Below are positions 1 through 64,000 of a stretch of 64,000 nucleotides of DNA, in pieces. Below the pieces are notes generated by a model. It did no database searches. It had not been told where the DNA came from and saw only the letters and a program-made list of their open reading frames with translations. The DNA comes from Magnetococcales bacterium (GTDB taxonomy: Bacteria; Pseudomonadota; Magnetococcia; Magnetococcales; JADGCH01): the NCBI GenBank assembly GCA_015229115.1, contig JADGCH010000003.1:1-64000 (forward strand). The letters run 5' to 3'. Each line of letters begins with the position of its first letter. Within the stretch, counting starts at the first letter, position 1. Both the position numbers and the translations under genes were made by a program.

Positions 1-478
1 CGGCCAGTTTGACATAATAGCGACCGGTCATGAAGCCAAGGCTGCGTTGGCTTTGTAGCCCACCTTCTCCGATCATGACGGCTTCACCCCGATCACCCAT
101 CTCGTCCATCAGCACCCCAAAAGCATGGATCGGCTCGGCCATGTCGTACAGATCGACCACCACCGATGGTTGTGGGCCATCGGTCGGTAATCGGTATTCC
201 GCCACCGCCAGACTGCGAAAACCGGCACCCAGAAAATATTCGGCATGGCCATTGATGTATTCGTACAGGTTGTCTCGGCTGAACAGGCGTACTTCCGCCT
301 GACGTTGCCATTGGTCAGCCTGACGCGGCAGCAGGGCAGCCATGCTGTTGCCACCCGATTTGAAATCGAGCAGCGCCGGGTCGTACTGCTGGCCCTGCCA
401 GTAGATCCCATAGGCCAGCAGGGGCAGCAGGGCCAGCAACAACAGCCGTGCCGCCGATTCAATGCCATCACCTTTCAT
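1..478 (-). CDS. DUF6599-like protein, 5' part only
   Basis: This is the N-terminal 159 codons of a gene that runs off the left edge. The ORF track lists only shadow frames here. The - strand from the ATG at 478 reads open to the edge: MKGDGIESAARLLLLALLPLL, a hydrophobic N-terminus suggesting a signal anchor, and then a soluble part with LYEYINGHAEYFLGAGFRSL and VVVDLYDMAEPIHAFGVL. These resemble the DUF6599 family (YINGgAe..., VevYdMgs...AfGvy). The start lies 4 bp after the stop of the Tat-exported aldo/keto reductase, so the two are probably one operon and the product probably acts on the outer face of the membrane. The biochemical function is unknown. The family call is from memory of motifs. 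Confidence 0.7.
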   Translation of the reverse strand, partial: MKGDGIESAARLLLLALLPLLAYGIYWQGQQYDPALLDFKSGGNSMAALLPRQADQWQRQAEVRLFSRDNLYEYINGHAEYFLGAGFRSLAVAEYRLPTDGPQPSVVVDLYDMAEPIHAFGVLMDEMGDRGEAVMIGEGGLQSQRSLGFMTGRYYVKLA

Positions 479-482
479 CACA

Positions 483-1691
483 TTAGGCGACGGCGGACCA
501 CGATAGGGTGCGATGGGCGGCCTGCAGTTGGCTGGCGACCGGCAGACCATGGTGGCAGGCAGCCGTACAACTCGGTTGCTGGCAGTCGAGACAGGGTGTG
601 GCGGGATGGGTCAAGGCCGCATAACCCTGCATCGCCCGTTTCTCATCACCATAATCTTCAAAGTACATCTGGTGGCGCAGGATATTGGCGATATCGACCC
701 CCTGGGGGCAGGAGTCCATGCAGTCGCCGCAGCCGGTGCGGCAGTAAATCTGGCTATAGCGGCTGGCGTAGCGGTCAAGAGTGCGCTGATCAGCCACCGT
801 GAAGGGTGTACCAGAGGCCTGCAGATAGAGGTTCAGATCCTCTACGGTCTTGATGGTCACCACCAGTCCAGCCACCTGCGGATGTTTCAGCACCCAGCGA
901 AAGGCGGCATGTTCAAAGATGGCCGCTCCGGGTTCGACGTGATTTTCCTTCGCTCCGGCCAGCGTTTTCATGGCGATGATGCCAACGCCTTTTTCAGCGG
1001 CTGTTTTGATCACCTCGGGCAGTTTAGGAAACTTCATGAAATTAAAGGCGGTCATGATCAGATCGAAATGGCCACTGGTCACGGCTTTGGTCAGCAGCGG
1101 TTCAAGATTGTTGGGACCATGGGAGGAGACGGCCAGATAGCGCACCTTACCCGCCTTCTTCAGGGTTTCGGTGGCCAACAACATCGCCTCATCCAGCAGG
1201 CGCTGTTGCTCCTGTTCCAGCGAGGCTGACTTTTCACCGATGGCATGGACAAAAACGACGTCCAGATAGTCCAGATTCATCCGTTTCAGGCTGGCATCGA
1301 CAGCAGCGATGTAATCGGCCTTGCTGGCACCCAGCGCTAGGTGAGCCGGGTAGGGGGTAGGGGAGCAATATTTCGAGGCGATGTAGATTTTATCGCGTTG
1401 CTTGAACCGCGTCATGGCCTCCCCGATCAGGCTTTCGCTGTTGCCATAATCGGGTGCGGTATCGAAATAATTGACGCCCTGGTCGATGGCTCGCAGAATC
1501 ATGGCCGCTGAGGGCAGTTTGCCAGCACCAAAGGAGATGTCGCTCATGTTGATGGCGGTTTTACCCAGAGGCCGGTAGCTTCGGATGCTCGGCTTGTCCG
1601 CCGCCTTGTCGGCTACCGCCAGGGCAGGCAAGCCAGCCGTGCTGGCAGCCACGGCAGCGATGGACGATTGCAGAAATTCACGGCGTTTCAT
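483..1691 (-). CDS. Tat-exported aldo/keto reductase with C-terminal 4Fe-4S domain
   Basis: A 402-residue protein. Residues 1-27 form a twin-arginine signal (KRREFLQ, then a hydrophobic stretch ending LPALA), so it is predicted to be exported folded. Residues 40-310 are an aldo/keto reductase barrel (GVNYFDTAPDYG, the catalytic-Tyr region, then YLDVVFVH). The tail has two cysteine clusters, C317/C321/C324/C328 and C367/C370/C375/C379, as in ferredoxin-like 4Fe-4S domains. The substrate is unknown. Members of this Fe-S family are common in anaerobes, but an exported one would lack cytosolic NADPH, so electrons may pass through the Fe-S centres (inference). It is followed at 4 bp by the DUF6599-like gene. 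Confidence 0.88.
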   Translation of the reverse strand: MKRREFLQSSIAAVAASTAGLPALAVADKAADKPSIRSYRPLGKTAINMSDISFGAGKLPSAAMILRAIDQGVNYFDTAPDYGNSESLIGEAMTRFKQRDKIYIASKYCSPTPYPAHLALGASKADYIAAVDASLKRMNLDYLDVVFVHAIGEKSASLEQEQQRLLDEAMLLATETLKKAGKVRYLAVSSHGPNNLEPLLTKAVTSGHFDLIMTAFNFMKFPKLPEVIKTAAEKGVGIIAMKTLAGAKENHVEPGAAIFEHAAFRWVLKHPQVAGLVVTIKTVEDLNLYLQASGTPFTVADQRTLDRYASRYSQIYCRTGCGDCMDSCPQGVDIANILRHQMYFEDYGDEKRAMQGYAALTHPATPCLDCQQPSCTAACHHGLPVASQLQAAHRTLSWSAVA

Positions 1692-2014
1692 GACTTGATC
1701 TCCTTACATTTAGCGTGACTCAGTGTGCTACTTGGGCATCATCACCGAACTATTTTTTCGCGCCATTTTTCCATATTGGTCTGCAACATACTTTTTACCT
1801 CCAGTAGGTCAAGGGGCACCCTGGCCTCATCCACCTTATTCCCTGTTCATGGTGCGGGTGGGTGTAGAGCTGATGGTAGATGCTGTCGTGATCAATGGTG
1901 CTGATCAATCCTCCCTGATCGTACCATAGCGCAGCCGTTGCAGGCAATCAATCCGTCGTCATGGTACCGCTATCATCACCTGTCTACACGCACGGCAACA
2001 ACACCTTGCTGCAG
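1692..2014. other. Intergenic gap between kup and aldo/keto reductase
   Basis: This 323 bp stretch has no supported gene. The + strand ORF at 1723-1929 has no recognisable domain or good ribosome site and is probably chance. The right part must hold the kup transcript end and the left part the promoter of the reductase operon (both genes are on the - strand), but no strong hairpin-plus-T-run terminator or clear promoter is visible. Two TGATCA palindromes seven bases apart lie near 1888-1908; I attach no function to them. Confidence 0.5.
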
Positions 2015-3931
2015 TTACCGGGAGATCACTATCTGTGATCCAATCGTCACCACCTGACGTGGCGGCAGGTTGAAGAAACTGGGCGCACTCCTGGAAAGAT
2101 GCACCAGCGCCAAAAAGAATCTCAAGCGCCACTGTGGCATCCCGACCCGCTCTCCCGATGGCAGAAACAGGGTGTTACCGGCAAAAAAGGCGGCCTCCTC
2201 CATCATGAATGGCTCGCCATCGAGTTGCAAAGCTTCCAATGCCTTAGGAACATCCGGATGCTCCATAAAGCCAAAGTGAATCACCACACAATAGAATCGG
2301 CTGGCTAATGGTTTTACCTCAATACGTGCCTGTTCCTGGATAAATGGCTTCTCATGAATGTTGACGCTGAGAATGATGCCGGTTTCATGCAGAAACCAGG
2401 CATGCCGCAGCAGTTGCACCAATGGCACAGGAGCCACATCCGGATTCTGAGTCATGTAGACAGCAATCCCGGGTCCCCTTGTCGGGGCATGTTCTTCCAG
2501 TTGGCGCAAGAATGGTCCCAGGGGAATCTGCTCTTTGCGTACCACACGCGACAACAGGTTCTGGCCCTGATGCCAGGTGGACATCAGGAAGTAGATCGTC
2601 CCTCCCAGTAACAACGAGAACCAGCCTCCATCAGGGATCTTGAGTACGTTGGCAATGAAGAAGGTCAGATCCAGTACCATAAAGAAGGTCAATAGCAGCA
2701 GTGTCGTCGGCCAACTCCAGCGAAACAGCTGGCGCAACACGATGGTAAAGGCGAAGAAGGTGACGGTGATCATAGTGCCTGTAACGGCGATGCCATAAGC
2801 CGCTGCCAGATGCCCTGAACTCTGGAACATGAGAATTAGCATGATGACAGCCACCAGCAAGGTCCAGTTGATGGCCGGCACATAAATCTGCCCTTTGTCG
2901 GTATGGGAGGTATGCTTGATGGTCAGGCGTGGCAACAGCCCCAACTGAATGGCCTGAAAACTGGCCGAAAAAGCACCCGATATGACTGCTTGTGAAGCAA
3001 TGACGGTCGCCATGGTGGCTAAGGCAACCATGGGGTAGAGCCCCCATGATGGCACCGACAGATAAAAGGGGTTGGTCACGGCCTCGGGATTGTCCAATAC
3101 CGCCGCACCCTGGCCCAGATAGTTCAGGACCAGCGCCGGAAAAGCGAAACTGACCCAAGCCAGATTGATGGCGCGTCGACCAAAATGGCCCATATCGGCG
3201 TAAAGGGCCTCGGCCCCGGTGACCGCCAGGAATACCGCTCCCAGTACCATCATGGCATGACCCCCCTGGGACAGCAGGAATTTTACGCCATAACGCGGAT
3301 CAAGCGCCTGCAAGACGCCCGGATTGGCGATGATGTGGCTGACACCGATCAGGGCCAGGGAACCAAACCAGGCAATCATGACCGGTCCAAACAGGGCCCC
3401 TACCTTGGCCGTCCCTTTGTACTGGAAAAAAAACAGGATACACAGCACCGTGAGACTGATGGGTACTACAGCGGGCTTGAAAAAGGGAGTCGCTACCTCC
3501 AGACCTTCCACAGCGCTCAGCACCGAGATGGCTGGCGTAATGACCCCATCGCCAAAAAAGAGCGCCACACTGGCCATACCGACAAAAAACACCGCCTTCT
3601 GTATTCTGGGGAACGGGGCCATATTGCGCATCGCCAAGGCCACCATGGCCAGGATACCCCCTTCCCCCTTGTTATCAGCGCGGGTAATAAAAAACTGGTA
3701 TTCGATGGTCAGGATAATGGTCAAGGTCCAGAAAATGAGCGATATGGCGCCATAGACATTATCGGGTGTCACCGTCACGGATCCACTACCCATGACCTCC
3801 TTGAAGGCATAGAGCGGACTGGTGCCAATATCGCCAAAGACAACGCCAATCGCTGCAATCGCCAGTTTGACGACACGATCGTCATGGTTGGCCAATGAGC
3901 TCCCTGATGTTGCTCCATCATGATTCACCAT
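2015..3931 (-). CDS. kup: Kup-type potassium uptake permease
   Basis: A Kup/HAK/KUP family low-affinity K+:H+ symporter in the inner membrane. The N-terminal family signature GVVFGDIGTSPLYAFKEV is present, then about 12 membrane segments (residues 25-460) and a cytoplasmic C-terminal region of about 170 residues. The length (638-640) is normal. The open frame has ATGs at 3937 and 3931; the upstream GAGG is only 2 nt from the first but 8 nt from the second, so 3931 is preferred. It is divergent from trkA-trkH, giving two K+ uptake systems back to back across a 177 bp control region. Confidence 0.95.
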   Translation of the reverse strand: MVNHDGATSGSSLANHDDRVVKLAIAAIGVVFGDIGTSPLYAFKEVMGSGSVTVTPDNVYGAISLIFWTLTIILTIEYQFFITRADNKGEGGILAMVALAMRNMAPFPRIQKAVFFVGMASVALFFGDGVITPAISVLSAVEGLEVATPFFKPAVVPISLTVLCILFFFQYKGTAKVGALFGPVMIAWFGSLALIGVSHIIANPGVLQALDPRYGVKFLLSQGGHAMMVLGAVFLAVTGAEALYADMGHFGRRAINLAWVSFAFPALVLNYLGQGAAVLDNPEAVTNPFYLSVPSWGLYPMVALATMATVIASQAVISGAFSASFQAIQLGLLPRLTIKHTSHTDKGQIYVPAINWTLLVAVIMLILMFQSSGHLAAAYGIAVTGTMITVTFFAFTIVLRQLFRWSWPTTLLLLTFFMVLDLTFFIANVLKIPDGGWFSLLLGGTIYFLMSTWHQGQNLLSRVVRKEQIPLGPFLRQLEEHAPTRGPGIAVYMTQNPDVAPVPLVQLLRHAWFLHETGIILSVNIHEKPFIQEQARIEVKPLASRFYCVVIHFGFMEHPDVPKALEALQLDGEPFMMEEAAFFAGNTLFLPSGERVGMPQWRLRFFLALVHLSRSAPSFFNLPPRQVVTIGSQIVISR

Positions 3932-3937
3932 AATCAT

Positions 3938-4108
3938 AACCTCGATACGGATTGATAGCAGTTAATATAAATATCTATACACCTACTTCCTGTTCAGGAT
4001 ACCCCCCGATCGGATCGGTTTGCAATGGCTTTTATTGATTCATCTGGGTATGCTATGCTTCCCCGTTGTATGAATTCTCACATGGAGTCACAGGAGTAGC
4101 GACTTTAC
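3938..4108. promoter_or_regulatory. Divergent kup / trkA control region
   Basis: This AT-rich stretch between two divergent K+ uptake units must carry both promoters. For trkA, TTATTG (4032-4037) and TATGCT (4054-4059) are separated by 16 bp and are a plausible sigma70 pair. A 13-base palindrome CCGATCGGATCGG (4006-4018) lies in the middle and could be an operator. For kup, AT-rich TATA-like runs occur near 3965-3980. The elements are seen in the sequence; their roles are inferred. Confidence 0.35.
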
Positions 4109-5458
4109 ATGAACGTCATCATTTTTGGTGCTGGCATGGTAGGTAACACCGTTGCCAAATTCCTGACCGAACAGGATCACAATGTCACGCTGGTCGATCA
4201 CCGTCCGGAAATCATCCAGGAGATCCAGGAAAGCCTCGATATCCAGACCCTGCTGGGAGAGGCTACCGGTCGAGGCGTCATGCAGCAGGCCGGTCTGGAG
4301 CAGGCGGATCTGGTGCTAGCCGTTACCGACTCGGATGAAACCAATATTGTCCTGTCGCTCATTGTGCAGTCGCAAAACAGGAACGCTCGCACCATTGTCC
4401 GTCTGCGCGGTCAGCATTACATGGAAAACAGTGGCCTGTGGCAAGAACGTAGTCTGGATCGCACGCTGGTGTTCAGTCCAGAACAGGCTGCCGTCGAACG
4501 GTTGCTGGATCTGCTGGAAGTGTCGCGCGCCTTTGAAGTCACCTCTTTTCTGGGTGGAGCAGTACGTATCGCCGGGTTTTCCCTGGATGTATCCAGTCCC
4601 CTGATTGGTCAACCGCTGATGCAGCTTGCCGTTCTGCCAGAAACCCAGACCCTGATCGTGGCCGTGGAACAGCAGGGAGAGATCATCGTGCCGACCGGCA
4701 AAACCGTGTTGCAAGCCGGCGACCGCATTTATGTCACTACCGGCCTTGGCTTCAACAACACCAAGGTACGCAACCTGTTTGGCTTGCACGCCACCAAACA
4801 GCGCAAGGTGCTGCTGGCTGGCGGCGGCTGGATGGGAGCCCGCGTTGCCGAGCAGCTACTCAAGGGGGGCATCGATGTCACCATCATCGAGCGGGACCGT
4901 AGCCGCTGCCGCTGGCTGGCCGAGACCATGGATGGCCTGACCGTCATCAATGGCGGTGCCACCGATCACAATAAAATGCGTGACGAGCTGGATGGGGCTT
5001 CGACTTTCGTTGGTATCACCAACAAACACGAGGTCAATTTCATTGCTGCCTTGATGGCTCACAAACTCAACGTCAAACGAGTCATAGCTGTGATGGACAA
5101 CGAGGCTTATCTCAACATGGCTCCATCGGTGGGGATCGATGCCGCCGTCAGCCCGAAACTGGCGGCGGTGGGCATGATTCTGCGCATTCTGCGTACCGGC
5201 CAAATGATTGACGTTGCCCCGATGTTGAATGGCCGCCTTGAAGCCGTTTTCGTCGAGGTTCGTGCCAACAGCCGTTTGGACCATCACCCGATCAACCGGC
5301 TGGGATTGCCCAAAGGAGTGATTATTGCCGCCGTCATGCGTGACCAGGCCATCTTGATTCCGCACGGTAATCTGATGTTGACACCCGGTGATAAGGCCCT
5401 CTTCATTGCTCCCTCTGGTACCCTGCGCCACATTGGCAGAATGCTGGAGGCAGCATGA
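4109..5458 (+). CDS. trkA: Trk potassium uptake regulatory subunit TrkA
   Basis: Peripheral membrane protein that binds NAD(H) and nucleotides and gates TrkH. The 449 residues hold the duplicated RCK layout: Rossmann motif 1 IFGAGMVGNTVAKFL (res 4-18), a TrkA-C domain (about 140-220), Rossmann motif 2 LLAGGGWMGARVAEQLL (about 234-250), and a second TrkA-C domain to the end. The length matches TrkA. CAGGAG sits 12 nt before the ATG. Its TGA overlaps the trkH ATG (ATGA), so the two subunits are translationally coupled. Confidence 0.97.
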   Translation: MNVIIFGAGMVGNTVAKFLTEQDHNVTLVDHRPEIIQEIQESLDIQTLLGEATGRGVMQQAGLEQADLVLAVTDSDETNIVLSLIVQSQNRNARTIVRLRGQHYMENSGLWQERSLDRTLVFSPEQAAVERLLDLLEVSRAFEVTSFLGGAVRIAGFSLDVSSPLIGQPLMQLAVLPETQTLIVAVEQQGEIIVPTGKTVLQAGDRIYVTTGLGFNNTKVRNLFGLHATKQRKVLLAGGGWMGARVAEQLLKGGIDVTIIERDRSRCRWLAETMDGLTVINGGATDHNKMRDELDGASTFVGITNKHEVNFIAALMAHKLNVKRVIAVMDNEAYLNMAPSVGIDAAVSPKLAAVGMILRILRTGQMIDVAPMLNGRLEAVFVEVRANSRLDHHPINRLGLPKGVIIAAVMRDQAILIPHGNLMLTPGDKALFIAPSGTLRHIGRMLEAA

Positions 5459-6900
5459 ACCTGCGTATGGATTTACGGGTGCTGGCGCTGGTGTCCGGCA
5501 TACTGACCGTCTATCAAACAGTACCCCTGTTGTACGCCGTGGCGGTTGGCGAGTCAGCCGTGGCCATGGAATTGTCGATGCTGTGTTCACTGACCGTTTT
5601 CCTGCTCGGCTGGACTACGACAAGCAGGGCCGACCGGAAGTTATCGGCCAAGGATGGCTTTCTGATTACCAGTGTAGTCTGGTTCATGGCCGCCTTTCTG
5701 GGTGGACTGCCCTATGTCTTTGCTGATCTGCTGGGGTGGATTGATGCCTTCTTCGAGACCGCCTCCGGCCTGACCACCACCGGATCGTCGGTACTGACCG
5801 ATATCGAGGTCTGGCCCAAAAACCTGCTGCTGTGGCGCGCCATGACGCAATGGATTGGAGGCATGGGTATCCTGTTGCTGGCTATTGCTATTCTGCCCTT
5901 TCTCGGCGTCGGTGGCATGCAGCTGATGAAGGCCGAGGTACCCGGACCGAGCAAGGATCGGCTGGTGCCACGCCTAGCCACTACAGCACGCATCTTCTGG
6001 TCAATCTACGTTGGCATCACCCTGGCCGCTGTCATCTGCTTCTACTTTTCCGGCATGTCCCTTTACGATGCCTTCTGTCATGCCTTTACCGCTCTGGCCA
6101 CCGGTGGCTATTCGACCAGGAATGCCAGCTTCGGTGCCTTTTCCCCTGCAGCCCAGTGGTGGTGTACCCTGTTTATGGCCATGGGTGGGGCCAATTTTGT
6201 CATTCACTATCGCGTTTTCATGAGAGGGGATACCGCTGCCCTCTCCGATGTTGAGTTGCGCGGTTACCTGATGTTGATCTGTGGCTTCAGTTTGGTCATC
6301 GCTGCCACACTCTATGCCCAGCAGTTCCCGGGCATGGATACCGTAGAATCCGCCCTGCGTCATGCCTTCTTCCAGGTGGTCTCCATCATGACTACCACCG
6401 GTTTTGCTAGTATTGACTGGGAACAATGGCCAGCCCTGATGCAATTCCTGCTCGTGGCCCTTATGATTCCGGGTGGAATGGCGGGTTCGACCGGTGGTGG
6501 CATCAAGGTGGTACGGCTGCAGATTCTGCTCAGCCTGATACCAGTAACGGCACGGCGCATGATGAAGCCTTCCCAGGTGGTCGTGACAAAAGTTGGCGGC
6601 CATCCGTTGCACAGCGAAATCATCGAAGCCAGCGTCGCCATGACCATCCTCTATCTGCTGATGATGGTTGCTGTTGGCATAGCGCTCAATGTGCTGGGCA
6701 TGGACCTGCCCAGCGCCATGAGTGCTTCACTCACCGCTATTGCCAACGTTGGCCCGGGAGTGGGCGAAGTGGGCGCCATGGATAATTTCTCTGCCGTCCA
6801 TCCACTGGGAAAGGTGCTGCTGGCCTCTCTCATGATTGTCGGTAGGCTGGAGCTGTTCACGGTGATGATCTTTTTCTCATCCTGGTTCTGGAAACGATAG
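5455..6900 (+). CDS. trkH: Trk potassium channel subunit TrkH
   Basis: Membrane-embedded K+ translocating subunit of 481 residues. The four pore-loop/selectivity-filter repeats of the family are visible: ASGLTTTGSSVL, ALATGGYSTRN, IMTTTGFASIDW and ANVGPGVGEVG, each with the filter glycine, between membrane helices. The C-terminus ends in the family's typical RLELFTVMIFFSSWFWKR. It pairs with TrkA upstream through an ATGA overlap; dciA follows 9 bp downstream and may be co-transcribed. Confidence 0.97.
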   Translation: MNLRMDLRVLALVSGILTVYQTVPLLYAVAVGESAVAMELSMLCSLTVFLLGWTTTSRADRKLSAKDGFLITSVVWFMAAFLGGLPYVFADLLGWIDAFFETASGLTTTGSSVLTDIEVWPKNLLLWRAMTQWIGGMGILLLAIAILPFLGVGGMQLMKAEVPGPSKDRLVPRLATTARIFWSIYVGITLAAVICFYFSGMSLYDAFCHAFTALATGGYSTRNASFGAFSPAAQWWCTLFMAMGGANFVIHYRVFMRGDTAALSDVELRGYLMLICGFSLVIAATLYAQQFPGMDTVESALRHAFFQVVSIMTTTGFASIDWEQWPALMQFLLVALMIPGGMAGSTGGGIKVVRLQILLSLIPVTARRMMKPSQVVVTKVGGHPLHSEIIEASVAMTILYLLMMVAVGIALNVLGMDLPSAMSASLTAIANVGPGVGEVGAMDNFSAVHPLGKVLLASLMIVGRLELFTVMIFFSSWFWKR

Positions 6901-6909
6901 ACCAGCAAG

Positions 6910-7428
6910 ATGCCGAACCAGACCGATCCGATCCAGCCTGTTGGCGAGATCATTCGTTCGGTAGCCAACCGGCTGCTGGAGCATCCCAACAGCCGGGCCC
7001 AGGGACTCTGGAAGTACTGGCACCACATTTTCGGCGATCCCATCGCCCGGCACACCGAGCCAGTACGCCTGACCAACGGCGTATTGGTCATCCGGGTGGA
7101 TCTCTCCACCTGGATGACGCAGCTGACCTTTCTCAAACCGGAAATACTCGACAAGATACAGCAACTGCTGCCGCCGGGCAGTGTACGCGAGATCCGTCTG
7201 CAACAGGGCTCGCTGCGTAGTCGTGGCCAACAGGCCAGCCGCTATCAGTATCAACCCGGTCCGGCATTACCCCCAGCATCAGAACAGGAACAGCTCAAGG
7301 CTGAACAGGCCTGTGCAACGGTGCAGGATGAGACATTGCGCCGTACTCTCTACCGCTTGCTGGTCACCCATCAGGTCTATCAGCGTAGCTTCAGCGACAC
7401 ACAAGTCAGTCCACAAGTCAGTCATTAA
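6910..7428 (+). CDS. DUF721 / DciA-type protein
   Basis: A 172-residue cytoplasmic protein. Residues 12-100 match the DUF721 pattern (LWKYWHHIFGDPIARHTEP, then GVLVIRVDLSTWMTQLTFLKPEIL, then VREIRLQQGSL). DUF721 includes DciA, the ancestral loader of the replicative helicase DnaB, so a helicase-operator role is likely. The C-terminal 70 residues are Gln-rich and variable. It follows trkH closely and overlaps the convergent sulP gene by 11 bp. The family is clear; the DciA role is inferred. Confidence 0.8.
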   Translation: MPNQTDPIQPVGEIIRSVANRLLEHPNSRAQGLWKYWHHIFGDPIARHTEPVRLTNGVLVIRVDLSTWMTQLTFLKPEILDKIQQLLPPGSVREIRLQQGSLRSRGQQASRYQYQPGPALPPASEQEQLKAEQACATVQDETLRRTLYRLLVTHQVYQRSFSDTQVSPQVSH

Positions 7429-9463
7429 TAGCCTGACGCAACGATTCCCTGGCTTGGTGATACTCCTTCTGCGCCGAATGGATCACCTGATTGGCCGACA
7501 GCATTCTCTCCATCGCCGCCTCAATGTCTGTTCCAACCATCATTTGCCTGACACGTTCCACGTCATGCAGAGTGCCCTCCAGCAGGTTGAGATCGCCTTC
7601 ACCTTCCAGTAGTACCGCCAACAGATGGCTACAGACGGCCTCATCTTCCTGCAATTCACAGCTACAGGTAGCGGTCATGTTGGAACCTTCACGACGGAAA
7701 TGGACCCGGTAACCCTCAGGGTGGTCATAGTCCTGCACCAGCAGGGTGATCTCCTGTACCGGCTGCAGCATGGCCTCGTAGTCCTCGACGGCCTCCCTGA
7801 CCGATACATAAAACTGGTAGCTGCCGATGGTTTCTGAAATGCCTACTTTTTTCAACTGGGCCATGAACGGCCTTGGCGTATCGGCAATCTTGATCTCGAT
7901 ACCGGCCGCCTGCATCTCACGATACATTTCAGCAAAGCGCTGTGCGGCGGTGATATCCATGTCGGTAATGGCCTGGGCGTCGATAATGATCCACCGGATG
8001 GGAGGATCGGCCTCAGCGACCAAAGCACGCAGGCGGCTGGTGACATGGCGGGCATTGGCAAAAATGAGCGGGGCATAGAGTCGATAAACCAACAGGCCTG
8101 GCACAGGATCAACATCGGCTGGAATATCACGGCCAAAATCGTGAAACTTTTTCCCTGGCCCCAAACGGTGCAGGATGGCGTCACCAGGACGGGATATCTC
8201 CACGATGATCCCGATCAGGGAGATCAGCAGCCCCAGGATGATACCGGGCACCACACCAGCAACCAGAATCGCCAAGGTTACAGCAACCGACATGAGACAC
8301 TCAAAACGATCGACCCGATAGAGATCGCGCAGGGCGGCCAGTTCCAGCATGCCCATCGCTGTGACAATTAGAATGGCGGCTAGGGCTACCTTGGGCAGAA
8401 AAACCAGCAGATTGGTGCCGTAATAGAGAAACAGCAGCAACCCCCCTGCAGCAACCAGCTGGGCCAGCTGACTCTTGCCCCCAGACGCATCAACGATTGA
8501 GGTACGGGACTGGCTGGCCGATACCGGAAAGCCTTGCCACAGCGCCGCACTGACGTTGGCAATACCCAGGGCTGTCAACTCCCGGTTGGGATGGATCTCG
8601 TAACGATTTTTGTCTGCAAAGGCCTGCGCCAACAAAATGCCGTCCGAGAAAGTGAGAAAGGCTATCGCCAGCGCTGCCGGGGCCAAAGCCGGTATATCGG
8701 CCCAATGCAGAACAGGCATGGCAAAATCGGGCACACCAGCCGGTACCCGACCGACCAAAGCCACTCCCATCTTGCCCAGATCAAGCCAGTAGGTCGATAG
8801 TATGGCCACCACCGAAACCGCTAAGGCTCCCGGAATAAATGGCACGGTACGTGACAGAACGATCATGAACAGGATCAGCAGCACACCGAAAATCAGGGTA
8901 GGCGAATGGGTCGTTGGCAGTCCATCGATAATCTGCTCCAGAATGGGAAAGAAGTCCTCCCCATGCGTCTTGATGGCAAACAGTTTACCTGCCTGAGTGG
9001 CGGCAAGCACCAGGGAGGCCCCGTTCAGATAGCCAATCAGCACCGGACGAGAGAGAAAATCGGCAATGGCCCCCACCCGCAAGTGGGCCGCCAGTATGAG
9101 GATGATCCCAGATAGCAGAGCCAAAGTGGCCGCCAGCATGGCCATCCGACCCGGATCACCCGCTGCCAGTGGCAGAATCGCTGCACCAGCCAGCAACCCA
9201 ATGGCCGCATCGGGACCAGCAATCACATGACGTGATGAAGAAAACAGGGCATAGCCCACCGCCGATGCCAGAGCTGCATAAATACCAGCAATGGGTGGCA
9301 TATGAACCAATTCGGCATAGGCCAGCACGGATGGGATCATGATGACACAGGCCGTCAGACCAGCCACCAGATCCCCTTTTAACCACACCAACTGATAATG
9401 TCGCAACTGGAAAACGATGGGCAACAGCCATCCGGTACGATCTTTAACCCGAAACAGAGACAT
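7418..9463 (-). CDS. SulP anion permease with STAS domain and SWIM-type zinc-finger tail
   Basis: Numbering follows the 691-residue open frame. Residues about 20-440 are a SulP/SLC26 transporter (GLTACVIMIPSVLAYAELVHMPPIAGIYAAL, multiple membrane helices); residues about 455-560 are a STAS domain (WIIIDAQAITDMDITAAQRF). Beyond the usual end is a roughly 120-residue extension with CSCELQEDEAVCSH (res 610-623), the CxCx(n)CxH zinc-binding pattern of SWIM domains, then a charged helical tail. The substrate (sulfate, bicarbonate or other anion) cannot be told. The open frame begins at 9493, but the ATG at 9463 has a better ribosome site (AGGGTGAT, 6 nt spacing). The tail is in frame with no stop or slip. 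Confidence 0.9.
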   Translation of the reverse strand: MSLFRVKDRTGWLLPIVFQLRHYQLVWLKGDLVAGLTACVIMIPSVLAYAELVHMPPIAGIYAALASAVGYALFSSSRHVIAGPDAAIGLLAGAAILPLAAGDPGRMAMLAATLALLSGIILILAAHLRVGAIADFLSRPVLIGYLNGASLVLAATQAGKLFAIKTHGEDFFPILEQIIDGLPTTHSPTLIFGVLLILFMIVLSRTVPFIPGALAVSVVAILSTYWLDLGKMGVALVGRVPAGVPDFAMPVLHWADIPALAPAALAIAFLTFSDGILLAQAFADKNRYEIHPNRELTALGIANVSAALWQGFPVSASQSRTSIVDASGGKSQLAQLVAAGGLLLFLYYGTNLLVFLPKVALAAILIVTAMGMLELAALRDLYRVDRFECLMSVAVTLAILVAGVVPGIILGLLISLIGIIVEISRPGDAILHRLGPGKKFHDFGRDIPADVDPVPGLLVYRLYAPLIFANARHVTSRLRALVAEADPPIRWIIIDAQAITDMDITAAQRFAEMYREMQAAGIEIKIADTPRPFMAQLKKVGISETIGSYQFYVSVREAVEDYEAMLQPVQEITLLVQDYDHPEGYRVHFRREGSNMTATCSCELQEDEAVCSHLLAVLLEGEGDLNLLEGTLHDVERVRQMMVGTDIEAAMERMLSANQVIHSAQKEYHQARESLRQAIND

Positions 9464-9565
9464 TGTTCTATCACCCTGGATTCGATTGATCATGATTCAC
9501 CAGGAAACAGTGTAGCAGACCAAACTGAAGCCAAGTTGAAGCAGGATCGTATTTTGATCGCCTTG

Positions 9566-11218
9566 TTACAACAGCTCACCAAACTCGTCAGCTGACATAG
9601 GACGGCCGTAGAGATAGCCCTGGGCCATATCACAGCCCTGCTCGCGCAGAAAATGCTCCTGCCGCTCGGTTTCCACTCCTTCACCAATCACCTTACGGTG
9701 GAGACTACTGGCCAGTGAGACAATGGCTCGTACCAGCAAGCCGGTCTCCTGGTCCGTCAGGGCATCCGGTGTAAAGGAGCGATCAATCTTGACCCCAGTC
9801 ACGGGTAGCCGCTTGAGAACACTGAGAGAGGAATTGCCAGTACCAAAATCGTCAAGCCACAACTGTACGCCGAGATGACGTAGTTGATGCAGCATGGCCA
9901 TGGCCTTGACCGGGTCTTCAGAGATGATATTTTCGGTAATTTCAAACACCAGTGCTGTTGGCGGCAGCTGGGTTTGTTGCAACAGCTCGGACAATTTATT
10001 GTCGGTCGATAATTCACGGCAGCGCGTACAAGAGAGGTTGAGCGAGATAAACAGATTGCTGCGTTTTTTGGCCACACGCCACTGCTGGGTCTGCTGGCAG
10101 GCGGTCATAATGGTCCATTCGGTGATCTGTCCCAACAGGCCGATCTCCTCGGCCAAGGGCAGAAACAGATCGGGCGACATCAGTCCCCGTGTTGGATGGG
10201 CCCAGCGCAGCAGAGCCTCAGCCCCCACCACACAACGGTTGTGCAAATCAACAATGGGTTGGTAGTGAATGACCAGTTCCTGGCGTTCCAGCACCTTATG
10301 TAGATGTTTCTCCAGCTCCATGCGGTCCTGGGCCTCGGCGTGCATATCCGGCGTAAAGAAGCGGTAGGCGTTACGGCCATCGGATTTGGCATGGTACATG
10401 GCACAGTCAGCATTTTTCAACAGGCCATCCATGTCGTCGGCATCATCGGGAAAGATGGTCACCCCGATCGAACCAGAGATGTAAGCTTCCTGTCCCTCCA
10501 GAACGAAAGGACGCGCCAACTGCTTCAGAATCTGGGACGCCACCCGTTCAGCATGAGGACCACGGGCCATGTCAGGCAGAATAACGGTAAATTCATCACC
10601 ACCCAAACGGGCCACGGTGTCCGATTCACGATGGCAGGCCAGCAGGCGCGCTGCCGCCTCACGCAATAACTGGTCACCGGCAGCGTGCCCCAGGGTATCG
10701 TTAACCCATTTGAACCGATCCAGATCAATGAACATCAGGGCAACCCGACTTTTAGTACGCCTGGCACGTATGATTTCGTGCTGCATGCGGTCGAGGAAGA
10801 GGGCCCGGTTGGGCAGCCCGGTCAGGGCATCGTAGTTGGCCTGACGGCGAATATGTTCTTCCAGTCTGCGTCGATAACGCAGATCATGGGCAATCAACAG
10901 CAGGATGGTCTGTTCATGCAGCACACCCTGGCGCACAGTGACCTCGACTGGGATGGATTCACCGCTGCTACTCAGCAAGGTCGCCTCCAGAACCGCCTCT
11001 GCCGTCTGATGACTGGCTGATTCGAGAATACGGTGATAATCCTCGGTCCGAAACAACTGTTCCAGTGAACACGGCAACCCGTCCTGCCCGGTCATAGGCC
11101 CGATCAGTGTTGTGGCAGAGGGATTGCCGTAAATCACTGTCGATCCCTGTACCAGCAACAACGCATCTGGTAACAGGTCAATCAGATCGTGAAAATCAGC
11201 ATCGAACAATATGGCCAT
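9566..11218 (-). CDS. PAS-GGDEF-EAL c-di-GMP enzyme
   Basis: A 550-residue soluble protein. An N-terminal PAS-like sensor (about 5-115) precedes a GGDEF diguanylate cyclase domain (about 125-290) with an intact ARLGGDEF motif and an upstream RESD inhibitory-site motif. The EAL phosphodiesterase domain (about 300-550) has EAL in GAEALLRW, LDDFGTGNSSLSVL, VKIDRSF and GEGVETERQ, so both activities could be functional. The ATG at 11218 is preferred over the TTG just before it. It lies 12 bp after the sigma54 regulator's stop and is probably its operon partner, linking that regulator's signal to c-di-GMP turnover. Confidence 0.93.
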   Translation of the reverse strand: MAILFDADFHDLIDLLPDALLLVQGSTVIYGNPSATTLIGPMTGQDGLPCSLEQLFRTEDYHRILESASHQTAEAVLEATLLSSSGESIPVEVTVRQGVLHEQTILLLIAHDLRYRRRLEEHIRRQANYDALTGLPNRALFLDRMQHEIIRARRTKSRVALMFIDLDRFKWVNDTLGHAAGDQLLREAAARLLACHRESDTVARLGGDEFTVILPDMARGPHAERVASQILKQLARPFVLEGQEAYISGSIGVTIFPDDADDMDGLLKNADCAMYHAKSDGRNAYRFFTPDMHAEAQDRMELEKHLHKVLERQELVIHYQPIVDLHNRCVVGAEALLRWAHPTRGLMSPDLFLPLAEEIGLLGQITEWTIMTACQQTQQWRVAKKRSNLFISLNLSCTRCRELSTDNKLSELLQQTQLPPTALVFEITENIISEDPVKAMAMLHQLRHLGVQLWLDDFGTGNSSLSVLKRLPVTGVKIDRSFTPDALTDQETGLLVRAIVSLASSLHRKVIGEGVETERQEHFLREQGCDMAQGYLYGRPMSADEFGELL

Positions 11219-11230
11219 CAACCCATTCCC

Positions 11231-12970
11231 TCATTGAATACCCAGTTCTTTCATGCGACGATAAAGCGTGCTTCGGCTACAACCCAGCGCATGGGCCGCT
11301 CTGGTCACCACCCAGCCATGCTGTTGCAAAATCTGGACAATATGCTGGCGCTCGTCCCGGTGACGATGATGAAGGCCAGCCTGATCTTTGTCAACGTTCT
11401 TCTCCTGTTGCCTGCTTACCACGGCTTGTGCCAATTCTACCGGCAGATGGGGAACATCCAGCACAACCCCCTGACACAGGATGAAGGCATGTTCGATGGC
11501 ATGTTCCAGTTCGCGAATGTTGCCAGGCCAATGGTAACGGAGACAAACGGCCATGGCCTGATCGGTCATGGCCTGGATGATCCTGCCCCTCTGGAACCGC
11601 TGATTGAACCGTTCGATAAAGGCTTCAATCAGCAGTGGAATATCTTCCCTGCGCTCACGCAAGGGAGGAATCATGATTTCAACCACCTTAAGCCGATAAT
11701 ACAGGTCTTCCCGAAACAGGCCCTGTTGTACCTGCTGGCGTAGATCGTGGTGGGTAGCGGCCACCACCCGCACATCAACCCTGATGGTTTTAGTATCGCC
11801 AACACGTTGAAATTCTTTCTTCTGCAACACACGCAGCAGGCGCATCTGCATGGCTGACGAAATGTCACCGATTTCATCGAGAAAAATGGTCCCCCCATCC
11901 GCCATCTGGAACAACCCGTTACGGTCGTGGATAGCGCCAGTGAAGGAACCGCGTACATGACCAAACAGTTCGCTTTCGAGCAAGGTATCGGTCAGGGCTG
12001 AGCAGTTGACCGATACCAGTGGCTGACGGCTGCGCCGCCCCTGGTGATGTAGGGCCTCGGCCACCAGCTCCTTGCCGGTACCACTTTCACCGCGAATCAG
12101 CACCGTACTTTCAACATCGGCCAGTGTCTCAATGAGACCGTAAATCTGCTGCATGGCGTGGCTTTTGCCGATCATACCATGAAACTGGCGCCGCTGACGC
12201 AGATCCCGCTCCAGAGTGGCCAGACGGGTATCATCACGAATAACGACCACCGCGCCAGCAAAGGCAGACATTTCATCCAGCAGAGGCGATGCGGCGATCG
12301 AGAGCATGCGTCTGCTCTGACTGGCATCAACGCACTGGATTGAATGGTTCCGGACAGGACGATGGTCGTTGAACAACTGTGCGACAATCTCACGACAGGC
12401 TACCAGACAAGCGGAACCCTGCTCTGGCAGCGGCTGTCCCACCATGGTATCGCGAAGATCGCACAGCAGGCGGGCAGCCTCATTATACTGATGTAGGCAG
12501 CGCTGTGGATCCACGGTCAGGATGGCATCCTGGACGCTGCGAAAGATCGCTTCCAGATGGCGCCGGTAATTTTCTTTCTCATCGCGCAACCGCTGGTGTG
12601 CCAAGGCAGCATGAACCTGTCGCAACAAAATCTCCGGTGTTACCGGCTTGGTCAGGTAGTCAAACGCACCATAGTGCAAAGCTTCCTGGATGGAATCCAT
12701 GTCAGGATAGCTGGTCATCAGCAGTACGTAGCCATCCAGTTTGCGAATCCGTATCTGACGCAGCAGATCGATACCACTCTGTTCACCGAGCCGAATATCG
12801 GTCAGAATCAGGTCGAACCGCACCGGCTGATCAAGCTGATGCAGCGCAGCCGTCATGCTATCCGCTGTGACGACGTTAAAGCCGTCCTCCGCTAGTACAG
12901 CCGAAAAAAGCAGCAGGATACCAGCGTCATCGTCAACGAGCAGGATGCGTTGTTGCGGGGTGGTCTTCAT
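11231..12970 (-). CDS. Sigma54-dependent response regulator (receiver-PAS-AAA-Fis)
   Basis: An NtrC-family activator of 579 residues. Receiver domain about 5-120 (ILLVDDDAG, phosphorylatable Asp in LILTDIRLGEQSG, conserved Thr in LLMTSY, Lys in TKPV). A PAS-like segment follows at about 135-250, then the AAA+ domain (GESGTGKE Walker A, ESELFGHVRGSFTGA, GGTIFLDEIGD Walker B) and a C-terminal Fis-type helix-turn-helix (AAHALGCSRSTLYRRMKELGI). The sigma54-contact loop reads GSFTGA instead of GAFTGA. The ORF track starts it at 13033, but the ATG at 12970 overlaps the upstream stop as ATGA and gives the normal receiver start, so I use that. No partner kinase is nearby. Confidence 0.94.
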   Translation of the reverse strand: MKTTPQQRILLVDDDAGILLLFSAVLAEDGFNVVTADSMTAALHQLDQPVRFDLILTDIRLGEQSGIDLLRQIRIRKLDGYVLLMTSYPDMDSIQEALHYGAFDYLTKPVTPEILLRQVHAALAHQRLRDEKENYRRHLEAIFRSVQDAILTVDPQRCLHQYNEAARLLCDLRDTMVGQPLPEQGSACLVACREIVAQLFNDHRPVRNHSIQCVDASQSRRMLSIAASPLLDEMSAFAGAVVVIRDDTRLATLERDLRQRRQFHGMIGKSHAMQQIYGLIETLADVESTVLIRGESGTGKELVAEALHHQGRRSRQPLVSVNCSALTDTLLESELFGHVRGSFTGAIHDRNGLFQMADGGTIFLDEIGDISSAMQMRLLRVLQKKEFQRVGDTKTIRVDVRVVAATHHDLRQQVQQGLFREDLYYRLKVVEIMIPPLRERREDIPLLIEAFIERFNQRFQRGRIIQAMTDQAMAVCLRYHWPGNIRELEHAIEHAFILCQGVVLDVPHLPVELAQAVVSRQQEKNVDKDQAGLHHRHRDERQHIVQILQQHGWVVTRAAHALGCSRSTLYRRMKELGIQ

Positions 12971-14103
12971 ATCGCAGCAAGCAGATGATGGGCCCGTTGC
13001 AACTGCTCCGGAATCACGAGCTGGGCCGGACAACGGGGCAAACAGTCACCACAGCGGTCACAACGATCACCCGGAGCTCCAGGTACCCAGCGATCCCCCG
13101 GACGCATCTGGCCATAACGGTCGTGCGCATAGCTGGATAGGCCAAAACAATCGGCCAGACAGGCCAACCGCAACAATTCCGGAATATCGATCTGTTGTGG
13201 ACAGGGCAAACAGCGCGTACAGCTGAGACAGCCATACCAGGGCGATTGACGGCCGGTCTGATCCAGACGATCAGCCACGTCCTGCTCCACCTCATCCCAC
13301 TCCTTATCGAGCGAGGCCAGATGGATGGCTAGCTGATCCGGTTCGCTCAGACCGATGCTGAGCGTATGCACCTGGGACTGGCGCAATAACCAGCGCTCGT
13401 TGTAGTGGACCGGATGAAGAGGAGCGGTCAACTGCTGCAACCGATGCGATGGCTGATACAGATGGCCACCCTTATCGTTGGGAGAGATAATCAAAACTCC
13501 CATGCCAGCCTGATGCGCCATGGCCACTGCAGGTCGGTTGCCGGGCCGAAAGGCATAGTAGTGCAGGTTGACGAAATCGAATACACCAGTGGCGATCAGT
13601 GGCTCAATCTGTTCAAACGTCGCATGGGTTGAGAAGCCTATATGTCCGATCAATCTCTCGGCCTGAGCCTGCTGCAAACCGGCCAAGGCACGATCCGGCC
13701 CAAAAACAGCCGATCGATCATCGTGGGTATTCAGGCCATGCAGGGCAAAAAAATCGATAAAATCGACCCCAAGACGTTGCAACGATTCATCAATGGCAAG
13801 GCGCATCTGGCGCGCCGACGGCAAGGGAGCGGCCTTGGTCATCAACAGGTAGGAAGAACGGGGCCGACCGATACGGGCCAGGGCGCGACCAATCAGCCGC
13901 TCACTCTTGCCGTAACCGCGCGCCGTCTCAATGAGGTTGATACCAGACTGCAACGCCACCCGTAAGATAGCCTCACTGTTGTGGCAGCTATCCTCAGGCA
14001 AGTCATCGTGCGGGGCATCCCAGCCATGCAGAAAACGCATGGTCCCCAAAGTCAATACCGAGATCTGACGACCAGTGCGATGACCAAACAGGCGGTATTG
14101 CAT
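12967..14103 (-). CDS. Cytosolic Fe-S aldo/keto reductase
   Basis: A 378-residue aldo/keto reductase without a signal peptide. Barrel motifs include LGTMRFLHGWD, SGINLIETARGYGKSERLIG and LGVDFIDFFALHG. The C-terminal domain has two clusters: CxxCxxCxxC from C292 and CxxCxxCxxxC from C348 (CDRCGDCLPRC), suggesting two 4Fe-4S centres. The substrate is unknown. It is the first gene of a coupled operon: its TGA overlaps the sigma54 regulator's ATG. It differs from the exported reductase at 483-1691 in localisation and sequence, so the two are likely diverged paralogues. Confidence 0.88.
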   Translation of the reverse strand: MQYRLFGHRTGRQISVLTLGTMRFLHGWDAPHDDLPEDSCHNSEAILRVALQSGINLIETARGYGKSERLIGRALARIGRPRSSYLLMTKAAPLPSARQMRLAIDESLQRLGVDFIDFFALHGLNTHDDRSAVFGPDRALAGLQQAQAERLIGHIGFSTHATFEQIEPLIATGVFDFVNLHYYAFRPGNRPAVAMAHQAGMGVLIISPNDKGGHLYQPSHRLQQLTAPLHPVHYNERWLLRQSQVHTLSIGLSEPDQLAIHLASLDKEWDEVEQDVADRLDQTGRQSPWYGCLSCTRCLPCPQQIDIPELLRLACLADCFGLSSYAHDRYGQMRPGDRWVPGAPGDRCDRCGDCLPRCPAQLVIPEQLQRAHHLLAAI

Positions 14104-14109
14104 GGTGAC

Positions 14110-14160
14110 TGATGCTGATTATGGATGGCGTTGATTATGGGCGCTGATTATGGATGGCTT
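14110..14160. repeat. Short tandem repeat at the nnrD 3' end
   Basis: GCTGATTATGGATGGC occurs at 14113-14128 and again at 14143-14158, with a partial third unit (GTTGATTATGGGC) between them. The array covers the last codons and stop of nnrD and part of the spacer to the upstream aldo/keto reductase gene. It looks like a slippage-made minisatellite and sets the last residues of NnrD. Confidence 0.75.
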
Positions 14161-15709
14161 CCAGATGAGGCAGCAGATCCCTGGCCAGGATGCCAATAGG
14201 ACCACCACGACTGCTGGCCAAGGCATCAGCCGAAGCACCATGGAGCCAGACGCCGTAACGGCAAGCCTGCTCAGCAGCCATGCCCTGCGTCATCAAGCCG
14301 GCAATAATGCCTGTCAGCAGGTCACCACTACCTCCAACAGCCAAGCTGGGATTGCCGGTGGTGTTGATCCACGCCTGTCCTGCTGGTGTGGCGATAATGG
14401 TTCCAGCCCCTTTCAGCACCACCCACACTTTCCATTCCTGGGCAGTACGCATGGCAATCTCCAGCCGGTCCGACTGGATTTTATCGACCGATAGCCCGAC
14501 CAGCCGCGACATTTCCCCCGGGTGGGGTGTAATCACCAGCGGCGCCTTGCGCTCCCCAGCCAAACGGGCAATGGAAGAGACACCATTGCGCACCAGCAGA
14601 TTGAGAGCATCCGCATCCAGCACCGCCGGAATATCATCCATGCGGGTTAACAATTCCTGCAGCACCACCGACCAACGGCGATTATTGCCCAGCCCGGGAC
14701 CAATCGCCATGGCACGCGGGTGAAAACCGCTGGACAGGATGGTATCGAGGGTGTTGATACCTGGAGACTCATCGCTGTCATAATCGGGCAGTGCCAGAGT
14801 CATCGCCTCGGGTACCTGCACAGCAATCTGTGGCAGAACGGCGCTCGGCGTCGCCACGGTCACCAATCCGGGACCAACACGCAACGCGCCCATGGCGGTC
14901 AGGACGGCAGCACCCGACTTACCCATGCTCCCGGCCAGGATCAGCAAATGGCCAAAGTGGCCCTTGTGCGAGTTGACTGGACGCTGCGGCAACACCAGAT
15001 CATCAGGACGGTTGATAGCTACCCGATGCTCCGGGATGTTGATCAATCGATCTGGAATACCGATGGGCGCCAGAATCACCTCACCACAGTGAGCCGCACC
15101 GGGATGAAGACGATGGCCAATTTTTTCGGCGGCGATAGCGACACTCCAATGAGCCTGTATGGCACAACCCAGAACGCGTCCACTGTCAGCATCAATGCCA
15201 GATGGCAGGTCAATCGCCATCACCGGTACATGGGCAGCGTTGACCATGGTGATCGCATGAGCAGGCAGGTTGTTGATCGGGCGACTGAGACCGGTGCCAA
15301 ACAAGGCATCCACCACCAGGGAAGCATGGGCCAACCAAGTAGGAAACGGTTCCATATCGCCGTTGTTCTGCATCTCAACCAGTTCACCACCGAGAGCCAG
15401 AAAAACTTGGCCGTGAATACGGGCATCACCACTGACCTGATCCATACGACCAAACAGCAACACCTTGACTCGAATGCCATCGGTCAGCAAACGACGAGCC
15501 ACGACAAAACCGTCGCCACCGTTGTTACCCATTCCTGCCAGGATCAGTACCGGACGCAGTTGCTGCAACGATGGCATCCGGCTGTAGATGGCCGCAACCA
15601 CTGCTGCACCAGCATTTTCCATCAGGACAACGCCCGGTAGACCCAGCTCCTCTATGGTGCGACGATCAGCGGCCTGCATCTGGGCTGCAGTCAATAAGCG
15701 ACTCATCAT
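14135..15709 (-). CDS. nnrD: Bifunctional NAD(P)H-hydrate epimerase / ADP-dependent dehydratase
   Basis: Repairs hydrated NAD(P)H: the N-terminal YjeF_N domain (res 1-215; VVLMENAGAAVV, ILAGMGNNGGDGFVVARRL) epimerises the hydrate and the C-terminal ribokinase-like domain (res 235-524; KGHFGHLLILAGSMGKSGAAVL, VITPHPGEMSRL, GSGDLLTGIIAGLM) dehydrates it. At 524 residues it is a full fused Nnr protein. GGAG sits 9 nt before the ATG. It lies 6 bp downstream of ribF on the same strand, so it is probably in the ribF operon. Confidence 0.95.
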   Translation of the reverse strand: MMSRLLTAAQMQAADRRTIEELGLPGVVLMENAGAAVVAAIYSRMPSLQQLRPVLILAGMGNNGGDGFVVARRLLTDGIRVKVLLFGRMDQVSGDARIHGQVFLALGGELVEMQNNGDMEPFPTWLAHASLVVDALFGTGLSRPINNLPAHAITMVNAAHVPVMAIDLPSGIDADSGRVLGCAIQAHWSVAIAAEKIGHRLHPGAAHCGEVILAPIGIPDRLINIPEHRVAINRPDDLVLPQRPVNSHKGHFGHLLILAGSMGKSGAAVLTAMGALRVGPGLVTVATPSAVLPQIAVQVPEAMTLALPDYDSDESPGINTLDTILSSGFHPRAMAIGPGLGNNRRWSVVLQELLTRMDDIPAVLDADALNLLVRNGVSSIARLAGERKAPLVITPHPGEMSRLVGLSVDKIQSDRLEIAMRTAQEWKVWVVLKGAGTIIATPAGQAWINTTGNPSLAVGGSGDLLTGIIAGLMTQGMAAEQACRYGVWLHGASADALASSRGGPIGILARDLLPHLEAIHNQRP

Positions 15710-15715
15710 ACAGCG

Positions 15716-16660
15716 TTACTCCTCATAAGGAATGGTCGTCAAATGATGTTCTGCCTGCTCGATATCCAGGGCAATCTGGCGCCGCAGGGACTGTACATCG
15801 GGAAAGACCTTCTCATCGCGTAACCGATGGTAAAGGCGGACGCGCACCTTGCGGTGATAGAGTGCAACAGCCGACTGCCTCAACAGATGCACCTCCAGTC
15901 GCAACGGGTGCCAACCAAAAGTCGGGTTGTTGCCCAGATTGGCAATAGCCGGCTGCCACGCAAGTTCCCTTGACGCCATGGCTGCTACGTAGACACCCTT
16001 GGGTGGATGGGTCACACCGGTCATGGGAAGATTGGCGGTCGGATAACCCATCGACCGGCCGCGCTGGTCTCCCTGGTGCACCCTTCCTTCAATCTCGAAT
16101 GGCCAGCCCAGCAACCGACTGGCTGCAGTCAGCTGCCCCTGTTGCACCAGTTGCCGGATACGGGTCGAGGAAACGATGGTACCATCAGTCAGAACATCCG
16201 CAGGCTGCACCACGGTAAAACCGCGCCGCGCACCCATAGTGGTCAAGGTATCGACATGGCCAGCCCCACCGGCACCGAAACGGAAATTGCCACCTACCAC
16301 AACGGCACGCACCGCCAGCGCCTCAACCAGCACCATCTCGACAAACTGCTCAGGGGTCAGCGCTGCCAGTCGTGGTGTGAAGCGCAACAACAGCACGCCA
16401 TCCAGCTGCTGCTGTGTCATACAGCGCAATTTGCCAGACAGTGTCGTCAATCGGTCTGGAACCCTGCCGGACTGCAGCAAAGCCCGGGGATGGGGCTCGA
16501 AGGTGATGGCAATAGCCGGCACGCCATGCTCCTGGGCCAGATACGTCGTGGTCGACAGCAACGACTGGTGACCGCGGTGAACCCCGTCAAAATTACCTAT
16601 GGTGACGACACATCCGCGCCAACCATCAGGGATATGATGCAATCCACGTGCAAGTTTCAT
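15716..16660 (-). CDS. ribF: Bifunctional riboflavin kinase / FAD synthetase
   Basis: Makes FMN and FAD from riboflavin. The 314 residues have an N-terminal adenylyltransferase domain (VVTIGNFDGVHRGHQSLL, FVEMVLVEALAVRAVVVGGNFRFG, SSTRIRQLVQQGQL) and a C-terminal flavokinase domain (GRSMGYPTANLP, PPKGVYVAA, NPTF). Its ATG overlaps the TGA of the preceding Gfo/Idh gene and nnrD follows closely, so three genes probably share one transcript: oxidoreductase, flavin synthesis and cofactor repair. Confidence 0.96.
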   Translation of the reverse strand: MKLARGLHHIPDGWRGCVVTIGNFDGVHRGHQSLLSTTTYLAQEHGVPAIAITFEPHPRALLQSGRVPDRLTTLSGKLRCMTQQQLDGVLLLRFTPRLAALTPEQFVEMVLVEALAVRAVVVGGNFRFGAGGAGHVDTLTTMGARRGFTVVQPADVLTDGTIVSSTRIRQLVQQGQLTAASRLLGWPFEIEGRVHQGDQRGRSMGYPTANLPMTGVTHPPKGVYVAAMASRELAWQPAIANLGNNPTFGWHPLRLEVHLLRQSAVALYHRKVRVRLYHRLRDEKVFPDVQSLRRQIALDIEQAEHHLTTIPYEE

Positions 16661-17649
16661 CGGCGCATTTTGCGGGCCATGCGTTTCCCTGCCTGGATGC
16701 TTTCCAGAACAGCCAGCGCCAGAGTCAACACCTTGTGACCCACTCTACCGTCCACTTCGACGGGGAGATGATGGCGCACGGCATGACAGAAGGAACGGAT
16801 CTGCTGTTCCAGGGCATCCTGGTCGTTCACCGGCATGAGGCGTCGGGTCACATCAGAGATCGATCCCTGTGCCGTGGCAGGCGTTTTGGTGGCCAGTTCA
16901 ATCGTTTTGGCGATGAAATCGATGGTAATAGAGCCCTGCTTCTGAAACAGACTCAGGGTTCGCTGCGCTTCATGGGCCACCCGTGAAACATTGAGGTCGG
17001 CCACACAGCCATTGGCAAAAAAGAGACGGGCGGTAGCGATATCGTTGCGGGAGTGATCCAGCATAGACCGACCAAAGGCCTCAATGGATACGACCTCAGC
17101 CCCGGCAAACAGCAGGGCCAGATCGATATCGTGCACCATCAGGTCCAGCACCACATCGACATCAAGACTACGGTCCTTGAAGGGGGCCATGCGATGAGAC
17201 TGGATATAACGGGGACGACGCAGGTAGTCACCCTGACGCACCGCCTCGACACAGGGATGAAACCGCTTGATATGGCCCACCTGCAGCAGACAGTCACGGC
17301 GCTGGGCCAGTTGCACCAGCTTGGCCGATTCTCGTTGGGTCACCGTCATCGGCTTTTCCAGCAGCACATGAATGCCTGCCGACAGACAAGCCTTCGCAAC
17401 GGCAAAATGATGTCGGGTCGGCACAGCAATTGAGACCAGATCAACACGATGATCCAGCAAGGGGCGGAAGTCGTCGGTCCAGGGTATCTGCAGCTCTTCC
17501 CCTACCTGACGCGCCCGCGCGGCATCGGTATCGACCACGGTGACCAGTTCCACGCCAGCGATACGCTTGAATTTCTGGGCATGAAACCGTCCGAGGTGAC
17601 CGACACCAATCACGGCGGCACGCAGCGGCTGTTCTGATTGGGTTAACAT
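16657..17649 (-). CDS. Gfo/Idh/MocA-family oxidoreductase
   Basis: A 330-residue NAD(P)-dependent oxidoreductase of sugar-type substrates. The Rossmann motif [16 protein letters not shown] is at residues 9-24, followed by the family EKPM ([12 protein letters not shown]) and the C-terminal substrate domain beginning near [16 protein letters not shown]. One candidate role is GnnA-type UDP-GlcNAc 3-dehydrogenase for lipid A, because this subfamily in proteobacteria often serves lipid A, but no lpx gene is adjacent here. The start overlaps the chemoreceptor 3' end by 7 bp and its stop overlaps ribF (ATGA). Confidence 0.88.
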
Positions 17650-19535
17650 ATTTTACCTGTCAGTTTGAAGAAGGAGATAATGGATTGTAATTTATCGGAC
17701 TGCGCTGACAACTCCTCAGCAACAGCAGCCAGCTCCTCCGACATACCCGCTCCCTGCTGGACCGTTTGATCAACCTGCTGAATCGCCTGATTGATCTGGT
17801 TGATGCCCTGACTCTGTTCCAGACTCAGGGAGGCGATCTCCTGCACCAGTTCAGCGGTCTTCTGGATATCAGGAATCAGCTTGTCGATGATACTACCTGC
17901 CTTTTCGGCCGTTTCAACACTGGAGGCCGAGATCTGTCCAATCTGTCCGGCAGCAATCTGGCTGCGTTCCGCCAATTTGCGCACCTCAGCCGCCACAACG
18001 GCAAAGCCCTTGCCATGTTCACCAGCACGGGCCGCCTCAATGGCGGCATTGAGGGCTAGCAGGTTGGTCTGACGCGAAATTTCCTCAATAATGGAGATTT
18101 TATCCGCGATAGCCCGCATCGCCGTCACCGCCTGAGACACGACCTCACCACCCGACACGGCATCGCGCGCTGTCTGGGTGGCAATCTGCTGAGTCTGCTG
18201 GGCATTGTCCGAATTCTGCCGGATGCGATCGTTCATCTCTTCGATGGCAGCGGAGGTCTGCTCAATCGAAGCCGCCTGCGCCGCAGCCGATTGCGACATG
18301 ACGCTGGCCTTTTCAGACAGCTCCTCCCCACTGGTGGTAATCACACCGACCGCCTTGTTGGTTTCGATGGTGACCGAGCAGAGCTTCTGGGCCATGCTGT
18401 TGAGAGACTGGGCCAGTATCCCGGCTTCATCACGCTGTTGGATGTTCAGGGTACCACTCAGATAGCCTTGGGCCACCTGCTGGGCAAATTCGATGCTTCT
18501 GGAGATGGGCCGCACGATGGAACGGGTAATAACCGTCGACAGCAGCAGACCAATCACAGCGGCCAGCAGCGACACAACGATGATGACCGATCGCGTTTGC
18601 TCGGCATTATGGAGCATGACCGATTCCGACATGATATTATCGTTGGTCAACTTGACCAGTTCGTGCAGATGGGACTGTACCGCAGCCAGCTTCGGTTGTG
18701 TTTCGGTAGAGAAGATCTTCTTGGCCTCCGCCTTACCTTTCAGGTTTTCCTGGGACCGGGTCTGCATACGGGCCAGCACCTCGCGTGTCTCGGTCAGTGC
18801 CTTCTGAATGGTACTGGCGTAAAGATCGCGCGCCTTGTTGAGATCACCAGCTACCAAAGCAGCCTTGACCACCGAGCCTCCACCATGCAGTCGCTCGTGC
18901 GGTGCTTTAATCTCTTGCAGCAACTTGGCCAGTTCAGGATCGGAACGGGCCATCTTGTCGCCATCCGCCCCGTACAGGAACAGTCCCAAGCCGCATTTGG
19001 TATGATCCAGTTGAACAGCAAGATCTTTATGCCCCATCATGATAGCCTGCTGAACCTTGTCGGACCACGCCAAGTGATCCACCTCGCGCTTGATCAGGAA
19101 GGAGGGCAGCTGATCGTCGGCTGGATGGTAGCTGGCCTTGATGTGGCCAGCGGAGGCATGCAACAAACGGTGCGGTTCCTCCATCTGCTCCAGCACGGAT
19201 TTCAAGGCTGGCAACTGGGTTTCAGCCTGCCGTCTACCCTCCCCATAAAACCACTTGCCGAAGGCACACTGGGTATGATCCAACTGGACGGTCAGTTCGT
19301 TATGCTCGGTATCGTTGTTGAGAAAGGCTGATACCTTATTGGCCCAGTTGAGGTGATCCACCTCCCGTTGCAGCAATTCGCCACGTAAACGGTTGCCACC
19401 TACCACCTGCAAACCATCGTCGACCATACTGGAGATACCGACAACGCTCCAGATGCTGACAACGGCTAACACCAGCACCATACTGCCAATGCCGACCAGG
19501 ATTTTCTTGCCAAGGCCCAGATTGCTCCAGCTCAT
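17643..19535 (-). CDS. Methyl-accepting chemotaxis protein with two periplasmic CZB domains
   Basis: A chemoreceptor of 630 residues. A TM helix near 15-35 is followed by a periplasmic region with two zinc-binding CZB repeats: [12 protein letters not shown]...[18 protein letters not shown]...PHRLLH and [12 protein letters not shown]...[18 protein letters not shown]...PHERLH. Each keeps the His/Cys/His/His ligands. A second TM ([20 protein letters not shown]), a HAMP domain and the signalling hairpin ([25 protein letters not shown]) follow. The ORF track begins at 19586; the ATG at 19535 has AAGGGAGAA upstream and gives a normal N-terminus. CZB domains are usually cytoplasmic and single, so this architecture may sense zinc or hypochlorite-type oxidants outside the membrane (inference). 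Confidence 0.93.
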
Positions 19536-19820
19536 TGATGATTCTCCCTTGTAAAAATCGTCCACCTCTGAATCATGATCAACCATTATAACAGTATCCC
19601 ATCATCGGTGATAGTCCCCATGATACAGCGACAGCTATACCCGCTATTGTTCCCACGGTAACAATCTGCCCTCAACCCTTTCTGGTCTGGTAGCATTTTG
19701 TTACAACCCTACCCAAATCAGTTGATTGATATTACTATTAATATAAGGTATTTTGAGTTTGGCATGAATCGCGCTGAGTCGAGTCACATGGTCCAGTAAA
19801 ACATAAGGAAAAAATCAGCC
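19536..19820. promoter_or_regulatory. Divergent control region, chemoreceptor / GGDEF operon
   Basis: A 285 bp gap between divergent genes. Toward the + strand operon it contains TTGATT (19722-19727) and TATAAG (19742-19747), spaced 14 bp, shorter than the usual 17, in an AT-rich patch. AAGGA at 19805-19809 is the likely ribosome site for the GGDEF gene. The chemoreceptor promoter must lie in the left half, but I see no clear consensus there. Confidence 0.3.
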
Positions 19821-21512
19821 ATGGGCATCAAATACAACAAGATGGACGAGATAATCCAGAAAATTGATCATTTGGGCCGCTTGCTACGCGACATCCAGCA
19901 CAACCTGCGCAAGGAACGGACCTCACGAAAAAAAATATCGCAGAAACTGCGTGATGCCGAGCGGATGATGACGGTTTTCAGTGGTGTGCACGATGCCTTG
20001 GCCGTAGCCGACACCGAAAGTCAGTATTTGAATCATATCTGCGACCACTTATTGACCCATGGTGACTACGCCTTGGTATGGATCGGTTTCATCAACCAGA
20101 ATGACGACCGGGTTCATCCTGTTGCCAGCGCCGGAGAAGGCAAGAATTATCTCAAAAACCTGGTGATTACCTGGTCTGAAGGACCGCTGGGTAATGGTCC
20201 AACAGGGCGCGCCCTGCGCTTACGCCGGACCCAGATGAGTCGTTACATCCCCAACGACCCTTCCTTTGCACCTTGGAAGAATAAGGCGGAGGCGCAACAT
20301 TTTGCCTCCTCCATCGCCATGCCTCTGCTGTACAAGGAAGAGCTGTTTGGCGTCATTAACCTTTACTCCAGGGATGTCGACAGTTTCGGTGACGAAAAGA
20401 TCATCATCCTGGAGCGCATGGCCAACCATGTGGCTTTTGGTCTGCACTCGCTGCGCGCCACCGTTCTGCACCAGCAGGAAGATGCCCGCTCGCAACGATC
20501 GATGGAATCACGCAACGCCATTTCGGCCCTGCTGGAAACATCCCTGAAGCCCTTTTCGCTGCGGCAACAACTGGATACCGCGCTGGAAATCATTCTCTCC
20601 ATTTCCTGGCTTTCCATCCTTGGCAAGGGTTCCATTTTTCTGGTCAGCCCATCGGGTAACGAACTGGACATGGTGGCACAGAAAAATCTGTCGGCGCCGC
20701 TGCTCAGCCTGTGCCAGCAGATTCCCTTCGGCTATTGCCTGTGTGGACGGGCAGCCCAAAGCAGGCAGATCGTTTTTGCGCCATCGCTGGATCATCAGCA
20801 CGACGTTACCTTTCCCGGCATCGCACCCCATGGCCATTACTGTATTCCTATCGCCATCGACGACCGGCTGTTAGGGGTGCTGAACCTCTACGTGTCCGAT
20901 GGGCACAAGCCGGATGCTGATGAGGAGCTGTTTTTTACCACCATTGCCAACACGCTGGCTGGCATCATCGAACGCAAGACCATCGAGGAAGAAATCTCCC
21001 GATTGGCTCGTTATGACGCACTCACCAACGTGTTTAACCGTCGCACCTTTCAGGAACATCTGGAACATGAGCTGGCCGTGGCGCAACGGGAAAAGCGCGG
21101 ATTTGCCCTGATGTTTCTCGACCTGGACCGATTCAAGCAGGTCAATGACCAGCACGGTCATGGAGCAGGTGACGAACTGCTGCGACAGGTGGTGCAGCGC
21201 CTGTCCAACACGGTGAGGAAGGCCGATATCATTGCCCGTTTTGGCGGTGATGAGTTTTGTATTCTGCTGACGACCTTATCCAACCTGCAGGATATTCTGG
21301 TGGTCGGGCAAAAAATTATCGATACCATTGGACAGGAATTCGATCTTGGCGAAATTTCTTGTCAAATCGGTGTTAGCATCGGTGTCAGCCTGTATCCCAG
21401 CCACGGTAACACCAGCGAAGAACTGCTCGAACACGCCGATCAGGCCCTGTATGCCGTCAAGAAAGCCGGAAGGAATAGCATCCTAGTCTATTCGAGCGAG
21501 ATGGAGGCCTGA
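19821..21512 (+). CDS. GAF-GAF-GGDEF diguanylate cyclase
   Basis: A soluble 563-residue protein. A charged coiled N-terminus (about 1-55) leads into GAF domain 1 (about 60-215; SIAMPLLYKEELFGVINLYS) and GAF domain 2 (about 240-385; HYCIPIAIDDRLLGVLNLY), then a GGDEF domain (395-560; YDALTNVFNRRTF, LDLDRFKQVND, ARFGGDEF). An RKAD inhibitory-site motif precedes GGDEF, so c-di-GMP product inhibition is expected. The second GAF has paired cysteines (CQQIPFGYCLC) of the kind found in this GAF subfamily. It is followed 2 bp later by the HD-GYP gene, which should break down the same messenger. Confidence 0.93.
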   Translation: MGIKYNKMDEIIQKIDHLGRLLRDIQHNLRKERTSRKKISQKLRDAERMMTVFSGVHDALAVADTESQYLNHICDHLLTHGDYALVWIGFINQNDDRVHPVASAGEGKNYLKNLVITWSEGPLGNGPTGRALRLRRTQMSRYIPNDPSFAPWKNKAEAQHFASSIAMPLLYKEELFGVINLYSRDVDSFGDEKIIILERMANHVAFGLHSLRATVLHQQEDARSQRSMESRNAISALLETSLKPFSLRQQLDTALEIILSISWLSILGKGSIFLVSPSGNELDMVAQKNLSAPLLSLCQQIPFGYCLCGRAAQSRQIVFAPSLDHQHDVTFPGIAPHGHYCIPIAIDDRLLGVLNLYVSDGHKPDADEELFFTTIANTLAGIIERKTIEEEISRLARYDALTNVFNRRTFQEHLEHELAVAQREKRGFALMFLDLDRFKQVNDQHGHGAGDELLRQVVQRLSNTVRKADIIARFGGDEFCILLTTLSNLQDILVVGQKIIDTIGQEFDLGEISCQIGVSIGVSLYPSHGNTSEELLEHADQALYAVKKAGRNSILVYSSEMEA

Positions 21513-21514
21513 GG

Positions 21515-23272
21515 GTGATCCGTCGCTATGTCCTGCTACTGGTCGGCATTATCCTGGCGTTGTCGCTCTCTCCGACGATCTATCTCTATCTGAGCCATTC
21601 AAGGCTCAATGCACAGGTTGCGATCATCAATCAGTTTCATCTCACATCCGCCAAAATCTGTGATCGTATCAGTGAGGAGTTACAGAGCATTCGGGCTCAC
21701 CACGCTGAGGAACACCTGTCACAAATCGTCTCCTACCAACCCAGGAAAACAACCCTCTACCACAAGGACCATTTCCGAACCATTCAGGCACAGTTTAACC
21801 AGCTCACTACCCTGTGGCAGCAATACCGGGAAGCCAGTGCATCCTATCCAGAGTTGCTGCATTACTACGAGGATGCTAGACGCTGGCTGTGGCAACTCGA
21901 TCCGATCTGGTTGGCAGAGGATCAATATGAGCTGATTGACCCGTTGTTTGAAGCCTCTGTAGAAGCCCTACAGGCCCTTTCTGCTGACATGATGGCGTTG
22001 GAGCGAGGTCATGTGCGCATGGTTGACAAAATGGGTGAGCAGCTCACCCAGGAACGTCAATGGCATGAACGGGTTCTCTATCTGTTGACCCTGCTGTTGG
22101 CAATCATCGGACTGTTCGCTGGCAAAAAAATCATGCAGCTGATAGTCGCGCAGATCAATCAGCGTATAGTTACAGAGCATAAGTTAAGTAAGAATCTTGT
22201 CGAAATCCAGAAAAGTCAACTGGAACGGGATATGCTGCGCCGTTCCAACAGGGCTATGATCATTGCACTGGCTGATCTAGCGGAAAATCGGGATAATAAC
22301 ACTGGAGAGCACGTCCTGCGGGTAGCACGGCTGACCCATGAAATTGCCCTAGAGCTACGAGCAATGGGCGTTACAGCTGTTGATGACCCCTTTCTGGCAC
22401 AGATTGCCTCGTCCAGCATGCTGCATGATGTTGGAAAAGTGAGTACTCCAGACCACATCCTGCTCAAACCAGGGGCACTCAGCGCTGAGGAACGCATCAT
22501 TATGCAACAGCACGCCCAAGCTGGTGGTCATTTTCTGGAAAAAATAGCCTCTTTACAAGAGATGGGCCATCATCTCAATATGGCCGGCCGCATCGCCCGG
22601 TTCCATCACGAACAATACCAAGGCGGCGGCTACCCAGACGGTTTGGTCGGTGAGGACATTCCTCTTGAGGCCCGCATCGTGACAGTAGCCGATGTCTATG
22701 ATGCCCTCACCTCCTGGCGGCCTTACAAAAAGCCCTGGACTCAGGAACAAGCGAATGACTTCATTCGGGAACGTGCAGGCAAGCTGTTTGATCCGAATGT
22801 GGTCCAAGCCTTCTTTGCAGCACAGGCACGTCGGGAAGAAGTGACCGCCTTGCAATGGCAGGAGGAGATGACCGTCGGTATTGCGGTACTGGACAACGAT
22901 CACAGGAAAATCATTTCGCTGATCAATCAAATGACGCGTTGCCAGCAACAACCCGATACGACCATGATCGAGTTGGTGCTCGACGAGCTTTATAATTACA
23001 CGACACGTCATTTACAGCGTGAGGAAGCCTTCTTGCGTGAAATCGGCTTTCCCAGCGCATCAGACCATACACAAAGCCACAACCAGTTTGCCCAACAGGT
23101 TGCCGCAATGCGTCGACGCTATTTCCATGAACAGCGGATCGAAATAGCGGAAGGATTGACGGCGTTGATGACCCGCTGGCTGATTGAGCACATCCTGCGC
23201 GAAGATCAGCTCTATGCCCGCTGGTACGCCGAAATAGGTCAACCAGCTGTCCAATGCCTTCAGGCAACATGA
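21515..23272 (+). CDS. Membrane HD-GYP phosphodiesterase with C-terminal hemerythrin domain
   Basis: A 585-residue protein starting at GTG (GGAG 10 nt upstream). Two membrane helices (about 5-22 and 188-210) enclose a periplasmic segment. The HD-GYP domain (about 245-425) has HVLRVARLTH, the metal-binding SSMLHDVGKV, and HHEQYQGGGYPDGL, so it should hydrolyse c-di-GMP. The C-terminal 130 residues form a bacteriohemerythrin domain with the iron ligands in DNDHRKI, TTRHLQREEAF, HTQSHNQF and WLIEHILREDQ. Hemerythrin binds O2 at a di-iron site, so oxygen or redox state may control the hydrolase (inference). It is coupled to the GGDEF gene upstream; pabB-pabC starts by ATGA overlap. Confidence 0.95.
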   Translation: MIRRYVLLLVGIILALSLSPTIYLYLSHSRLNAQVAIINQFHLTSAKICDRISEELQSIRAHHAEEHLSQIVSYQPRKTTLYHKDHFRTIQAQFNQLTTLWQQYREASASYPELLHYYEDARRWLWQLDPIWLAEDQYELIDPLFEASVEALQALSADMMALERGHVRMVDKMGEQLTQERQWHERVLYLLTLLLAIIGLFAGKKIMQLIVAQINQRIVTEHKLSKNLVEIQKSQLERDMLRRSNRAMIIALADLAENRDNNTGEHVLRVARLTHEIALELRAMGVTAVDDPFLAQIASSSMLHDVGKVSTPDHILLKPGALSAEERIIMQQHAQAGGHFLEKIASLQEMGHHLNMAGRIARFHHEQYQGGGYPDGLVGEDIPLEARIVTVADVYDALTSWRPYKKPWTQEQANDFIRERAGKLFDPNVVQAFFAAQARREEVTALQWQEEMTVGIAVLDNDHRKIISLINQMTRCQQQPDTTMIELVLDELYNYTTRHLQREEAFLREIGFPSASDHTQSHNQFAQQVAAMRRRYFHEQRIEIAEGLTALMTRWLIEHILREDQLYARWYAEIGQPAVQCLQAT

Positions 23273-25437
23273 GTTGCGCTGCTGCCGTCATCACAACCGA
23301 TCTTCTCAACAGCCCGGTCTGTGTGTTGCTGGATCAGATGCCGTTGGGCAAACCGCTATTGCTGCGTCAGCCTCGTGCCATCTACACCGCCCACCAACCG
23401 GACCAGATGATGCCGTTGTTACAGCGGGTGGAACATGAATCGCTGGCCGGTCGCTGGGTAGCCGGACTGGTTCGCTATGAAGCGGCTGCCGTCTTTGGCC
23501 TGCCGGTCCATGCACCAGCGTCCCATGCCCTGCTACCCCTGGCATGGTTTGCAGTATTCGATCAGGCTGAACCCTGCTGTTTCGGTCCATGGCCCATCTC
23601 CCAGCCGCTCTCGCTGCACCCCATGGTCAGCGCTGCCGATCATGCTGCTGCCGTAGCCCGTATTCACGATTACATTACTACTGGTGATAGCTATCAGGTT
23701 AATCTGACGCTACCCATGACCTTGCCAGCATCAACCGATATGGCCGCCCTGTTCCTGAGATTGCAGATGCTGCACCGTTTCCCCTATGGCCTATGGATCA
23801 ACGGTGGTGATTGGCAAGTCGCCTCATTTTCGCCCGAGCTACTGTTTCTGCGTCAGCAGGATCGCATCACCACAGCGCCGATCAAGGGCACTCGCAGTCG
23901 CCATCCCGACTGGCGTATCGACTATCACCAAGCTATGGCCCTGCTACAATCGGACAAAGACCGGGCCGAACATGTCATGATCGTTGACATGGCCCGTAAC
24001 GATCTCGGTCGTATCTGTCAGACCGGCAGCATCACCGTGTCGCATCTGATGGAATGGCGCCAGCTGCCAACCATCCACCATCTGGAAACAGCCGTGACCG
24101 GTCAGCTGTGTTCCCATACCGGACTGGCACAGATTTTTGCCGCCCTGTTTCCGGCTGCCTCGATTACCGGTGCCCCCAAGCATCGCACCATGGCCATCAT
24201 TCGCGAGCTGGAGCCATGGCCACGCGGCATCTATACCGGCAGCGTCGGTGTGCTGTTACCAGGCGGTGATAGCTGTTTCAACGTCGCCATCCGCACGGTG
24301 ACAGCCACTCGCGATAGCGCTCCGACGGTGGGATTGGGTGGTGGCATCGTCATCGACTCACAGGCCGATGACGAGTGGCAGGAATTGCTGCACAAGGCTG
24401 ATTTCTTGCGACCCATCACAACAATTACTGCAACACCACCGGCTCTTCTGGAAACCATGCGGGTGGAACAGACAGGCCTGATCCCGCGTCTGTCGCAACA
24501 TCTGGCACGACTAACGGCTTCGGCACAGACGCTGGGATTCTGCTGCGATCCCGTCACCATCGAACAACAAGCCCGTGATCAAGCGCATCAGTGGGCCCTG
24601 GCCGGACTGACACCCTGCATCCTGCGCCTATCCCTTTCTCACGACGGTGTGGTGACATGGACCAGACGACCACAGCAAGCTGATCCGACAACCGGCCTGA
24701 AGATACGCACGGCGGCCGTACCCGTCGATCGTCTCGACCGCTGGCTGCGACACAAGACCACCCGACGCCAGTCTCTGGACCAGCTGCTGATCGACGCCCG
24801 CCAGGATGGCTATGATGACGTGCTGCTGTGCAACAACCTCGGCTGGATCACCGAAGGAACCATCCGCGCCATTGCTGTACGTTTGGCTAATCGCTGGCTG
24901 GTGCCCCCGAGCGACGCCGGCCTGTTAGCCAGTCTCTGGCGTCAGGAGTGGATGACAGCCCGTCAGGCTACCGAACACCCTCTGACCGTAACCGACCTGA
25001 AGCAGTGCCAGGAAATCTGGATGGGCAACAGTGTCCGCGGCGGCTGTCCGGTGATACAGGTTGACGATCCTGATGGGCAGCCCTTATGGCTTGCCAATAG
25101 GACGCCATCAAAGGTCGCTAACCAACAGCTCTCGTGTGAGCTGGCAGAAATGGAGGGAGTCAACAAGATGCCGTCTTATGTAACCAGTTTTGAGCAGATT
25201 GCCATGGAAAAAGGCATGGAAAAAGGCATGGAAAAAGGCATGGAAAAAGGCATGGAAAAAGGCGAGCAATCGGTGCTGCTGCGCCAACTGCGCCGCCGTT
25301 TTACCACTCTGCCCTCATGGGTTGAACCCAGGGTGCTTAATGCCAGTCTGGATCTGCTTGGGGAATGGACCGACCGCATCCTCGACGCCCATTCGTTGCA
25401 GGATATCTTCGGTGATGAGGCCCAAGCAGCGCATTGA
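23269..25437 (+). CDS. pabB: Aminodeoxychorismate synthase I / lyase fusion with an Rpn/DUF4351-type tail
   Basis: Folate pathway enzyme making p-aminobenzoate from chorismate. The N-terminal PabB part (res 1-395) shows GDSYQVNLTLPM, PIKGTRSRHPDW, DLGRICQTGSI, FPAASITGAPKHR and GLGGGIVIDSQ; the PabC-like PLP lyase part (about 400-620) shows LRLSLSHDG and NLGWITEGTIRAIAV. The last 100 residues (MPSYVTSFEQIAMEKG, five MEKG repeats, then LLRQLRRRFTTLPSWVE and LLGEWTDRILDAHSLQDIF) do not belong to PabC. They match the C-terminal tail of Rpn/DUF4351-type nuclease-like proteins. The ATG at 23269 overlaps the HD-GYP stop (ATGA), so I prefer it to the ORF-track start. The enzyme part should still work. 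Confidence 0.9.
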   Translation: MSCAAAVITTDLLNSPVCVLLDQMPLGKPLLLRQPRAIYTAHQPDQMMPLLQRVEHESLAGRWVAGLVRYEAAAVFGLPVHAPASHALLPLAWFAVFDQAEPCCFGPWPISQPLSLHPMVSAADHAAAVARIHDYITTGDSYQVNLTLPMTLPASTDMAALFLRLQMLHRFPYGLWINGGDWQVASFSPELLFLRQQDRITTAPIKGTRSRHPDWRIDYHQAMALLQSDKDRAEHVMIVDMARNDLGRICQTGSITVSHLMEWRQLPTIHHLETAVTGQLCSHTGLAQIFAALFPAASITGAPKHRTMAIIRELEPWPRGIYTGSVGVLLPGGDSCFNVAIRTVTATRDSAPTVGLGGGIVIDSQADDEWQELLHKADFLRPITTITATPPALLETMRVEQTGLIPRLSQHLARLTASAQTLGFCCDPVTIEQQARDQAHQWALAGLTPCILRLSLSHDGVVTWTRRPQQADPTTGLKIRTAAVPVDRLDRWLRHKTTRRQSLDQLLIDARQDGYDDVLLCNNLGWITEGTIRAIAVRLANRWLVPPSDAGLLASLWRQEWMTARQATEHPLTVTDLKQCQEIWMGNSVRGGCPVIQVDDPDGQPLWLANRTPSKVANQQLSCELAEMEGVNKMPSYVTSFEQIAMEKGMEKGMEKGMEKGMEKGEQSVLLRQLRRRFTTLPSWVEPRVLNASLDLLGEWTDRILDAHSLQDIFGDEAQAAH
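25204..25263 (+). repeat. Five 12-bp tandem repeats (MEKG)5
   Basis: ATGGAAAAAGGC is repeated five times without a mismatch, coding MEKG five times in a row. MEKG/IEKG runs of this kind are typical of the linker before the C-terminal domain of Rpn/DUF4351 proteins. The copies are identical, so copy number may vary by slippage, always in whole codons. Confidence 0.95.
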
Positions 25438-25456
25438 GGGTGTTGTCCATCATTCT

Positions 25457-25640
25457 GGCCAACCTTTTGTTCCCGGGGCGATGTCCGGGCTGACCCTGAA
25501 TCGTCCCGCTGGGGCTCCCCTCAACCCCCAACCCCTTCTCCCACAAGGGGCGAAGGGGAGAGACGTGGGAGAGGGTAGGGTGAGGGGTACCCCAACGGAG
25601 CAACATATATTAACCACAGCCTGGTGCAATTCGCCCCAGG
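25457..25640 (+). repeat. GC-rich triple-hairpin repeat, left copy (interrupted)
   Basis: This shares with 26500-26591 the start GGCCAACCTTT, then CCCGGGGCGA..., GGGCTGA(C/T)CCTGAATCG, TTAACCACAGC and a final GC stem. Here hairpins 1 and 2 are degenerate and hairpin 3 is CCTGGTGC-aattc-GCCCCAGG. Between hairpin 2 and TTAACCAC lie about 90 bases absent from the right copy, including a second palindromic element (25517-25587). It sits between the Rpn-like tail of pabBC and the DUF4347 remnant. Confidence 0.75.
25517..25587 (+). repeat. Nested imperfect palindrome (CCCCTCA...TGAGGGG)
   Basis: The ends CCCCTCAACCCCCAACCCC and GTAGGGTGAGGGG are inverted, continuing inward as TTCTCCCAC / GTGGGAGA around an internal GGGGCGAAGGGG. 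This resembles the dispersed palindromic CCCTCACCCTAACCCTCTCCC-type repeats known in many proteobacteria. Its position inside the other repeat suggests it inserted there. Confidence 0.7.
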
Positions 25641-25664
25641 CACAACTTTCGGAGAGTCTCTGCC

Positions 25665-26636
25665 ATGGCCACCGCCGTCGCCGTTATCGATACCGCCCTC
25701 ACCGACTATCAATCCCTGGTCGCCAGCCTGCCGCCCGAGCTGGAGATCATCCTGCTCGACCCGCATCAGGATGGCCTCAGCCAGCTGGCCTCCGCCCTCA
25801 CCGGTCGTAGCGGTATCGATGCCATCCACCTCTTCAGCCATGGTGCGCCCGGATCGTTGCAACTGGGCTCCACCACCCTGACTACAGCCAATCTGGCCCG
25901 CTACGCCACCGCGCTCTCCACCATCGGCTCATCCCTGACACCTGATGGCGATCTGCTGCTCTATGGCTGCAACGTCGCTGCCGGTGATACCGGCCTTGCC
26001 TTCATCAACGCTCTAGCCCAATCCACCAGTGCCGATGTGGCCGCCTCAGATGACCTGACCGGCCAGGGCGGAGATTGGTTGCTGGAGCAGCACAGAGGCA
26101 CGGTCACCGCTGCTACCTTTACCCCCAGGTATAGCGGTGCTTTGGCGACCGCGTCGTTTGCTGATAAAGTCAACTATGCTGTTGATGTTGGACCTATTTA
26201 CGCTGCCATTGCTGACGTCAATCATGACAGTTGGCCCGATATTTTGGTGGTTAACTATAACTCCAATGTTGTTTCGGTAATGCGCAACAACGGTAATGGT
26301 ACTTTTGCTGCCAAAGTTGACTACGCTATTGGTGGTCCTAATCCCCATCATATTGTCGCAGCCGATATTAATGATGATGGGTGGTCCGATATTTTGACAA
26401 CCAACCAGGGTGGTAGCACTATCCAGATACTTTATAATAATGGCGATGGCACTTTTGCTTCCAATGTTAGTTATACCGTTGAGCGTTGTTCGTCGTTTCG
26501 GCCAACCTTTAACCCGGGGCGAGTGCCCCGGGCTGATCCTGAATCGCCCCGAAGGGGCAGCCTTAACCACAGCTTGGGGCATCGCCCCAAGAAAGAAGAA
26601 AATCGATTAAAGCAAGGGTTGCCGTTTCTAAGTTGA
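25665..26636 (+). pseudogene. Truncated DUF4347 / FG-GAP repeat surface protein
   Basis: Residues 1-160 match DUF4347 (IHLFSHGAPGSLQLG, LLLYGCNVAAGDTG, ASDDLTGQGGDWLLE), the N-terminal domain of very large secreted adhesin-like proteins. Residues 165-275 start FG-GAP/VCBS beta-propeller repeats (IADVNHDSWPDILVVNY, VAADINDDGWSDILTTN, NNGDGTF). At about residue 277 the frame runs into the GC-rich repeat (26500), and the last ~47 residues are repeat-encoded and Arg/Pro-rich. Full proteins of this kind run to thousands of residues, so only the 5' end remains. GGAGAG precedes the ATG. It may still be expressed, but the secretion signal region is gone. Confidence 0.75.
26500..26591 (+). repeat. GC-rich triple-hairpin repeat, right copy (intact)
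   Basis: Three consecutive perfect stem-loops: CCCGGGGC-GAGT-GCCCCGGG, GCCCC-GAA-GGGGC and CTTGGGGC-ATC-GCCCCAAG, preceded by GGCCAACCTTT. It disrupts the FG-GAP gene and ends about 110 bp before argH. It is in the same orientation as the copy at 25457-25640, so the two flank the DUF4347 remnant as direct repeats. It could also act as a terminator or mRNA-stabilising structure. Confidence 0.8.
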
Positions 26637-26653
26637 CAGCCATGGTCTATAAT
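26625..26653 (+). promoter_or_regulatory. Candidate argH-operon promoter
   Basis: A perfect -10 box TATAAT lies at 26648-26653, 50 bp before the argH ATG. The -35 at the right distance (TTTCTA, 26625-26630) is weak; a TTGACA at 26633-26638 is only 9 bp away and cannot pair with it. This is likely the promoter for argH-lptM-lysA-dapF and beyond. Confidence 0.45.
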
Positions 26654-26702
26654 ACAGAATGTTCTATAGGATCAAGGCTGCAACAGGAACACAGAAACGG
26701 CT

Positions 26703-28076
26703 ATGGAATCGATTCAAAACACCAAATTATGGGGGGCGCGCTTCGAGCAGGAGACCAACCAGCTGGTCGAACAGTTCACCGCCTCCATCCATTATGACGT
26801 ACGACTGTTTCGTCATGACATCCGCGCCTCCATCGCCCACTGCCGCATGCTGGCACGGCAACAGATCATCCCGCAGGCCGATGCCGAATGCATCGTCACC
26901 GGTCTGGAGCAGATCCGGCAGGAGCTGGAACGGGGGCAGTTGCCGCTTCAGGTCAGGCTGGAAGATATCCACATGCACGTTGAAAGCCGTTTGCATGAGC
27001 TGATCGGCCCGGTGGCTGGCAAACTGCATACGGCGCGCTCGCGCAACGACCAGGTCGCCACCGACCTGCGGCTGTACATGCGCGATGAGATCGACCAGCT
27101 GATTGAGCTGCTCAACCAGTGCCAGTTGGCCCTGCTCGATCTGGCTGAGCGGGAGGTAACCACCCTGCTGCCTGGCTTTACCCATCTGCAGATTGCCCAG
27201 CCGGTCAGTCTGGGGCACCACCTGCTGGCCTACGTCAACATGCTGGCACGCGATCAGCAGCGCTTGCACGATGCCAAGGGCCGTCTCAACCAGATGCCTC
27301 TTGGATCAGCGGCCCTGGCCGGTACCACCTTCCCGGTTGACCGTTTCTGGCTGGCTCAGGAGCTGGGGTTTGCTGCCCCCTGCGCCAACTCGATGGATGC
27401 TGTTTCCGACCGTGACTTTGTCATTGAGACGGCGGCGGCGGCGGCCCTGATCATGACCCATCTGTCGCGCCTGTCGGAAGAGCTGATCCTGTGGATGTCG
27501 CCTCCGTTTGCCTTTATCGATCTGCCGGACGCATTCTGTACCGGATCGAGCATCATGCCGCAAAAGAAAAATCCTGACATTCCGGAGCTGATCCGTGGCA
27601 AGAGCGGCCGTGTCACCGGCCATCTGGTAGCGCTGCTGACGCTGATGAAGGGTCTGCCACTGAGCTATAACCGCGATATGCAGGAGGACAAGGAGGCCAT
27701 TTTCGACACGCTGGATACCGTTAAAGGCTCTCTGGCGCTCTACGCTGCCATGATTCCTGGCATCACTGTCCGCAGTCAGCGCATGGCTGCCATGGCCGGA
27801 GAGGGCTACGCCACTGCGACCGATCTGGCCGATGCCCTGGTACGACAGGGAACGCCCTTCCGCGAAGCCCACGAGATTGTTGGCCGGCTGGTACGATCGG
27901 CGCTGGAGCAGCAGGTCACACTCGATCAACTGGACATCGATGAGGCCATCCGGCCGTTGTTGACCACCGAGGCTTCTGTCAATGCCCGCGATGTTTACGG
28001 AGGAACGGCGCTGCGGCAGGTGCGCGAAGCGATCCAGACTGCCCGCAAGCGCTGTACTGGGAAGGAGCCTGCATGA
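26703..28076 (+). CDS. argH: Argininosuccinate lyase
   Basis: Splits argininosuccinate into arginine and fumarate, the last step of arginine synthesis. The 457 residues are full length, beginning [20 protein letters not shown], with [29 protein letters not shown]-type [19 protein letters not shown] and the superfamily signature [20 protein letters not shown] containing the catalytic serine loop. It heads an amino-acid/cell-wall operon; its stop overlaps the lipoprotein start (ATGA). Confidence 0.98.
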
Positions 28077-28234
28077 AGAAGAGACCGACCCTGCTGCTGC
28101 TCACGGTGCTGATCGTGGTTTCCATGACGGCCTGTGGCTATAAGGAAAAGGAACTGCGTCTGCCCGGTCAAAAACCCGGTCAGGAGCAGCAACAGCATCG
28201 GGATTGGCATCAGGACTGGCACGGGAGTCGTTAG
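28073..28234 (+). CDS. Small LptM-like lipoprotein
   Basis: Too short for the ORF track: 53 residues, [33 protein letters not shown]..., with a lipobox (MTAC) giving a mature lipoprotein of 33 residues rich in Gln, His and Trp. It starts by ATGA overlap with argH and ends 6 bp before lysA. The position (argH / small lipoprotein / lysA / dapF) and the CG-K-L-LP opening match LptM (YifL/LppL), which assists assembly of the LPS translocon LptDE. The LptM identity is inferred from synteny and the short motif. Confidence 0.85.
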
Positions 28235-28240
28235 GCCACC

Positions 28241-29509
28241 ATGGATTATTTTCACTACCTTGAAGATCGGCTCCATTGTGAAGAAGTGCCGCTGGAGGAG
28301 ATCGCCGCCGCGGTCGGCACCCCCTGTTACTGCTACTCGCAGCGCACCCTGATGCGCCATCTGCAGGCCTTCCAACGGGCCTTCGTCGATACGCCCCACC
28401 TGATTTGCTACTCGGTCAAGGCCAACAGCAACCTGACCCTGCTGAAACGGCTGGTCGATCGGGGGGCTGGCCTCGATATTGTCTCCGGTGGTGAACTGGA
28501 ACGGGCCAGACGGGCGGGCTGCCCGGGCGAGCGCGTGGTCTTCTCCGGTGTGGGCAAAAGTCACGACGAGATTAGCGCTGCCCTGGGCTACGGCATCCGC
28601 ATGTTTAACGTCGAAAGCATGCCGGAGCTGTACCGTATCAACGCCATCGCCACCCGACTGGGTGTGCGGGCCCCGGTGGCATTGCGCATCAATCCGGATG
28701 TCGATGCCCATACCCATAGCCACATGACCACCGGCCTGTGGCGCAACAAATTTGGCATCCCCTACGGCCAGGCCATCGATCTGTATCGTCAGGCCAACCG
28801 CTTGGGGCACATTGAAGTGGTCGGGCTGGACTGTCACATCGGCTCCCAGTTGACCACACTCGACCCTTTTGTCGAAGCCATTCAACGCATTGGTGCTTTG
28901 CTGCCGCTGCTGCGTCGCGAAGGTATTCAGCTGCGCTATCTGGATATTGGTGGTGGCCTGGGCATCCCCTATGAGAGTGGCGATCAGCCCCCTACCCCGG
29001 CCCAGCTGGCCGAGGCGCTGCACAGCCAGTTGCAGCAGTTTCCGGACGTCGAACTGATTCTAGAACCAGGACGCGCCATTGTCGGCAATGCCGGTGTGCT
29101 GATGGCACGGGTAGAATATGTCAAACCGGTCGAAGATCGCTGTTTCGTCATCACCGATGCCGGCATGAACGACCTGATCCGGCCAGCGCTGTACAATGCA
29201 TGGCACGGTGTGTTGCCGGTGGTGCGCCATTTCGACAGGAGCGAATGGCTCAGCGATGTGGTAGGTCCGATCTGCGAGTCGGGCGATTTTTTTGCCCGCG
29301 ACCGGCTGCTGCCCGAATTCCAGGAAGGCGAGCTGCTGGTGGTCCGTTCGGCCGGGGCCTATGGTTTCAGCATGAGCAGCCACTATAACAGCCGTCCCGG
29401 TGTTGCGGAGGTGCTGGTCGATGGCAACCGGTTCAGCGTGATCCGGCAGCGTGAAACCATCGAACAACTGCTGGCCCATGAAATGACCGACGAATTGCAC
29501 CGCTCATGA
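28241..29509 (+). CDS. lysA: Diaminopimelate decarboxylase
   Basis: PLP enzyme that decarboxylates meso-diaminopimelate to lysine. The 422 residues have PLP-Lys in HLICYSVKANSNLTLL, DIVSGGELERA, HIGSQL, LDIGGGLGIPY, LEPGRAIVGNAG and the C-terminal CESGDFFARDR active-site motif, with YGFSMSSHYNSRP near the end. It is followed by dapF with an ATGA overlap, so the enzymes making and using meso-DAP are coupled. Confidence 0.98.
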   Translation: MDYFHYLEDRLHCEEVPLEEIAAAVGTPCYCYSQRTLMRHLQAFQRAFVDTPHLICYSVKANSNLTLLKRLVDRGAGLDIVSGGELERARRAGCPGERVVFSGVGKSHDEISAALGYGIRMFNVESMPELYRINAIATRLGVRAPVALRINPDVDAHTHSHMTTGLWRNKFGIPYGQAIDLYRQANRLGHIEVVGLDCHIGSQLTTLDPFVEAIQRIGALLPLLRREGIQLRYLDIGGGLGIPYESGDQPPTPAQLAEALHSQLQQFPDVELILEPGRAIVGNAGVLMARVEYVKPVEDRCFVITDAGMNDLIRPALYNAWHGVLPVVRHFDRSEWLSDVVGPICESGDFFARDRLLPEFQEGELLVVRSAGAYGFSMSSHYNSRPGVAEVLVDGNRFSVIRQRETIEQLLAHEMTDELHRS

Positions 29510-30381
29510 TCCAGCCCACCCACATCCAGTTCGCTAAATTCCACGGTCTTGGTAACGATTTTATCCTGCTTGATCATAGTGACCCTGCTGAGCCATCGGT
29601 CGCCATGACCGGTCAGCTAGCGGCGCTGCTGGCCAACCGGCGCTGGGGTGTTGGCTGCGACCAGATCGTCGAACTGCAACCGGCAGCACCACAACCGCCT
29701 GCTCATGCCAGTCTGCGCATTTACAACGCCGACGGCTCACAGGCCGAGATGTGCGGCAATGCCGTGCGTTGCGTGGCATCCTATCTGCGTCGTCACCGTG
29801 GTCTGCAAGACGCTACCATCCGGCTGCAAACGCTGGCGGGCCTGATTGCCATCGAGTCGGCCGGCACCGAGCGATGGGCTGTCGACATGGGGCCGCCACG
29901 TTTTGAAGGCCGGGAGATCCCCACCATCTGGTCAGGCCGGGTTTATGATCAGCCGCTGTGGCTGGATGGGCGGGAATACCGCATTACGGCGCTGTCGATG
30001 GGCAATCCCCACTGTGTTCTGTTGACCGACCAGGAGACAGAAATTGTCCTGGAGCAGGTCGGACCGCGCCTGTCAGAGCATGAAGCCTTTCCGCAACGCA
30101 TCAACGTTGAGCTGGTGCAAGTGATCGATCGCCACAACATCCGGGTACGGGTCTGGGAACGGGGAGCTGGTCTGACACCGGCCTGCGGTACCGGGGCCTG
30201 TGCCGCGACCGTCGCCGCTGTCTGGCATGGCCTGACGGAACGGCAGGTCAGCGTGCACCTGGATGGTGGCACACTGGAAATTCTTTGGCGCGACGATGAC
30301 CGGGTCATCATGACCGGTCCAGCCACCGAAGTGTTCATGGGCCAAATGGCCATCCCTACTCTCCCTCTTGATGGAGTATAG
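29506..30381 (+). CDS. dapF: Diaminopimelate epimerase
   Basis: Interconverts LL- and meso-diaminopimelate for peptidoglycan and lysine. The 291 residues carry FAKFHGLGNDFILLD at the start and both catalytic cysteines: AEMCGNAVRCVASYL and TPACGTGACAATVAA. Slightly longer than usual (about 275) because of a short insertion near residues 50-65. It overlaps lysA by ATGA and is followed 3 bp later by the DegT aminotransferase. Confidence 0.97.
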   Translation: MIQPTHIQFAKFHGLGNDFILLDHSDPAEPSVAMTGQLAALLANRRWGVGCDQIVELQPAAPQPPAHASLRIYNADGSQAEMCGNAVRCVASYLRRHRGLQDATIRLQTLAGLIAIESAGTERWAVDMGPPRFEGREIPTIWSGRVYDQPLWLDGREYRITALSMGNPHCVLLTDQETEIVLEQVGPRLSEHEAFPQRINVELVQVIDRHNIRVRVWERGAGLTPACGTGACAATVAAVWHGLTERQVSVHLDGGTLEILWRDDDRVIMTGPATEVFMGQMAIPTLPLDGV

Positions 30382-30384
30382 TCC

Positions 30385-31491
30385 ATGGAATTTATCGATC
30401 TGCAGGCACAATATCGTGCCTATCGTCCGGAAATCGATGCGGCCATCCGTTCCGTTCTCGAGGCTAGCCGTTACATCAACGGTCCCCAGGTGATCGACCT
30501 GGAAAAACGTCTGGCGGAGTTTGTCGGCAGTGCCCATGGCATCGGTTTCTCCTCGGGTACCGACAGCCTGCTGGCGGTCTTGATGGCCTGGGACATCGGC
30601 CCTGGAGATGAGGTCATCACCACCCCCTTTACCTTTATCGCTACCGCCGAGGCGATTGCCCTGCTGGGTGCCAAGCCGGTGTTTGTCGATATCGAACCCG
30701 ATACCCTGACGCTTGACCCAGCCCTAATCGAGGCCGCGATCACACCCCATACCAAGGCCATTCTACCGGTCAGCCTGTTTGGTCATTGCGCCGACTTTGA
30801 CGCCATCAACGCTATCGCTGAACGGCACGGGCTGCCCTGTCTGGAAGATGCCTGCCAGTCGTTGGGATCGAGCTACCATGGCCGTCGATCGGGTGCGCTG
30901 AGCACGGCGTCAGCGGTGTCGTTCTTCCCGTCCAAGCCCCTGGGCTGCTATGGTGACGGTGGTATGGTGTTCACCAGCGACGATGCCCTGATGGAACGGT
31001 TGCGGGTGCTGCGCGAACATGGCCAGACCATGCGTTACCATCACGCGGTGTTGGGCATCAACGGTCGTCTCGATACCTTGCAGGCTGCCATCCTGCTGGC
31101 CAAACTGCCCCATTTTGAAGCCGAACTGGCCACCCGCCAGCAGCAGGCCGATCATTACTGTGCCGGTCTGCGCGCCTGTGACATGATTCGCTTGCCCACG
31201 ATGCGATCGGAGTGCGTCAGTGTTTTCTCGCAGTTTACCATTCGTATCAGTCAACGCGATGCAGTACAGCGCCGTTTGGCTGAAGAGGGTGTTCCCACCG
31301 CCATCCACTACCCGATTGCCCTGCACCAGCAGCCGGTATTCAGCGCCATGCTGCACCATCAGGAGCAGGATTTTCCGGTCGCTGCCCAGGCGGCCCGGGA
31401 AGTGCTATCGCTGCCGATGCACGCTTTTCTGACGCGCGACCAGCAGGATCATGTCATTGAGGCGGTGATCAAGGCTGTCCGGTCGGCCTGA
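30385..31491 (+). CDS. DegT/DnrJ/EryC1/StrS-family aminotransferase
   Basis: PLP-dependent transaminase of a keto-sugar, 368 residues. Key features are SSGTDSLLAVLMAWDIGPGDEV, EDACQSLGSSYHGRRSG, the PLP-lysine motif SFFPSKPLGCYGDGGM and NGRLDTLQAAIL. The opening MEFIDLQAQYRAYRPEIDAAI is typical of enzymes making amino sugars of LPS or lipid A, such as GnnB/WbpE-like proteins. It is co-directional with dapF at 3 bp spacing. The precise substrate is not determinable. Confidence 0.9.
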   Translation: MEFIDLQAQYRAYRPEIDAAIRSVLEASRYINGPQVIDLEKRLAEFVGSAHGIGFSSGTDSLLAVLMAWDIGPGDEVITTPFTFIATAEAIALLGAKPVFVDIEPDTLTLDPALIEAAITPHTKAILPVSLFGHCADFDAINAIAERHGLPCLEDACQSLGSSYHGRRSGALSTASAVSFFPSKPLGCYGDGGMVFTSDDALMERLRVLREHGQTMRYHHAVLGINGRLDTLQAAILLAKLPHFEAELATRQQQADHYCAGLRACDMIRLPTMRSECVSVFSQFTIRISQRDAVQRRLAEEGVPTAIHYPIALHQQPVFSAMLHHQEQDFPVAAQAAREVLSLPMHAFLTRDQQDHVIEAVIKAVRSA

Positions 31492-31516
31492 TGCCCCGGC
31501 AACAGACGAGCTGCCG

Positions 31517-33775
31517 TTGTTTGCCCAGGTAGCCCTGCCCATTCGCCAGTGTCATCTGCTGACCTATGCCGTCCCTGAGCCGCTCCAGCCCGCATGTCAG
31601 CCCGGCTGTGCGGTACTGGTGCCGGTAGGACAGGGCCACCGCATCGGGCTGCTGTGGCATCTGACCCAGCAGCCGCACTGGCAGGAAGGAGCGATACGGC
31701 CGTTGCAGGCGTTGGTAGACAGCACGCCGCTGTTCGATGAGTCGCTGCGACATCTGCTGGAGTGGATGGCCAGCTACTATCTCTACCCGATCGGAGCTCT
31801 GGTGGAAGCGGCCCTGCCCGGTCATCTGGTGCCACAGCGCAAGCGACGCATCGTCTGGTCGTTAGCCAGCGGCACGGTGAGCGATGCCGCTCTGGCGCAG
31901 CTGTCCGATCCGGTGCAGAGTGTGGCCACAGCCATCGCCCGTCGTCACCATCACGGCCTGTGGCAGGAAAGTCTGGTGGCCCGTTTTGGTCGCAGCGTGG
32001 TCACCAAGGCACTGACCCAGCTCAGCCGCACCGGATGGGTGGTGGTAGAAGAGCGTTGGACCATGCGCTGGTCGAAACCGGAGACGGAATCAGCGTCAGA
32101 CAGCGACGTGACAGCAGACCAGCCACCCTGTTTGACAACAGAGCAGCAGCTGTGCGTGGATAGCCTGTCTGACGCCTTGCAACACCGGCAGTTTGCACCG
32201 TTCCTGCTGCAGGGCATTACCGGCAGTGGCAAGACTGAGGTCTATTTTCGCGCCATAGCCGATTGTCTGGCACGGGGACGGCAAGCGCTGCTGATGGTAC
32301 CGGAAATCGCCCTGACCCCCCAGATCATCGACCGTTTCCGGGCCCGTTTCCAGATCGAACCAGCCATTTTTCACTCCTCCATGACACCGCACAAGCGCTT
32401 TGACCAGTGGCAAAGGGTGCGCTCCGGCGCGGCCCGCGTTGTCATTGGCACCCGCAGCGCCATTTTCGCCCCCTTGACCGAGCTCGGTCTGGTGATCGTC
32501 GATGAAGAGCATGAACGTTCTTACAAGCAGGAAGAGGGCATCCCCTATCACGGCCGGGACATGGCCGTGGTGCGGGCACAACGGGCCAAGGCCGTGGTGC
32601 TGCTGGCCAGTGCCACGCCATCGCTCGAATCACTCCACAACGTCTGTCAAGGTCGTTACCGCGCCCTGCGCCTGACCAGTCGACCGATGGGTGCCCTGCT
32701 GCCCGATGTTCGGCTGATCGATCTGCGCCAGGAACGGGAGCATCAGGCTGCTGATGGCCACAAACGCCGTTCGCTGGTCGGCACAACCTTGCGCCACGCC
32801 ATCGAACAGGTGCTGACCCAGTCGCAACAGGTGTTGCTGTTTCTCAACCGCCGTGGTTACGCTCCAGCCCTGTTGTGCAGCCGCTGTGGTAGCGTGGCCA
32901 CCTGCCCCAACTGTTCTGTCCCTCTGACCTTGCATCGCCAGCCACAACGGTTATTATGTCACTATTGCGATGCTATGCAGCCGATCTACGATATCTGCCC
33001 GATCTGCTGCCAGATGAGCCTGATTGATTTTGGACCGGGCATTGAGCAGCTGGAAGAGGAGGTGCGCCGACTGTTTCCGCGCGCCAGTCTGGCACGGCTC
33101 GATCGCGACGTGGCCATGAAATCGGGTGGAGCGCTGGTCGCCGATACACTGACCGCCTTCCGCAACCGGGAAATCGATATCCTGCTGGGGACGCAAATGG
33201 TGGCCAAGGGGCATCACTTTCCTGGTCTGGCGCTGGTGGGTGTGGTGCTGGCGGAAAGCAGCCTGTGCCAACCCGATTTCCGTGCCGCGGAGCGTACCTT
33301 CCAGCTGCTGACCCAGGTGGCTGGACGTGCCGGCCGTGAGCAGACATCAGGACGGGTGTTGATCCAGAGTTTTGACCCGGACCATTATGCCATGCGCAGC
33401 GCTGTAACACACGACATGGATGGCTTTGCCACCCTGGAACAACGGTTGCGACAGGAAGCGGGTTATCCACCCTGGCATCGCATGGCCCTGGTGCGTTTTT
33501 CCTGCAAGCGGCAGGAAGATGGCGAGCAGCTGTGCCGCCAGATTCGCAACCTGTTGCCAGACCTGACGGCACAGCAACAGGCGGCCCATTACCTTGGGCC
33601 GGCCCAGGCGCCGATTTTCAAGCTGCGCAGCCGTTTCCGCTGGCAACTACTGGTCAAGGAGCGCCAGCAGGGCCAGTTGCACCACGGCCTGCAGCAGTTG
33701 CAACAGCGATTACAGTCGCTGCAGACCGGCCCGGTTCGCATGGAGATTGATGTCGATCCCTATTCATTTTTGTGA
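31517..33775 (+). CDS. priA: Primosomal helicase PriA
   Basis: Restarts stalled replication forks. The 752 residues hold the N-terminal DNA-binding domain, the helicase core (GITGSGKTEVYFRAI Walker A, VDEEHERSYKQEE, LLASATPSLES) and an eight-cysteine zinc region CSRCGSVATCPNC / CHYCDAMQPIYDICPICC, followed by ATGTQMVAKG-type LLGTQMVAKGHHFPGL. The first in-frame usual start is TTG at 31517; no in-frame ATG exists between the upstream stop and the conserved FAQVALPI, and the ribosome site is poor, so translation may be low or coupled. Def follows. Confidence 0.95.
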   Translation: MFAQVALPIRQCHLLTYAVPEPLQPACQPGCAVLVPVGQGHRIGLLWHLTQQPHWQEGAIRPLQALVDSTPLFDESLRHLLEWMASYYLYPIGALVEAALPGHLVPQRKRRIVWSLASGTVSDAALAQLSDPVQSVATAIARRHHHGLWQESLVARFGRSVVTKALTQLSRTGWVVVEERWTMRWSKPETESASDSDVTADQPPCLTTEQQLCVDSLSDALQHRQFAPFLLQGITGSGKTEVYFRAIADCLARGRQALLMVPEIALTPQIIDRFRARFQIEPAIFHSSMTPHKRFDQWQRVRSGAARVVIGTRSAIFAPLTELGLVIVDEEHERSYKQEEGIPYHGRDMAVVRAQRAKAVVLLASATPSLESLHNVCQGRYRALRLTSRPMGALLPDVRLIDLRQEREHQAADGHKRRSLVGTTLRHAIEQVLTQSQQVLLFLNRRGYAPALLCSRCGSVATCPNCSVPLTLHRQPQRLLCHYCDAMQPIYDICPICCQMSLIDFGPGIEQLEEEVRRLFPRASLARLDRDVAMKSGGALVADTLTAFRNREIDILLGTQMVAKGHHFPGLALVGVVLAESSLCQPDFRAAERTFQLLTQVAGRAGREQTSGRVLIQSFDPDHYAMRSAVTHDMDGFATLEQRLRQEAGYPPWHRMALVRFSCKRQEDGEQLCRQIRNLLPDLTAQQQAAHYLGPAQAPIFKLRSRFRWQLLVKERQQGQLHHGLQQLQQRLQSLQTGPVRMEIDVDPYSFL

Positions 33776-33786
33776 GTGTTACCGCC

Positions 33787-34305
33787 ATGGCCTTACTACC
33801 GATTCTGACTGCACCGGATGCGCGGCTGAAACAGCGCGCCCAACCGGTTGTTGCCGTTGATGACGCCATCCGCACCCTGATGGATGACATGCTGGCCACC
33901 ATGTATCACGCCTCCGGCGTCGGTCTGGCGGCACCACAGGTTGGCGTGCTGCTGCGTGTCATCGTCATGGACGTGAGCTACGACCAGCAGCAGGGCAACC
34001 ACCACCCGATCTACCTCGCCAACCCGCAGATCAGCGCTTCTGAAGGGGATCTGTCCTGGAAGGAGGGCTGTCTTTCCATCCCCGATACCACCTACGAGGT
34101 CAACCGTCGCGCCCAAATTACGGTCCAGGGACTGGGACGGCATAACGAACCGGTCACCTTGGAAGCGACCGGCTTGCTGGCGGTCTGTCTGCAACATGAA
34201 ATTGACCACCTGGATGGCATCCTGTTCATCGACCACCTGTCGCGACTGAAACGGGAATTAACGCTCAAACGCTTGAGGAAACGTAAAGATGATCATCGGG
34301 AATGA
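33787..34305 (+). CDS. def: Peptide deformylase
   Basis: Removes the N-formyl group from new proteins. The three metal-site motifs are intact: GVGLAAPQVG, EGCLSIP and HEIDHLDG. The open frame starts with GTG at 33772 overlapping the priA stop (GTGA), but the ATG at 33787 gives the usual N-terminus (MALLPILTAPD) and normal length (172), so I prefer it. It overlaps fmt by 17 bp: def and fmt, enzymes of opposite ends of the formyl cycle, are paired as in many bacteria. Confidence 0.96.
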   Translation: MALLPILTAPDARLKQRAQPVVAVDDAIRTLMDDMLATMYHASGVGLAAPQVGVLLRVIVMDVSYDQQQGNHHPIYLANPQISASEGDLSWKEGCLSIPDTTYEVNRRAQITVQGLGRHNEPVTLEATGLLAVCLQHEIDHLDGILFIDHLSRLKRELTLKRLRKRKDDHRE

Positions 34306-35269
34306 GGTCCGCTGGCGTGTACTGTTCATGGGCACACCGACCTTCGCCGTACCAGCTCTGGCAGCGCTGTTAGCGGGGCCGGATTGTGTGGTGGGTGTTG
34401 TCACGCAGCCGGATCGTCCTCATGGCAGGGGCATGCAGCTGCGTCCTCCTCCGGTCAAGGAGCTGGCCCTGCAGCAGGGTCTGCCGGTGTGGCAACCCGA
34501 TTCACTGCGTCGTGATGAGGCAGTGCTGGCCGAGATGGCCTCGTTGCGCCCTGATGTCATCGTCGTTGCTGCTTACGGCCAGATCCTACCGGCTGCGGTC
34601 CTTGATCTACCGCCACAAGGCTGCATCAACATCCACGCATCGCTGTTGCCGCGCTGGCGCGGGGCGGCGCCGATCCAGCGGGCCATCCTGGCTGGAGATC
34701 GGGAGACAGGTGTGACCATCATGGCCATGGAAGCTGGCCTTGATACCGGACCAATGTTGGCACAGCGCGTTCTGCCGCTGGATGACCAGATTAGCTGCGG
34801 GACCTTACACGACCAATTGGCCCAGTCGGGAGCCGAGCTGCTGCTGGAAACGCTGGCGGCCTTGAAACAGCCCGGACGCATCGTCCCTGTCCCGCAACAG
34901 GAGTCGCTGGCGGTCTATGCGCACAAGCTGAGCCGTGATGAAGAATGGATTGACTGGCAGCAGCCTGCCCCACAGCTGCTGCGCCAGGTCAGGGCCTTGT
35001 CGCCCTGGCCTGGGGCCAGGGCCCGTCTGGTACAGCTGCCGCAGCAGGAAATCAAGGTCGTTGCCGCCCGTGCCGTAGCGCTACCCGGTTCGGCCATGCC
35101 CGGGCATGTCGTGGCTACCGATGGCGAGGGCCCCTTGGTTGCCTGTGGCGCGGAAACCGCGCTGCTGTTATTGCAATTACAGCCCGCTGGTAAACGGGTG
35201 ATGAGCGGCCGTGAATGGCTGCGTGGTCGTCCTCTTACCCTTAATGAACCAGTGTCGTCGGGGACTTGA
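34289..35269 (+). CDS. fmt: Methionyl-tRNA formyltransferase
   Basis: Formylates initiator Met-tRNA using 10-formyl-THF. The 326 residues include RVLFMGTPTFAVPAL, the catalytic HASLLPRWRGAAPIQRAILAGDRETGVTIM (Asn-His-Asp site region: CINIHASLLP, EAGLDTGPML) and a C-terminal OB-fold. GAGG lies 10 nt before the ATG. Its last 29 bp overlap the convergent polysaccharide deacetylase gene. Confidence 0.97.
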   Translation: MIIGNEVRWRVLFMGTPTFAVPALAALLAGPDCVVGVVTQPDRPHGRGMQLRPPPVKELALQQGLPVWQPDSLRRDEAVLAEMASLRPDVIVVAAYGQILPAAVLDLPPQGCINIHASLLPRWRGAAPIQRAILAGDRETGVTIMAMEAGLDTGPMLAQRVLPLDDQISCGTLHDQLAQSGAELLLETLAALKQPGRIVPVPQQESLAVYAHKLSRDEEWIDWQQPAPQLLRQVRALSPWPGARARLVQLPQQEIKVVAARAVALPGSAMPGHVVATDGEGPLVACGAETALLLLQLQPAGKRVMSGREWLRGRPLTLNEPVSSGT

Positions 35270-36038
35270 TTTCCTCCGGCTCAGGTAACGACGGACAGTG
35301 CTGTTTTTCGATGCGACAGTTAGCCGCTACCACAATCTGGCGCCATTGGGAAAGCGTCACAAAGCGATAGCCCTTGGCTTGGGCAGCGGTGATGATCTCC
35401 GGCAACGCTACCAGAGACTCAGGCCGATGGCTGTGCAGTAAAATAACCCCACCGGTATGAAACTGCTCAATGACCCGGCGGGCAATGGTGGCCGCCGAAA
35501 TCGCTGTCCAGTCGCGAGGGTCAATGGTCCACAAAATGGTCTCAAGACCCATGGATTGGGCCATGCGCAGGGTGGTAGCATTGAAACTGCCATAAGGAGG
35601 ACGGAACCAGTGCGGCTTGGTACCGACCCGATTCATGGCAGCCACGCCAAGACGGAAATCCTCTTCCTGACTCGCCGACGACATCCAGGCCAACATACGA
35701 TGCTGGTAGCCATGCAGCCCTACCTCGTGGCCAGCATCCAGCAGTTGCTGCACCAAGGCCGTGCGCCCGGATAACCGTGAGCCAATGAAAAAGAATGAAG
35801 CTGGCACATCATACTGCTTGAGCACCGCAGCAATGGCGTGGTCACGATCTTCCGGGCCATCGTCAAAGGTGAGGGCCATGATCTGCTCCTCCGACTGCGC
35901 CAGCCGCTCGGTTGATACCAGTACAGCCCCGCTCGGATAGAGAAAGCGGTTATTAATCCGGATGGTACCGGCCTCAGTGACCGTATGGAGCAACAAACAA
36001 AACAACAGCACCAGCCACCACCCTGCGAATCGACCCAT
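35241..36038 (-). CDS. Secreted polysaccharide deacetylase (NodB domain)
   Basis: A 265-residue protein with an N-terminal hydrophobic signal (WWLVLLFCLLLHTVTEA) and a NodB homology domain: MALTFDDGPEDRDH (catalytic Asp and metal-Asp), HEVGLHGYQH (metal His pair), RPPYGSFN, WTIDPRDW and ILLHSHRPES. It likely removes acetyl groups from a cell-envelope or extracellular glycan in the periplasm. It is a single gene converging on fmt with a 29 bp overlap; upstream is the nap promoter region on the other strand. Confidence 0.92.
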   Translation of the reverse strand: MGRFAGWWLVLLFCLLLHTVTEAGTIRINNRFLYPSGAVLVSTERLAQSEEQIMALTFDDGPEDRDHAIAAVLKQYDVPASFFFIGSRLSGRTALVQQLLDAGHEVGLHGYQHRMLAWMSSASQEEDFRLGVAAMNRVGTKPHWFRPPYGSFNATTLRMAQSMGLETILWTIDPRDWTAISAATIARRVIEQFHTGGVILLHSHRPESLVALPEIITAAQAKGYRFVTLSQWRQIVVAANCRIEKQHCPSLPEPEEIKSPTTLVH

Positions 36039-36296
36039 CTTGCCCCAGTTGACTCCCTATACCCATCACCAGATTCCGAAGTTATCACAACCACCCAAAG
36101 CATGCCACTTTGAGGTGAGATAATCAACCTTTCTTAACAATTTACTAATTTGTCAAAAAATGAAGAAAAAACAGCAAAATACAAAATTTATTTTCTAGGA
36201 GATAGTGATCGAATAACTCTTGACAAGATCCATAAAAACGGAGATATAGCGAAATAAGGCATGGCTCTGAGTGTGGTTGAGGAGTGGTCTTGATCA
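36039..36296. promoter_or_regulatory. Divergent region with candidate nap promoter
   Basis: A 258 bp gap, unusually AT-rich from 36120 to 36200. A good sigma70-like pair reads toward nap: TTGACA (36220-36225), 17 bp, GATATA (36243-36248). GAGGAG at 36279-36284 is the napD ribosome site. The symmetric TTGATCAA (36290-36297) overlaps the napD start but lacks the central four bases of an FNR box, so I do not call FNR control. Confidence 0.45.
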
Positions 36297-36581
36297 ATGT
36301 CCGACGAAACGACCCCATTCGTGTTGGCCAGCGCACTGGTTCAGGTGCAGCCCGAGCGGTTGGATGAGGTGACCTCTGCCATCAGCGACCTGCCCGGTGC
36401 TGAGATCCATCTGGTCTCAGACCACGGTCAAGTCATCCTGACACTTGAGGGGTCCGAATCTGGTGCGCTGATGGACACACTGACCTGCATCAAATACCTG
36501 GACGGTGTCCTGAGTGCCGATTTGGTTTATCAGCATTTCGAAGAGTCCTCTGGCCTGTACAGCAAGGAGATGGTACCGTGA
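36297..36581 (+). CDS. napD: NapA maturation chaperone NapD
   Basis: A 94-residue cytoplasmic protein that binds the Tat signal of NapA and holds it until cofactor insertion. It shows the NapD fold pattern: [21 protein letters not shown], then [21 protein letters not shown] and a C-terminal ADLVYQHFE. First gene of napDAGHBC; the napA GTG start overlaps its TGA, fitting the need to make chaperone and client together. Confidence 0.92.
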
Positions 36582-39064
36582 AACTGACCCGACGCGCCTT
36601 TATCAAAGCCAGCGCTGTTGCAGCTGCAGCCCAGGTAGCGGGCTTGCCTGTTCCGTCCGTGGCCCAGGAGCAAAGCGATGAAAACGACATTCGCTGGGAT
36701 AAGGCGCCCTGCCGTTATTGTGGCACCGGATGTAGCGTACTGGTTGGGACCAAGGCCGGCCGCATCGTAGCGACCCAGGGCGACCCGGACGCTCCGGTCA
36801 ACAGGGGACTGAACTGCATCAAGGGTTATTTCCTTTCCAAGATTCCTTACGGATCCGACCGTCTTACCACGCCGCTGTTGCGCAAGAAAGATGGCCAATT
36901 CGACAAGAATGGCGACTTCACCCCCGTTTCCTGGGATGAGGCCTTCGACATCATGGCCGAAAAATACAAGGCCGCCCTCAAAAAGGGCGGGCCAAGCAGT
37001 GTCGGCATGTTTGGCTCGGGCCAGTGGACCATCTGGGAAGGTGTTGCGGCCGTCAAGCTGTTCAAGGCAGGTTTCCGTTCCAACAACATTGACCCCAATG
37101 CCCGTCACTGCATGGCCTCAGCTGTGGCCGGATTCATGCGCACCTTCGGCATCGATGAGCCCATGGGATGTTATGACGACCTCGAACATGCCGATGCCTT
37201 TGTGCTGTGGGGTTCCAATATGGCGGAGATGCATCCGATCCTCTGGTCGCGCCTGACCAACACCCGCCTGACCAAGCCGAACAGCAAGGTGGTGGTGCTG
37301 TCCACTTTTCAGCACAGGAGTTTTGATCTCGCCGACCTGGGGGTCATTTTCAAGCCCCAGTCTGACTTGGCCATCGCCAACTACATCGCCAACTACATCA
37401 TCCAGTCCGGTAAAGTGAATCAGGAATTCGTCAGCCATTACACCGCCTGCCACAAGGGAGTCACCAACATTGGTTATGGCCTCCGTCCTGCTCACGCCCT
37501 GGAAAAAGAGGCCGCTGATGCCAAGGATGCCAATGTCTCCAACCCCATCCCATTCGATGAGTATAAGGCCTTCGTAGCAGAGTATACCGCGGAGAAGGTG
37601 AGCGAGTTGTCCGGTGTGGCTAAAAAGGATCTGGAGTCGCTGGCTGAGCTGTATGCCGATCCGAAGGTAAAAGTGATGTCGCTATGGACCATGGGCGTCA
37701 ATCAGCATACCCGTGGCACCTGGATGAACAACCTCATCTACAACCTGCACCTGCTGACAGGAAAGATTTCCGAGCCGGGCAACTCGCCCTTCTCTCTTAC
37801 CGGTCAACCCTCAGCCTGTGGGACAGCACGCGAAGTGGGCACGTTCTCCCACCGCCTGCCTGCTGACATGGTGGTCATGAAAAAGGAACACCGTGATGCG
37901 GTCGAAAAACAGTGGAAACTGCCGGAAGGAACCATTCCGGACAAGCCAGGCTACCATGCCGTGGTTCACCACCGTATGCTGAAAGATGGCAAACTCAACG
38001 CCTACTGGGTGATGTGCACCAACAACATGCAGACCGCAGCCAACATGAACGAAGAGGGATTACCTGGCTACCGCAATCCCGAGGCCTTCGTTGTGGTTTC
38101 AGATCCCTATCCGACCGTAACGGCCATGGCTGCCGACCTGATTCTGCCAACCGCCATGTGGGTGGAAAAAGAAGGGGCCTATGGCAATGCCGAGCGACGC
38201 ACCCAGTTTTGGCGACAGATGATCAAGGCGCCTGGCGTAGCCAAGTCCGATTTGTGGCAACTGGTGGAATTTTCCAAACGATTCAAGGTAGAGGAGGTCT
38301 GGCCGCCTGAGCTCATCGCCAAAATGCCGGAATATCAGGGCAAGACCCTGTTTGACGTCCTGTATGCCAATGGCGAGGTCAACAAATATCCCGTCAGCGA
38401 GCTGCAGAAAGGGTTCGACAACGACGAGTCGCGTTATTTTGGCTTCTATATCCAGAAAGGGCTCTTTGAGGAGTATGCTGCCTTTGGTCGCGGCCATAAG
38501 CATGACCTGGCTGATTTCGAGAGCTACCACCAAGCACGTGGACTGCGCTGGCCGGTCGTTGACGGCAAGGAGACACTCTGGCGCTTTCGGGAGGGATACG
38601 ACCCTTATGTCAAAAAGGGAGAGAAAGTCAGGTTTTATGGTAAGCCAGATGGCAAGGCCTGGATTTTTGCCCTGCCCTACCAGCCGCCCGCTGAGTCGCC
38701 GGACAAGGAATATGACCTGTGGCTCGCTACCGGCCGTGTGCTGGAACATTGGCATTCCGGTTCGATGACTCGCCGCGTACCAGAGCTTCATCGTGCCGTT
38801 CCTGATGCGCAGCTGTTCATGCACCCCAACGATGCTGAGAAACGCAATCTGAAACGGGGTATGGTGGCCAAAGTCATTTCCCGTCGTGGGGAGGTGCTCG
38901 CCCGTGTTGAAACACTGGGACGCAATCGACCTCCTGAGGGGTTGATTTACCTTCCCTTCTTCGACGAATCGAGGTTGGTCAATAAGCTGACACTGGATGC
39001 CACCTGCCCCATCTCCAAGGAGACCGACTTCAAGAAGTGCGCGGTCAAGGTGGTTAAGGCGTGA
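36578..39064 (+). CDS. napA: Periplasmic nitrate reductase catalytic subunit NapA
   Basis: Reduces nitrate to nitrite at a Mo-bis-MGD centre in the periplasm. The 828 residues begin with a Tat signal ([22 protein letters not shown]). C45, C48, C52 and C80 bind one 4Fe-4S cluster ([16 protein letters not shown]), and C178 in [14 protein letters not shown] is the molybdenum ligand expected for Nap[30 protein letters not shown] and the C-terminal [15 protein letters not shown] confirm NapA rather than an assimilatory Nas enzyme. Start is GTG overlapping napD (GTGA). Confidence 0.97.
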
Positions 39065-39073
39065 TGACCGGCC

Positions 39074-39838
39074 ATGGCGACGCATGGCCGGACGAAAACG
39101 GGATTAGCCGACCTTACCCGGCGTGAATTTCTGCAGCAGGGCAGACCGGCCGCTGTCATGATGGTGGTCGGTTTCCTGTTGTGGTGGCATGCCCGTTCTG
39201 CCGATGCTCTGCCTCCCTGGGCCATTCGTCCTCCAGGGGCCTTGCCGGAACAGCACTTTCTGGGAATTTGCCTGCGCTGTGGGCTGTGTGTGCGGGCTTG
39301 TCCTTACCATTCCCTTGTTCTGGCGGAGATCGGCAGCGGTGTGGTCGCGGGTACGCCCTATTTTCTGGCCCGCCACATACCCTGTGAAATGTGTCCGGAA
39401 ATTCCCTGTGTTAAGGCCTGTCCATCCGGAGCCCTAAGCCCGAAGCTGCAGAAAATTGCTGATGCGCGCATGGGACTGGCGGTGTTGGCAGACCAGGAAA
39501 ATTGTCTGGCTTTTCTGGGGCTGCGTTGTGAGGTGTGCTACCAGGTTTGTCCGGTTACTAATCAGGCGATCACCCTGGAGATGCGTCCCAATGTACGCAG
39601 CGGCAAACATGCGCTGTTTCTGCCTGTCGTCCACTCGGACCACTGTACCGGCTGTGGCAAATGCGAGCAGGCCTGTGTGCTCGAAAGGGCTGCCATTCGG
39701 GTTTTACCACACGCCATGGTGAAGGGAGAATTGGGTAGCCATTACCTGTTGGGCTGGAAAGAGAAGGAAAAATCTGGCCAATCGCTGATACCGGAGTTGT
39801 TGCACCTTCCGGTGCGTCAACCGGAGCCAACGCCATGA
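39074..39838 (+). CDS. napG: Ferredoxin-type quinol-oxidation protein NapG
   Basis: A 254-residue Tat-exported protein (LTRREFLQQGRP, then a hydrophobic stretch) with four cysteine clusters for 4Fe-4S centres: CLRCGLCVRACPY, CEMCPEIPCVKACPS, CEVCYQVCPV and CTGCGKCEQACV. With NapH it carries electrons from quinol toward NapB/NapA in the periplasm. The start is 9 bp after napA; the stop overlaps napH (ATGA). Confidence 0.94.
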   Translation: MATHGRTKTGLADLTRREFLQQGRPAAVMMVVGFLLWWHARSADALPPWAIRPPGALPEQHFLGICLRCGLCVRACPYHSLVLAEIGSGVVAGTPYFLARHIPCEMCPEIPCVKACPSGALSPKLQKIADARMGLAVLADQENCLAFLGLRCEVCYQVCPVTNQAITLEMRPNVRSGKHALFLPVVHSDHCTGCGKCEQACVLERAAIRVLPHAMVKGELGSHYLLGWKEKEKSGQSLIPELLHLPVRQPEPTP

Positions 39839-40698
39839 AACGCTATCCGGGTCCGGAGGCCAGAGAAAAAAAGGGTTGGTGGCTGGCCAACCGTTGGCTG
39901 CTGCTGCGACGGTTATGCCAGCTGTCGGTACTCATCCTGTTTTTGCTCGGTCCCTGGTTGGGGGTGTGGCTGGCCAAGGGCAATCTCTCGTCCAGTAAGA
40001 TCATGGAGCTGCTACCCATGACCGACCTTCTGCTCTTCGCCCAGCTGGTGCTGGCTCATGGGGTCGATGTCGCGCAAGCTGTTCCAGGAGCTCTGGTGGT
40101 GTTGGGACTGTATCTGGTACTGGGGGGACGCTTTTTCTGTGCCTGGGTCTGTCCCATTAACCCGGTGACCGATAGCGCTGCTTGGCTGCGCGCCAGACTT
40201 GGTATCAGCTGGGGATGGCAAGGAACCCGTACCATGCGCCAAGGCATGCTGGTGCTGGTACTGCTGCTGGCCGGTGCAACGGGCATGCTGGTATGGGAAT
40301 GGGTCAACCCGGTAGCGATCGCCCAGAGAAGTATCCTGTTCGGCATGACGTGGGGCTGGTTGGTCATGGCGGCGATTTTTCTGTTCGATCTGCTAATCAG
40401 CCGTCACGGCTGGTGCGGTCGGCTTTGCCCTACCGGTGCCCTCTATGCCCTACTCTCTCCGCTGGCGCTGTTGCGCGTAGGGGCCGCTCACCGGGAGAAC
40501 TGTAACGATTGCATGGATTGCTACCTGGTCTGTCCCGAACCCCAGGTGATTGATCCTGCCCTCAAGGGGGCCAAACGTGGGATAGGTCCCACCATTACAG
40601 CAGTGCAATGCACCAACTGCGGACGTTGTATCGACGTCTGCCCGGAAAGTGTTTACAGGTTCGGCTTTCATTTACCCAACAAATCGAGGGTGCCATGA
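39835..40698 (+). CDS. napH: Membrane quinol dehydrogenase protein NapH
   Basis: A 287-residue polytopic membrane protein (about four helices; LCQLSVLILFLLGPWLGVWLA, VPGALVVLGLYLVLGG, MLVLVLLLAGATGMLVW, WLVMAAIFLFDLLI). The two CxxxCP loops typical of NapH/NosR (CAWVCPINPV and CGRLCPTGAL) and two C-terminal 4Fe-4S clusters (CNDCMDCYLVCPE and CTNCGRCIDVCPE) are present. It passes quinol electrons to NapG. Overlaps with napG (ATGA) and napB (ATGA) suggest fixed stoichiometry. Confidence 0.95.
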   Translation: MKRYPGPEAREKKGWWLANRWLLLRRLCQLSVLILFLLGPWLGVWLAKGNLSSSKIMELLPMTDLLLFAQLVLAHGVDVAQAVPGALVVLGLYLVLGGRFFCAWVCPINPVTDSAAWLRARLGISWGWQGTRTMRQGMLVLVLLLAGATGMLVWEWVNPVAIAQRSILFGMTWGWLVMAAIFLFDLLISRHGWCGRLCPTGALYALLSPLALLRVGAAHRENCNDCMDCYLVCPEPQVIDPALKGAKRGIGPTITAVQCTNCGRCIDVCPESVYRFGFHLPNKSRVP

Positions 40699-41135
40699 AA
40701 AATTGGATGCGGGCGGTCATAGGGTTGATTTTAGCGGTTGCAAGCGGATTGGCGCAGGCCGAAGAGCTTCAGAGTCTGAGGGGACGGGCCCCTCTGGATG
40801 GAGCAGAACAGCCTCCAGAAATTTCCAGGTGGATGCCGGAGAGTCACGCCCTGCCGCGTAACTACCTCCAACAGCCTCCTCTCATTCCTCACCAGATTGA
40901 AGGCTATAAAGTCGATTTGCGGCAAAATAAGTGTCTTAGCTGTCACAGCTGGAGCAAGGCCAAGGAAACACGTGCCACCAAAATCAGCCTGACCCATTTC
41001 CGTAACCGCTTTGGTACGGAGTTATCGGATGTATCCCCCCAGCGCTACTTCTGTACCCAGTGCCACGTGCCCCAAAAGGACACTCCTCCTTTGGTCGACA
41101 ATACCTTCAAACCAATGGATGCCATTGTAAGGTAG
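40695..41135 (+). CDS. napB: Di-haem cytochrome c NapB
   Basis: The ORF track starts this frame at 40608, inside napH; the true start is the ATG at 40695, overlapping the napH stop. The 146 residues have a Sec signal (MRAVIGLILAVASGLAQA) and two haem sites CLSCH and CTQCH, with the distal segment PRNYLQQPPLIPHQIEGY typical of NapB. It is the periplasmic electron donor and partner of NapA. Confidence 0.94.
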   Translation: MKNWMRAVIGLILAVASGLAQAEELQSLRGRAPLDGAEQPPEISRWMPESHALPRNYLQQPPLIPHQIEGYKVDLRQNKCLSCHSWSKAKETRATKISLTHFRNRFGTELSDVSPQRYFCTQCHVPQKDTPPLVDNTFKPMDAIVR

Positions 41136-41164
41136 TACAACATTTTTGATGGAAGGAAACTACC

Positions 41165-41746
41165 ATGCGGCTCATTGTAGACTTGGCGCGGATATGCAAC
41201 TGGAGGATCCTGCTGCTCTTTTTTGTCCTGGGCGTTCTGTTCTGGGGTGGCTTTCACTGGAGTTTGGCCGCCACCAACACCGAATCCTTCTGCATCTCCT
41301 GCCATGAGATGAAGGAAAACGTTTTCAAGGAATACCAGGGCACCATTCACTACACCAACCGCACTGGCGTGCGTGCCAGCTGTCCTGACTGTCATGTCCC
41401 CAAGGAATGGCAACACATGATTGTGCGCAAAATCAAGGCCTCCAACGAATTGTGGCATAAGTTCTTGGGGACCATCGATACCGTGGAAAAATTCGAGTCC
41501 AAGCGGCTGGAACTGGCCAGAAGCGTATGGAAGACCATGAAAGACACCGATTCAAGAGAGTGTCGTAATTGCCATAATTACAACTCCATGGACTTCACGC
41601 GGCAAGGGCTGCGAGCCTTCGATCTGCATGAGCGCGGATTCTCCCAGAACAAGACTTGCATCGACTGTCACAAGGGCATTGCCCACTCTATGCCCAAGGG
41701 GATGACCCTACAAGACGATACCAGTCACATCAACGATGATGGCTAG
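41165..41746 (+). CDS. napC: Tetrahaem quinol dehydrogenase NapC
   Basis: NapC/NirT-family membrane-anchored cytochrome of 193 residues: one N-terminal helix ([20 protein letters not shown]) and four CxxCH sites (CISCH, CPDCH, CRNCH, CIDCH). It oxidises membrane quinol and passes electrons to NapB. GGAAG before the ATG is a good ribosome site. Its presence beside NapGH gives two quinol routes into NapAB. The 3' end overlaps the convergent M16 peptidase by 4 bp. Confidence 0.95.
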
Positions 41747-43062
41747 TTAGCCGTTCCCAACTGGTCGAGTTGCTGTTTCAAACCATCCAGCAGGCTGGTG
41801 GCCTGGGGGCCAACCAGAACGGTCACCAAGCGGCTGGGGCAGAGGATCTGACGTGCGATAGGAAGAAGTTGTTGGGGCTGCAGCTGTCGCACCTGTTCCC
41901 AACTCACCGAAAGGGGCTCCACAGCCTGAAACAGGTGATCGGAAACGTAGCGCTCGATCAGATCAAGGGGGTGATCCAGAGAAGTCCTCAGGGAGCTGTA
42001 CCAACGAGTCAGCAACCGCTGCCACTCGTCAGCGTCGGGGGCGGTGTGACACAGCAGCTGACAGTGGTGCATGAGCTCAGCAAATAATTGGGTGAGATTT
42101 TCTGGTGCTACCGAAGCGCCGATTTCAAAACTGCCGGCATCGGAAAAAGCGGTATAGGCCGACCAGATATGGTAAACCAGCCCTTGCTGCTCCCGTACCG
42201 TAGCTTGTAACCGGGATGAAAAACCATCGTCCAGCAGACGGCGCAGAGCCGATAAAGGCAGAAAGAGTGGCGACCGAAAGCCATCAGCACGAAAAAAGAG
42301 GGTCAACGTCAACTGGGCGGTCGGATCATCGACAGCGATCCAGTGAGGTCCGTCGGCCATGGCTGGAGGCTCAGGGGACTGATTAAGCTCCCCGGTCGGC
42401 CAATGGCCCAAGGCCTGTTGGCTCAGGGCCACCACCGACTGGTGTTCCACCGGACCAAAAAAGGCCAGCGCCGTATTACAACCACAGTAACAACGCTCCA
42501 GAAAACGCCTGAGATCAGCCACCCTCATGCGCTGGATGGTCTCACGCTGCCCCAATACCGACCGGGCCAGCGGGTGTCCAGGCCACAGTTTGTGACCGGC
42601 CAGAAGGTTGGGAACGGTGATCTCGCCCCGTTCATTTTCGTCCTCACGCATCTCGGCGATCACAACTTGGCGCTCGACCTCGATATGAGCAAAAGCTGGC
42701 GCCGTAAACATGCTGCAGAAGGTCAGAAAGCCCTCGTCAAGATATTCCGGCGGCAAGGTAATCCAGTAAAGATTATATTCTGGTCCTGTGGAAGCGTTCA
42801 TATTGGCCGCCATGGATTCCAGGTAGGCATGCAGCAACCCTGGATCAGCTATCTGATCGGTCCCCTTGAACAGCATATGCTCCAGGAAGTGGGCCATGCC
42901 AGCCTCCTGTTCCGCTTCATAGCGACTACCCGCCCTGACCAGCAGTACCGCACCCACTTCATGCAGCCACGGCATGGGAAAGCTCGACACCGTCAAACTG
43001 TTGGCCAGCATGGTGGTACGATAGTGGGGCTCGGCGATGACCGCCCTGGTGACATCAATCAC
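41743..43062 (-). CDS. M16-family zinc metallopeptidase
   Basis: A 439-residue cytosolic-type insulinase-family protease. The inverted zinc motif HFLEH ([15 protein letters not shown]) is at about residues 58-62, with the third ligand Glu expected in [11 protein letters not shown] some 75 residues later; the C-terminal M16 half is present but lacks a second HxxEH, as usual. The start is GTG overlapping the soxB stop (GTGA). Substrates of such single-chain proteases are mostly unknown. Nothing ties it directly to sulfur oxidation beyond the operon. Confidence 0.9.
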
Positions 43063-44759
43063 AGGAATTGCTTGATGACCGGCATGGGCCGGAGCCGGAT
43101 CGGGGTGTGCCGAGCCACATAGCGTGCCACGATATCCCAGACAGGTTGACCCATACGCTCATCACCCAAAATGGCCCACTCAGCCACCGTGTAAACTTTT
43201 TTCGGATCAAGAGCCCTGCCATTCAGTTCAAGATCACGGATACGACGCCCCATGGCAGCAGATGGCTGAATAGCATAACGCAGACCGGTAGCGCGCAACA
43301 TATCGTTGCCTTGATGCCGATAGGGATCCTTGTTGAACAGGGAATCGGCCGCCGCTTCGAGCAAATCCTTGATCTGCGCGCCATTGAGCTGACGCCGGTA
43401 GACATAAGGATAGCTGATGGCGGTCTGGTTATAGATGGCCTCGCGACTGATCATCTGCCCTGGCAGCAGGGCGGTCCCCCAACGAAAGCCCGGAAAGATG
43501 GCCAGTTCGCTCTCCAGTTCCTCGCACAGGGCCAAACCAATGAGGTCATCAAAAGAACTGTTGAAATTATCGCGCCGATACAGCTCCGTCTCACTCTGTC
43601 CCAGCTCCTGACCCAGCATGGCCTCGTGTGGTTCCCGTAGCGCATGGATCAAGTGGGCAATATCCGGTGCCGCCGGTACAAACCGGGGTAACACCGGCAT
43701 GAGCTGGTAACGCCATTCGACAAGACGCCCCTTGCGCACATCCAGATCGATACGACCAAGAAACTTGCCATTGGAACCAGCGTTGCAGACCAGCGTACGG
43801 CCTCCGGCATTGGCGACAACCATCGGTTGGGGTAGTACATCGTGGCTGTGCCCTCCCAGAATGATATCAATACCAACCAGATGGGCCGCCAGTTCGAGAT
43901 CAACCTCCAGGCCATTGTGGGACAGCAGCACCACCAGATGAGCACCCTCACTGCGCGCCGATTCGACCGTTTGCTGCAGGTTGGCCTGGCGCAAACCGAT
44001 CGACCATTTCGGAATCACCCGTCTGGGGTGGGCCACCGTGGTATGGGGGAAAGCCTGACCAATCACTGCAATGCGGTTACCACCCTTTTCGAACAGATGA
44101 TAGTCATTGAAAATAGGCTCTTCCCGTTCGCTGTCACCGACATTATGAGCCAGCAGTTTACCGTGCAACTTGCCGACATTCTCCAGCAACCGGCTGGCAC
44201 CATAGGTGAATTCCCAATGAGCCGTCATCGCCTCGACGCCGAGCCGGTTGCAGATCTGGATCATGTCATCGCCGGCCATGAGCATGGACGTATAGCTGCC
44301 CTGCCAAGTGTCGCCGCCATCGAGCAGCAACACATTGTCATGGCCCCGCTCAGCACGGGTGCGCCGAATCATGGTCGCCATATGGGCCATACCACCCACC
44401 GGACCGATCTCCTGCGCCATGGCAACAAAGTTGACCGGCGTACAAAGATGCGCCGCCAGCGAACCGGAATCGATGGCAAAATGGTCCAGGAACGCCTGCC
44501 CTGTCAAATAGGGGGGCAAACGATGATGCGGATCGTGATGCAGGCGAGTCTGACTCTCGCGTGTATAAACCGGTAGCAGCTGTGCATGGCAATCGGTAAA
44601 ATGGAGTAACGTCACCTGGCCGAGAGCCGGAAAGTGGTAAAAATCGCTGTTATCGGCGCGATCAAGCAGCTGCCAGGGGGTAGCCCATGAGCGCCCAGCC
44701 CCCAACGCGGCCATGGTCAGAGTCGCCACCTCCAGCAGTTCACGTCGTGTCAGTGCCAT
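43059..44759 (-). CDS. soxB: SoxB-like thiosulfohydrolase, Tat-exported
   Basis: A 566-residue 5'-nucleotidase-fold metalloenzyme. The Tat signal is TRRELLEVATLTMAALGAGRSWA. Dimanganese-site motifs follow: LLHFTDCHAQLLPVY, LLLDGGDTWQGS, LAHNV, VLLSHNGLEVD and ILGGHSHDVLPQP. The SoxB-type details PPYLTG, GGMAHMATMIRR, GDDMIQICNRLGVEAMTAHWEFTYG separate it from ordinary nucleotidases. SoxB cleaves sulfate from the cysteine-bound SoxYZ carrier in the periplasm. No soxAXYZCD is in this window. The ATG at 44759 (GGAG upstream) is preferred over TTG at 44762. Confidence 0.88.
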   Translation of the reverse strand: MALTRRELLEVATLTMAALGAGRSWATPWQLLDRADNSDFYHFPALGQVTLLHFTDCHAQLLPVYTRESQTRLHHDPHHRLPPYLTGQAFLDHFAIDSGSLAAHLCTPVNFVAMAQEIGPVGGMAHMATMIRRTRAERGHDNVLLLDGGDTWQGSYTSMLMAGDDMIQICNRLGVEAMTAHWEFTYGASRLLENVGKLHGKLLAHNVGDSEREEPIFNDYHLFEKGGNRIAVIGQAFPHTTVAHPRRVIPKWSIGLRQANLQQTVESARSEGAHLVVLLSHNGLEVDLELAAHLVGIDIILGGHSHDVLPQPMVVANAGGRTLVCNAGSNGKFLGRIDLDVRKGRLVEWRYQLMPVLPRFVPAAPDIAHLIHALREPHEAMLGQELGQSETELYRRDNFNSSFDDLIGLALCEELESELAIFPGFRWGTALLPGQMISREAIYNQTAISYPYVYRRQLNGAQIKDLLEAAADSLFNKDPYRHQGNDMLRATGLRYAIQPSAAMGRRIRDLELNGRALDPKKVYTVAEWAILGDERMGQPVWDIVARYVARHTPIRLRPMPVIKQFL

Positions 44760-44765
44760 CAAGCA

Positions 44766-45413
44766 TCACTCCTGCTGTTCCGGGTTTGGCTCAAGCCGGA
44801 GAAGGGTCCCCGTAAACTGTTGGGCACGTGTCCAATTGCTGGTAAAGATCACCACCGCTGTTTGCCACTGCCGGCTGATGTGCTGAAACAACTGCCACCA
44901 CTCCTGCTCAGCTTCAGGAGCCAGATGACAAACCGGCTCATCGGCCAGAAGTACGGCTGGGTGAGCGGCCAGAATCGCGGCCAACGCCACCCTGCGTGAC
45001 TGCGACAGCGAAAGTTGTTGCAATGGGTAATCCTTGGCCTGCGGCCGCAACCCGGCCAATCCAGCCAACATTAAAGCCTCCTCGACACGATCATTGACCT
45101 CGGCCTGTGACAATCCCTGCGCACTGGGTGTCAAGGCCACCTCTTCCCATAATCGGGACGCCAGAAAACGCTGCCCGGCATCCTGGAACAGCACGCCTAA
45201 CCAACCTGCTGTAGCGGGTTGCGGCGGATTGAAGATCACCCCACCCGCATCGGGCAACAACAGACCGGCCATGATACGCAGCAGTGAACTCTTACCACTC
45301 GCCTCACCACCTACAACGGCCCAACAGTCGCACGGATAAAGCGTCAAATTGACCGGATGGTGCAGCCGACGCTGTGGCAACAGGACATCCTGCAGGGTGA
45401 TTAAAGGCGGCAT
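44766..45413 (-). CDS. Small ABC-type ATPase
   Basis: A 215-residue ATP-binding subunit: Walker A GGEASGKSSLLRIMAGLL, a non-standard signature LSLSQSRRVALAAILAAHP in place of LSGGQ, and Walker B AVLLADEPV. The size and GVLFQDAGQRFLASRLWEEVAL resemble the CbiO/EcfA group of energy-coupling ATPases. No permease gene is adjacent, so the partner is elsewhere or it has a non-transport role. It heads the soxB-M16 operon; soxB starts 6 bp later. Confidence 0.85.
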   Translation of the reverse strand: MPPLITLQDVLLPQRRLHHPVNLTLYPCDCWAVVGGEASGKSSLLRIMAGLLLPDAGGVIFNPPQPATAGWLGVLFQDAGQRFLASRLWEEVALTPSAQGLSQAEVNDRVEEALMLAGLAGLRPQAKDYPLQQLSLSQSRRVALAAILAAHPAVLLADEPVCHLAPEAEQEWWQLFQHISRQWQTAVVIFTSNWTRAQQFTGTLLRLEPNPEQQE

Positions 45414-45474
45414 TGAAACGAGTCCATGGCGACGCTGGACAGATGAGCAACCAATCGGTTAGTATAATGATCAT

Positions 45475-45533
45475 GGATGGGGGGAGTCCCCCTCCACCCC
45501 CGACCATGAAACTCACGCTGTGACCTTCATGGT
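45475..45533. other. Two adjacent hairpins downstream of tRNA-Gly
   Basis: GGGGG-GAGT-CCCCC lies near 45479-45492, and ACCATGAA-ac-TCAC-GCT-GTGA-cc-TTCATGGT forms a long hairpin at 45503-45533. They lie directly 3' of the tRNA on its strand. There is no T-run after either stem, so a classic Rho-independent terminator is not shown; a processing or termination role is possible. Confidence 0.45.
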
Positions 45534-45542
45534 AGTCATGTC

Positions 45543-45616
45543 TGGAGCGGGTGAGGGGAATCGAACCCCCGTCTCAAGCTTGGGAAGCTTGGGCCCTACC
45601 ATTGGACGACACCCGC
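45543..45616 (-). tRNA. tRNA-Gly (CCC)
   Basis: Reading the - strand gives a complete 74-nt cloverleaf with the acceptor GCGGGTG / CACCCGC, D arm GTCC-AATGGTA-GGGC, anticodon arm CAAGC-TTCCCAA-GCTTG (anticodon CCC), T arm with TTCGATT, and an encoded 3' CCA. It reads the GGG glycine codon. Confidence 0.96.
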
Positions 45617-45665
45617 ACGGTGGCGCCATCATCCCGTTATTTTACCCTGAAGTCAAGGCACGATC

Positions 45666-46205
45666 ATGAACATTGCTCTCATCGGTGCCCGTGGCGTCGG
45701 CAAGTCCAAGGTGGCGCGCCAGCTCTCTTGCCTGATCAAACGCCCGGTCCTGTCAACCGACCTGCTGATCTGTTACGAACAGGGAGGCCGTTCCATTGCC
45801 GAGATCATCGCCGCGTACCGGGGCAACTGGGCTGCGTTTCGTGACATGGAATATGAGGTCGTTGCCAAGGTATCGGCACTGGATGGCCTTATTATCGATT
45901 GTGGCGGTGGCGTGGTCGTCGATGTCGACGCCTATGGTGAAGAATATTTTAGCCAACGTAAAATCGACCTGCTACGCCGGCAAGGACGGGTGATCTGGCT
46001 GCGCTGTGATCCAGCCCTGCTGGCACAGCGCACCGCTAACGACCCACGCCGTCCAGCCCTTCATTCCTCCCTGACGGCCGAACAACTTATTCGTCAGCGC
46101 GCACCGCTGTACGAGCAGGCCGCCGATCAGATCATCGACACCGACGGCCTTACCAGTCGCACTATTGCCAGTCAGTTACAAAGAAGCCTCAATCCATTCC
46201 TGTAA
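45666..46205 (+). CDS. aroK: Shikimate kinase
   Basis: Phosphorylates shikimate in aromatic amino-acid synthesis. The 179 residues contain the P-loop GARGVGKSKVARQL, the shikimate-binding Asp in LSTDLLI, FRDMEYEVV (the FRxxE motif) and the CGGGVVV glycine loop, with the lid-region Arg in RTANDPRRPAL. Slightly divergent from standard AroK, so another small-molecule kinase is not fully excluded. The C-terminal 30 bp overlap the convergent thioredoxin gene. Another shikimate-pathway gene, aroE, lies 7 kb away. Confidence 0.85.
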   Translation: MNIALIGARGVGKSKVARQLSCLIKRPVLSTDLLICYEQGGRSIAEIIAAYRGNWAAFRDMEYEVVAKVSALDGLIIDCGGGVVVDVDAYGEEYFSQRKIDLLRRQGRVIWLRCDPALLAQRTANDPRRPALHSSLTAEQLIRQRAPLYEQAADQIIDTDGLTSRTIASQLQRSLNPFL

Positions 46206-46502
46206 TTTGGTCTTGGGCATGGCTCCCACCTTGGTGGCCTCAATCTGCCCATTCTTGAACAGGATCAGGGTCGGGATACCACGAATGCCATAACGTCCTG
46301 GGACAGACGGATTGTCATCGATGTTCAGTTTGACAATCCGCACACGTCCCTGCAGCTCAGCCGCCAACTCTGCCAGATGAGGCGCCAGCTGTCGGCATGG
46401 GGCACACCACTCGGCCCAGAAATCAACAACAACCGGCACGGGTGCCTGCAACACCTGTTGATCAAAATCACTGTCGCTGATATTGGTTATATGTTCACTC
46501 AT
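46176..46502 (-). CDS. trxA: Thioredoxin
   Basis: A 108-residue thioredoxin with the classic active site FWAEWCAPCRQLAPHL, the cis-Pro region IRGIPTLILFKNG and the C-terminal helix. The ORF track begins at 46553, adding 17 unneeded residues; the ATG at 46502 (MSEHITNISDSDF) gives the standard length and N-terminus. General cytosolic disulfide reductase. Confidence 0.95.
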   Translation of the reverse strand: MSEHITNISDSDFDQQVLQAPVPVVVDFWAEWCAPCRQLAPHLAELAAELQGRVRIVKLNIDDNPSVPGRYGIRGIPTLILFKNGQIEATKVGAMPKTKLQEWIEASL

Positions 46503-46680
46503 CTTAAACGATCGCTCCTCTGGGGGGAAAGAAAGCGGCTTACCGCACCACAAAACAGGACGCCATGGTACGGAGATTGACCGATTGCGTCAAGTATCCG
46601 GAAACGATTTCACTGAAATGGCTTTGACAACACACCCTCCACCAGCTTATGATGCCGCGGTCGACGGTGATAGTCTCAGC

Positions 46681-46758
<78 letters not shown>

Positions 46759-46815
46759 GTCATACCACCCTATGGGCCCCACCGTGCGGGCCACCATCCG
46801 GGGAATCCTGCCAGA

Positions 46816-47640
46816 ATGAATGGTCTCAAGACAACACTGTTGCTGGCCGGTCTGGTCATCCTGTTCACGCTGGTTGGTCATGCCGTTGCGGGGGTGGAAG
46901 GGATGGTGGCTGCCTTGCTGGCAGCCCTTGCCATCAACTTCTTTTCCTGGTGGTTTTCTGATCGACTGCTGCTTTCCCTCTACCAGGCTGAAGAGATCGG
47001 CCCCAACGAGGCGCCGGAATTTTACATGATCGTCGAAGATCTGGCTCACCAGGCTGGTATTCCGATCCCGCGTGTCTACATCATCAACGACCCGGTACCC
47101 AATGCCTTTGCAACAGGACGCAATCCTGACCACGCTGCTGTTGCCGCTACCGTGGGCCTGCTCCACACGCTCGACCAACAGCAACTGACAGCCGTCATGG
47201 CGCATGAAATCGGCCACATCCTTCATCGCGATACCCTGATCGCCACTTTGAGCGCTGTCATGGTGGGAGCACTGACCTCCATCACCCATGTGGCCTCTTC
47301 CAGCAGCCATCGTCACCAAAGTTGGCTACTCATGATCATCGCTCCCGTTGCAGCGCTGATCATCCAGATGGCCATCTCCCGTCAGCGTGAATACGGCGCC
47401 GACGAAGCAGCTGCCCGGCTCAGTGGTGAACCGCTATGGCTGGCCAGCGCCCTGGAGCAGTTATCGATTGCCAACCAGCAGCAGCCGTTGCAAAAGGCCA
47501 TCGATTACCCAGCGACGGCTTCCCTGTTTATTGTTAATCCACTGACAGGCCACGTGTCTCATTTTCTTGACCAGCTTTTTTCGACCCATCCTCCCATGGA
47601 AAAACGGATCAGGCGCTTACAGATGATGGCGGATTTATGA
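46816..47640 (+). CDS. htpX: Membrane metalloprotease HtpX
   Basis: M48-family inner-membrane quality-control protease, 274 residues. Two N-terminal helices (TLLLAGLVILFTLVGHAVAG and a second near 30-45), the zinc motif VMAHEIGHILHRD, a second helix pair, and the downstream ligand in REYGADEAAARLSG. VYIINDPVPNAFATGRNPDHAAVAAT is the family substrate-cleft sequence. The rpe start overlaps its stop (ATGA). Confidence 0.96.
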   Translation: MNGLKTTLLLAGLVILFTLVGHAVAGVEGMVAALLAALAINFFSWWFSDRLLLSLYQAEEIGPNEAPEFYMIVEDLAHQAGIPIPRVYIINDPVPNAFATGRNPDHAAVAATVGLLHTLDQQQLTAVMAHEIGHILHRDTLIATLSAVMVGALTSITHVASSSSHRHQSWLLMIIAPVAALIIQMAISRQREYGADEAAARLSGEPLWLASALEQLSIANQQQPLQKAIDYPATASLFIVNPLTGHVSHFLDQLFSTHPPMEKRIRRLQMMADL

Positions 47641-48377
47641 CCGATCATACCTTAAAAATAGCCCCTTCCATTCTGTCAGCCAATTTTGCCTGTCTGGGAC
47701 AGGAGATCGCTGCCGTCATCAAGGGTGGTGCCGATTATCTCCATGTTGATGTCATGGACGGCCATTTTGTGCCCAATTTGACCATCGGCCCACCGGTGAT
47801 GGCGTCCCTGAAAAAGTGGCTGAAGCAGCCACAGGCAGGAACGCTTCCCTTCGATGTGCACCTGATGATCGACCCGCCTGTGGATCCACGTTGGATCGAT
47901 GGTTATCTGGAGGCTGGTTTGGATGGTGCTGACTGCATCACCGTTCACGTTGAGGCTATCCGCCATCTGGACCGCGTTCTGAATTACATCCGCGATCGTG
48001 GCGTCCGTGCCGGTGTCGCCCTCAATCCGGCCACACCGATCGACAGTCTGCAACAGGTGCTGCATTTGATCGATCAGGTACTGGTGATGACCGTTAACCC
48101 AGGTTTTTCCGGACAGCCTTTCATCCCGACAGTGGTTGCCAAGATCGCCGCCCTGCGCCGTCAGATCGACCAGCAATCTCGTTCGATTGAAATTGCTGTT
48201 GATGGAGGCATTACGCTTGACAATATTGCGGCCGTCACCCAGGCTGGAGCGACGCTGATCGTCTCCGGATCGACCATTTTCTCCCCTGATTTCTCCCCTG
48301 ATTTCTCTCCTGAAAAGGCCGATTATGGCCCGATTATACGGGATTTACGTCGCAGGGCCATCTCAGATCGTCCGTGA
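47637..48377 (+). CDS. rpe: Ribulose-phosphate 3-epimerase
   Basis: Interconverts ribulose-5-P and xylulose-5-P. The 246 residues carry IAPSILSANFACLGQEI, LHVDVMDGHFVPNLTIGP, HLMIDPPV, VMTVNPGFSGQPF and IAVDGGIT with metal ligands intact. Two unusual points: an insertion around residues 62-72 (KWLKQPQAGTLPF) and a repeat-made segment FSPDFSPDFSPE near the C-terminus. The last 15 bp overlap the convergent hemN. Confidence 0.96.
   Translation: MTDHTLKIAPSILSANFACLGQEIAAVIKGGADYLHVDVMDGHFVPNLTIGPPVMASLKKWLKQPQAGTLPFDVHLMIDPPVDPRWIDGYLEAGLDGADCITVHVEAIRHLDRVLNYIRDRGVRAGVALNPATPIDSLQQVLHLIDQVLVMTVNPGFSGQPFIPTVVAKIAALRRQIDQQSRSIEIAVDGGITLDNIAAVTQAGATLIVSGSTIFSPDFSPDFSPEKADYGPIIRDLRRRAISDRP
48279..48314 (+). 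repeat. Three 12-bp tandem repeats inside rpe (FSPD)3
   Basis: TTCTCCCCTGAT occurs twice exactly and a third time with two changes, coding FSPD-FSPD-FSPE. It expands a loop after the phosphate-binding strand, where other Rpe proteins have a short SAIFGA... sequence. Confidence 0.9.
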
Positions 48378-49757
48378 AAAACTTTTCTGCTGCACAGCAT
48401 GGTTGAGGTACCAGTCAAAGACCATGCAGATGTTGCGGATCAGTAACCGGCCAGCTGGCATAACCTGCCAGCTGTTGCCGCTGTCCACCACCAATCCTTC
48501 GTCGACCATGGTCTGTAACGCCTGCTGTTCCGTCTGGAAATAATGGTTGAAATCAAGGTTGAACTGCTCAGAGATGGCAGCACGATCGAGCCTGAAATCA
48601 CACATTAAGCGCGTAATCACCTCACGGCGAATCACATCATCCTGACTCAGTTGCAACCCACGAAAAGTAGCCGGCAAACCAGCATCAATTCGATCATAAT
48701 ATTCGGGTAATGTCTTCAGATTCTGGGCATAACAACGGCCCACCTGGCTGATGGCCGTGGTCCCCAGAGCCAGCAAGTCGCATTCTCCATGGGTGGTATA
48801 GCCCTGAAAGTTGCGGTGCAACTGACCCTGACGCTGTGCCGTGGCCAATTCATCGTCTGGTTTGGCAAAATGATCCATACCGACGTAGCAGTAACCCGAT
48901 TCAGTCAGAACGCGGATGGTTGTTTCAAGAATGCGCAGTTTTTCCTCGGGTGACGGCAGATCCTCCTGGTTGATGCGCCGCTGCGGTGGAAAATATTGTG
49001 GCAAATGAGCATAGTTGAAGATCGCCAAGCGATCGGGATCGAGATGATGGATAACTTCCTGCAGGGTACGATGGAAAGTCTGTTCGGTCTGAAACGGCAA
49101 ACCGTAAATCAGGTCAAGATTGATGGATTGAAAGCCCTGCTTTCTAGCTTCGTCAACCACCTTCTTGGTCAAAGCCATGGGCTGAATGCGATTGACCGCC
49201 TGCTGTACCCGTTCATCGACATCCTGCACACCAATCGAAATGCGGTTAAAACCGAGGGAGGCCAACACGGCGATGGATTCCAGCGGCATTTCTCGTGGGT
49301 CGACCTCAATACCCCATTCCATTAAATCGGACGGTTGGAAATTAAAATGATCACGCAGGCCATGGATCAGTCTTGTTAGCTGTTGTGCATCAAGATAGGT
49401 CGGTGTTCCCCCTCCCAGGTGCAGTTGGGTCACCGCCCTGCTGCTACTGCACAACGAGCCGATCAGCCTGATTTCACGCAACAGCGATTCAAGATAGCGT
49501 TCGGCACGGGAGCGGTCGGTGGTGACGATGCGGTTACAGGCACAGTAATAACAAACTGTATCGCAAAACGGGATGTGCAGATAAAGCGACAGAGGCTTAT
49601 CGGGATGTTCCTGTTCTGACTGCCGAATCTGTTGCCGAAACAGATCGGCGGTGAACGATTCATGAAAATGGGGTGCGGTTGGATAGGAGGTATATCTTGG
49701 ACCAGACTGGTTGTATTTGTTGATCAGCTCCCGGTTAAACAATACGGTCTGGTTCAT
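48363..49757 (-). CDS. hemN: Oxygen-independent coproporphyrinogen III dehydrogenase
   Basis: Radical-SAM enzyme of haem synthesis that works without oxygen. The 464 residues have YLHIPFCDTVCYYCACNRI (CxxxCxxC plus the extra Cys typical of HemN), LGGGTPTYLD, the GPRYTSYPTAPHFHE N-terminus and a full HemN C-terminal domain. The ATG overlaps the hemE stop (ATGA), so two consecutive haem-pathway steps are coupled. Confidence 0.97.
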   Translation of the reverse strand: MNQTVLFNRELINKYNQSGPRYTSYPTAPHFHESFTADLFRQQIRQSEQEHPDKPLSLYLHIPFCDTVCYYCACNRIVTTDRSRAERYLESLLREIRLIGSLCSSSRAVTQLHLGGGTPTYLDAQQLTRLIHGLRDHFNFQPSDLMEWGIEVDPREMPLESIAVLASLGFNRISIGVQDVDERVQQAVNRIQPMALTKKVVDEARKQGFQSINLDLIYGLPFQTEQTFHRTLQEVIHHLDPDRLAIFNYAHLPQYFPPQRRINQEDLPSPEEKLRILETTIRVLTESGYCYVGMDHFAKPDDELATAQRQGQLHRNFQGYTTHGECDLLALGTTAISQVGRCYAQNLKTLPEYYDRIDAGLPATFRGLQLSQDDVIRREVITRLMCDFRLDRAAISEQFNLDFNHYFQTEQQALQTMVDEGLVVDSGNSWQVMPAGRLLIRNICMVFDWYLNHAVQQKSFSRTI

Positions 49758-50824
49758 GAGGCCCTGCTTTCTTCCCGAACGACCTTAACCAATGTGGCCA
49801 CCTGTTCAGGCTCAACGTCAGGCGTAATGCCATGACCAAGGTTGAAGATATGGCCAGGATGGGGGCCAAAACGATGAAGAATTTTTTTTGTCTCAGCACG
49901 AATAACCGCCTGTGGAGCATACAGAACAGCTGGATCCATATTACCCTGCAAGGCCACCCGACCTTTGACCTGACGTCTCGCCTTGCCCAGGTCGACTCCC
50001 CAGTCAAGACCGATCACATCACAGTCGCTCTCCATTAATGGCTTCAGACGATGACCACACCCTTTAGAAAAAACGATAACGGGTATGGCCAAGCCGTTGC
50101 GATCAACACGATGCAACCCTGCAATGATTGTGCTAATAAAATTCAGTGAATAAGTCTGAAAAAGCTCAAAAGGCAAAACGCTACCCCAAGTATCGAAGAT
50201 CTGTATCGCTTGAACACCATGACGAATCTGGGCATTCAGATAATCGGTCACAACCGTGGTCAGCTGTTCCAGCAGCAGCAACAAATCCGATGGGTTGTTG
50301 TACATCATTTTTCGGATGGTACCGAAATCCTTGCTGGAACCACCCTCCACCATGTAGGTAGCCAGCGTCCATGGGCTGCCGGAAAAACCAATTAGCGGAA
50401 TCTGATCCTGAAGCAGTGAGCGAATACGCTCAATAGCCTCCATGACATAATCAAGATCGTTGTCCGGGTTAACGGTTGCTTTAAGATGTTCAATATCTTT
50501 TCGACAACGAATGGGGGGATCGAGCATAGGCCCTTCGCCATCGCTGAAGGAAAGCTTTATACCCATTGCTTCTGGCACCACCAGAATATCGGAAAAGAGG
50601 ATGGCCGCATCGAAACCAAACCTCCTGATAGGTTGTAAGGTTACCTCAGCAGCCAATGATGGCGTTTTACACAGGGTGAGAAAATTACCGGCTTGGCTGC
50701 GTACTTGGCGATATTCGGGTAAATAGCGCCCAGCCTGACGCATGATCCAGATTGGAGTCTGGTCAACAGGTCTGGAAAAACAGGCCTGTACAAAGCGGTG
50801 TTGGGGAAAAAGCCTGTTTTTCAC
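49754..50824 (-). CDS. hemE: Uroporphyrinogen decarboxylase
   Basis: Converts uroporphyrinogen III to coproporphyrinogen III. The 356 residues contain PIWIMRQAGRYLPEYR, the substrate-Asp region FGFDAAILFSDILVVPEAMG, GFSGSPWTLATYMVEGG and NLGHGITPDVEPE. The start is GTG, supported by AGGAATT upstream and by the family N-terminus. Upstream is a 460 bp repeat-containing gap. Confidence 0.97.
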   Translation of the reverse strand: MKNRLFPQHRFVQACFSRPVDQTPIWIMRQAGRYLPEYRQVRSQAGNFLTLCKTPSLAAEVTLQPIRRFGFDAAILFSDILVVPEAMGIKLSFSDGEGPMLDPPIRCRKDIEHLKATVNPDNDLDYVMEAIERIRSLLQDQIPLIGFSGSPWTLATYMVEGGSSKDFGTIRKMMYNNPSDLLLLLEQLTTVVTDYLNAQIRHGVQAIQIFDTWGSVLPFELFQTYSLNFISTIIAGLHRVDRNGLAIPVIVFSKGCGHRLKPLMESDCDVIGLDWGVDLGKARRQVKGRVALQGNMDPAVLYAPQAVIRAETKKILHRFGPHPGHIFNLGHGITPDVEPEQVATLVKVVREESRAS

Positions 50825-51284
50825 ACAATTCCTTTCTTCAGTTTTTTAGGAATGTATTGGTAATGAAATAAGAATAATGCCTTGTGAATTTGTGAATGAA
50901 GCTAATAGCGTATTGAAAATTAAAATATTTTTATCGTCCGACCAGCTTGACAGCAACATGGATAGCCTGTTGATCAATGATGAAATACCGCACTTGATCA
51001 GCTTGTCGATCAGACGAATAGAACCAATCTCTGTTGATCGATGTGGAATTCATGGCCGTATTACACAACCCCCTGTGAATGAGCAATACCCGCTGGAAAT
51101 GGGTTTCAGACAGCTCCTTCTACTTCATCATGAAAATTTGTATAAACCCTAAAATAAGAATAAAGTCCTGTGAGTTTGTGAGTAAACTGGATAACCTCAT
51201 GAACAGGATCAATTTATATCAGAAACAAGACAAGCTATCCTGTGGGTTTGTGGTTCTGTTGCAACGATTTTTCAAGCTATGCCA
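50825..51284. repeat. AT-rich gap with three direct repeats and a decayed gene tail
   Basis: No supported gene in 460 bp (the ORF at 50877-51152 looks like chance). Three related direct repeats lie at 50865-50900, 51152-51187 and 51221-51256: the first two share AAATAAGAATAA plus CCTTGTGAATTTGTGAAT / CCTGTGAGTTTGTGAGT, the third is diverged (CCTGTGGGTTTGTGG). Between repeats 1 and 2, ACCAATCTCTGTT...GTGGAATT (51023-51050) matches ACCAATGTCCGTT...GTGGAATT (51288-51311), which is the 3' end of the neighbouring unknown gene. This suggests an old partial duplication. Confidence 0.6.
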
Positions 51285-52469
51285 TCAACCAATGTCCGTT
51301 TCTGTGGAATTTGTCTGGACTATTCCACCATGGGCTGTGGGTGAAACGGCCGGTTCTTCCGGGTTACGATGATAAGCGACCGGAAAGGCAATGGACGATA
51401 GTTCGTCTTGGTGAATGGGCACAATCGCTTCCTGTAACAGCTTCACCCATTTTTCCCGAATGTTATAGCTCGTCTTCAGCGTCCCATCCGGTGATGGAAG
51501 AGCTGCCTTGGTATGTCCGTAACGCAGCCGCAGGATTACTACCGCACCATGGTTGTGTTGATGAACCAGAAAATGACGACGGATATCCAGGGCGGTACTT
51601 TTACCCCAACTCTTCAGGGCGGCTAATTCATCGGGGTTGAGCTGCAATAGTACATATTGCTCAATGGCTATATTTTGATCCTGACCGTTTGAAGAAAGCA
51701 GCGTCAAGCGCCGGTCCTGTTGTGAAGCCAGGAACACCGTGCCAGTCAGTTTATCCCGCGCCAACAACTGGGCTACCAAGGCAGCTGCAGAACGTCTACC
51801 GGCGGCGTTATGGTAAAAATTGAAATACTCAAAAAATTTGTGTTCAAAAAAATCAATGAACTCATCGCCATGCTCGTATAAGCTGCGCTGAAAATAATTC
51901 AGGTAAACACCCAGACTGCGTAAGGCGCTGTCGGTTAATCGTTCAATCTTGACATGAAAATGACTTAACTGAAAATCTTTCTGGTTGTTATGTTCGTCAA
52001 TAGGCTGTTGAATTAATAATGAAAAATCAAGAGGCAGCAATAATTTCAGCAGATTGCCAAAATTTTCATGGTGCATGTAACGGCTATTGGTTTCATAATG
52101 TTCCAGCCCGGGCAGGTCGGGCGCTATGGTAGAAAGATTTTTTTTGGTGACGCGATTGTTTTCACGGCAGCGGCAATGCTTGCGCAGTTTCGGCGGTAAG
52201 TGACCATCAACCATGACGACCAGAGCGCTGTTGTGCAGCGCATGTTCCTTGGTTTCACCGATGGATCCCGGCCTTAACGACGCAGCAGAAACGAATGGAT
52301 AGGGAACCCGTTCAGCCCTGAATTTATGATAAGAATCAATCAGCGTGTAATGAATCAATAGACGAGTTAATTTTTGTTTTTCGACCGCATAGACCGAACT
52401 TTTTATCTTTGCCTGCTCCTCTGGTAACAAGGTAAAATCTTTGGTGGACATGGTCGAAACGCTCTTCAT
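51285..52469 (-). CDS. Hypothetical protein, no family recognised
   Basis: A 394-residue soluble protein, no signal peptide or membrane helix seen. I recognise no family. Visible features: a CRCRENNR cysteine-basic motif near residues 99-106, an aromatic/acidic stretch YEHGDEFIDFFEHKFFEYFNFYHNAAGRR near 205-235, and many His residues. Codon use is less GC-rich than the neighbours, which hints at transfer. Start could be 52469 or the ATG at 52451 (MSTKDF); neither has a strong ribosome site. The 3' end is echoed by a decayed copy in the adjoining gap. Confidence 0.75.
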   Translation of the reverse strand: MKSVSTMSTKDFTLLPEEQAKIKSSVYAVEKQKLTRLLIHYTLIDSYHKFRAERVPYPFVSAASLRPGSIGETKEHALHNSALVVMVDGHLPPKLRKHCRCRENNRVTKKNLSTIAPDLPGLEHYETNSRYMHHENFGNLLKLLLPLDFSLLIQQPIDEHNNQKDFQLSHFHVKIERLTDSALRSLGVYLNYFQRSLYEHGDEFIDFFEHKFFEYFNFYHNAAGRRSAAALVAQLLARDKLTGTVFLASQQDRRLTLLSSNGQDQNIAIEQYVLLQLNPDELAALKSWGKSTALDIRRHFLVHQHNHGAVVILRLRYGHTKAALPSPDGTLKTSYNIREKWVKLLQEAIVPIHQDELSSIAFPVAYHRNPEEPAVSPTAHGGIVQTNSTETDIG

Positions 52470-52526
52470 ATTCTGGTCAAACTAAAGTAGCCCCAGCATA
52501 CTACAAACAGACAAGGATTTCCAGCC

Positions 52527-53285
52527 ATGGCATCTCTGACGGAGATTGAAACGGTACTGAATCGTGAACTTGACCGGGATTCCTTTACCGACTATGCGCC
52601 TAACGGTGTTCAGGTGCGTGGTCGGGAGCAGGTACAACGGATTGTCACAGGCGTTTCGGCCTGTGTGGCCCTTTTTGAGGCAGCCGTTGATCAAAAGGCC
52701 GACCTGATTCTGGTTCATCATGGCCTGTTCTGGGACAAGGAGTCACGTGTTGTGGCCGGTAGCATGAAACGTCGGTTACAGATCCTGCTGCAGCAGGACA
52801 TCACATTGATGGCCTATCATTTGCCGCTGGATGCTCATCCTCAATATGGCAACAATATCCAGATCATCAAAAAACTGGCCCTGACACCGGTCGCCCCGTT
52901 CGGTTTCTACCGTGGACGTCCACTCTCCTTTATGGCAACAACCGCAGGGCAGCAGGAGTTTTCTGGTTTCGTCGAACGGCTTCAACAGCTTTTTGGTACC
53001 AGCATCACCCTGTTCCCTTTTGGCCCCTCCACCATTCAGCGCATTGCAGTCTGTAGTGGCGGTGCGCCAGAACTGGCCTCAGAGGCGGTTGCCCAACGGG
53101 CTGACCTGTTTCTGACCGGAGAAGTTTCCGAACCGCTGTTTCACTATGCCCAAGAGGAGGGATTGAATGTCATCGGTGCCGGACATCATCAAACAGAACG
53201 ATGGGGTGTCCAGGCCGTTGGGGCTTTTATAGCTGAACGGTTTGGTGTGACGCACCAGTTTATTGACATCAAGAATCCGGTTTGA
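52527..53285 (+). CDS. Nif3-like dinuclear metal-centre protein (DUF34)
   Basis: A 252-residue NIF3/YbgI-family protein. Family motifs: YAPNGVQVRG, DLILVHHGLFWDKE (metal His pair), MAYHLPLDAHPQYGNN, and the C-terminal FLTGEVSEPLFHYAQEEGLNVIGAGHHQTERWG. These form a ring-shaped hexamer with two metals per subunit; a role linked to GTP cyclohydrolase I type 2 has been proposed for the family, but the function is unsettled. The stop overlaps the aroE start (TGATG). Confidence 0.93.
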   Translation: MASLTEIETVLNRELDRDSFTDYAPNGVQVRGREQVQRIVTGVSACVALFEAAVDQKADLILVHHGLFWDKESRVVAGSMKRRLQILLQQDITLMAYHLPLDAHPQYGNNIQIIKKLALTPVAPFGFYRGRPLSFMATTAGQQEFSGFVERLQQLFGTSITLFPFGPSTIQRIAVCSGGAPELASEAVAQRADLFLTGEVSEPLFHYAQEEGLNVIGAGHHQTERWGVQAVGAFIAERFGVTHQFIDIKNPV

Positions 53286-54151
53286 TGCGGATGAACATCA
53301 ACGGTTCAACACGACTGCTGGCTGTCCTGGGCGATCCTGTTGCCCATTCTTTATCACCGGCTATGCACAATTTTGCCCTGTCACAGCTGGGGTTGAACTA
53401 CTGCTATCTGCCGTTTCCTGTTCAGGCAGCGCAGCTGCGGCAGGCTGTTGATGGTTTAGTGGCCCAGAAAGCGCGCGGATTCAACGCTACCATTCCACAT
53501 AAAGAAGCCCTTTTCCATCTGGTTGATCGGCTTGATGAAGGGGCACGCGCCATCGGTGCCGTCAATACGGTTGTCATAGACGACGAGGGCACCACGACCG
53601 GTTATAACAGCGATAGCTACGGGTTTGTCACAGCGCTGGAACAGCGTTTTCCTGGTACTGTAGCAGGTTGTTCTGCCGTCATCATCGGGGCTGGTGGTGC
53701 TACCAAGGCCGTAGTGATGGCCTTGTTGATGGGAGGGGCAGCGCAGATCACCATCGCCAACCGGACCTTGAGCCGATCAGAAGCCCTGCTGCAGCAACTG
53801 TCGCAGACAACAGCCGGCAGGGCGGCTACGCTCTGTCAGGTGGTAGCCCTTGCACCGGAACAGCTGCCCCTGGAACGATGCACCTTATTGATCAACAGCT
53901 CCAGCGTCGGCATGCGTGGCGAACCCATCACAGCAGTCGATGTTAACCGGCTACCTGACCAGGCTGTGGTCTATGATCTCATCTATCGTCCGGCTGTTAC
54001 GCCCCTGCTGGCCCAGGCCTCAGCTCGTGGCCTGCGTACTTTCAATGGCCTCGGCATGCTGATTCATCAGGGCGCGCGCGCTTTTCAGCTGTGGACCGGC
54101 GCCGAGATGCCTGTTGCCGCCGTAACCGATTATCTGATCCGCCATCAGTAG
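53285..54151 (+). CDS. aroE: Shikimate dehydrogenase
   Basis: NADPH-dependent reduction of 3-dehydroshikimate. The 288 residues have LGDPVAHSLSPAMHNFAL (substrate Ser pair), FNATIPHKEALFHLVD (catalytic Lys), NTVVIDDEGTTTGYNSDSYG, the Rossmann VIIGAGGATKAVVMALL, ANRTLSRSEAL and the C-terminal GLGMLIHQGARAFQLWTG. The ATG at 53285 shares a base with the Nif3 stop. It converges on the zinc-ribbon gene with no spacer. Confidence 0.96.
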   Translation: MRMNINGSTRLLAVLGDPVAHSLSPAMHNFALSQLGLNYCYLPFPVQAAQLRQAVDGLVAQKARGFNATIPHKEALFHLVDRLDEGARAIGAVNTVVIDDEGTTTGYNSDSYGFVTALEQRFPGTVAGCSAVIIGAGGATKAVVMALLMGGAAQITIANRTLSRSEALLQQLSQTTAGRAATLCQVVALAPEQLPLERCTLLINSSSVGMRGEPITAVDVNRLPDQAVVYDLIYRPAVTPLLAQASARGLRTFNGLGMLIHQGARAFQLWTGAEMPVAAVTDYLIRHQ

Positions 54152-54469
54152 TTATATCACCTGCTCGCCGACCACATCGCCACGCAGGGCATCACGGTGG
54201 GCCACGGGGAGCACCCCCTCCTCCCCATCTTCCGGGCTGTAGTAATAGCGTACGGAGCCAACGCGGCCGTAGTGATCGAACAGGCTGTTCCAGCCCTTGA
54301 TGTACATGGAGCATTGATCGTTGAAGCAGACCAGCATTTCGGAGACACAGAAGCCAAGGCCATCCTCAAAATCGTGCTGAGCCGCTTCCCAGCGTAACAG
54401 CTGCTGCTGGCAATGGGGGCAGCAGTAGCGCCCTGTTTCATCACGCAAAACTTTTTTCGTACGGCCCAT
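54152..54469 (-). CDS. Small zinc-ribbon protein of unknown function
   Basis: A 105-residue protein starting at the ATG at 54469 (GGAAG upstream); the ORF-track start at 54595 lies inside alaS. The pattern YCCPHCQQQLLRW, about 27 residues, then MLVCFNDQCSMYIKGW is a zinc-ribbon pair of CxxC-like knuckles, followed by an aromatic/acidic tail (VRYYYSPEDGEEGVLPV). No function is known to me. It is the last gene of the fliQ-fliR-flhB-recX-alaS run, 16 bp after the alaS stop. Confidence 0.8.
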   Translation of the reverse strand: MGRTKKVLRDETGRYCCPHCQQQLLRWEAAQHDFEDGLGFCVSEMLVCFNDQCSMYIKGWNSLFDHYGRVGSVRYYYSPEDGEEGVLPVAHRDALRGDVVGEQVI

Positions 54470-54485
54470 GATCTTCCAACTCCCT

Positions 54486-57140
54486 TTAGCCTTTATTTTG
54501 AATAACGTCGCGGATCCATTCTGGCACAGCAGCAAGGGCAGAGGGCAGATGCTGTGGATCGTTACCACCGCCCTGCGCCATATCGGCCCGTCCACCCCCC
54601 TTGCCGCCTACCCTTTCAGCAATAAAACGGATCAGATGGCCGGCATGGAGCCGTTCCGACCAATCGGCCGTTACGCCAGCGATCAAGACCACCTTATCGC
54701 CATCGACCGTCGCCAGGACGATTACGGCTGATGTCAGGCGATCCTTGAGACGGTCAAGCAGCTCACGCAATCCCTTGATATCGACCTCATCCACCGTTGC
54801 CACCAGCATCGGCACATCGGACACGATCATCAGCTGCTGTACCAGCCGATCCACTTGGCTGGCCAGCGAAAGCGTTTTAGCCTTTTCGACCGTCGATTCC
54901 AGTTCCTTCTGACGTGCCAGCATCCGGTCGATGCCATCGATAATCTGGGTCGGCGCCAGCTTCAGCCGCTGTGCAGCCTGTTGTAACAGCTGGGTATCCC
55001 TTTGGAACGAGCGGCGCGCTGCCGGTCCGCAAACGGCCTCAATGCGTCGCACGCCGGCTGCTACGGAACTTTCGTTGATGATGCGGAACAGGCCGATATC
55101 TCCCGTTCTTTTGACATGGGTACCCCCACATAGTTCCAGACTGGGGCCCAGTCGAACCACACGCACTTCGCTGCCATATTTCTCACCAAACAGGGCCATG
55201 GCCCCGATCGCCATGGCCTGTTCCGGTGCCATGAGCAGGGTTTCCTGAGCCTCGTTGGCAAAGATCAGAGCGTTGACACGGTCTTCGATGTGCAGGATAT
55301 CGGCTTCAGTCAGGGCGGTAAAATGGGAAAAATCAAGGCGCAGACGCTCAGAAGTGACCAGCGAACCAGCCTGTTTGACATGATCACCCAGCTGCTGCCG
55401 TAGGGCATATTGCAGCAAATGGGTGGCCGAATGGTGCAGACGAACGGCAGTACGATGTCCGGCATCCACCTCCAGTGCCAGGGAGTGATGTAGCGTTAAT
55501 TCTCCCTGCTGCAGCTCGCCACGATGGACGATCAGCTCCTGGATCGGTCGCTGACACTCCTGCACCGCAAACAGGCCTCCATCCCAGCGCAGGAGGCCAC
55601 GGTCACCGATCTGCCCGCCAGACTCACCATAGAAGGGGGTCTGATTGACCACGACCGAACCGGATTGACCAGCGGAAAGACGGTCGACCTGACGGCCTTG
55701 CTGATCAATCAGGGCCACCACCTGTCCGTGGCTCTGTTCCGTAACATAGCCGAGGAATTCGGTCACCGGGCAGCCTTGGTCGATGAGATGGTGGTAAAGA
55801 TCGGCTACCTTCTGATCACCCGATCCGGCCCATGCCGCCCGTGCTCGCGCGCGTTGCTCGGCCATACAGCGCTCGAATCCGGTGCGATCCACAGCAATGC
55901 CCCGGTCACGAGCGATATCTTCGGTCAGGTCAACTGGAAAACCAAAGGTATCGTATAGGGAAAAGAGCGTCGTGCCATCCAGGCTATCTCCAGCCGACAG
56001 CGGCGCCATCCGTTCGTCCAGCAGTTTCAGTCCAGCGTCCAGGGTGTCAGCAAAACGCTTTTCCTCTGATTCGATGACCATGGCGATGGTACTACGATGG
56101 ACGGTCAATTCAGGATAGGCCGTTCCCATCACCGACTCCAGCACGGGCAGCAGACGATGGAAAAAAGGTTCCTTAAGACCAAGCAGACGACCATGGCGCA
56201 TGGCACGGCGCATGATGCGCCGCAACACATAGCCTCGTCCTTCGTTGGCAGGTAAAACGCCATCGGCAATCAGAAAACTGGTAGCACGCAAATGATCGGC
56301 AATGACTTGTAAGGAGACCCGTTGCTGTCCATGCTGTTGGGCCTCTATCGGATCAAAAGAGGCCATGGTGGCGGTGGCACTGATGATGGGCTGAAACAGG
56401 TCGGTAGCAAAATTACTGGTTTTACCTTGGGTAATGGCGGCAATTCGTTCCAGGCCGGCACCGGTATCGATGCAGGGGTTGGGTAGCGGAGTCAGCCGAC
56501 CTGTGGCATCGCGGTCATACTGCATGAAAACCAGATTCCAGATTTCGACAAAACGGTCCCCATCAGCCTGATCACTACCAGGTGGTCCTCCTGCTACCGA
56601 TGGGCCAAAATCGTAGAAAATCTCAGAGCAGGGACCACAGGGACCCGTTTCTCCCATCGACCAGAAGTTGTCGTGACTGGCGATACGGATGACCTTATCA
56701 TCGGCCAGACCAATTTTATGACGCCATAGCTGCCAAGCCCGCTCGTCGTCAGCGTAGACCGTCACCAGCAGGCGGTCCAGGGGCAGTTCCAGCACGCCGG
56801 TTACAAATTGCCACGCCAAGGTAATAGCCTCTTCCTTGAAGTAGTCGCCAAAGGAAAAATTGCCCAGCATTTCAAAAAAAGTGTGATGCCGCGCGGTACG
56901 GCCGACATTTTCAAGGTCGTTGTGCTTGCCGCCGGCACGAACACATTTCTGCACCGTGACCATGCGCTTTTCCGGTCGCTGCTCTTCACCCAGGAACAGA
57001 TTTTTGAACTGCACCATCCCAGCGTTGGTAAACAGCAGGGTGGGGTCATTACGAGGGATCAGTGACGACGACCCGGCATGGTGATGCCCATGGCTCTGGA
57101 AAAACTGGATAAACTGCTGACGAATCTCACTGGCATTCAT
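54486..57140 (-). CDS. alaS: Alanyl-tRNA synthetase
   Basis: Charges tRNA-Ala. At 884 residues it is full length: class II core (RQQFIQFFQSHGHHHAGSSSLIPRNDPTLLFTNAGM, VGRTARHHTFFEMLGNFSFGDYFK), tRNA-recognition domain, editing domain (RLHHSATHLLQYALRQQLG, LELCGGTHVKRTGDIG) and C-Ala domain ending near LPSALAAVPEWI. RecX is 3 bp upstream, as in the common recA-recX-alaS neighbourhood, but recA is absent here. Confidence 0.98.
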   Translation of the reverse strand: MNASEIRQQFIQFFQSHGHHHAGSSSLIPRNDPTLLFTNAGMVQFKNLFLGEEQRPEKRMVTVQKCVRAGGKHNDLENVGRTARHHTFFEMLGNFSFGDYFKEEAITLAWQFVTGVLELPLDRLLVTVYADDERAWQLWRHKIGLADDKVIRIASHDNFWSMGETGPCGPCSEIFYDFGPSVAGGPPGSDQADGDRFVEIWNLVFMQYDRDATGRLTPLPNPCIDTGAGLERIAAITQGKTSNFATDLFQPIISATATMASFDPIEAQQHGQQRVSLQVIADHLRATSFLIADGVLPANEGRGYVLRRIMRRAMRHGRLLGLKEPFFHRLLPVLESVMGTAYPELTVHRSTIAMVIESEEKRFADTLDAGLKLLDERMAPLSAGDSLDGTTLFSLYDTFGFPVDLTEDIARDRGIAVDRTGFERCMAEQRARARAAWAGSGDQKVADLYHHLIDQGCPVTEFLGYVTEQSHGQVVALIDQQGRQVDRLSAGQSGSVVVNQTPFYGESGGQIGDRGLLRWDGGLFAVQECQRPIQELIVHRGELQQGELTLHHSLALEVDAGHRTAVRLHHSATHLLQYALRQQLGDHVKQAGSLVTSERLRLDFSHFTALTEADILHIEDRVNALIFANEAQETLLMAPEQAMAIGAMALFGEKYGSEVRVVRLGPSLELCGGTHVKRTGDIGLFRIINESSVAAGVRRIEAVCGPAARRSFQRDTQLLQQAAQRLKLAPTQIIDGIDRMLARQKELESTVEKAKTLSLASQVDRLVQQLMIVSDVPMLVATVDEVDIKGLRELLDRLKDRLTSAVIVLATVDGDKVVLIAGVTADWSERLHAGHLIRFIAERVGGKGGGRADMAQGGGNDPQHLPSALAAVPEWIRDVIQNKG

Positions 57141-57143
57141 GGT

Positions 57144-57605
57144 TTAACGATCCTCAAACTCTTCTGTATCTGCACGATCTGCCAGAACGTGGCAAACCGT
57201 TTCGTGGTCAAACCCGCGTCGACGCAGGAAGGCGTACTGTTTTTTGACATCGTCACGATAGGACGATCCTCTCAACCGGCGCTGCCAGAGCGCACGCGCC
57301 ACCATCACGACCGGGAACTGCAGCAGCAGCTCCTGCATGACCTCCGTGATCAAGAGGTCGGCTATACCACACTGGCGCAGTTCAGCCCGAATCGGGTCAG
57401 GTCCATAGCCCTGATCAAAACGATGACGGATACGCTGGTCGACAAAGCGCCGATCATCCAGATAACCCACGGCGCGGCAACGATCGATCGCACTATCGAC
57501 TTCATCGCGACTGAGTAGATCCGATCGCAACAGCCGCTGACGCAGCTCCTGCTCGCCATAAGAGCGCCGTGCCAACAGGCGGACGGCCTGTTGATAAGCG
57601 CTCAT
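57144..57605 (-). CDS. recX: Regulatory protein RecX
   Basis: A 153-residue inhibitor of RecA filaments. The RecX helical repeats are visible: AVRLLARRSYGEQELRQRLLR, DLLSRDEVDSAIDRCRAVGYLDDRRFVDQRIRHRFDQGYGPDPIRAELRQCGI and the C-terminal FLRRRGFDHETVCHVL. Its start overlaps the flhB stop (ATGA). RecX is usually beside recA; here it is coupled to a flagellar gene instead. Confidence 0.93.
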   Translation of the reverse strand: MSAYQQAVRLLARRSYGEQELRQRLLRSDLLSRDEVDSAIDRCRAVGYLDDRRFVDQRIRHRFDQGYGPDPIRAELRQCGIADLLITEVMQELLLQFPVVMVARALWQRRLRGSSYRDDVKKQYAFLRRRGFDHETVCHVLADRADTEEFEDR

Positions 57606-58690
57606 CGTCTGCTGTCTGCCAGGGGTCGGTATCCCCTGAGGCTGAAGACATAGGCTAACACTTCAGCCACAGCCTTGAACAGTTCTGGCGGTACCATGCG
57701 ATCGAGGTCGACGTCGCGGTAGAGTGTGCGAGCCAGTGGTGGATTGGAGACCAGGGGCACGGCATGTTCACGGGCCGTTGCGCGAATCCGTTCGGCCACA
57801 AAACCGGCTCCCTTGGCTACCAGGGTTGGCGCACTCATTTCCCCAGGTACATAACGCAGGGCCACGGCCACATGGGTGGGATTGGTGATGACGACATCGG
57901 CTTTGGGAACCTCCTGCATCATGCGACGCTGCGCCATTTCGCGCTGGATCTGGCGAATACGGCTTTTCAGCAGTGGATCACCTTCCATCTGCTTCAGCTC
58001 GTCCTTGATCTCCTGCTTGGTCATGCGCAATCCTTTTTGGTACTCGTAGCGCTGATAGAGGAAATCACCCAGTGCCAATGCCAGAAAGGCCAGTACCACA
58101 TGCCACAACATGCTCATCACATCATCGACCAGCAGGGCCATGATCTCCTGAAGACTGGTGTCGGCCAGTCCGACCACACGCAGCTGGCTGTCCTCAATGG
58201 CCCAGTAGACGGCCAGGCCAATGACGATGATCTTGATGACAGACTTGAGCAGCTCGATCAGCGAACGCCAGGAAAAAAGTCGTTTAAACCCCTGGATAGG
58301 GCTGATTTTCGACATGTTTGGGACAATGGTATCGAAGGTAAACAGCCATCCGTGCTGAACCAGGGAGCCGAGTACGGCGATGATGAGGAAGACCAGAAAA
58401 AACGGCATCATGTCGAGCATGAAGCCGTTAATCAGTTCACGCAACAGCACGATGATGCCACCATGGGTCAACTCGCCGTGGATCTGTCCGCCAATCAGAA
58501 AGCGCATCTGGTGCTGCATGTTTTGCCATAGCGAGGGGCCCTGAAAGTGGAACAGGCCAATGGAGGCAGCAAACATCACCGCAGTCAGGACTTCGCGAGA
58601 GCTGGGGACCTGTCCTTTATTGCGGGCGTCCTGTAGCCGCTTGGCCGTTGGTTCCTCGGTTTTCGCCTCTTCATCGGTATCTTCTGCCAT
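57602..58690 (-). CDS. flhB: Flagellar type III export switch protein FlhB
   Basis: Inner-membrane gate and substrate-specificity switch of the flagellar export apparatus. The 362 residues begin with a charged tail (EEAKTEEPTAKRLQDARNKGQVPSSRE), have four membrane helices, and a cytoplasmic domain with the self-cleavage motif NPTH (VVITNPTHVAVALRY). The ATG at 58690 (GGGAGAAG upstream) is preferred to the GTG before it. Confidence 0.97.
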   Translation of the reverse strand: MAEDTDEEAKTEEPTAKRLQDARNKGQVPSSREVLTAVMFAASIGLFHFQGPSLWQNMQHQMRFLIGGQIHGELTHGGIIVLLRELINGFMLDMMPFFLVFLIIAVLGSLVQHGWLFTFDTIVPNMSKISPIQGFKRLFSWRSLIELLKSVIKIIVIGLAVYWAIEDSQLRVVGLADTSLQEIMALLVDDVMSMLWHVVLAFLALALGDFLYQRYEYQKGLRMTKQEIKDELKQMEGDPLLKSRIRQIQREMAQRRMMQEVPKADVVITNPTHVAVALRYVPGEMSAPTLVAKGAGFVAERIRATAREHAVPLVSNPPLARTLYRDVDLDRMVPPELFKAVAEVLAYVFSLRGYRPLADSRR

Positions 58691-58704
58691 CACTTCTCCC
58701 TACG

Positions 58705-59505
58705 TCATACGCCAATCATTCTGAAGGTCAGTATGACAAAAGCATTGATTTCACGCACCAAAACCTGACCAAACAGTGCCATGCTGGTACCGAGCACAGC
58801 AAAACCAACCATCTGGGTCAGTGGCATGGCCAGAAAAAAGACCTGAATCTGTGGTGCGGCACGATTGACCAGGCCCATACCGATGTAAAGCAGTTTGGAA
58901 GCGACAATAACGGGTGCCGCAATCAACAGTGACAACAGGAACATGCGCATCAGAGCCGTAACAGCGTTTTCCAGCAGCAGTTCACGATGGAGACCGGCTC
59001 CTCCAGGTGGTAGAATCTGAAACGAGCGGGCCATGCCTTCCAGCAGCATATGATGACCGTCGATCGTTAGAAAGATCAGCATGGCGGCCATATAGAGCAT
59101 ATTGCTCAGCACGTTCTCCTGCATGCCAGAGGTGGGGTCCATCACCTGAGCCATCGACAGCCCCATCTCGAAGCCGATGATGTTACCGGCGATCTGTACG
59201 GCTGCCAACCCCCAATGGATCAGCATGCCCAGTACAGCACCGATGGACAACTCGATCAGGGCAGCCCAGGCCATTTGTGGAGCGTTGCTGTGACCTTCAT
59301 GACTCCAGGGTGGTACCAAGGGAAACAGCACCACCGCCAGGGCCAGAATCAACACCACCCGAATACGCAGGGGGCCGGCACCACCCGCACGGGAAAAGAA
59401 CGGGGCCGCCAGAAACAGCCCGCTTAAACGGACAACGACCAGAAACAGCCGCTCAGCCTCGCCGGTCGACAATCCGAAAAAATCGAGCAGCGCTGCCGGA
59501 TCCAC
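58705..59505 (-). CDS. fliR: Flagellar export protein FliR
   Basis: A 266-residue polytopic membrane protein of the flagellar export gate, beginning MDPAALLDFFGLSTGEAERLFLVVVRLSGLFLAAPFFSR and containing QIAGNIIGFEMGLSMAQVMDPTSG, the FliR signature. It starts with GTG (GGGAG upstream). It is 12 bp from fliQ and 14 bp from flhB in one operon. Confidence 0.96.
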   Translation of the reverse strand: MDPAALLDFFGLSTGEAERLFLVVVRLSGLFLAAPFFSRAGGAGPLRIRVVLILALAVVLFPLVPPWSHEGHSNAPQMAWAALIELSIGAVLGMLIHWGLAAVQIAGNIIGFEMGLSMAQVMDPTSGMQENVLSNMLYMAAMLIFLTIDGHHMLLEGMARSFQILPPGGAGLHRELLLENAVTALMRMFLLSLLIAAPVIVASKLLYIGMGLVNRAAPQIQVFFLAMPLTQMVGFAVLGTSMALFGQVLVREINAFVILTFRMIGV

Positions 59506-59517
59506 GCTATTCTCCCG

Positions 59518-59787
59518 CTATTCGATCAGGGTTGGGATGGAGCGGAGCAGGTTTTCGAAATAATCAACCAACGTTTGGATCATCCAGGGCAAGGTCAACA
59601 TCAACGCCAGAAAAGTGGCCAGAATTTTTGGAATGAAGGTGAGGGTCATTTCCTGAATTTGTGTGACGGCCTGAAACAGCGAGATAATAATACCCACCAC
59701 CAGCGCTGTCAGGAGCATGGGCGCCGAAATGAGCAGGGCAATCTTGAGTGCTTCAATGACCAGGTTTTGTACGATTTCTATCGACAT
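59518..59787 (-). CDS. fliQ: Flagellar export protein FliQ
   Basis: Two-helix export-gate protein: LLISAPMLLTALVVGIIISLFQAVTQIQEMTLTFIPKILATFLALMLTLPWMIQTLVDYF matches FliQ closely. The open frame has ATGs at 59802 and 59787; the second gives the normal 89-residue length and better ribosome spacing, so I use it. FliP, usually next to fliQ, is not in the window. Confidence 0.95.
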   Translation of the reverse strand: MSIEIVQNLVIEALKIALLISAPMLLTALVVGIIISLFQAVTQIQEMTLTFIPKILATFLALMLTLPWMIQTLVDYFENLLRSIPTLIE

Positions 59788-59872
59788 GCCAAGGGAGTCC
59801 ATCCTTAATAGCAGGGCCAGACGCCCTTACAATACAGTCAGATGGCCCATGGAGCAAGGATTTATCCGGAGG

Positions 59873-61243
59873 CTATTTGCCGATACAGAACCGACTGAAG
59901 ACAGACTGCAACAGTTCCTGGTTGGTCACATGGCCAACCAGCTCTCCCAATGCTGCTAAAGCCTGACGCAGTGGAGGAGCAGCCAGTTCCAGGCTGTTGC
60001 TGTGATGGGATAACAGCCCCTGGCACTCCTTGACGGCTTGCAATAACCGCTGTAGTACCTGCTGCTGCCGTATGGCCATGATGACGGTCCCCTCTCCTTC
60101 ATCACCATCCTGACTCATCAGACGGGCCATGGCCTCCAGCAACGGCTCCATACCCAGTCCAGTCTGGCAGGAACAGAGGATGCGTTCGGCCACCGGCAGG
60201 GCCATGAAGGGCTGCAGGGCCGGTTCATCGGTGGCCAGCAGATCGCATTTGTTGATAACCAGAATGATCTGCCGAGATTCGATCTGGTCAAGAATGGCCT
60301 GGTCTTCGGCCAGCCAGCCCTGCTGAGCCTCCACCATCAGCAAAATCCCATCGGCCTGTGCCACGCACGCACGAGTGCGTTCCATGCCGGCCTGTTCGAT
60401 CCGATCGTGGCTCGGGCGCAGGCCAGCCGTATCGATCAGACGCACCGCGATGCCATCCAGCAGCAGGTCGTGCTCGTTGGTGTCGCGGGTGGTACCCGGA
60501 ATATCGGTGACAATGGCCTTGTCGCGGCCAGCCAAGCGATTGAACAGGCTCGATTTCCCAACATTCGGTCGTCCGGCAATCACCCACTCGACACCTTGAC
60601 GCAATTGCTGGCCAAGACGGGCACTATCCAGCAGTCGAATCGCCCTGTCAGCGACTTGCTGCAACGGCTGCTGCATCTGCTCAAGGCCATCCGGATCAAT
60701 TTCCTCCTCTGAAAAATCGAGGCTGGCTTCCATATGCACCAAAACATGCAGCAGTTGCTGGCGCATTTGTTGTAGCTGTAGCGATAGGGTACCGGTCAGT
60801 TGTCGTGCCGATTGGCGTGCCGATCGTAGCGAGGCTGATTCGATCAGGGCGATGACCGCTTCGGCCTGAAGCAGGTCCATTTTGCCGTTGAGGTAGGCCC
60901 GTTGGGAAAACTCTCCCGGATGGGAGGGCCGTAATCCCTGGCCAACCAGCAACGACAGGATGCGTGTCACCACCACGGGTGCACCGTGACAGTGGATCTC
61001 CACCACATCTTCCCCGGTAAAGGAGTGGGGTTGTGGAAAGAACAGCAGCAGCACCTGGTCCAGCGGGGAGTGGCTATCGGGATCATGAAACTGGGCCAGT
61101 TGAGCTTGACGTGGAGATAGGGTCTCGATAGCGATGAACGGGGCCAATGCCTCAAGGACATGGGCCCCGCTGGTCCGGATGACGGCTACACCAGAACGAC
61201 CAGGTGGCGTAGCAAGGGCAACGATGCCATCGACGTCAGTCAC
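59873..61243 (-). CDS. mnmE: tRNA modification GTPase MnmE
   Basis: With MnmG it makes 5-carboxymethylaminomethyl-type modifications of wobble uridine. The 456 residues have the N-terminal folate-binding domain (DGIVALATPPGRSGVAVIR), a helical domain, the inserted G domain (GRPNVGKSSLFNRL, DIPGTTRDTNE, DTAGLR, NKCDLL) and the C-terminal catalytic Cys in FSRFCIGK. The start is GTG overlapping the yidC stop (GTGA). Confidence 0.97.
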   Translation of the reverse strand: MTDVDGIVALATPPGRSGVAVIRTSGAHVLEALAPFIAIETLSPRQAQLAQFHDPDSHSPLDQVLLLFFPQPHSFTGEDVVEIHCHGAPVVVTRILSLLVGQGLRPSHPGEFSQRAYLNGKMDLLQAEAVIALIESASLRSARQSARQLTGTLSLQLQQMRQQLLHVLVHMEASLDFSEEEIDPDGLEQMQQPLQQVADRAIRLLDSARLGQQLRQGVEWVIAGRPNVGKSSLFNRLAGRDKAIVTDIPGTTRDTNEHDLLLDGIAVRLIDTAGLRPSHDRIEQAGMERTRACVAQADGILLMVEAQQGWLAEDQAILDQIESRQIILVINKCDLLATDEPALQPFMALPVAERILCSCQTGLGMEPLLEAMARLMSQDGDEGEGTVIMAIRQQQVLQRLLQAVKECQGLLSHHSNSLELAAPPLRQALAALGELVGHVTNQELLQSVFSRFCIGK

Positions 61244-62976
61244 GTCGCTCCCTGAGACGTAGGGCTGATCTGCTTCATCAGGTACATCTGCTGGGCAATG
61301 CCGATGATGTTGCTGACCAGCCAGTAAAGCATCAATCCCGATGGCATGCTCAGGAACATGACCGTAAAAATCAGTGGTAGAAACAGGAACACCTTGGCTT
61401 GAACCGGATCCGCTGGCGTCGGGTTGAGTTTGGTCTGGATCAGCATCGACAGTCCCATCAGGATCGGCAGGACATAATAGGGATCCATGGCGGACAGATC
61501 TTCAATCCAGAGGAAAAAAGGTGCATGACGCATCTCAACGGAGAGGTAGAGCACGTTGTATAAGGCAACAAAGACAGGCAATTGCAGCAGGATCGGCAAA
61601 CAACCCGCCAGCGGGTTGGCGCCGTTCTTCTGGTAAAGCTGCATCATGGCTTGGTTGAGCTGTGCCTTGTCATCGGCATAACGTTTCTTCAGCGCCTCCA
61701 TTTCCGGTTGTAGCTGCTTCATAACGTTCATGGCTTGGGAGCTTTTTTTGGTCAATGGGTAAACAACCAAGCGCACCAGAATGGTTAACAGGATGGTGGC
61801 AATACCATAGTTATGGACGAAACGGTTGAAAAAGTTGAGCAGTTGCTCCAGCGGTTCGGCGAGAAAATGGAACCAACCGTAGTCAATCGAACGCTCCAGG
61901 TCCATGCCTTGCTGTTTGAGCAGATCAAGCCGTTTCGGCCCTATGAACAGGGTGTGGCTGATAATCTGGTTGGAACCGGGCGTAACCAGCTGCTGCGGTG
62001 ATACCACGCCGGTGCGGAATACCGGAGCATCGTAGTCGAAGTAGAACTTCCGGGTCATTTTTTCCGGGGCTGACACCACAGCAGCCATGAAATATTTATC
62101 GCTGAAGCCGATCCAGCCTTTTTGCGCTTCTTCGTGGGCGTCACTCTTGCGTAGCGAGTCGTAGTCCTGCTGGATGCGGCTATCACCGCTTTTTTGCTGC
62201 GACCGGATGTCGCGGAAGAAGCCCATGGGGCCTTCAAATCCCCAGCTGGACTGATCACCGCTATCATGTTTGGCAGGCTGGGTGCGCAGCAGGTGGATGT
62301 AGTGGTGAGCACTAACCGGTAACGTTCCCTGGTTGGTAATGCGGTCTTCGACCTTCAGGATGTAGGAATCAGCCTCAATTTCGTAAATTTTTTCAAACAA
62401 CAGTCCGCTGTTGTTGCTCCACACCAGCCGCAACCGTCCCTGGCCATCGATATGCTGGTTACCCTCAACACGCCATTCTGTCTGTCGGGTTGGCATAGAC
62501 AGGTTGTTGTTGCTCAGAAAACCACCTTCTTCAATGAGGAACTGGGACATATCGGTGCTGAGGAAGTGGACAGGCTGTGCGTCGCTGCCAAGACGCTGCT
62601 TGTATTGCAGCAGTTGCACATCAATCAGTTGGGCACCCGTCAAGGCGATACGGCCACTCATGACCCGATTGCTGAACGAGGCATAGGCACTATCGCTCTG
62701 CCCTTCACGATCCCGGCGTGTTGAGGGCACCAGCTGAGTCAGCTGGGTCGGCGCAGTCAGTGCCTGACTCATCGTATTGCCTGTCACATTTCCAGCGGAT
62801 GGCAACGGTTTCCCGTTGCTTGGAGCAGTGCCCTCCGCAGGAGCCGTTCCCGTCGCTTGCGACAGGGATTGCGTGACGGGTTGCGGTGCAGGGGGAACAT
62901 AGAGTGAGAGATAAACCTGATAAAGCAGCAGCAAAATGAATGATAACGTGAGCGCTAAAAGGGTACGCTGATCCAT
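61240..62976 (-). CDS. yidC: Membrane protein insertase YidC
   Basis: A 578-residue inner-membrane insertase of the Gram-negative type: N-terminal helix (LLALTLSFILLLLYQVYLSLYV), a large periplasmic beta domain (about 80-360; GWIGFSDKYFMAAVV), then the conserved core with the hydrophilic-groove region (VHNYGIATILLTILVRLVVYPLTKKS, NPLAGCLPILLQLPVFVALYNVL). The central Ala/Pro/Gln linker (30-90) is longer than average. Part of the origin cluster. Confidence 0.97.
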   Translation of the reverse strand: MDQRTLLALTLSFILLLLYQVYLSLYVPPAPQPVTQSLSQATGTAPAEGTAPSNGKPLPSAGNVTGNTMSQALTAPTQLTQLVPSTRRDREGQSDSAYASFSNRVMSGRIALTGAQLIDVQLLQYKQRLGSDAQPVHFLSTDMSQFLIEEGGFLSNNNLSMPTRQTEWRVEGNQHIDGQGRLRLVWSNNSGLLFEKIYEIEADSYILKVEDRITNQGTLPVSAHHYIHLLRTQPAKHDSGDQSSWGFEGPMGFFRDIRSQQKSGDSRIQQDYDSLRKSDAHEEAQKGWIGFSDKYFMAAVVSAPEKMTRKFYFDYDAPVFRTGVVSPQQLVTPGSNQIISHTLFIGPKRLDLLKQQGMDLERSIDYGWFHFLAEPLEQLLNFFNRFVHNYGIATILLTILVRLVVYPLTKKSSQAMNVMKQLQPEMEALKKRYADDKAQLNQAMMQLYQKNGANPLAGCLPILLQLPVFVALYNVLYLSVEMRHAPFFLWIEDLSAMDPYYVLPILMGLSMLIQTKLNPTPADPVQAKVFLFLPLIFTVMFLSMPSGLMLYWLVSNIIGIAQQMYLMKQISPTSQGAT

Positions 62977-63000
62977 GGTATATTCCTGACAATGATCACA

Positions 63001-63210
63001 CTAAGGGACCGGATCGACTCCACCCGGGTGAAATGGATGACACTTTAACAGTCTGCCAACGGTCAACCACCCGCCTTTCCAGGCGCCATGGCGGCTAATG
63101 GCTTCGGCTGCATAAACCGAACAGCTAGGCCAGAAGCGGCAGGATGGAGGCAGCCACGGCGAGATAACATACTGGTAGAACCAGACGAGCGCCAACAGCG
63201 GATATTTCAC
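63001..63210 (-). CDS. yidD: Membrane insertion factor YidD
   Basis: A 69-residue protein with the family pattern [40 protein letters not shown] and [13 protein letters not shown]. It assists YidC-dependent insertion. The start is GTG overlapping the rnpA stop (GTGA). Confidence 0.95.
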
Positions 63211-63569
63211 GAGCCAACCCGGTGGCTGAACAACCGCTCAAGCTCATGCCGCAACAGACTGTTGGCTGTTTGAGAAGCTTGTGGGCGGGCGATCAGTACA
63301 TGGTCGGCCGTTGCCGACCAGCGATGGCACTGCAACCGGAAAAACTCGCGCACCACCCGCTTGATACGGTTGCGCTGCACGGCCTTGCCAACCTTTCGGC
63401 TGACGGTGATCCCCAGTCGGTTAACCGGACGCTCATTCTCCATGACATGCAGGGCAAACAGAACGCCGCGCCTGCAGCGTCCATGCCTGAGAACCAACCG
63501 ATAATCAGCGGACGACAGCAGCCGTGACGACTTCGGAAACGACGGATCGACCGTTACGCAAGGCTCCAT
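63207..63569 (-). CDS. rnpA: RNase P protein component
   Basis: A 120-residue basic protein; [32 protein letters not shown] contains the RNR signature that binds the RNase P RNA and pre-tRNA. It sits 20 bp downstream of rpmH, as in most bacteria, and overlaps yidD. Confidence 0.97.
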
Positions 63570-63589
63570 GAAGTCTCGAATAAGTCCGG

Positions 63590-63724
63590 TCAGACCGCCA
63601 GACGCCGACGCCCACGACGGCGACGACGGGATAGTACTGCCCGTCCGTTACTGGTTTCCATGCGGGTACGAAAGCCATGGGTACGCTTGCGACAAACGTT
63701 GCTGGGTTGAAATGTCTGTTTCAT
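63590..63724 (-). CDS. rpmH: Ribosomal protein L34
   Basis: Too short for the ORF track. The - strand from ATG 63724 reads [20 protein letters not shown]...[18 protein letters not shown], 44 residues, the normal length and sequence of L34. It lies between dnaA (divergent) and rnpA, the classic origin order. [13 protein letters not shown]-type core is intact; the Cys in place of the usual Lys/Arg at position 11 is slightly unusual. Confidence 0.97.
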
Positions 63725-63869
63725 AGTGATTGATTCTCTTTCCAGGTCATCGATTTTCCCTTAAGATAGCGGACTGCGCTATCCTGATTCATTCCGTTAG
63801 TCCGGAATCGTGCATGATAGTAAATTTTGCTCTCCGTACGCAAGGGTTCTGAATATTTAGAGAAAACGC
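63725..63869. promoter_or_regulatory. rpmH-dnaA divergent region with two hairpins
   Basis: A 145 bp gap holding the divergent promoters of rpmH and dnaA. It contains two close inverted repeats: GATAGCG-gactg-CGCTATC (63765-63783) and ATTCCG-ttagtc-CGGAAT (63791-63808). GATAGT / TAAAT-like AT-rich sequence near 63818-63830 could be the dnaA -10. No TTATCCACA DnaA box is seen, so the unwinding origin is probably elsewhere, perhaps beyond dnaA. Confidence 0.5.
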
Positions 63870-64000
63870 ATGGAAACGATGTGGCAGAAAACGCTGGAGC
63901 TGATGCAGGAACAGGTATCGCGCCAGGTCTTTGATGTCTGGATCAAGCCGCTGCAGCCGGTCGGACAGGTCGAAAATAATGTCCTCGAACTTCTGGTTGA
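63870..64000 (+). CDS. dnaA: Replication initiator DnaA, 5' end
   Basis: The first 43 codons, cut by the right edge: METMWQKTLELMQEQVSRQ, then VFDVWIKPLQPV and NNVLELLV, the DnaA N-terminal domain I pattern (W...L...V....F..WI.PL). Two possible ATGs (63870 and 63879). The divergent rpmH-rnpA-yidD-yidC-mnmE neighbourhood supports the call. Confidence 0.93.
   Translation, partial: METMWQKTLELMQEQVSRQVFDVWIKPLQPVGQVENNVLELLV

Follow-up and report, generated by a model that had tools for sequence, protein, structure and literature searches.

In a 64,000-nucleotide stretch of Magnetococcales DNA (the window), we identified a gene whose product extends a SulP/SLC26-type transporter by a complete small SWIM zinc-finger protein, fused behind the STAS domain. 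We propose, with moderate confidence, that the added module serves as a docking or regulatory domain beside STAS and derives from a partner protein of transporters. Pfam recovered all three domains named in the original prediction: Sulfate_transp (residues 38–404, 6.7e-86, 288.9 bits), STAS (residues 464–568, 5.2e-13, 49.1 bits against a cut-off of 22.6) and, at the C-terminus, SWIM (PF04434, residues 596–629). A profile search of the tail, suggested at the time as a check, thus gave a match of 21.0 bits in the whole protein, above the cut-off of 19.6, and the score rose to 26.1 bits with a 60-aa piece alone as query. The protein and its motif are as had been described; the gene is encoded on the minus strand, where its open reading frame (ORF) spans 7418–9493, position 9463 being the second Met (Table 1). 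A convergent 172-aa ORF (6910–7428) overlaps the gene by 11 bases at its end. On the same side follow what we take to be TrkH-like, TrkA-like and Kup-like K+ transport genes, and on the other side presumably a GGDEF/EAL protein and a response regulator.

Table 1 Features of the SulP-STAS-SWIM gene in the window. Residue numbers refer to the 681-aa form; Pfam residue coordinates in the text refer to the 691-aa form.
Feature	Position	Strand	Basis or remark
SulP-STAS-SWIM gene	7418..9493	-	First ATG gives 691 aa, ATG at 9463 gives 681 aa
SulP membrane core (PF00916)	8282..9382	-	Pfam; PDB relatives prestin, SLC26A6, AtSULTR4;1, BicA TM domain
STAS domain (PF01740)	7790..8104	-	Pfam
Fused tail domain, 114 aa	7421..7762	-	Homologous over full length to stand-alone SWIM proteins
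SWIM zinc-finger match (PF04434)	7607..7708	-	Pfam
Putative Zn-ligand stretch, CSCELQEDEAVCSH	7625..7666	-	Ligands invariant in alignments A1, A2, A4
Putative Zn-ligand codons	Cys600 7664-7666; Cys602 7658-7660; Cys611 7631-7633; His613 7625-7627	-	681-aa numbering
Long C-terminal helix, residues 646-680	7424..7528	-	Conserved TD(V/I)E...A...D

With its PF00916 core and STAS domain, the protein resembles known SulP/SLC26 transporters (TIGR00815; DauA, BicA, prestin, AtSULTR4;1) and differs from them in the extra 114-aa SWIM domain after STAS. It scored 374.4 bits over the full TIGR00815 profile, just under the cut-off of 380.45, and stayed far below the equivalog cut-offs for DauA and BicA. 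A Foldseek search with the whole protein placed it among SLC26 structures (prestin, AtSULTR4;1, SLC26A6, BicA), and its sequence matched these proteins too. AlphaFold2 models of the whole protein (pLDDT 82, 30 sequences) and of the tail alone (mean pLDDT 86.8, 19 sequences) agree on the tail fold: a beta-hairpin is followed by a third strand that ends at CxC; CxH opens a helix, after which come a strand and two helices, the last of ~35 residues. This predicted order of elements is the one expected of SWIM. The tail model itself returned no Foldseek match under E 0.6, and hence no structural template, and a PDB sequence search with the tail gave nothing below E 2. The tail shares with the SWIM family the CxC...CxH ligands, a profile score above the cut-off, the strand before CxC and the helix at CxH. 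Two things set it apart, namely that SWIM domains usually sit on ATPases, transposases or ligases and this one on a membrane transporter, and that family-specific parts lie N- and C-terminal of its finger.

In the whole protein the single SWIM match is only slightly over its cut-off, and the genome is a fragmented draft; both observations would suit a chance motif, a frameshift or an assembly artefact. This protein is the sole PF04434 match at E ≤ 0.001 in its genome. When the tail was shuffled 200,000 times, the pattern CxCx(3–25)CxH appeared in 76 cases, so that the domain is supported mainly by its conservation and less by the single match. Across 61 genomes searched, a near-full-length copy was present in 17 genomes of the order, including that of the window. 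The 16 other orthologues are 65–75% identical to the window protein, and one genome (G032) holds an extra, split copy at 59–72% identity; the remaining SulP proteins in the searched genomes are ~30% identical, and their alignment stops short of the tail. PF04434 was matched by 11 of the 17 orthologous tails at E ≤ 0.1. The three Cys and the His were retained in 16 of 16 aligned full-length orthologues, in all 18 full-tail copies from Magnetococcales and three from Gammaproteobacteria, and without exception in the other tails and stand-alone domains that were extracted (43 in total). In the C-terminal helix, the alignment columns of an Asp, an Ala and the terminal Asp are invariant. Two outcomes had been named beforehand as speaking against the fusion, a tail without a SWIM match and Cys/His residues that vary among orthologues; both were tested and neither was observed. 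Because the same architecture recurs in independent assemblies, the fusion is not an assembly artefact, and its recurrence in many assemblies of two classes, with an intact frame and invariant ligands, contradicts chance and frameshift as well; we regard this whole group of explanations as practically negligible. One orthologue (L040:3524–5533, the same gene as L011) carries an in-frame TAA in the SulP core and keeps the tail; it may be a pseudogene or reflect a sequencing error.

A scan of 84,980 species genomes yielded 80 relatives. The closest tail-less proteins are 60–68% identical and mostly betaproteobacterial (Gallionella, Accumulibacter, Rhodoferax and others), and those from Verrucomicrobiota and Planctomycetota, at 40–49% identity, lack the tail too. 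All of these end ~5–35 residues past STAS, and their gene neighbourhoods showed nothing consistent from which a substrate could be inferred. Other SulP-SWIM fusions, which the original prediction had recommended looking for, were found in Magnetococcales and at three loci of Gammaproteobacteria: L044, L083 and L084, the last of which bears the label Candidatus Thiosymbion. In a maximum-likelihood tree of the SulP core, all 17 SWIM-bearing rows fall into one clade (100/100) with one label change, and the gammaproteobacterial rows lie inside it at an unresolved fork. Since the SWIM-bearing SulPs form a single clade, one fusion suffices. The simplest account is that this fusion was passed on by a single transfer from one class to another, any direction given to the transfer being inferential. 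The cytosolic end of a SulP has thus gained a complete small zinc-finger protein once, in a lineage now represented in Magnetococcales and a few Gammaproteobacteria.

The tail corresponds to a whole small protein, whose stand-alone homologues are mostly given as ~110–125 aa long. Its profile (A2) matches stand-alone ORFs of ~110–140 aa from Magnetococcales and a few other Pseudomonadota over positions 3–114 of its 114, including the C-terminal helix, with E-values down to 3e-24. The start of the stand-alone proteins (MPELxFQV...) aligns at the fusion junction after STAS. Two such copies are encoded in the genome of the window itself (G000:C173:85563–85889, L146, and G000:C29:637–948, L147), and in a tree the fused tails group in a single clade (100/99), separate from their stand-alone homologues. 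The existence of these separate homologues indicates that the fold needs no SulP, and the nearest tail-less relatives manage without it. Both points argue against a structural add-on that would only help the SulPs of this clade to dimerise, insert into the membrane or remain stable. Such a role would fit the 35-residue C-terminal helix, predicted with good confidence, and the weaker conservation of the tail (41–59% identity to the window protein in the finger part versus 72–82% in the membrane core), but we consider it unlikely.

Fused and stand-alone forms differ in charge. The net charge of the fused tails ranges from −3 to −15 (mean −10.8) and is negative in 21 of 21, whereas the stand-alone proteins are near neutral (mean ~+1.0). 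This bears on the idea of a membrane-tethered nucleic-acid-binding domain: SWIM domains have predicted roles in DNA and protein interactions, according to PMC8161499 (citing Makarova et al. 2002), and the other SWIM proteins of related genomes include a SNF2-type ATPase. Because the fused tails are strongly acidic, we reject DNA binding as very unlikely.

Beyond the small proteins, matches to SWIM proteins of ~600 aa in Magnetococcales and of ~1100 aa in a different family cover the finger only; the four that we read are ordinary and cytosolic-looking, the ATPase among them. A wider search with a mixed profile gave no other transporter fusion. A search of plasmids recovered two partial matches and a 359-aa protein of a Burkholderia stagnalis plasmid (L171:6001–7080), which carries the module at its N-terminus ahead of a part that was not recognised, indicating that the SWIM module is mobile. 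An IS256 transposase lies near this plasmid gene. Phage records and viral contigs contained no relative, so there is no sign of a phage origin; the best match of the tail in PHROGs had an E-value of 0.007, and no confident match was found there, the families concerned being uninformative.

To examine the genomic context of the stand-alone genes, we clustered their neighbours, named the clusters with Pfam and mapped all CNNM genes in 25 genomes. Most often the neighbour encoded a CNNM transporter, which carries CBS and CorC_HlyC domains. In 11 of 27 cases a CNNM domain lies 51–146 bp downstream on the same strand; random placement would predict 0.06 instead of 11, although the copies are related by descent and the comparison overstates their independence. 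The two copies in the genome of the window are only distantly related, yet both lie upstream of CNNM. SulP-SWIM genes, too, occur near CNNM genes, at 5 of 17 loci compared with 0 of 28 tail-less SulP loci (Fisher p 0.005, uncorrected for kinship and confounded with phylogeny). The distance is below 1 kb in three Magnetococcales places and in the gammaproteobacterial locus L083. At L108, a stand-alone SWIM gene (5908–6273), a CNNM gene (6389–7792) and a SulP gene (7892–) follow one another on one strand with gaps of 115 and 99 bases; this SulP gene is cut by the contig end, so that its tail is not readable there. CNNM is adjacent neither in the window nor at most SulP-SWIM loci. The CNNM/CorC/CorB Mg2+ transporters (PMC8242095) are thus genomic neighbours of the stand-alone module that share no sequence relation with SulP-SWIM, a link and not homologues. 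These small SWIM proteins upstream of CNNM/CorC in Magnetococcales are undescribed: NCBIfam holds no family for stand-alone small SWIM proteins, and the literature searched contained nothing relevant on CorC with SWIM.

Different neighbours (a PHP-domain gene, aldolases and ligA) accompany the stand-alone copies of the Magnetococcales genus g17, family f18 and genome G174. From this it follows that the CNNM link is lineage-specific and that the SWIM module is not tied to transporters everywhere. In three f18 genomes the small SWIM gene lies beside ligA (L155:5811–9015, L154:6048–7614, L153:5902–8593), and in two of the three a 243–251-aa protein without a Pfam match is encoded between them.

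These unfused copies also inform the original suggestion of a cytosolic sensor, in which the Cys residues would gain or lose zinc, or change their thiol-redox state, and pass the change to STAS, thereby gating the transporter. Three invariant Cys and one His in a cytosolic tail directly after STAS would suit such a sensor, and the linkage to CNNM genes is indicative of divalent-cation physiology. However, CxC...CxH is the ordinary structural SWIM site, and because unfused copies keep the same ligands beside quite different genes, a structural zinc fits better than a SulP-specific switch. Among the neighbours inspected, most of which lack a profile annotation, we recognised no gene for zinc or redox functions. 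We consider a sensor doubtful.

Taken together, a tail that is a whole protein, the CNNM linkage and the acidic fused form lead us to favour a protein-interaction or regulatory module, with a sensor as a possibility. The small SWIM protein would most likely work in the cytosol as a partner of membrane transporters, with one structural zinc ion on CxC...CxH stabilising its fold. Fusion would fix this module permanently next to STAS, where it may serve for docking or regulation, either by controlling the transporter or by coupling it to a further protein. A more specific version, which we put forward as speculative and rather improbable, would make the small SWIM protein a dedicated regulatory subunit common to two unrelated transporter families, acting in trans on CNNM/CorC and in cis on SulP. 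The transport of divalent cations would then be coupled to that of anions by way of one shared zinc-finger module; CNNM/CorC and SulP might then possibly be in direct contact.

The cytosolic STAS domain is a known regulatory handle of SLC26/SulP transporters, human disease proteins included, and to our knowledge few partners act on STAS domains. A zinc-finger partner fused at the STAS end would be a natural construct for studying STAS-based control. SulP-SWIM, here in uncultured magnetotactic-type bacteria, suggests that bacterial transporters can be regulated or wired in a manner not described so far, and the separate SWIM protein beside CNNM genes offers a lead on the regulation of bacterial CNNM/CorC. 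Cytosolic partners fused or adjacent to SulP, such as carbonic anhydrase, are known, as stated in PMC2621215 and PMC6458275 (both citing Felce and Saier 2004). That pairing is similar in that a cytosolic partner occurs both as a gene neighbour and as a fusion in the same transporter family; it differs in that the partner is an enzyme making the substrate, as opposed to a zinc finger without known catalysis. The original prediction knew of no described SulP-SWIM protein, and the freely accessible literature that we searched likewise contained no description of one.

Two further ORFs on the plus strand of the window drew attention on reading. The first (23254–25437, 727 aa) resembles an aminodeoxychorismate synthase/lyase fusion, continues into repeated MEKG units and closes with a tail similar to transposase-like (Rpn/DUF4351-type) proteins; it may be a fusion or a read-through. 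The second (25665–26636) has the beginning of a DUF4347/VCBS-repeat type of surface protein and an unrelated, Arg/Pro-rich end, and looks truncated or interrupted.
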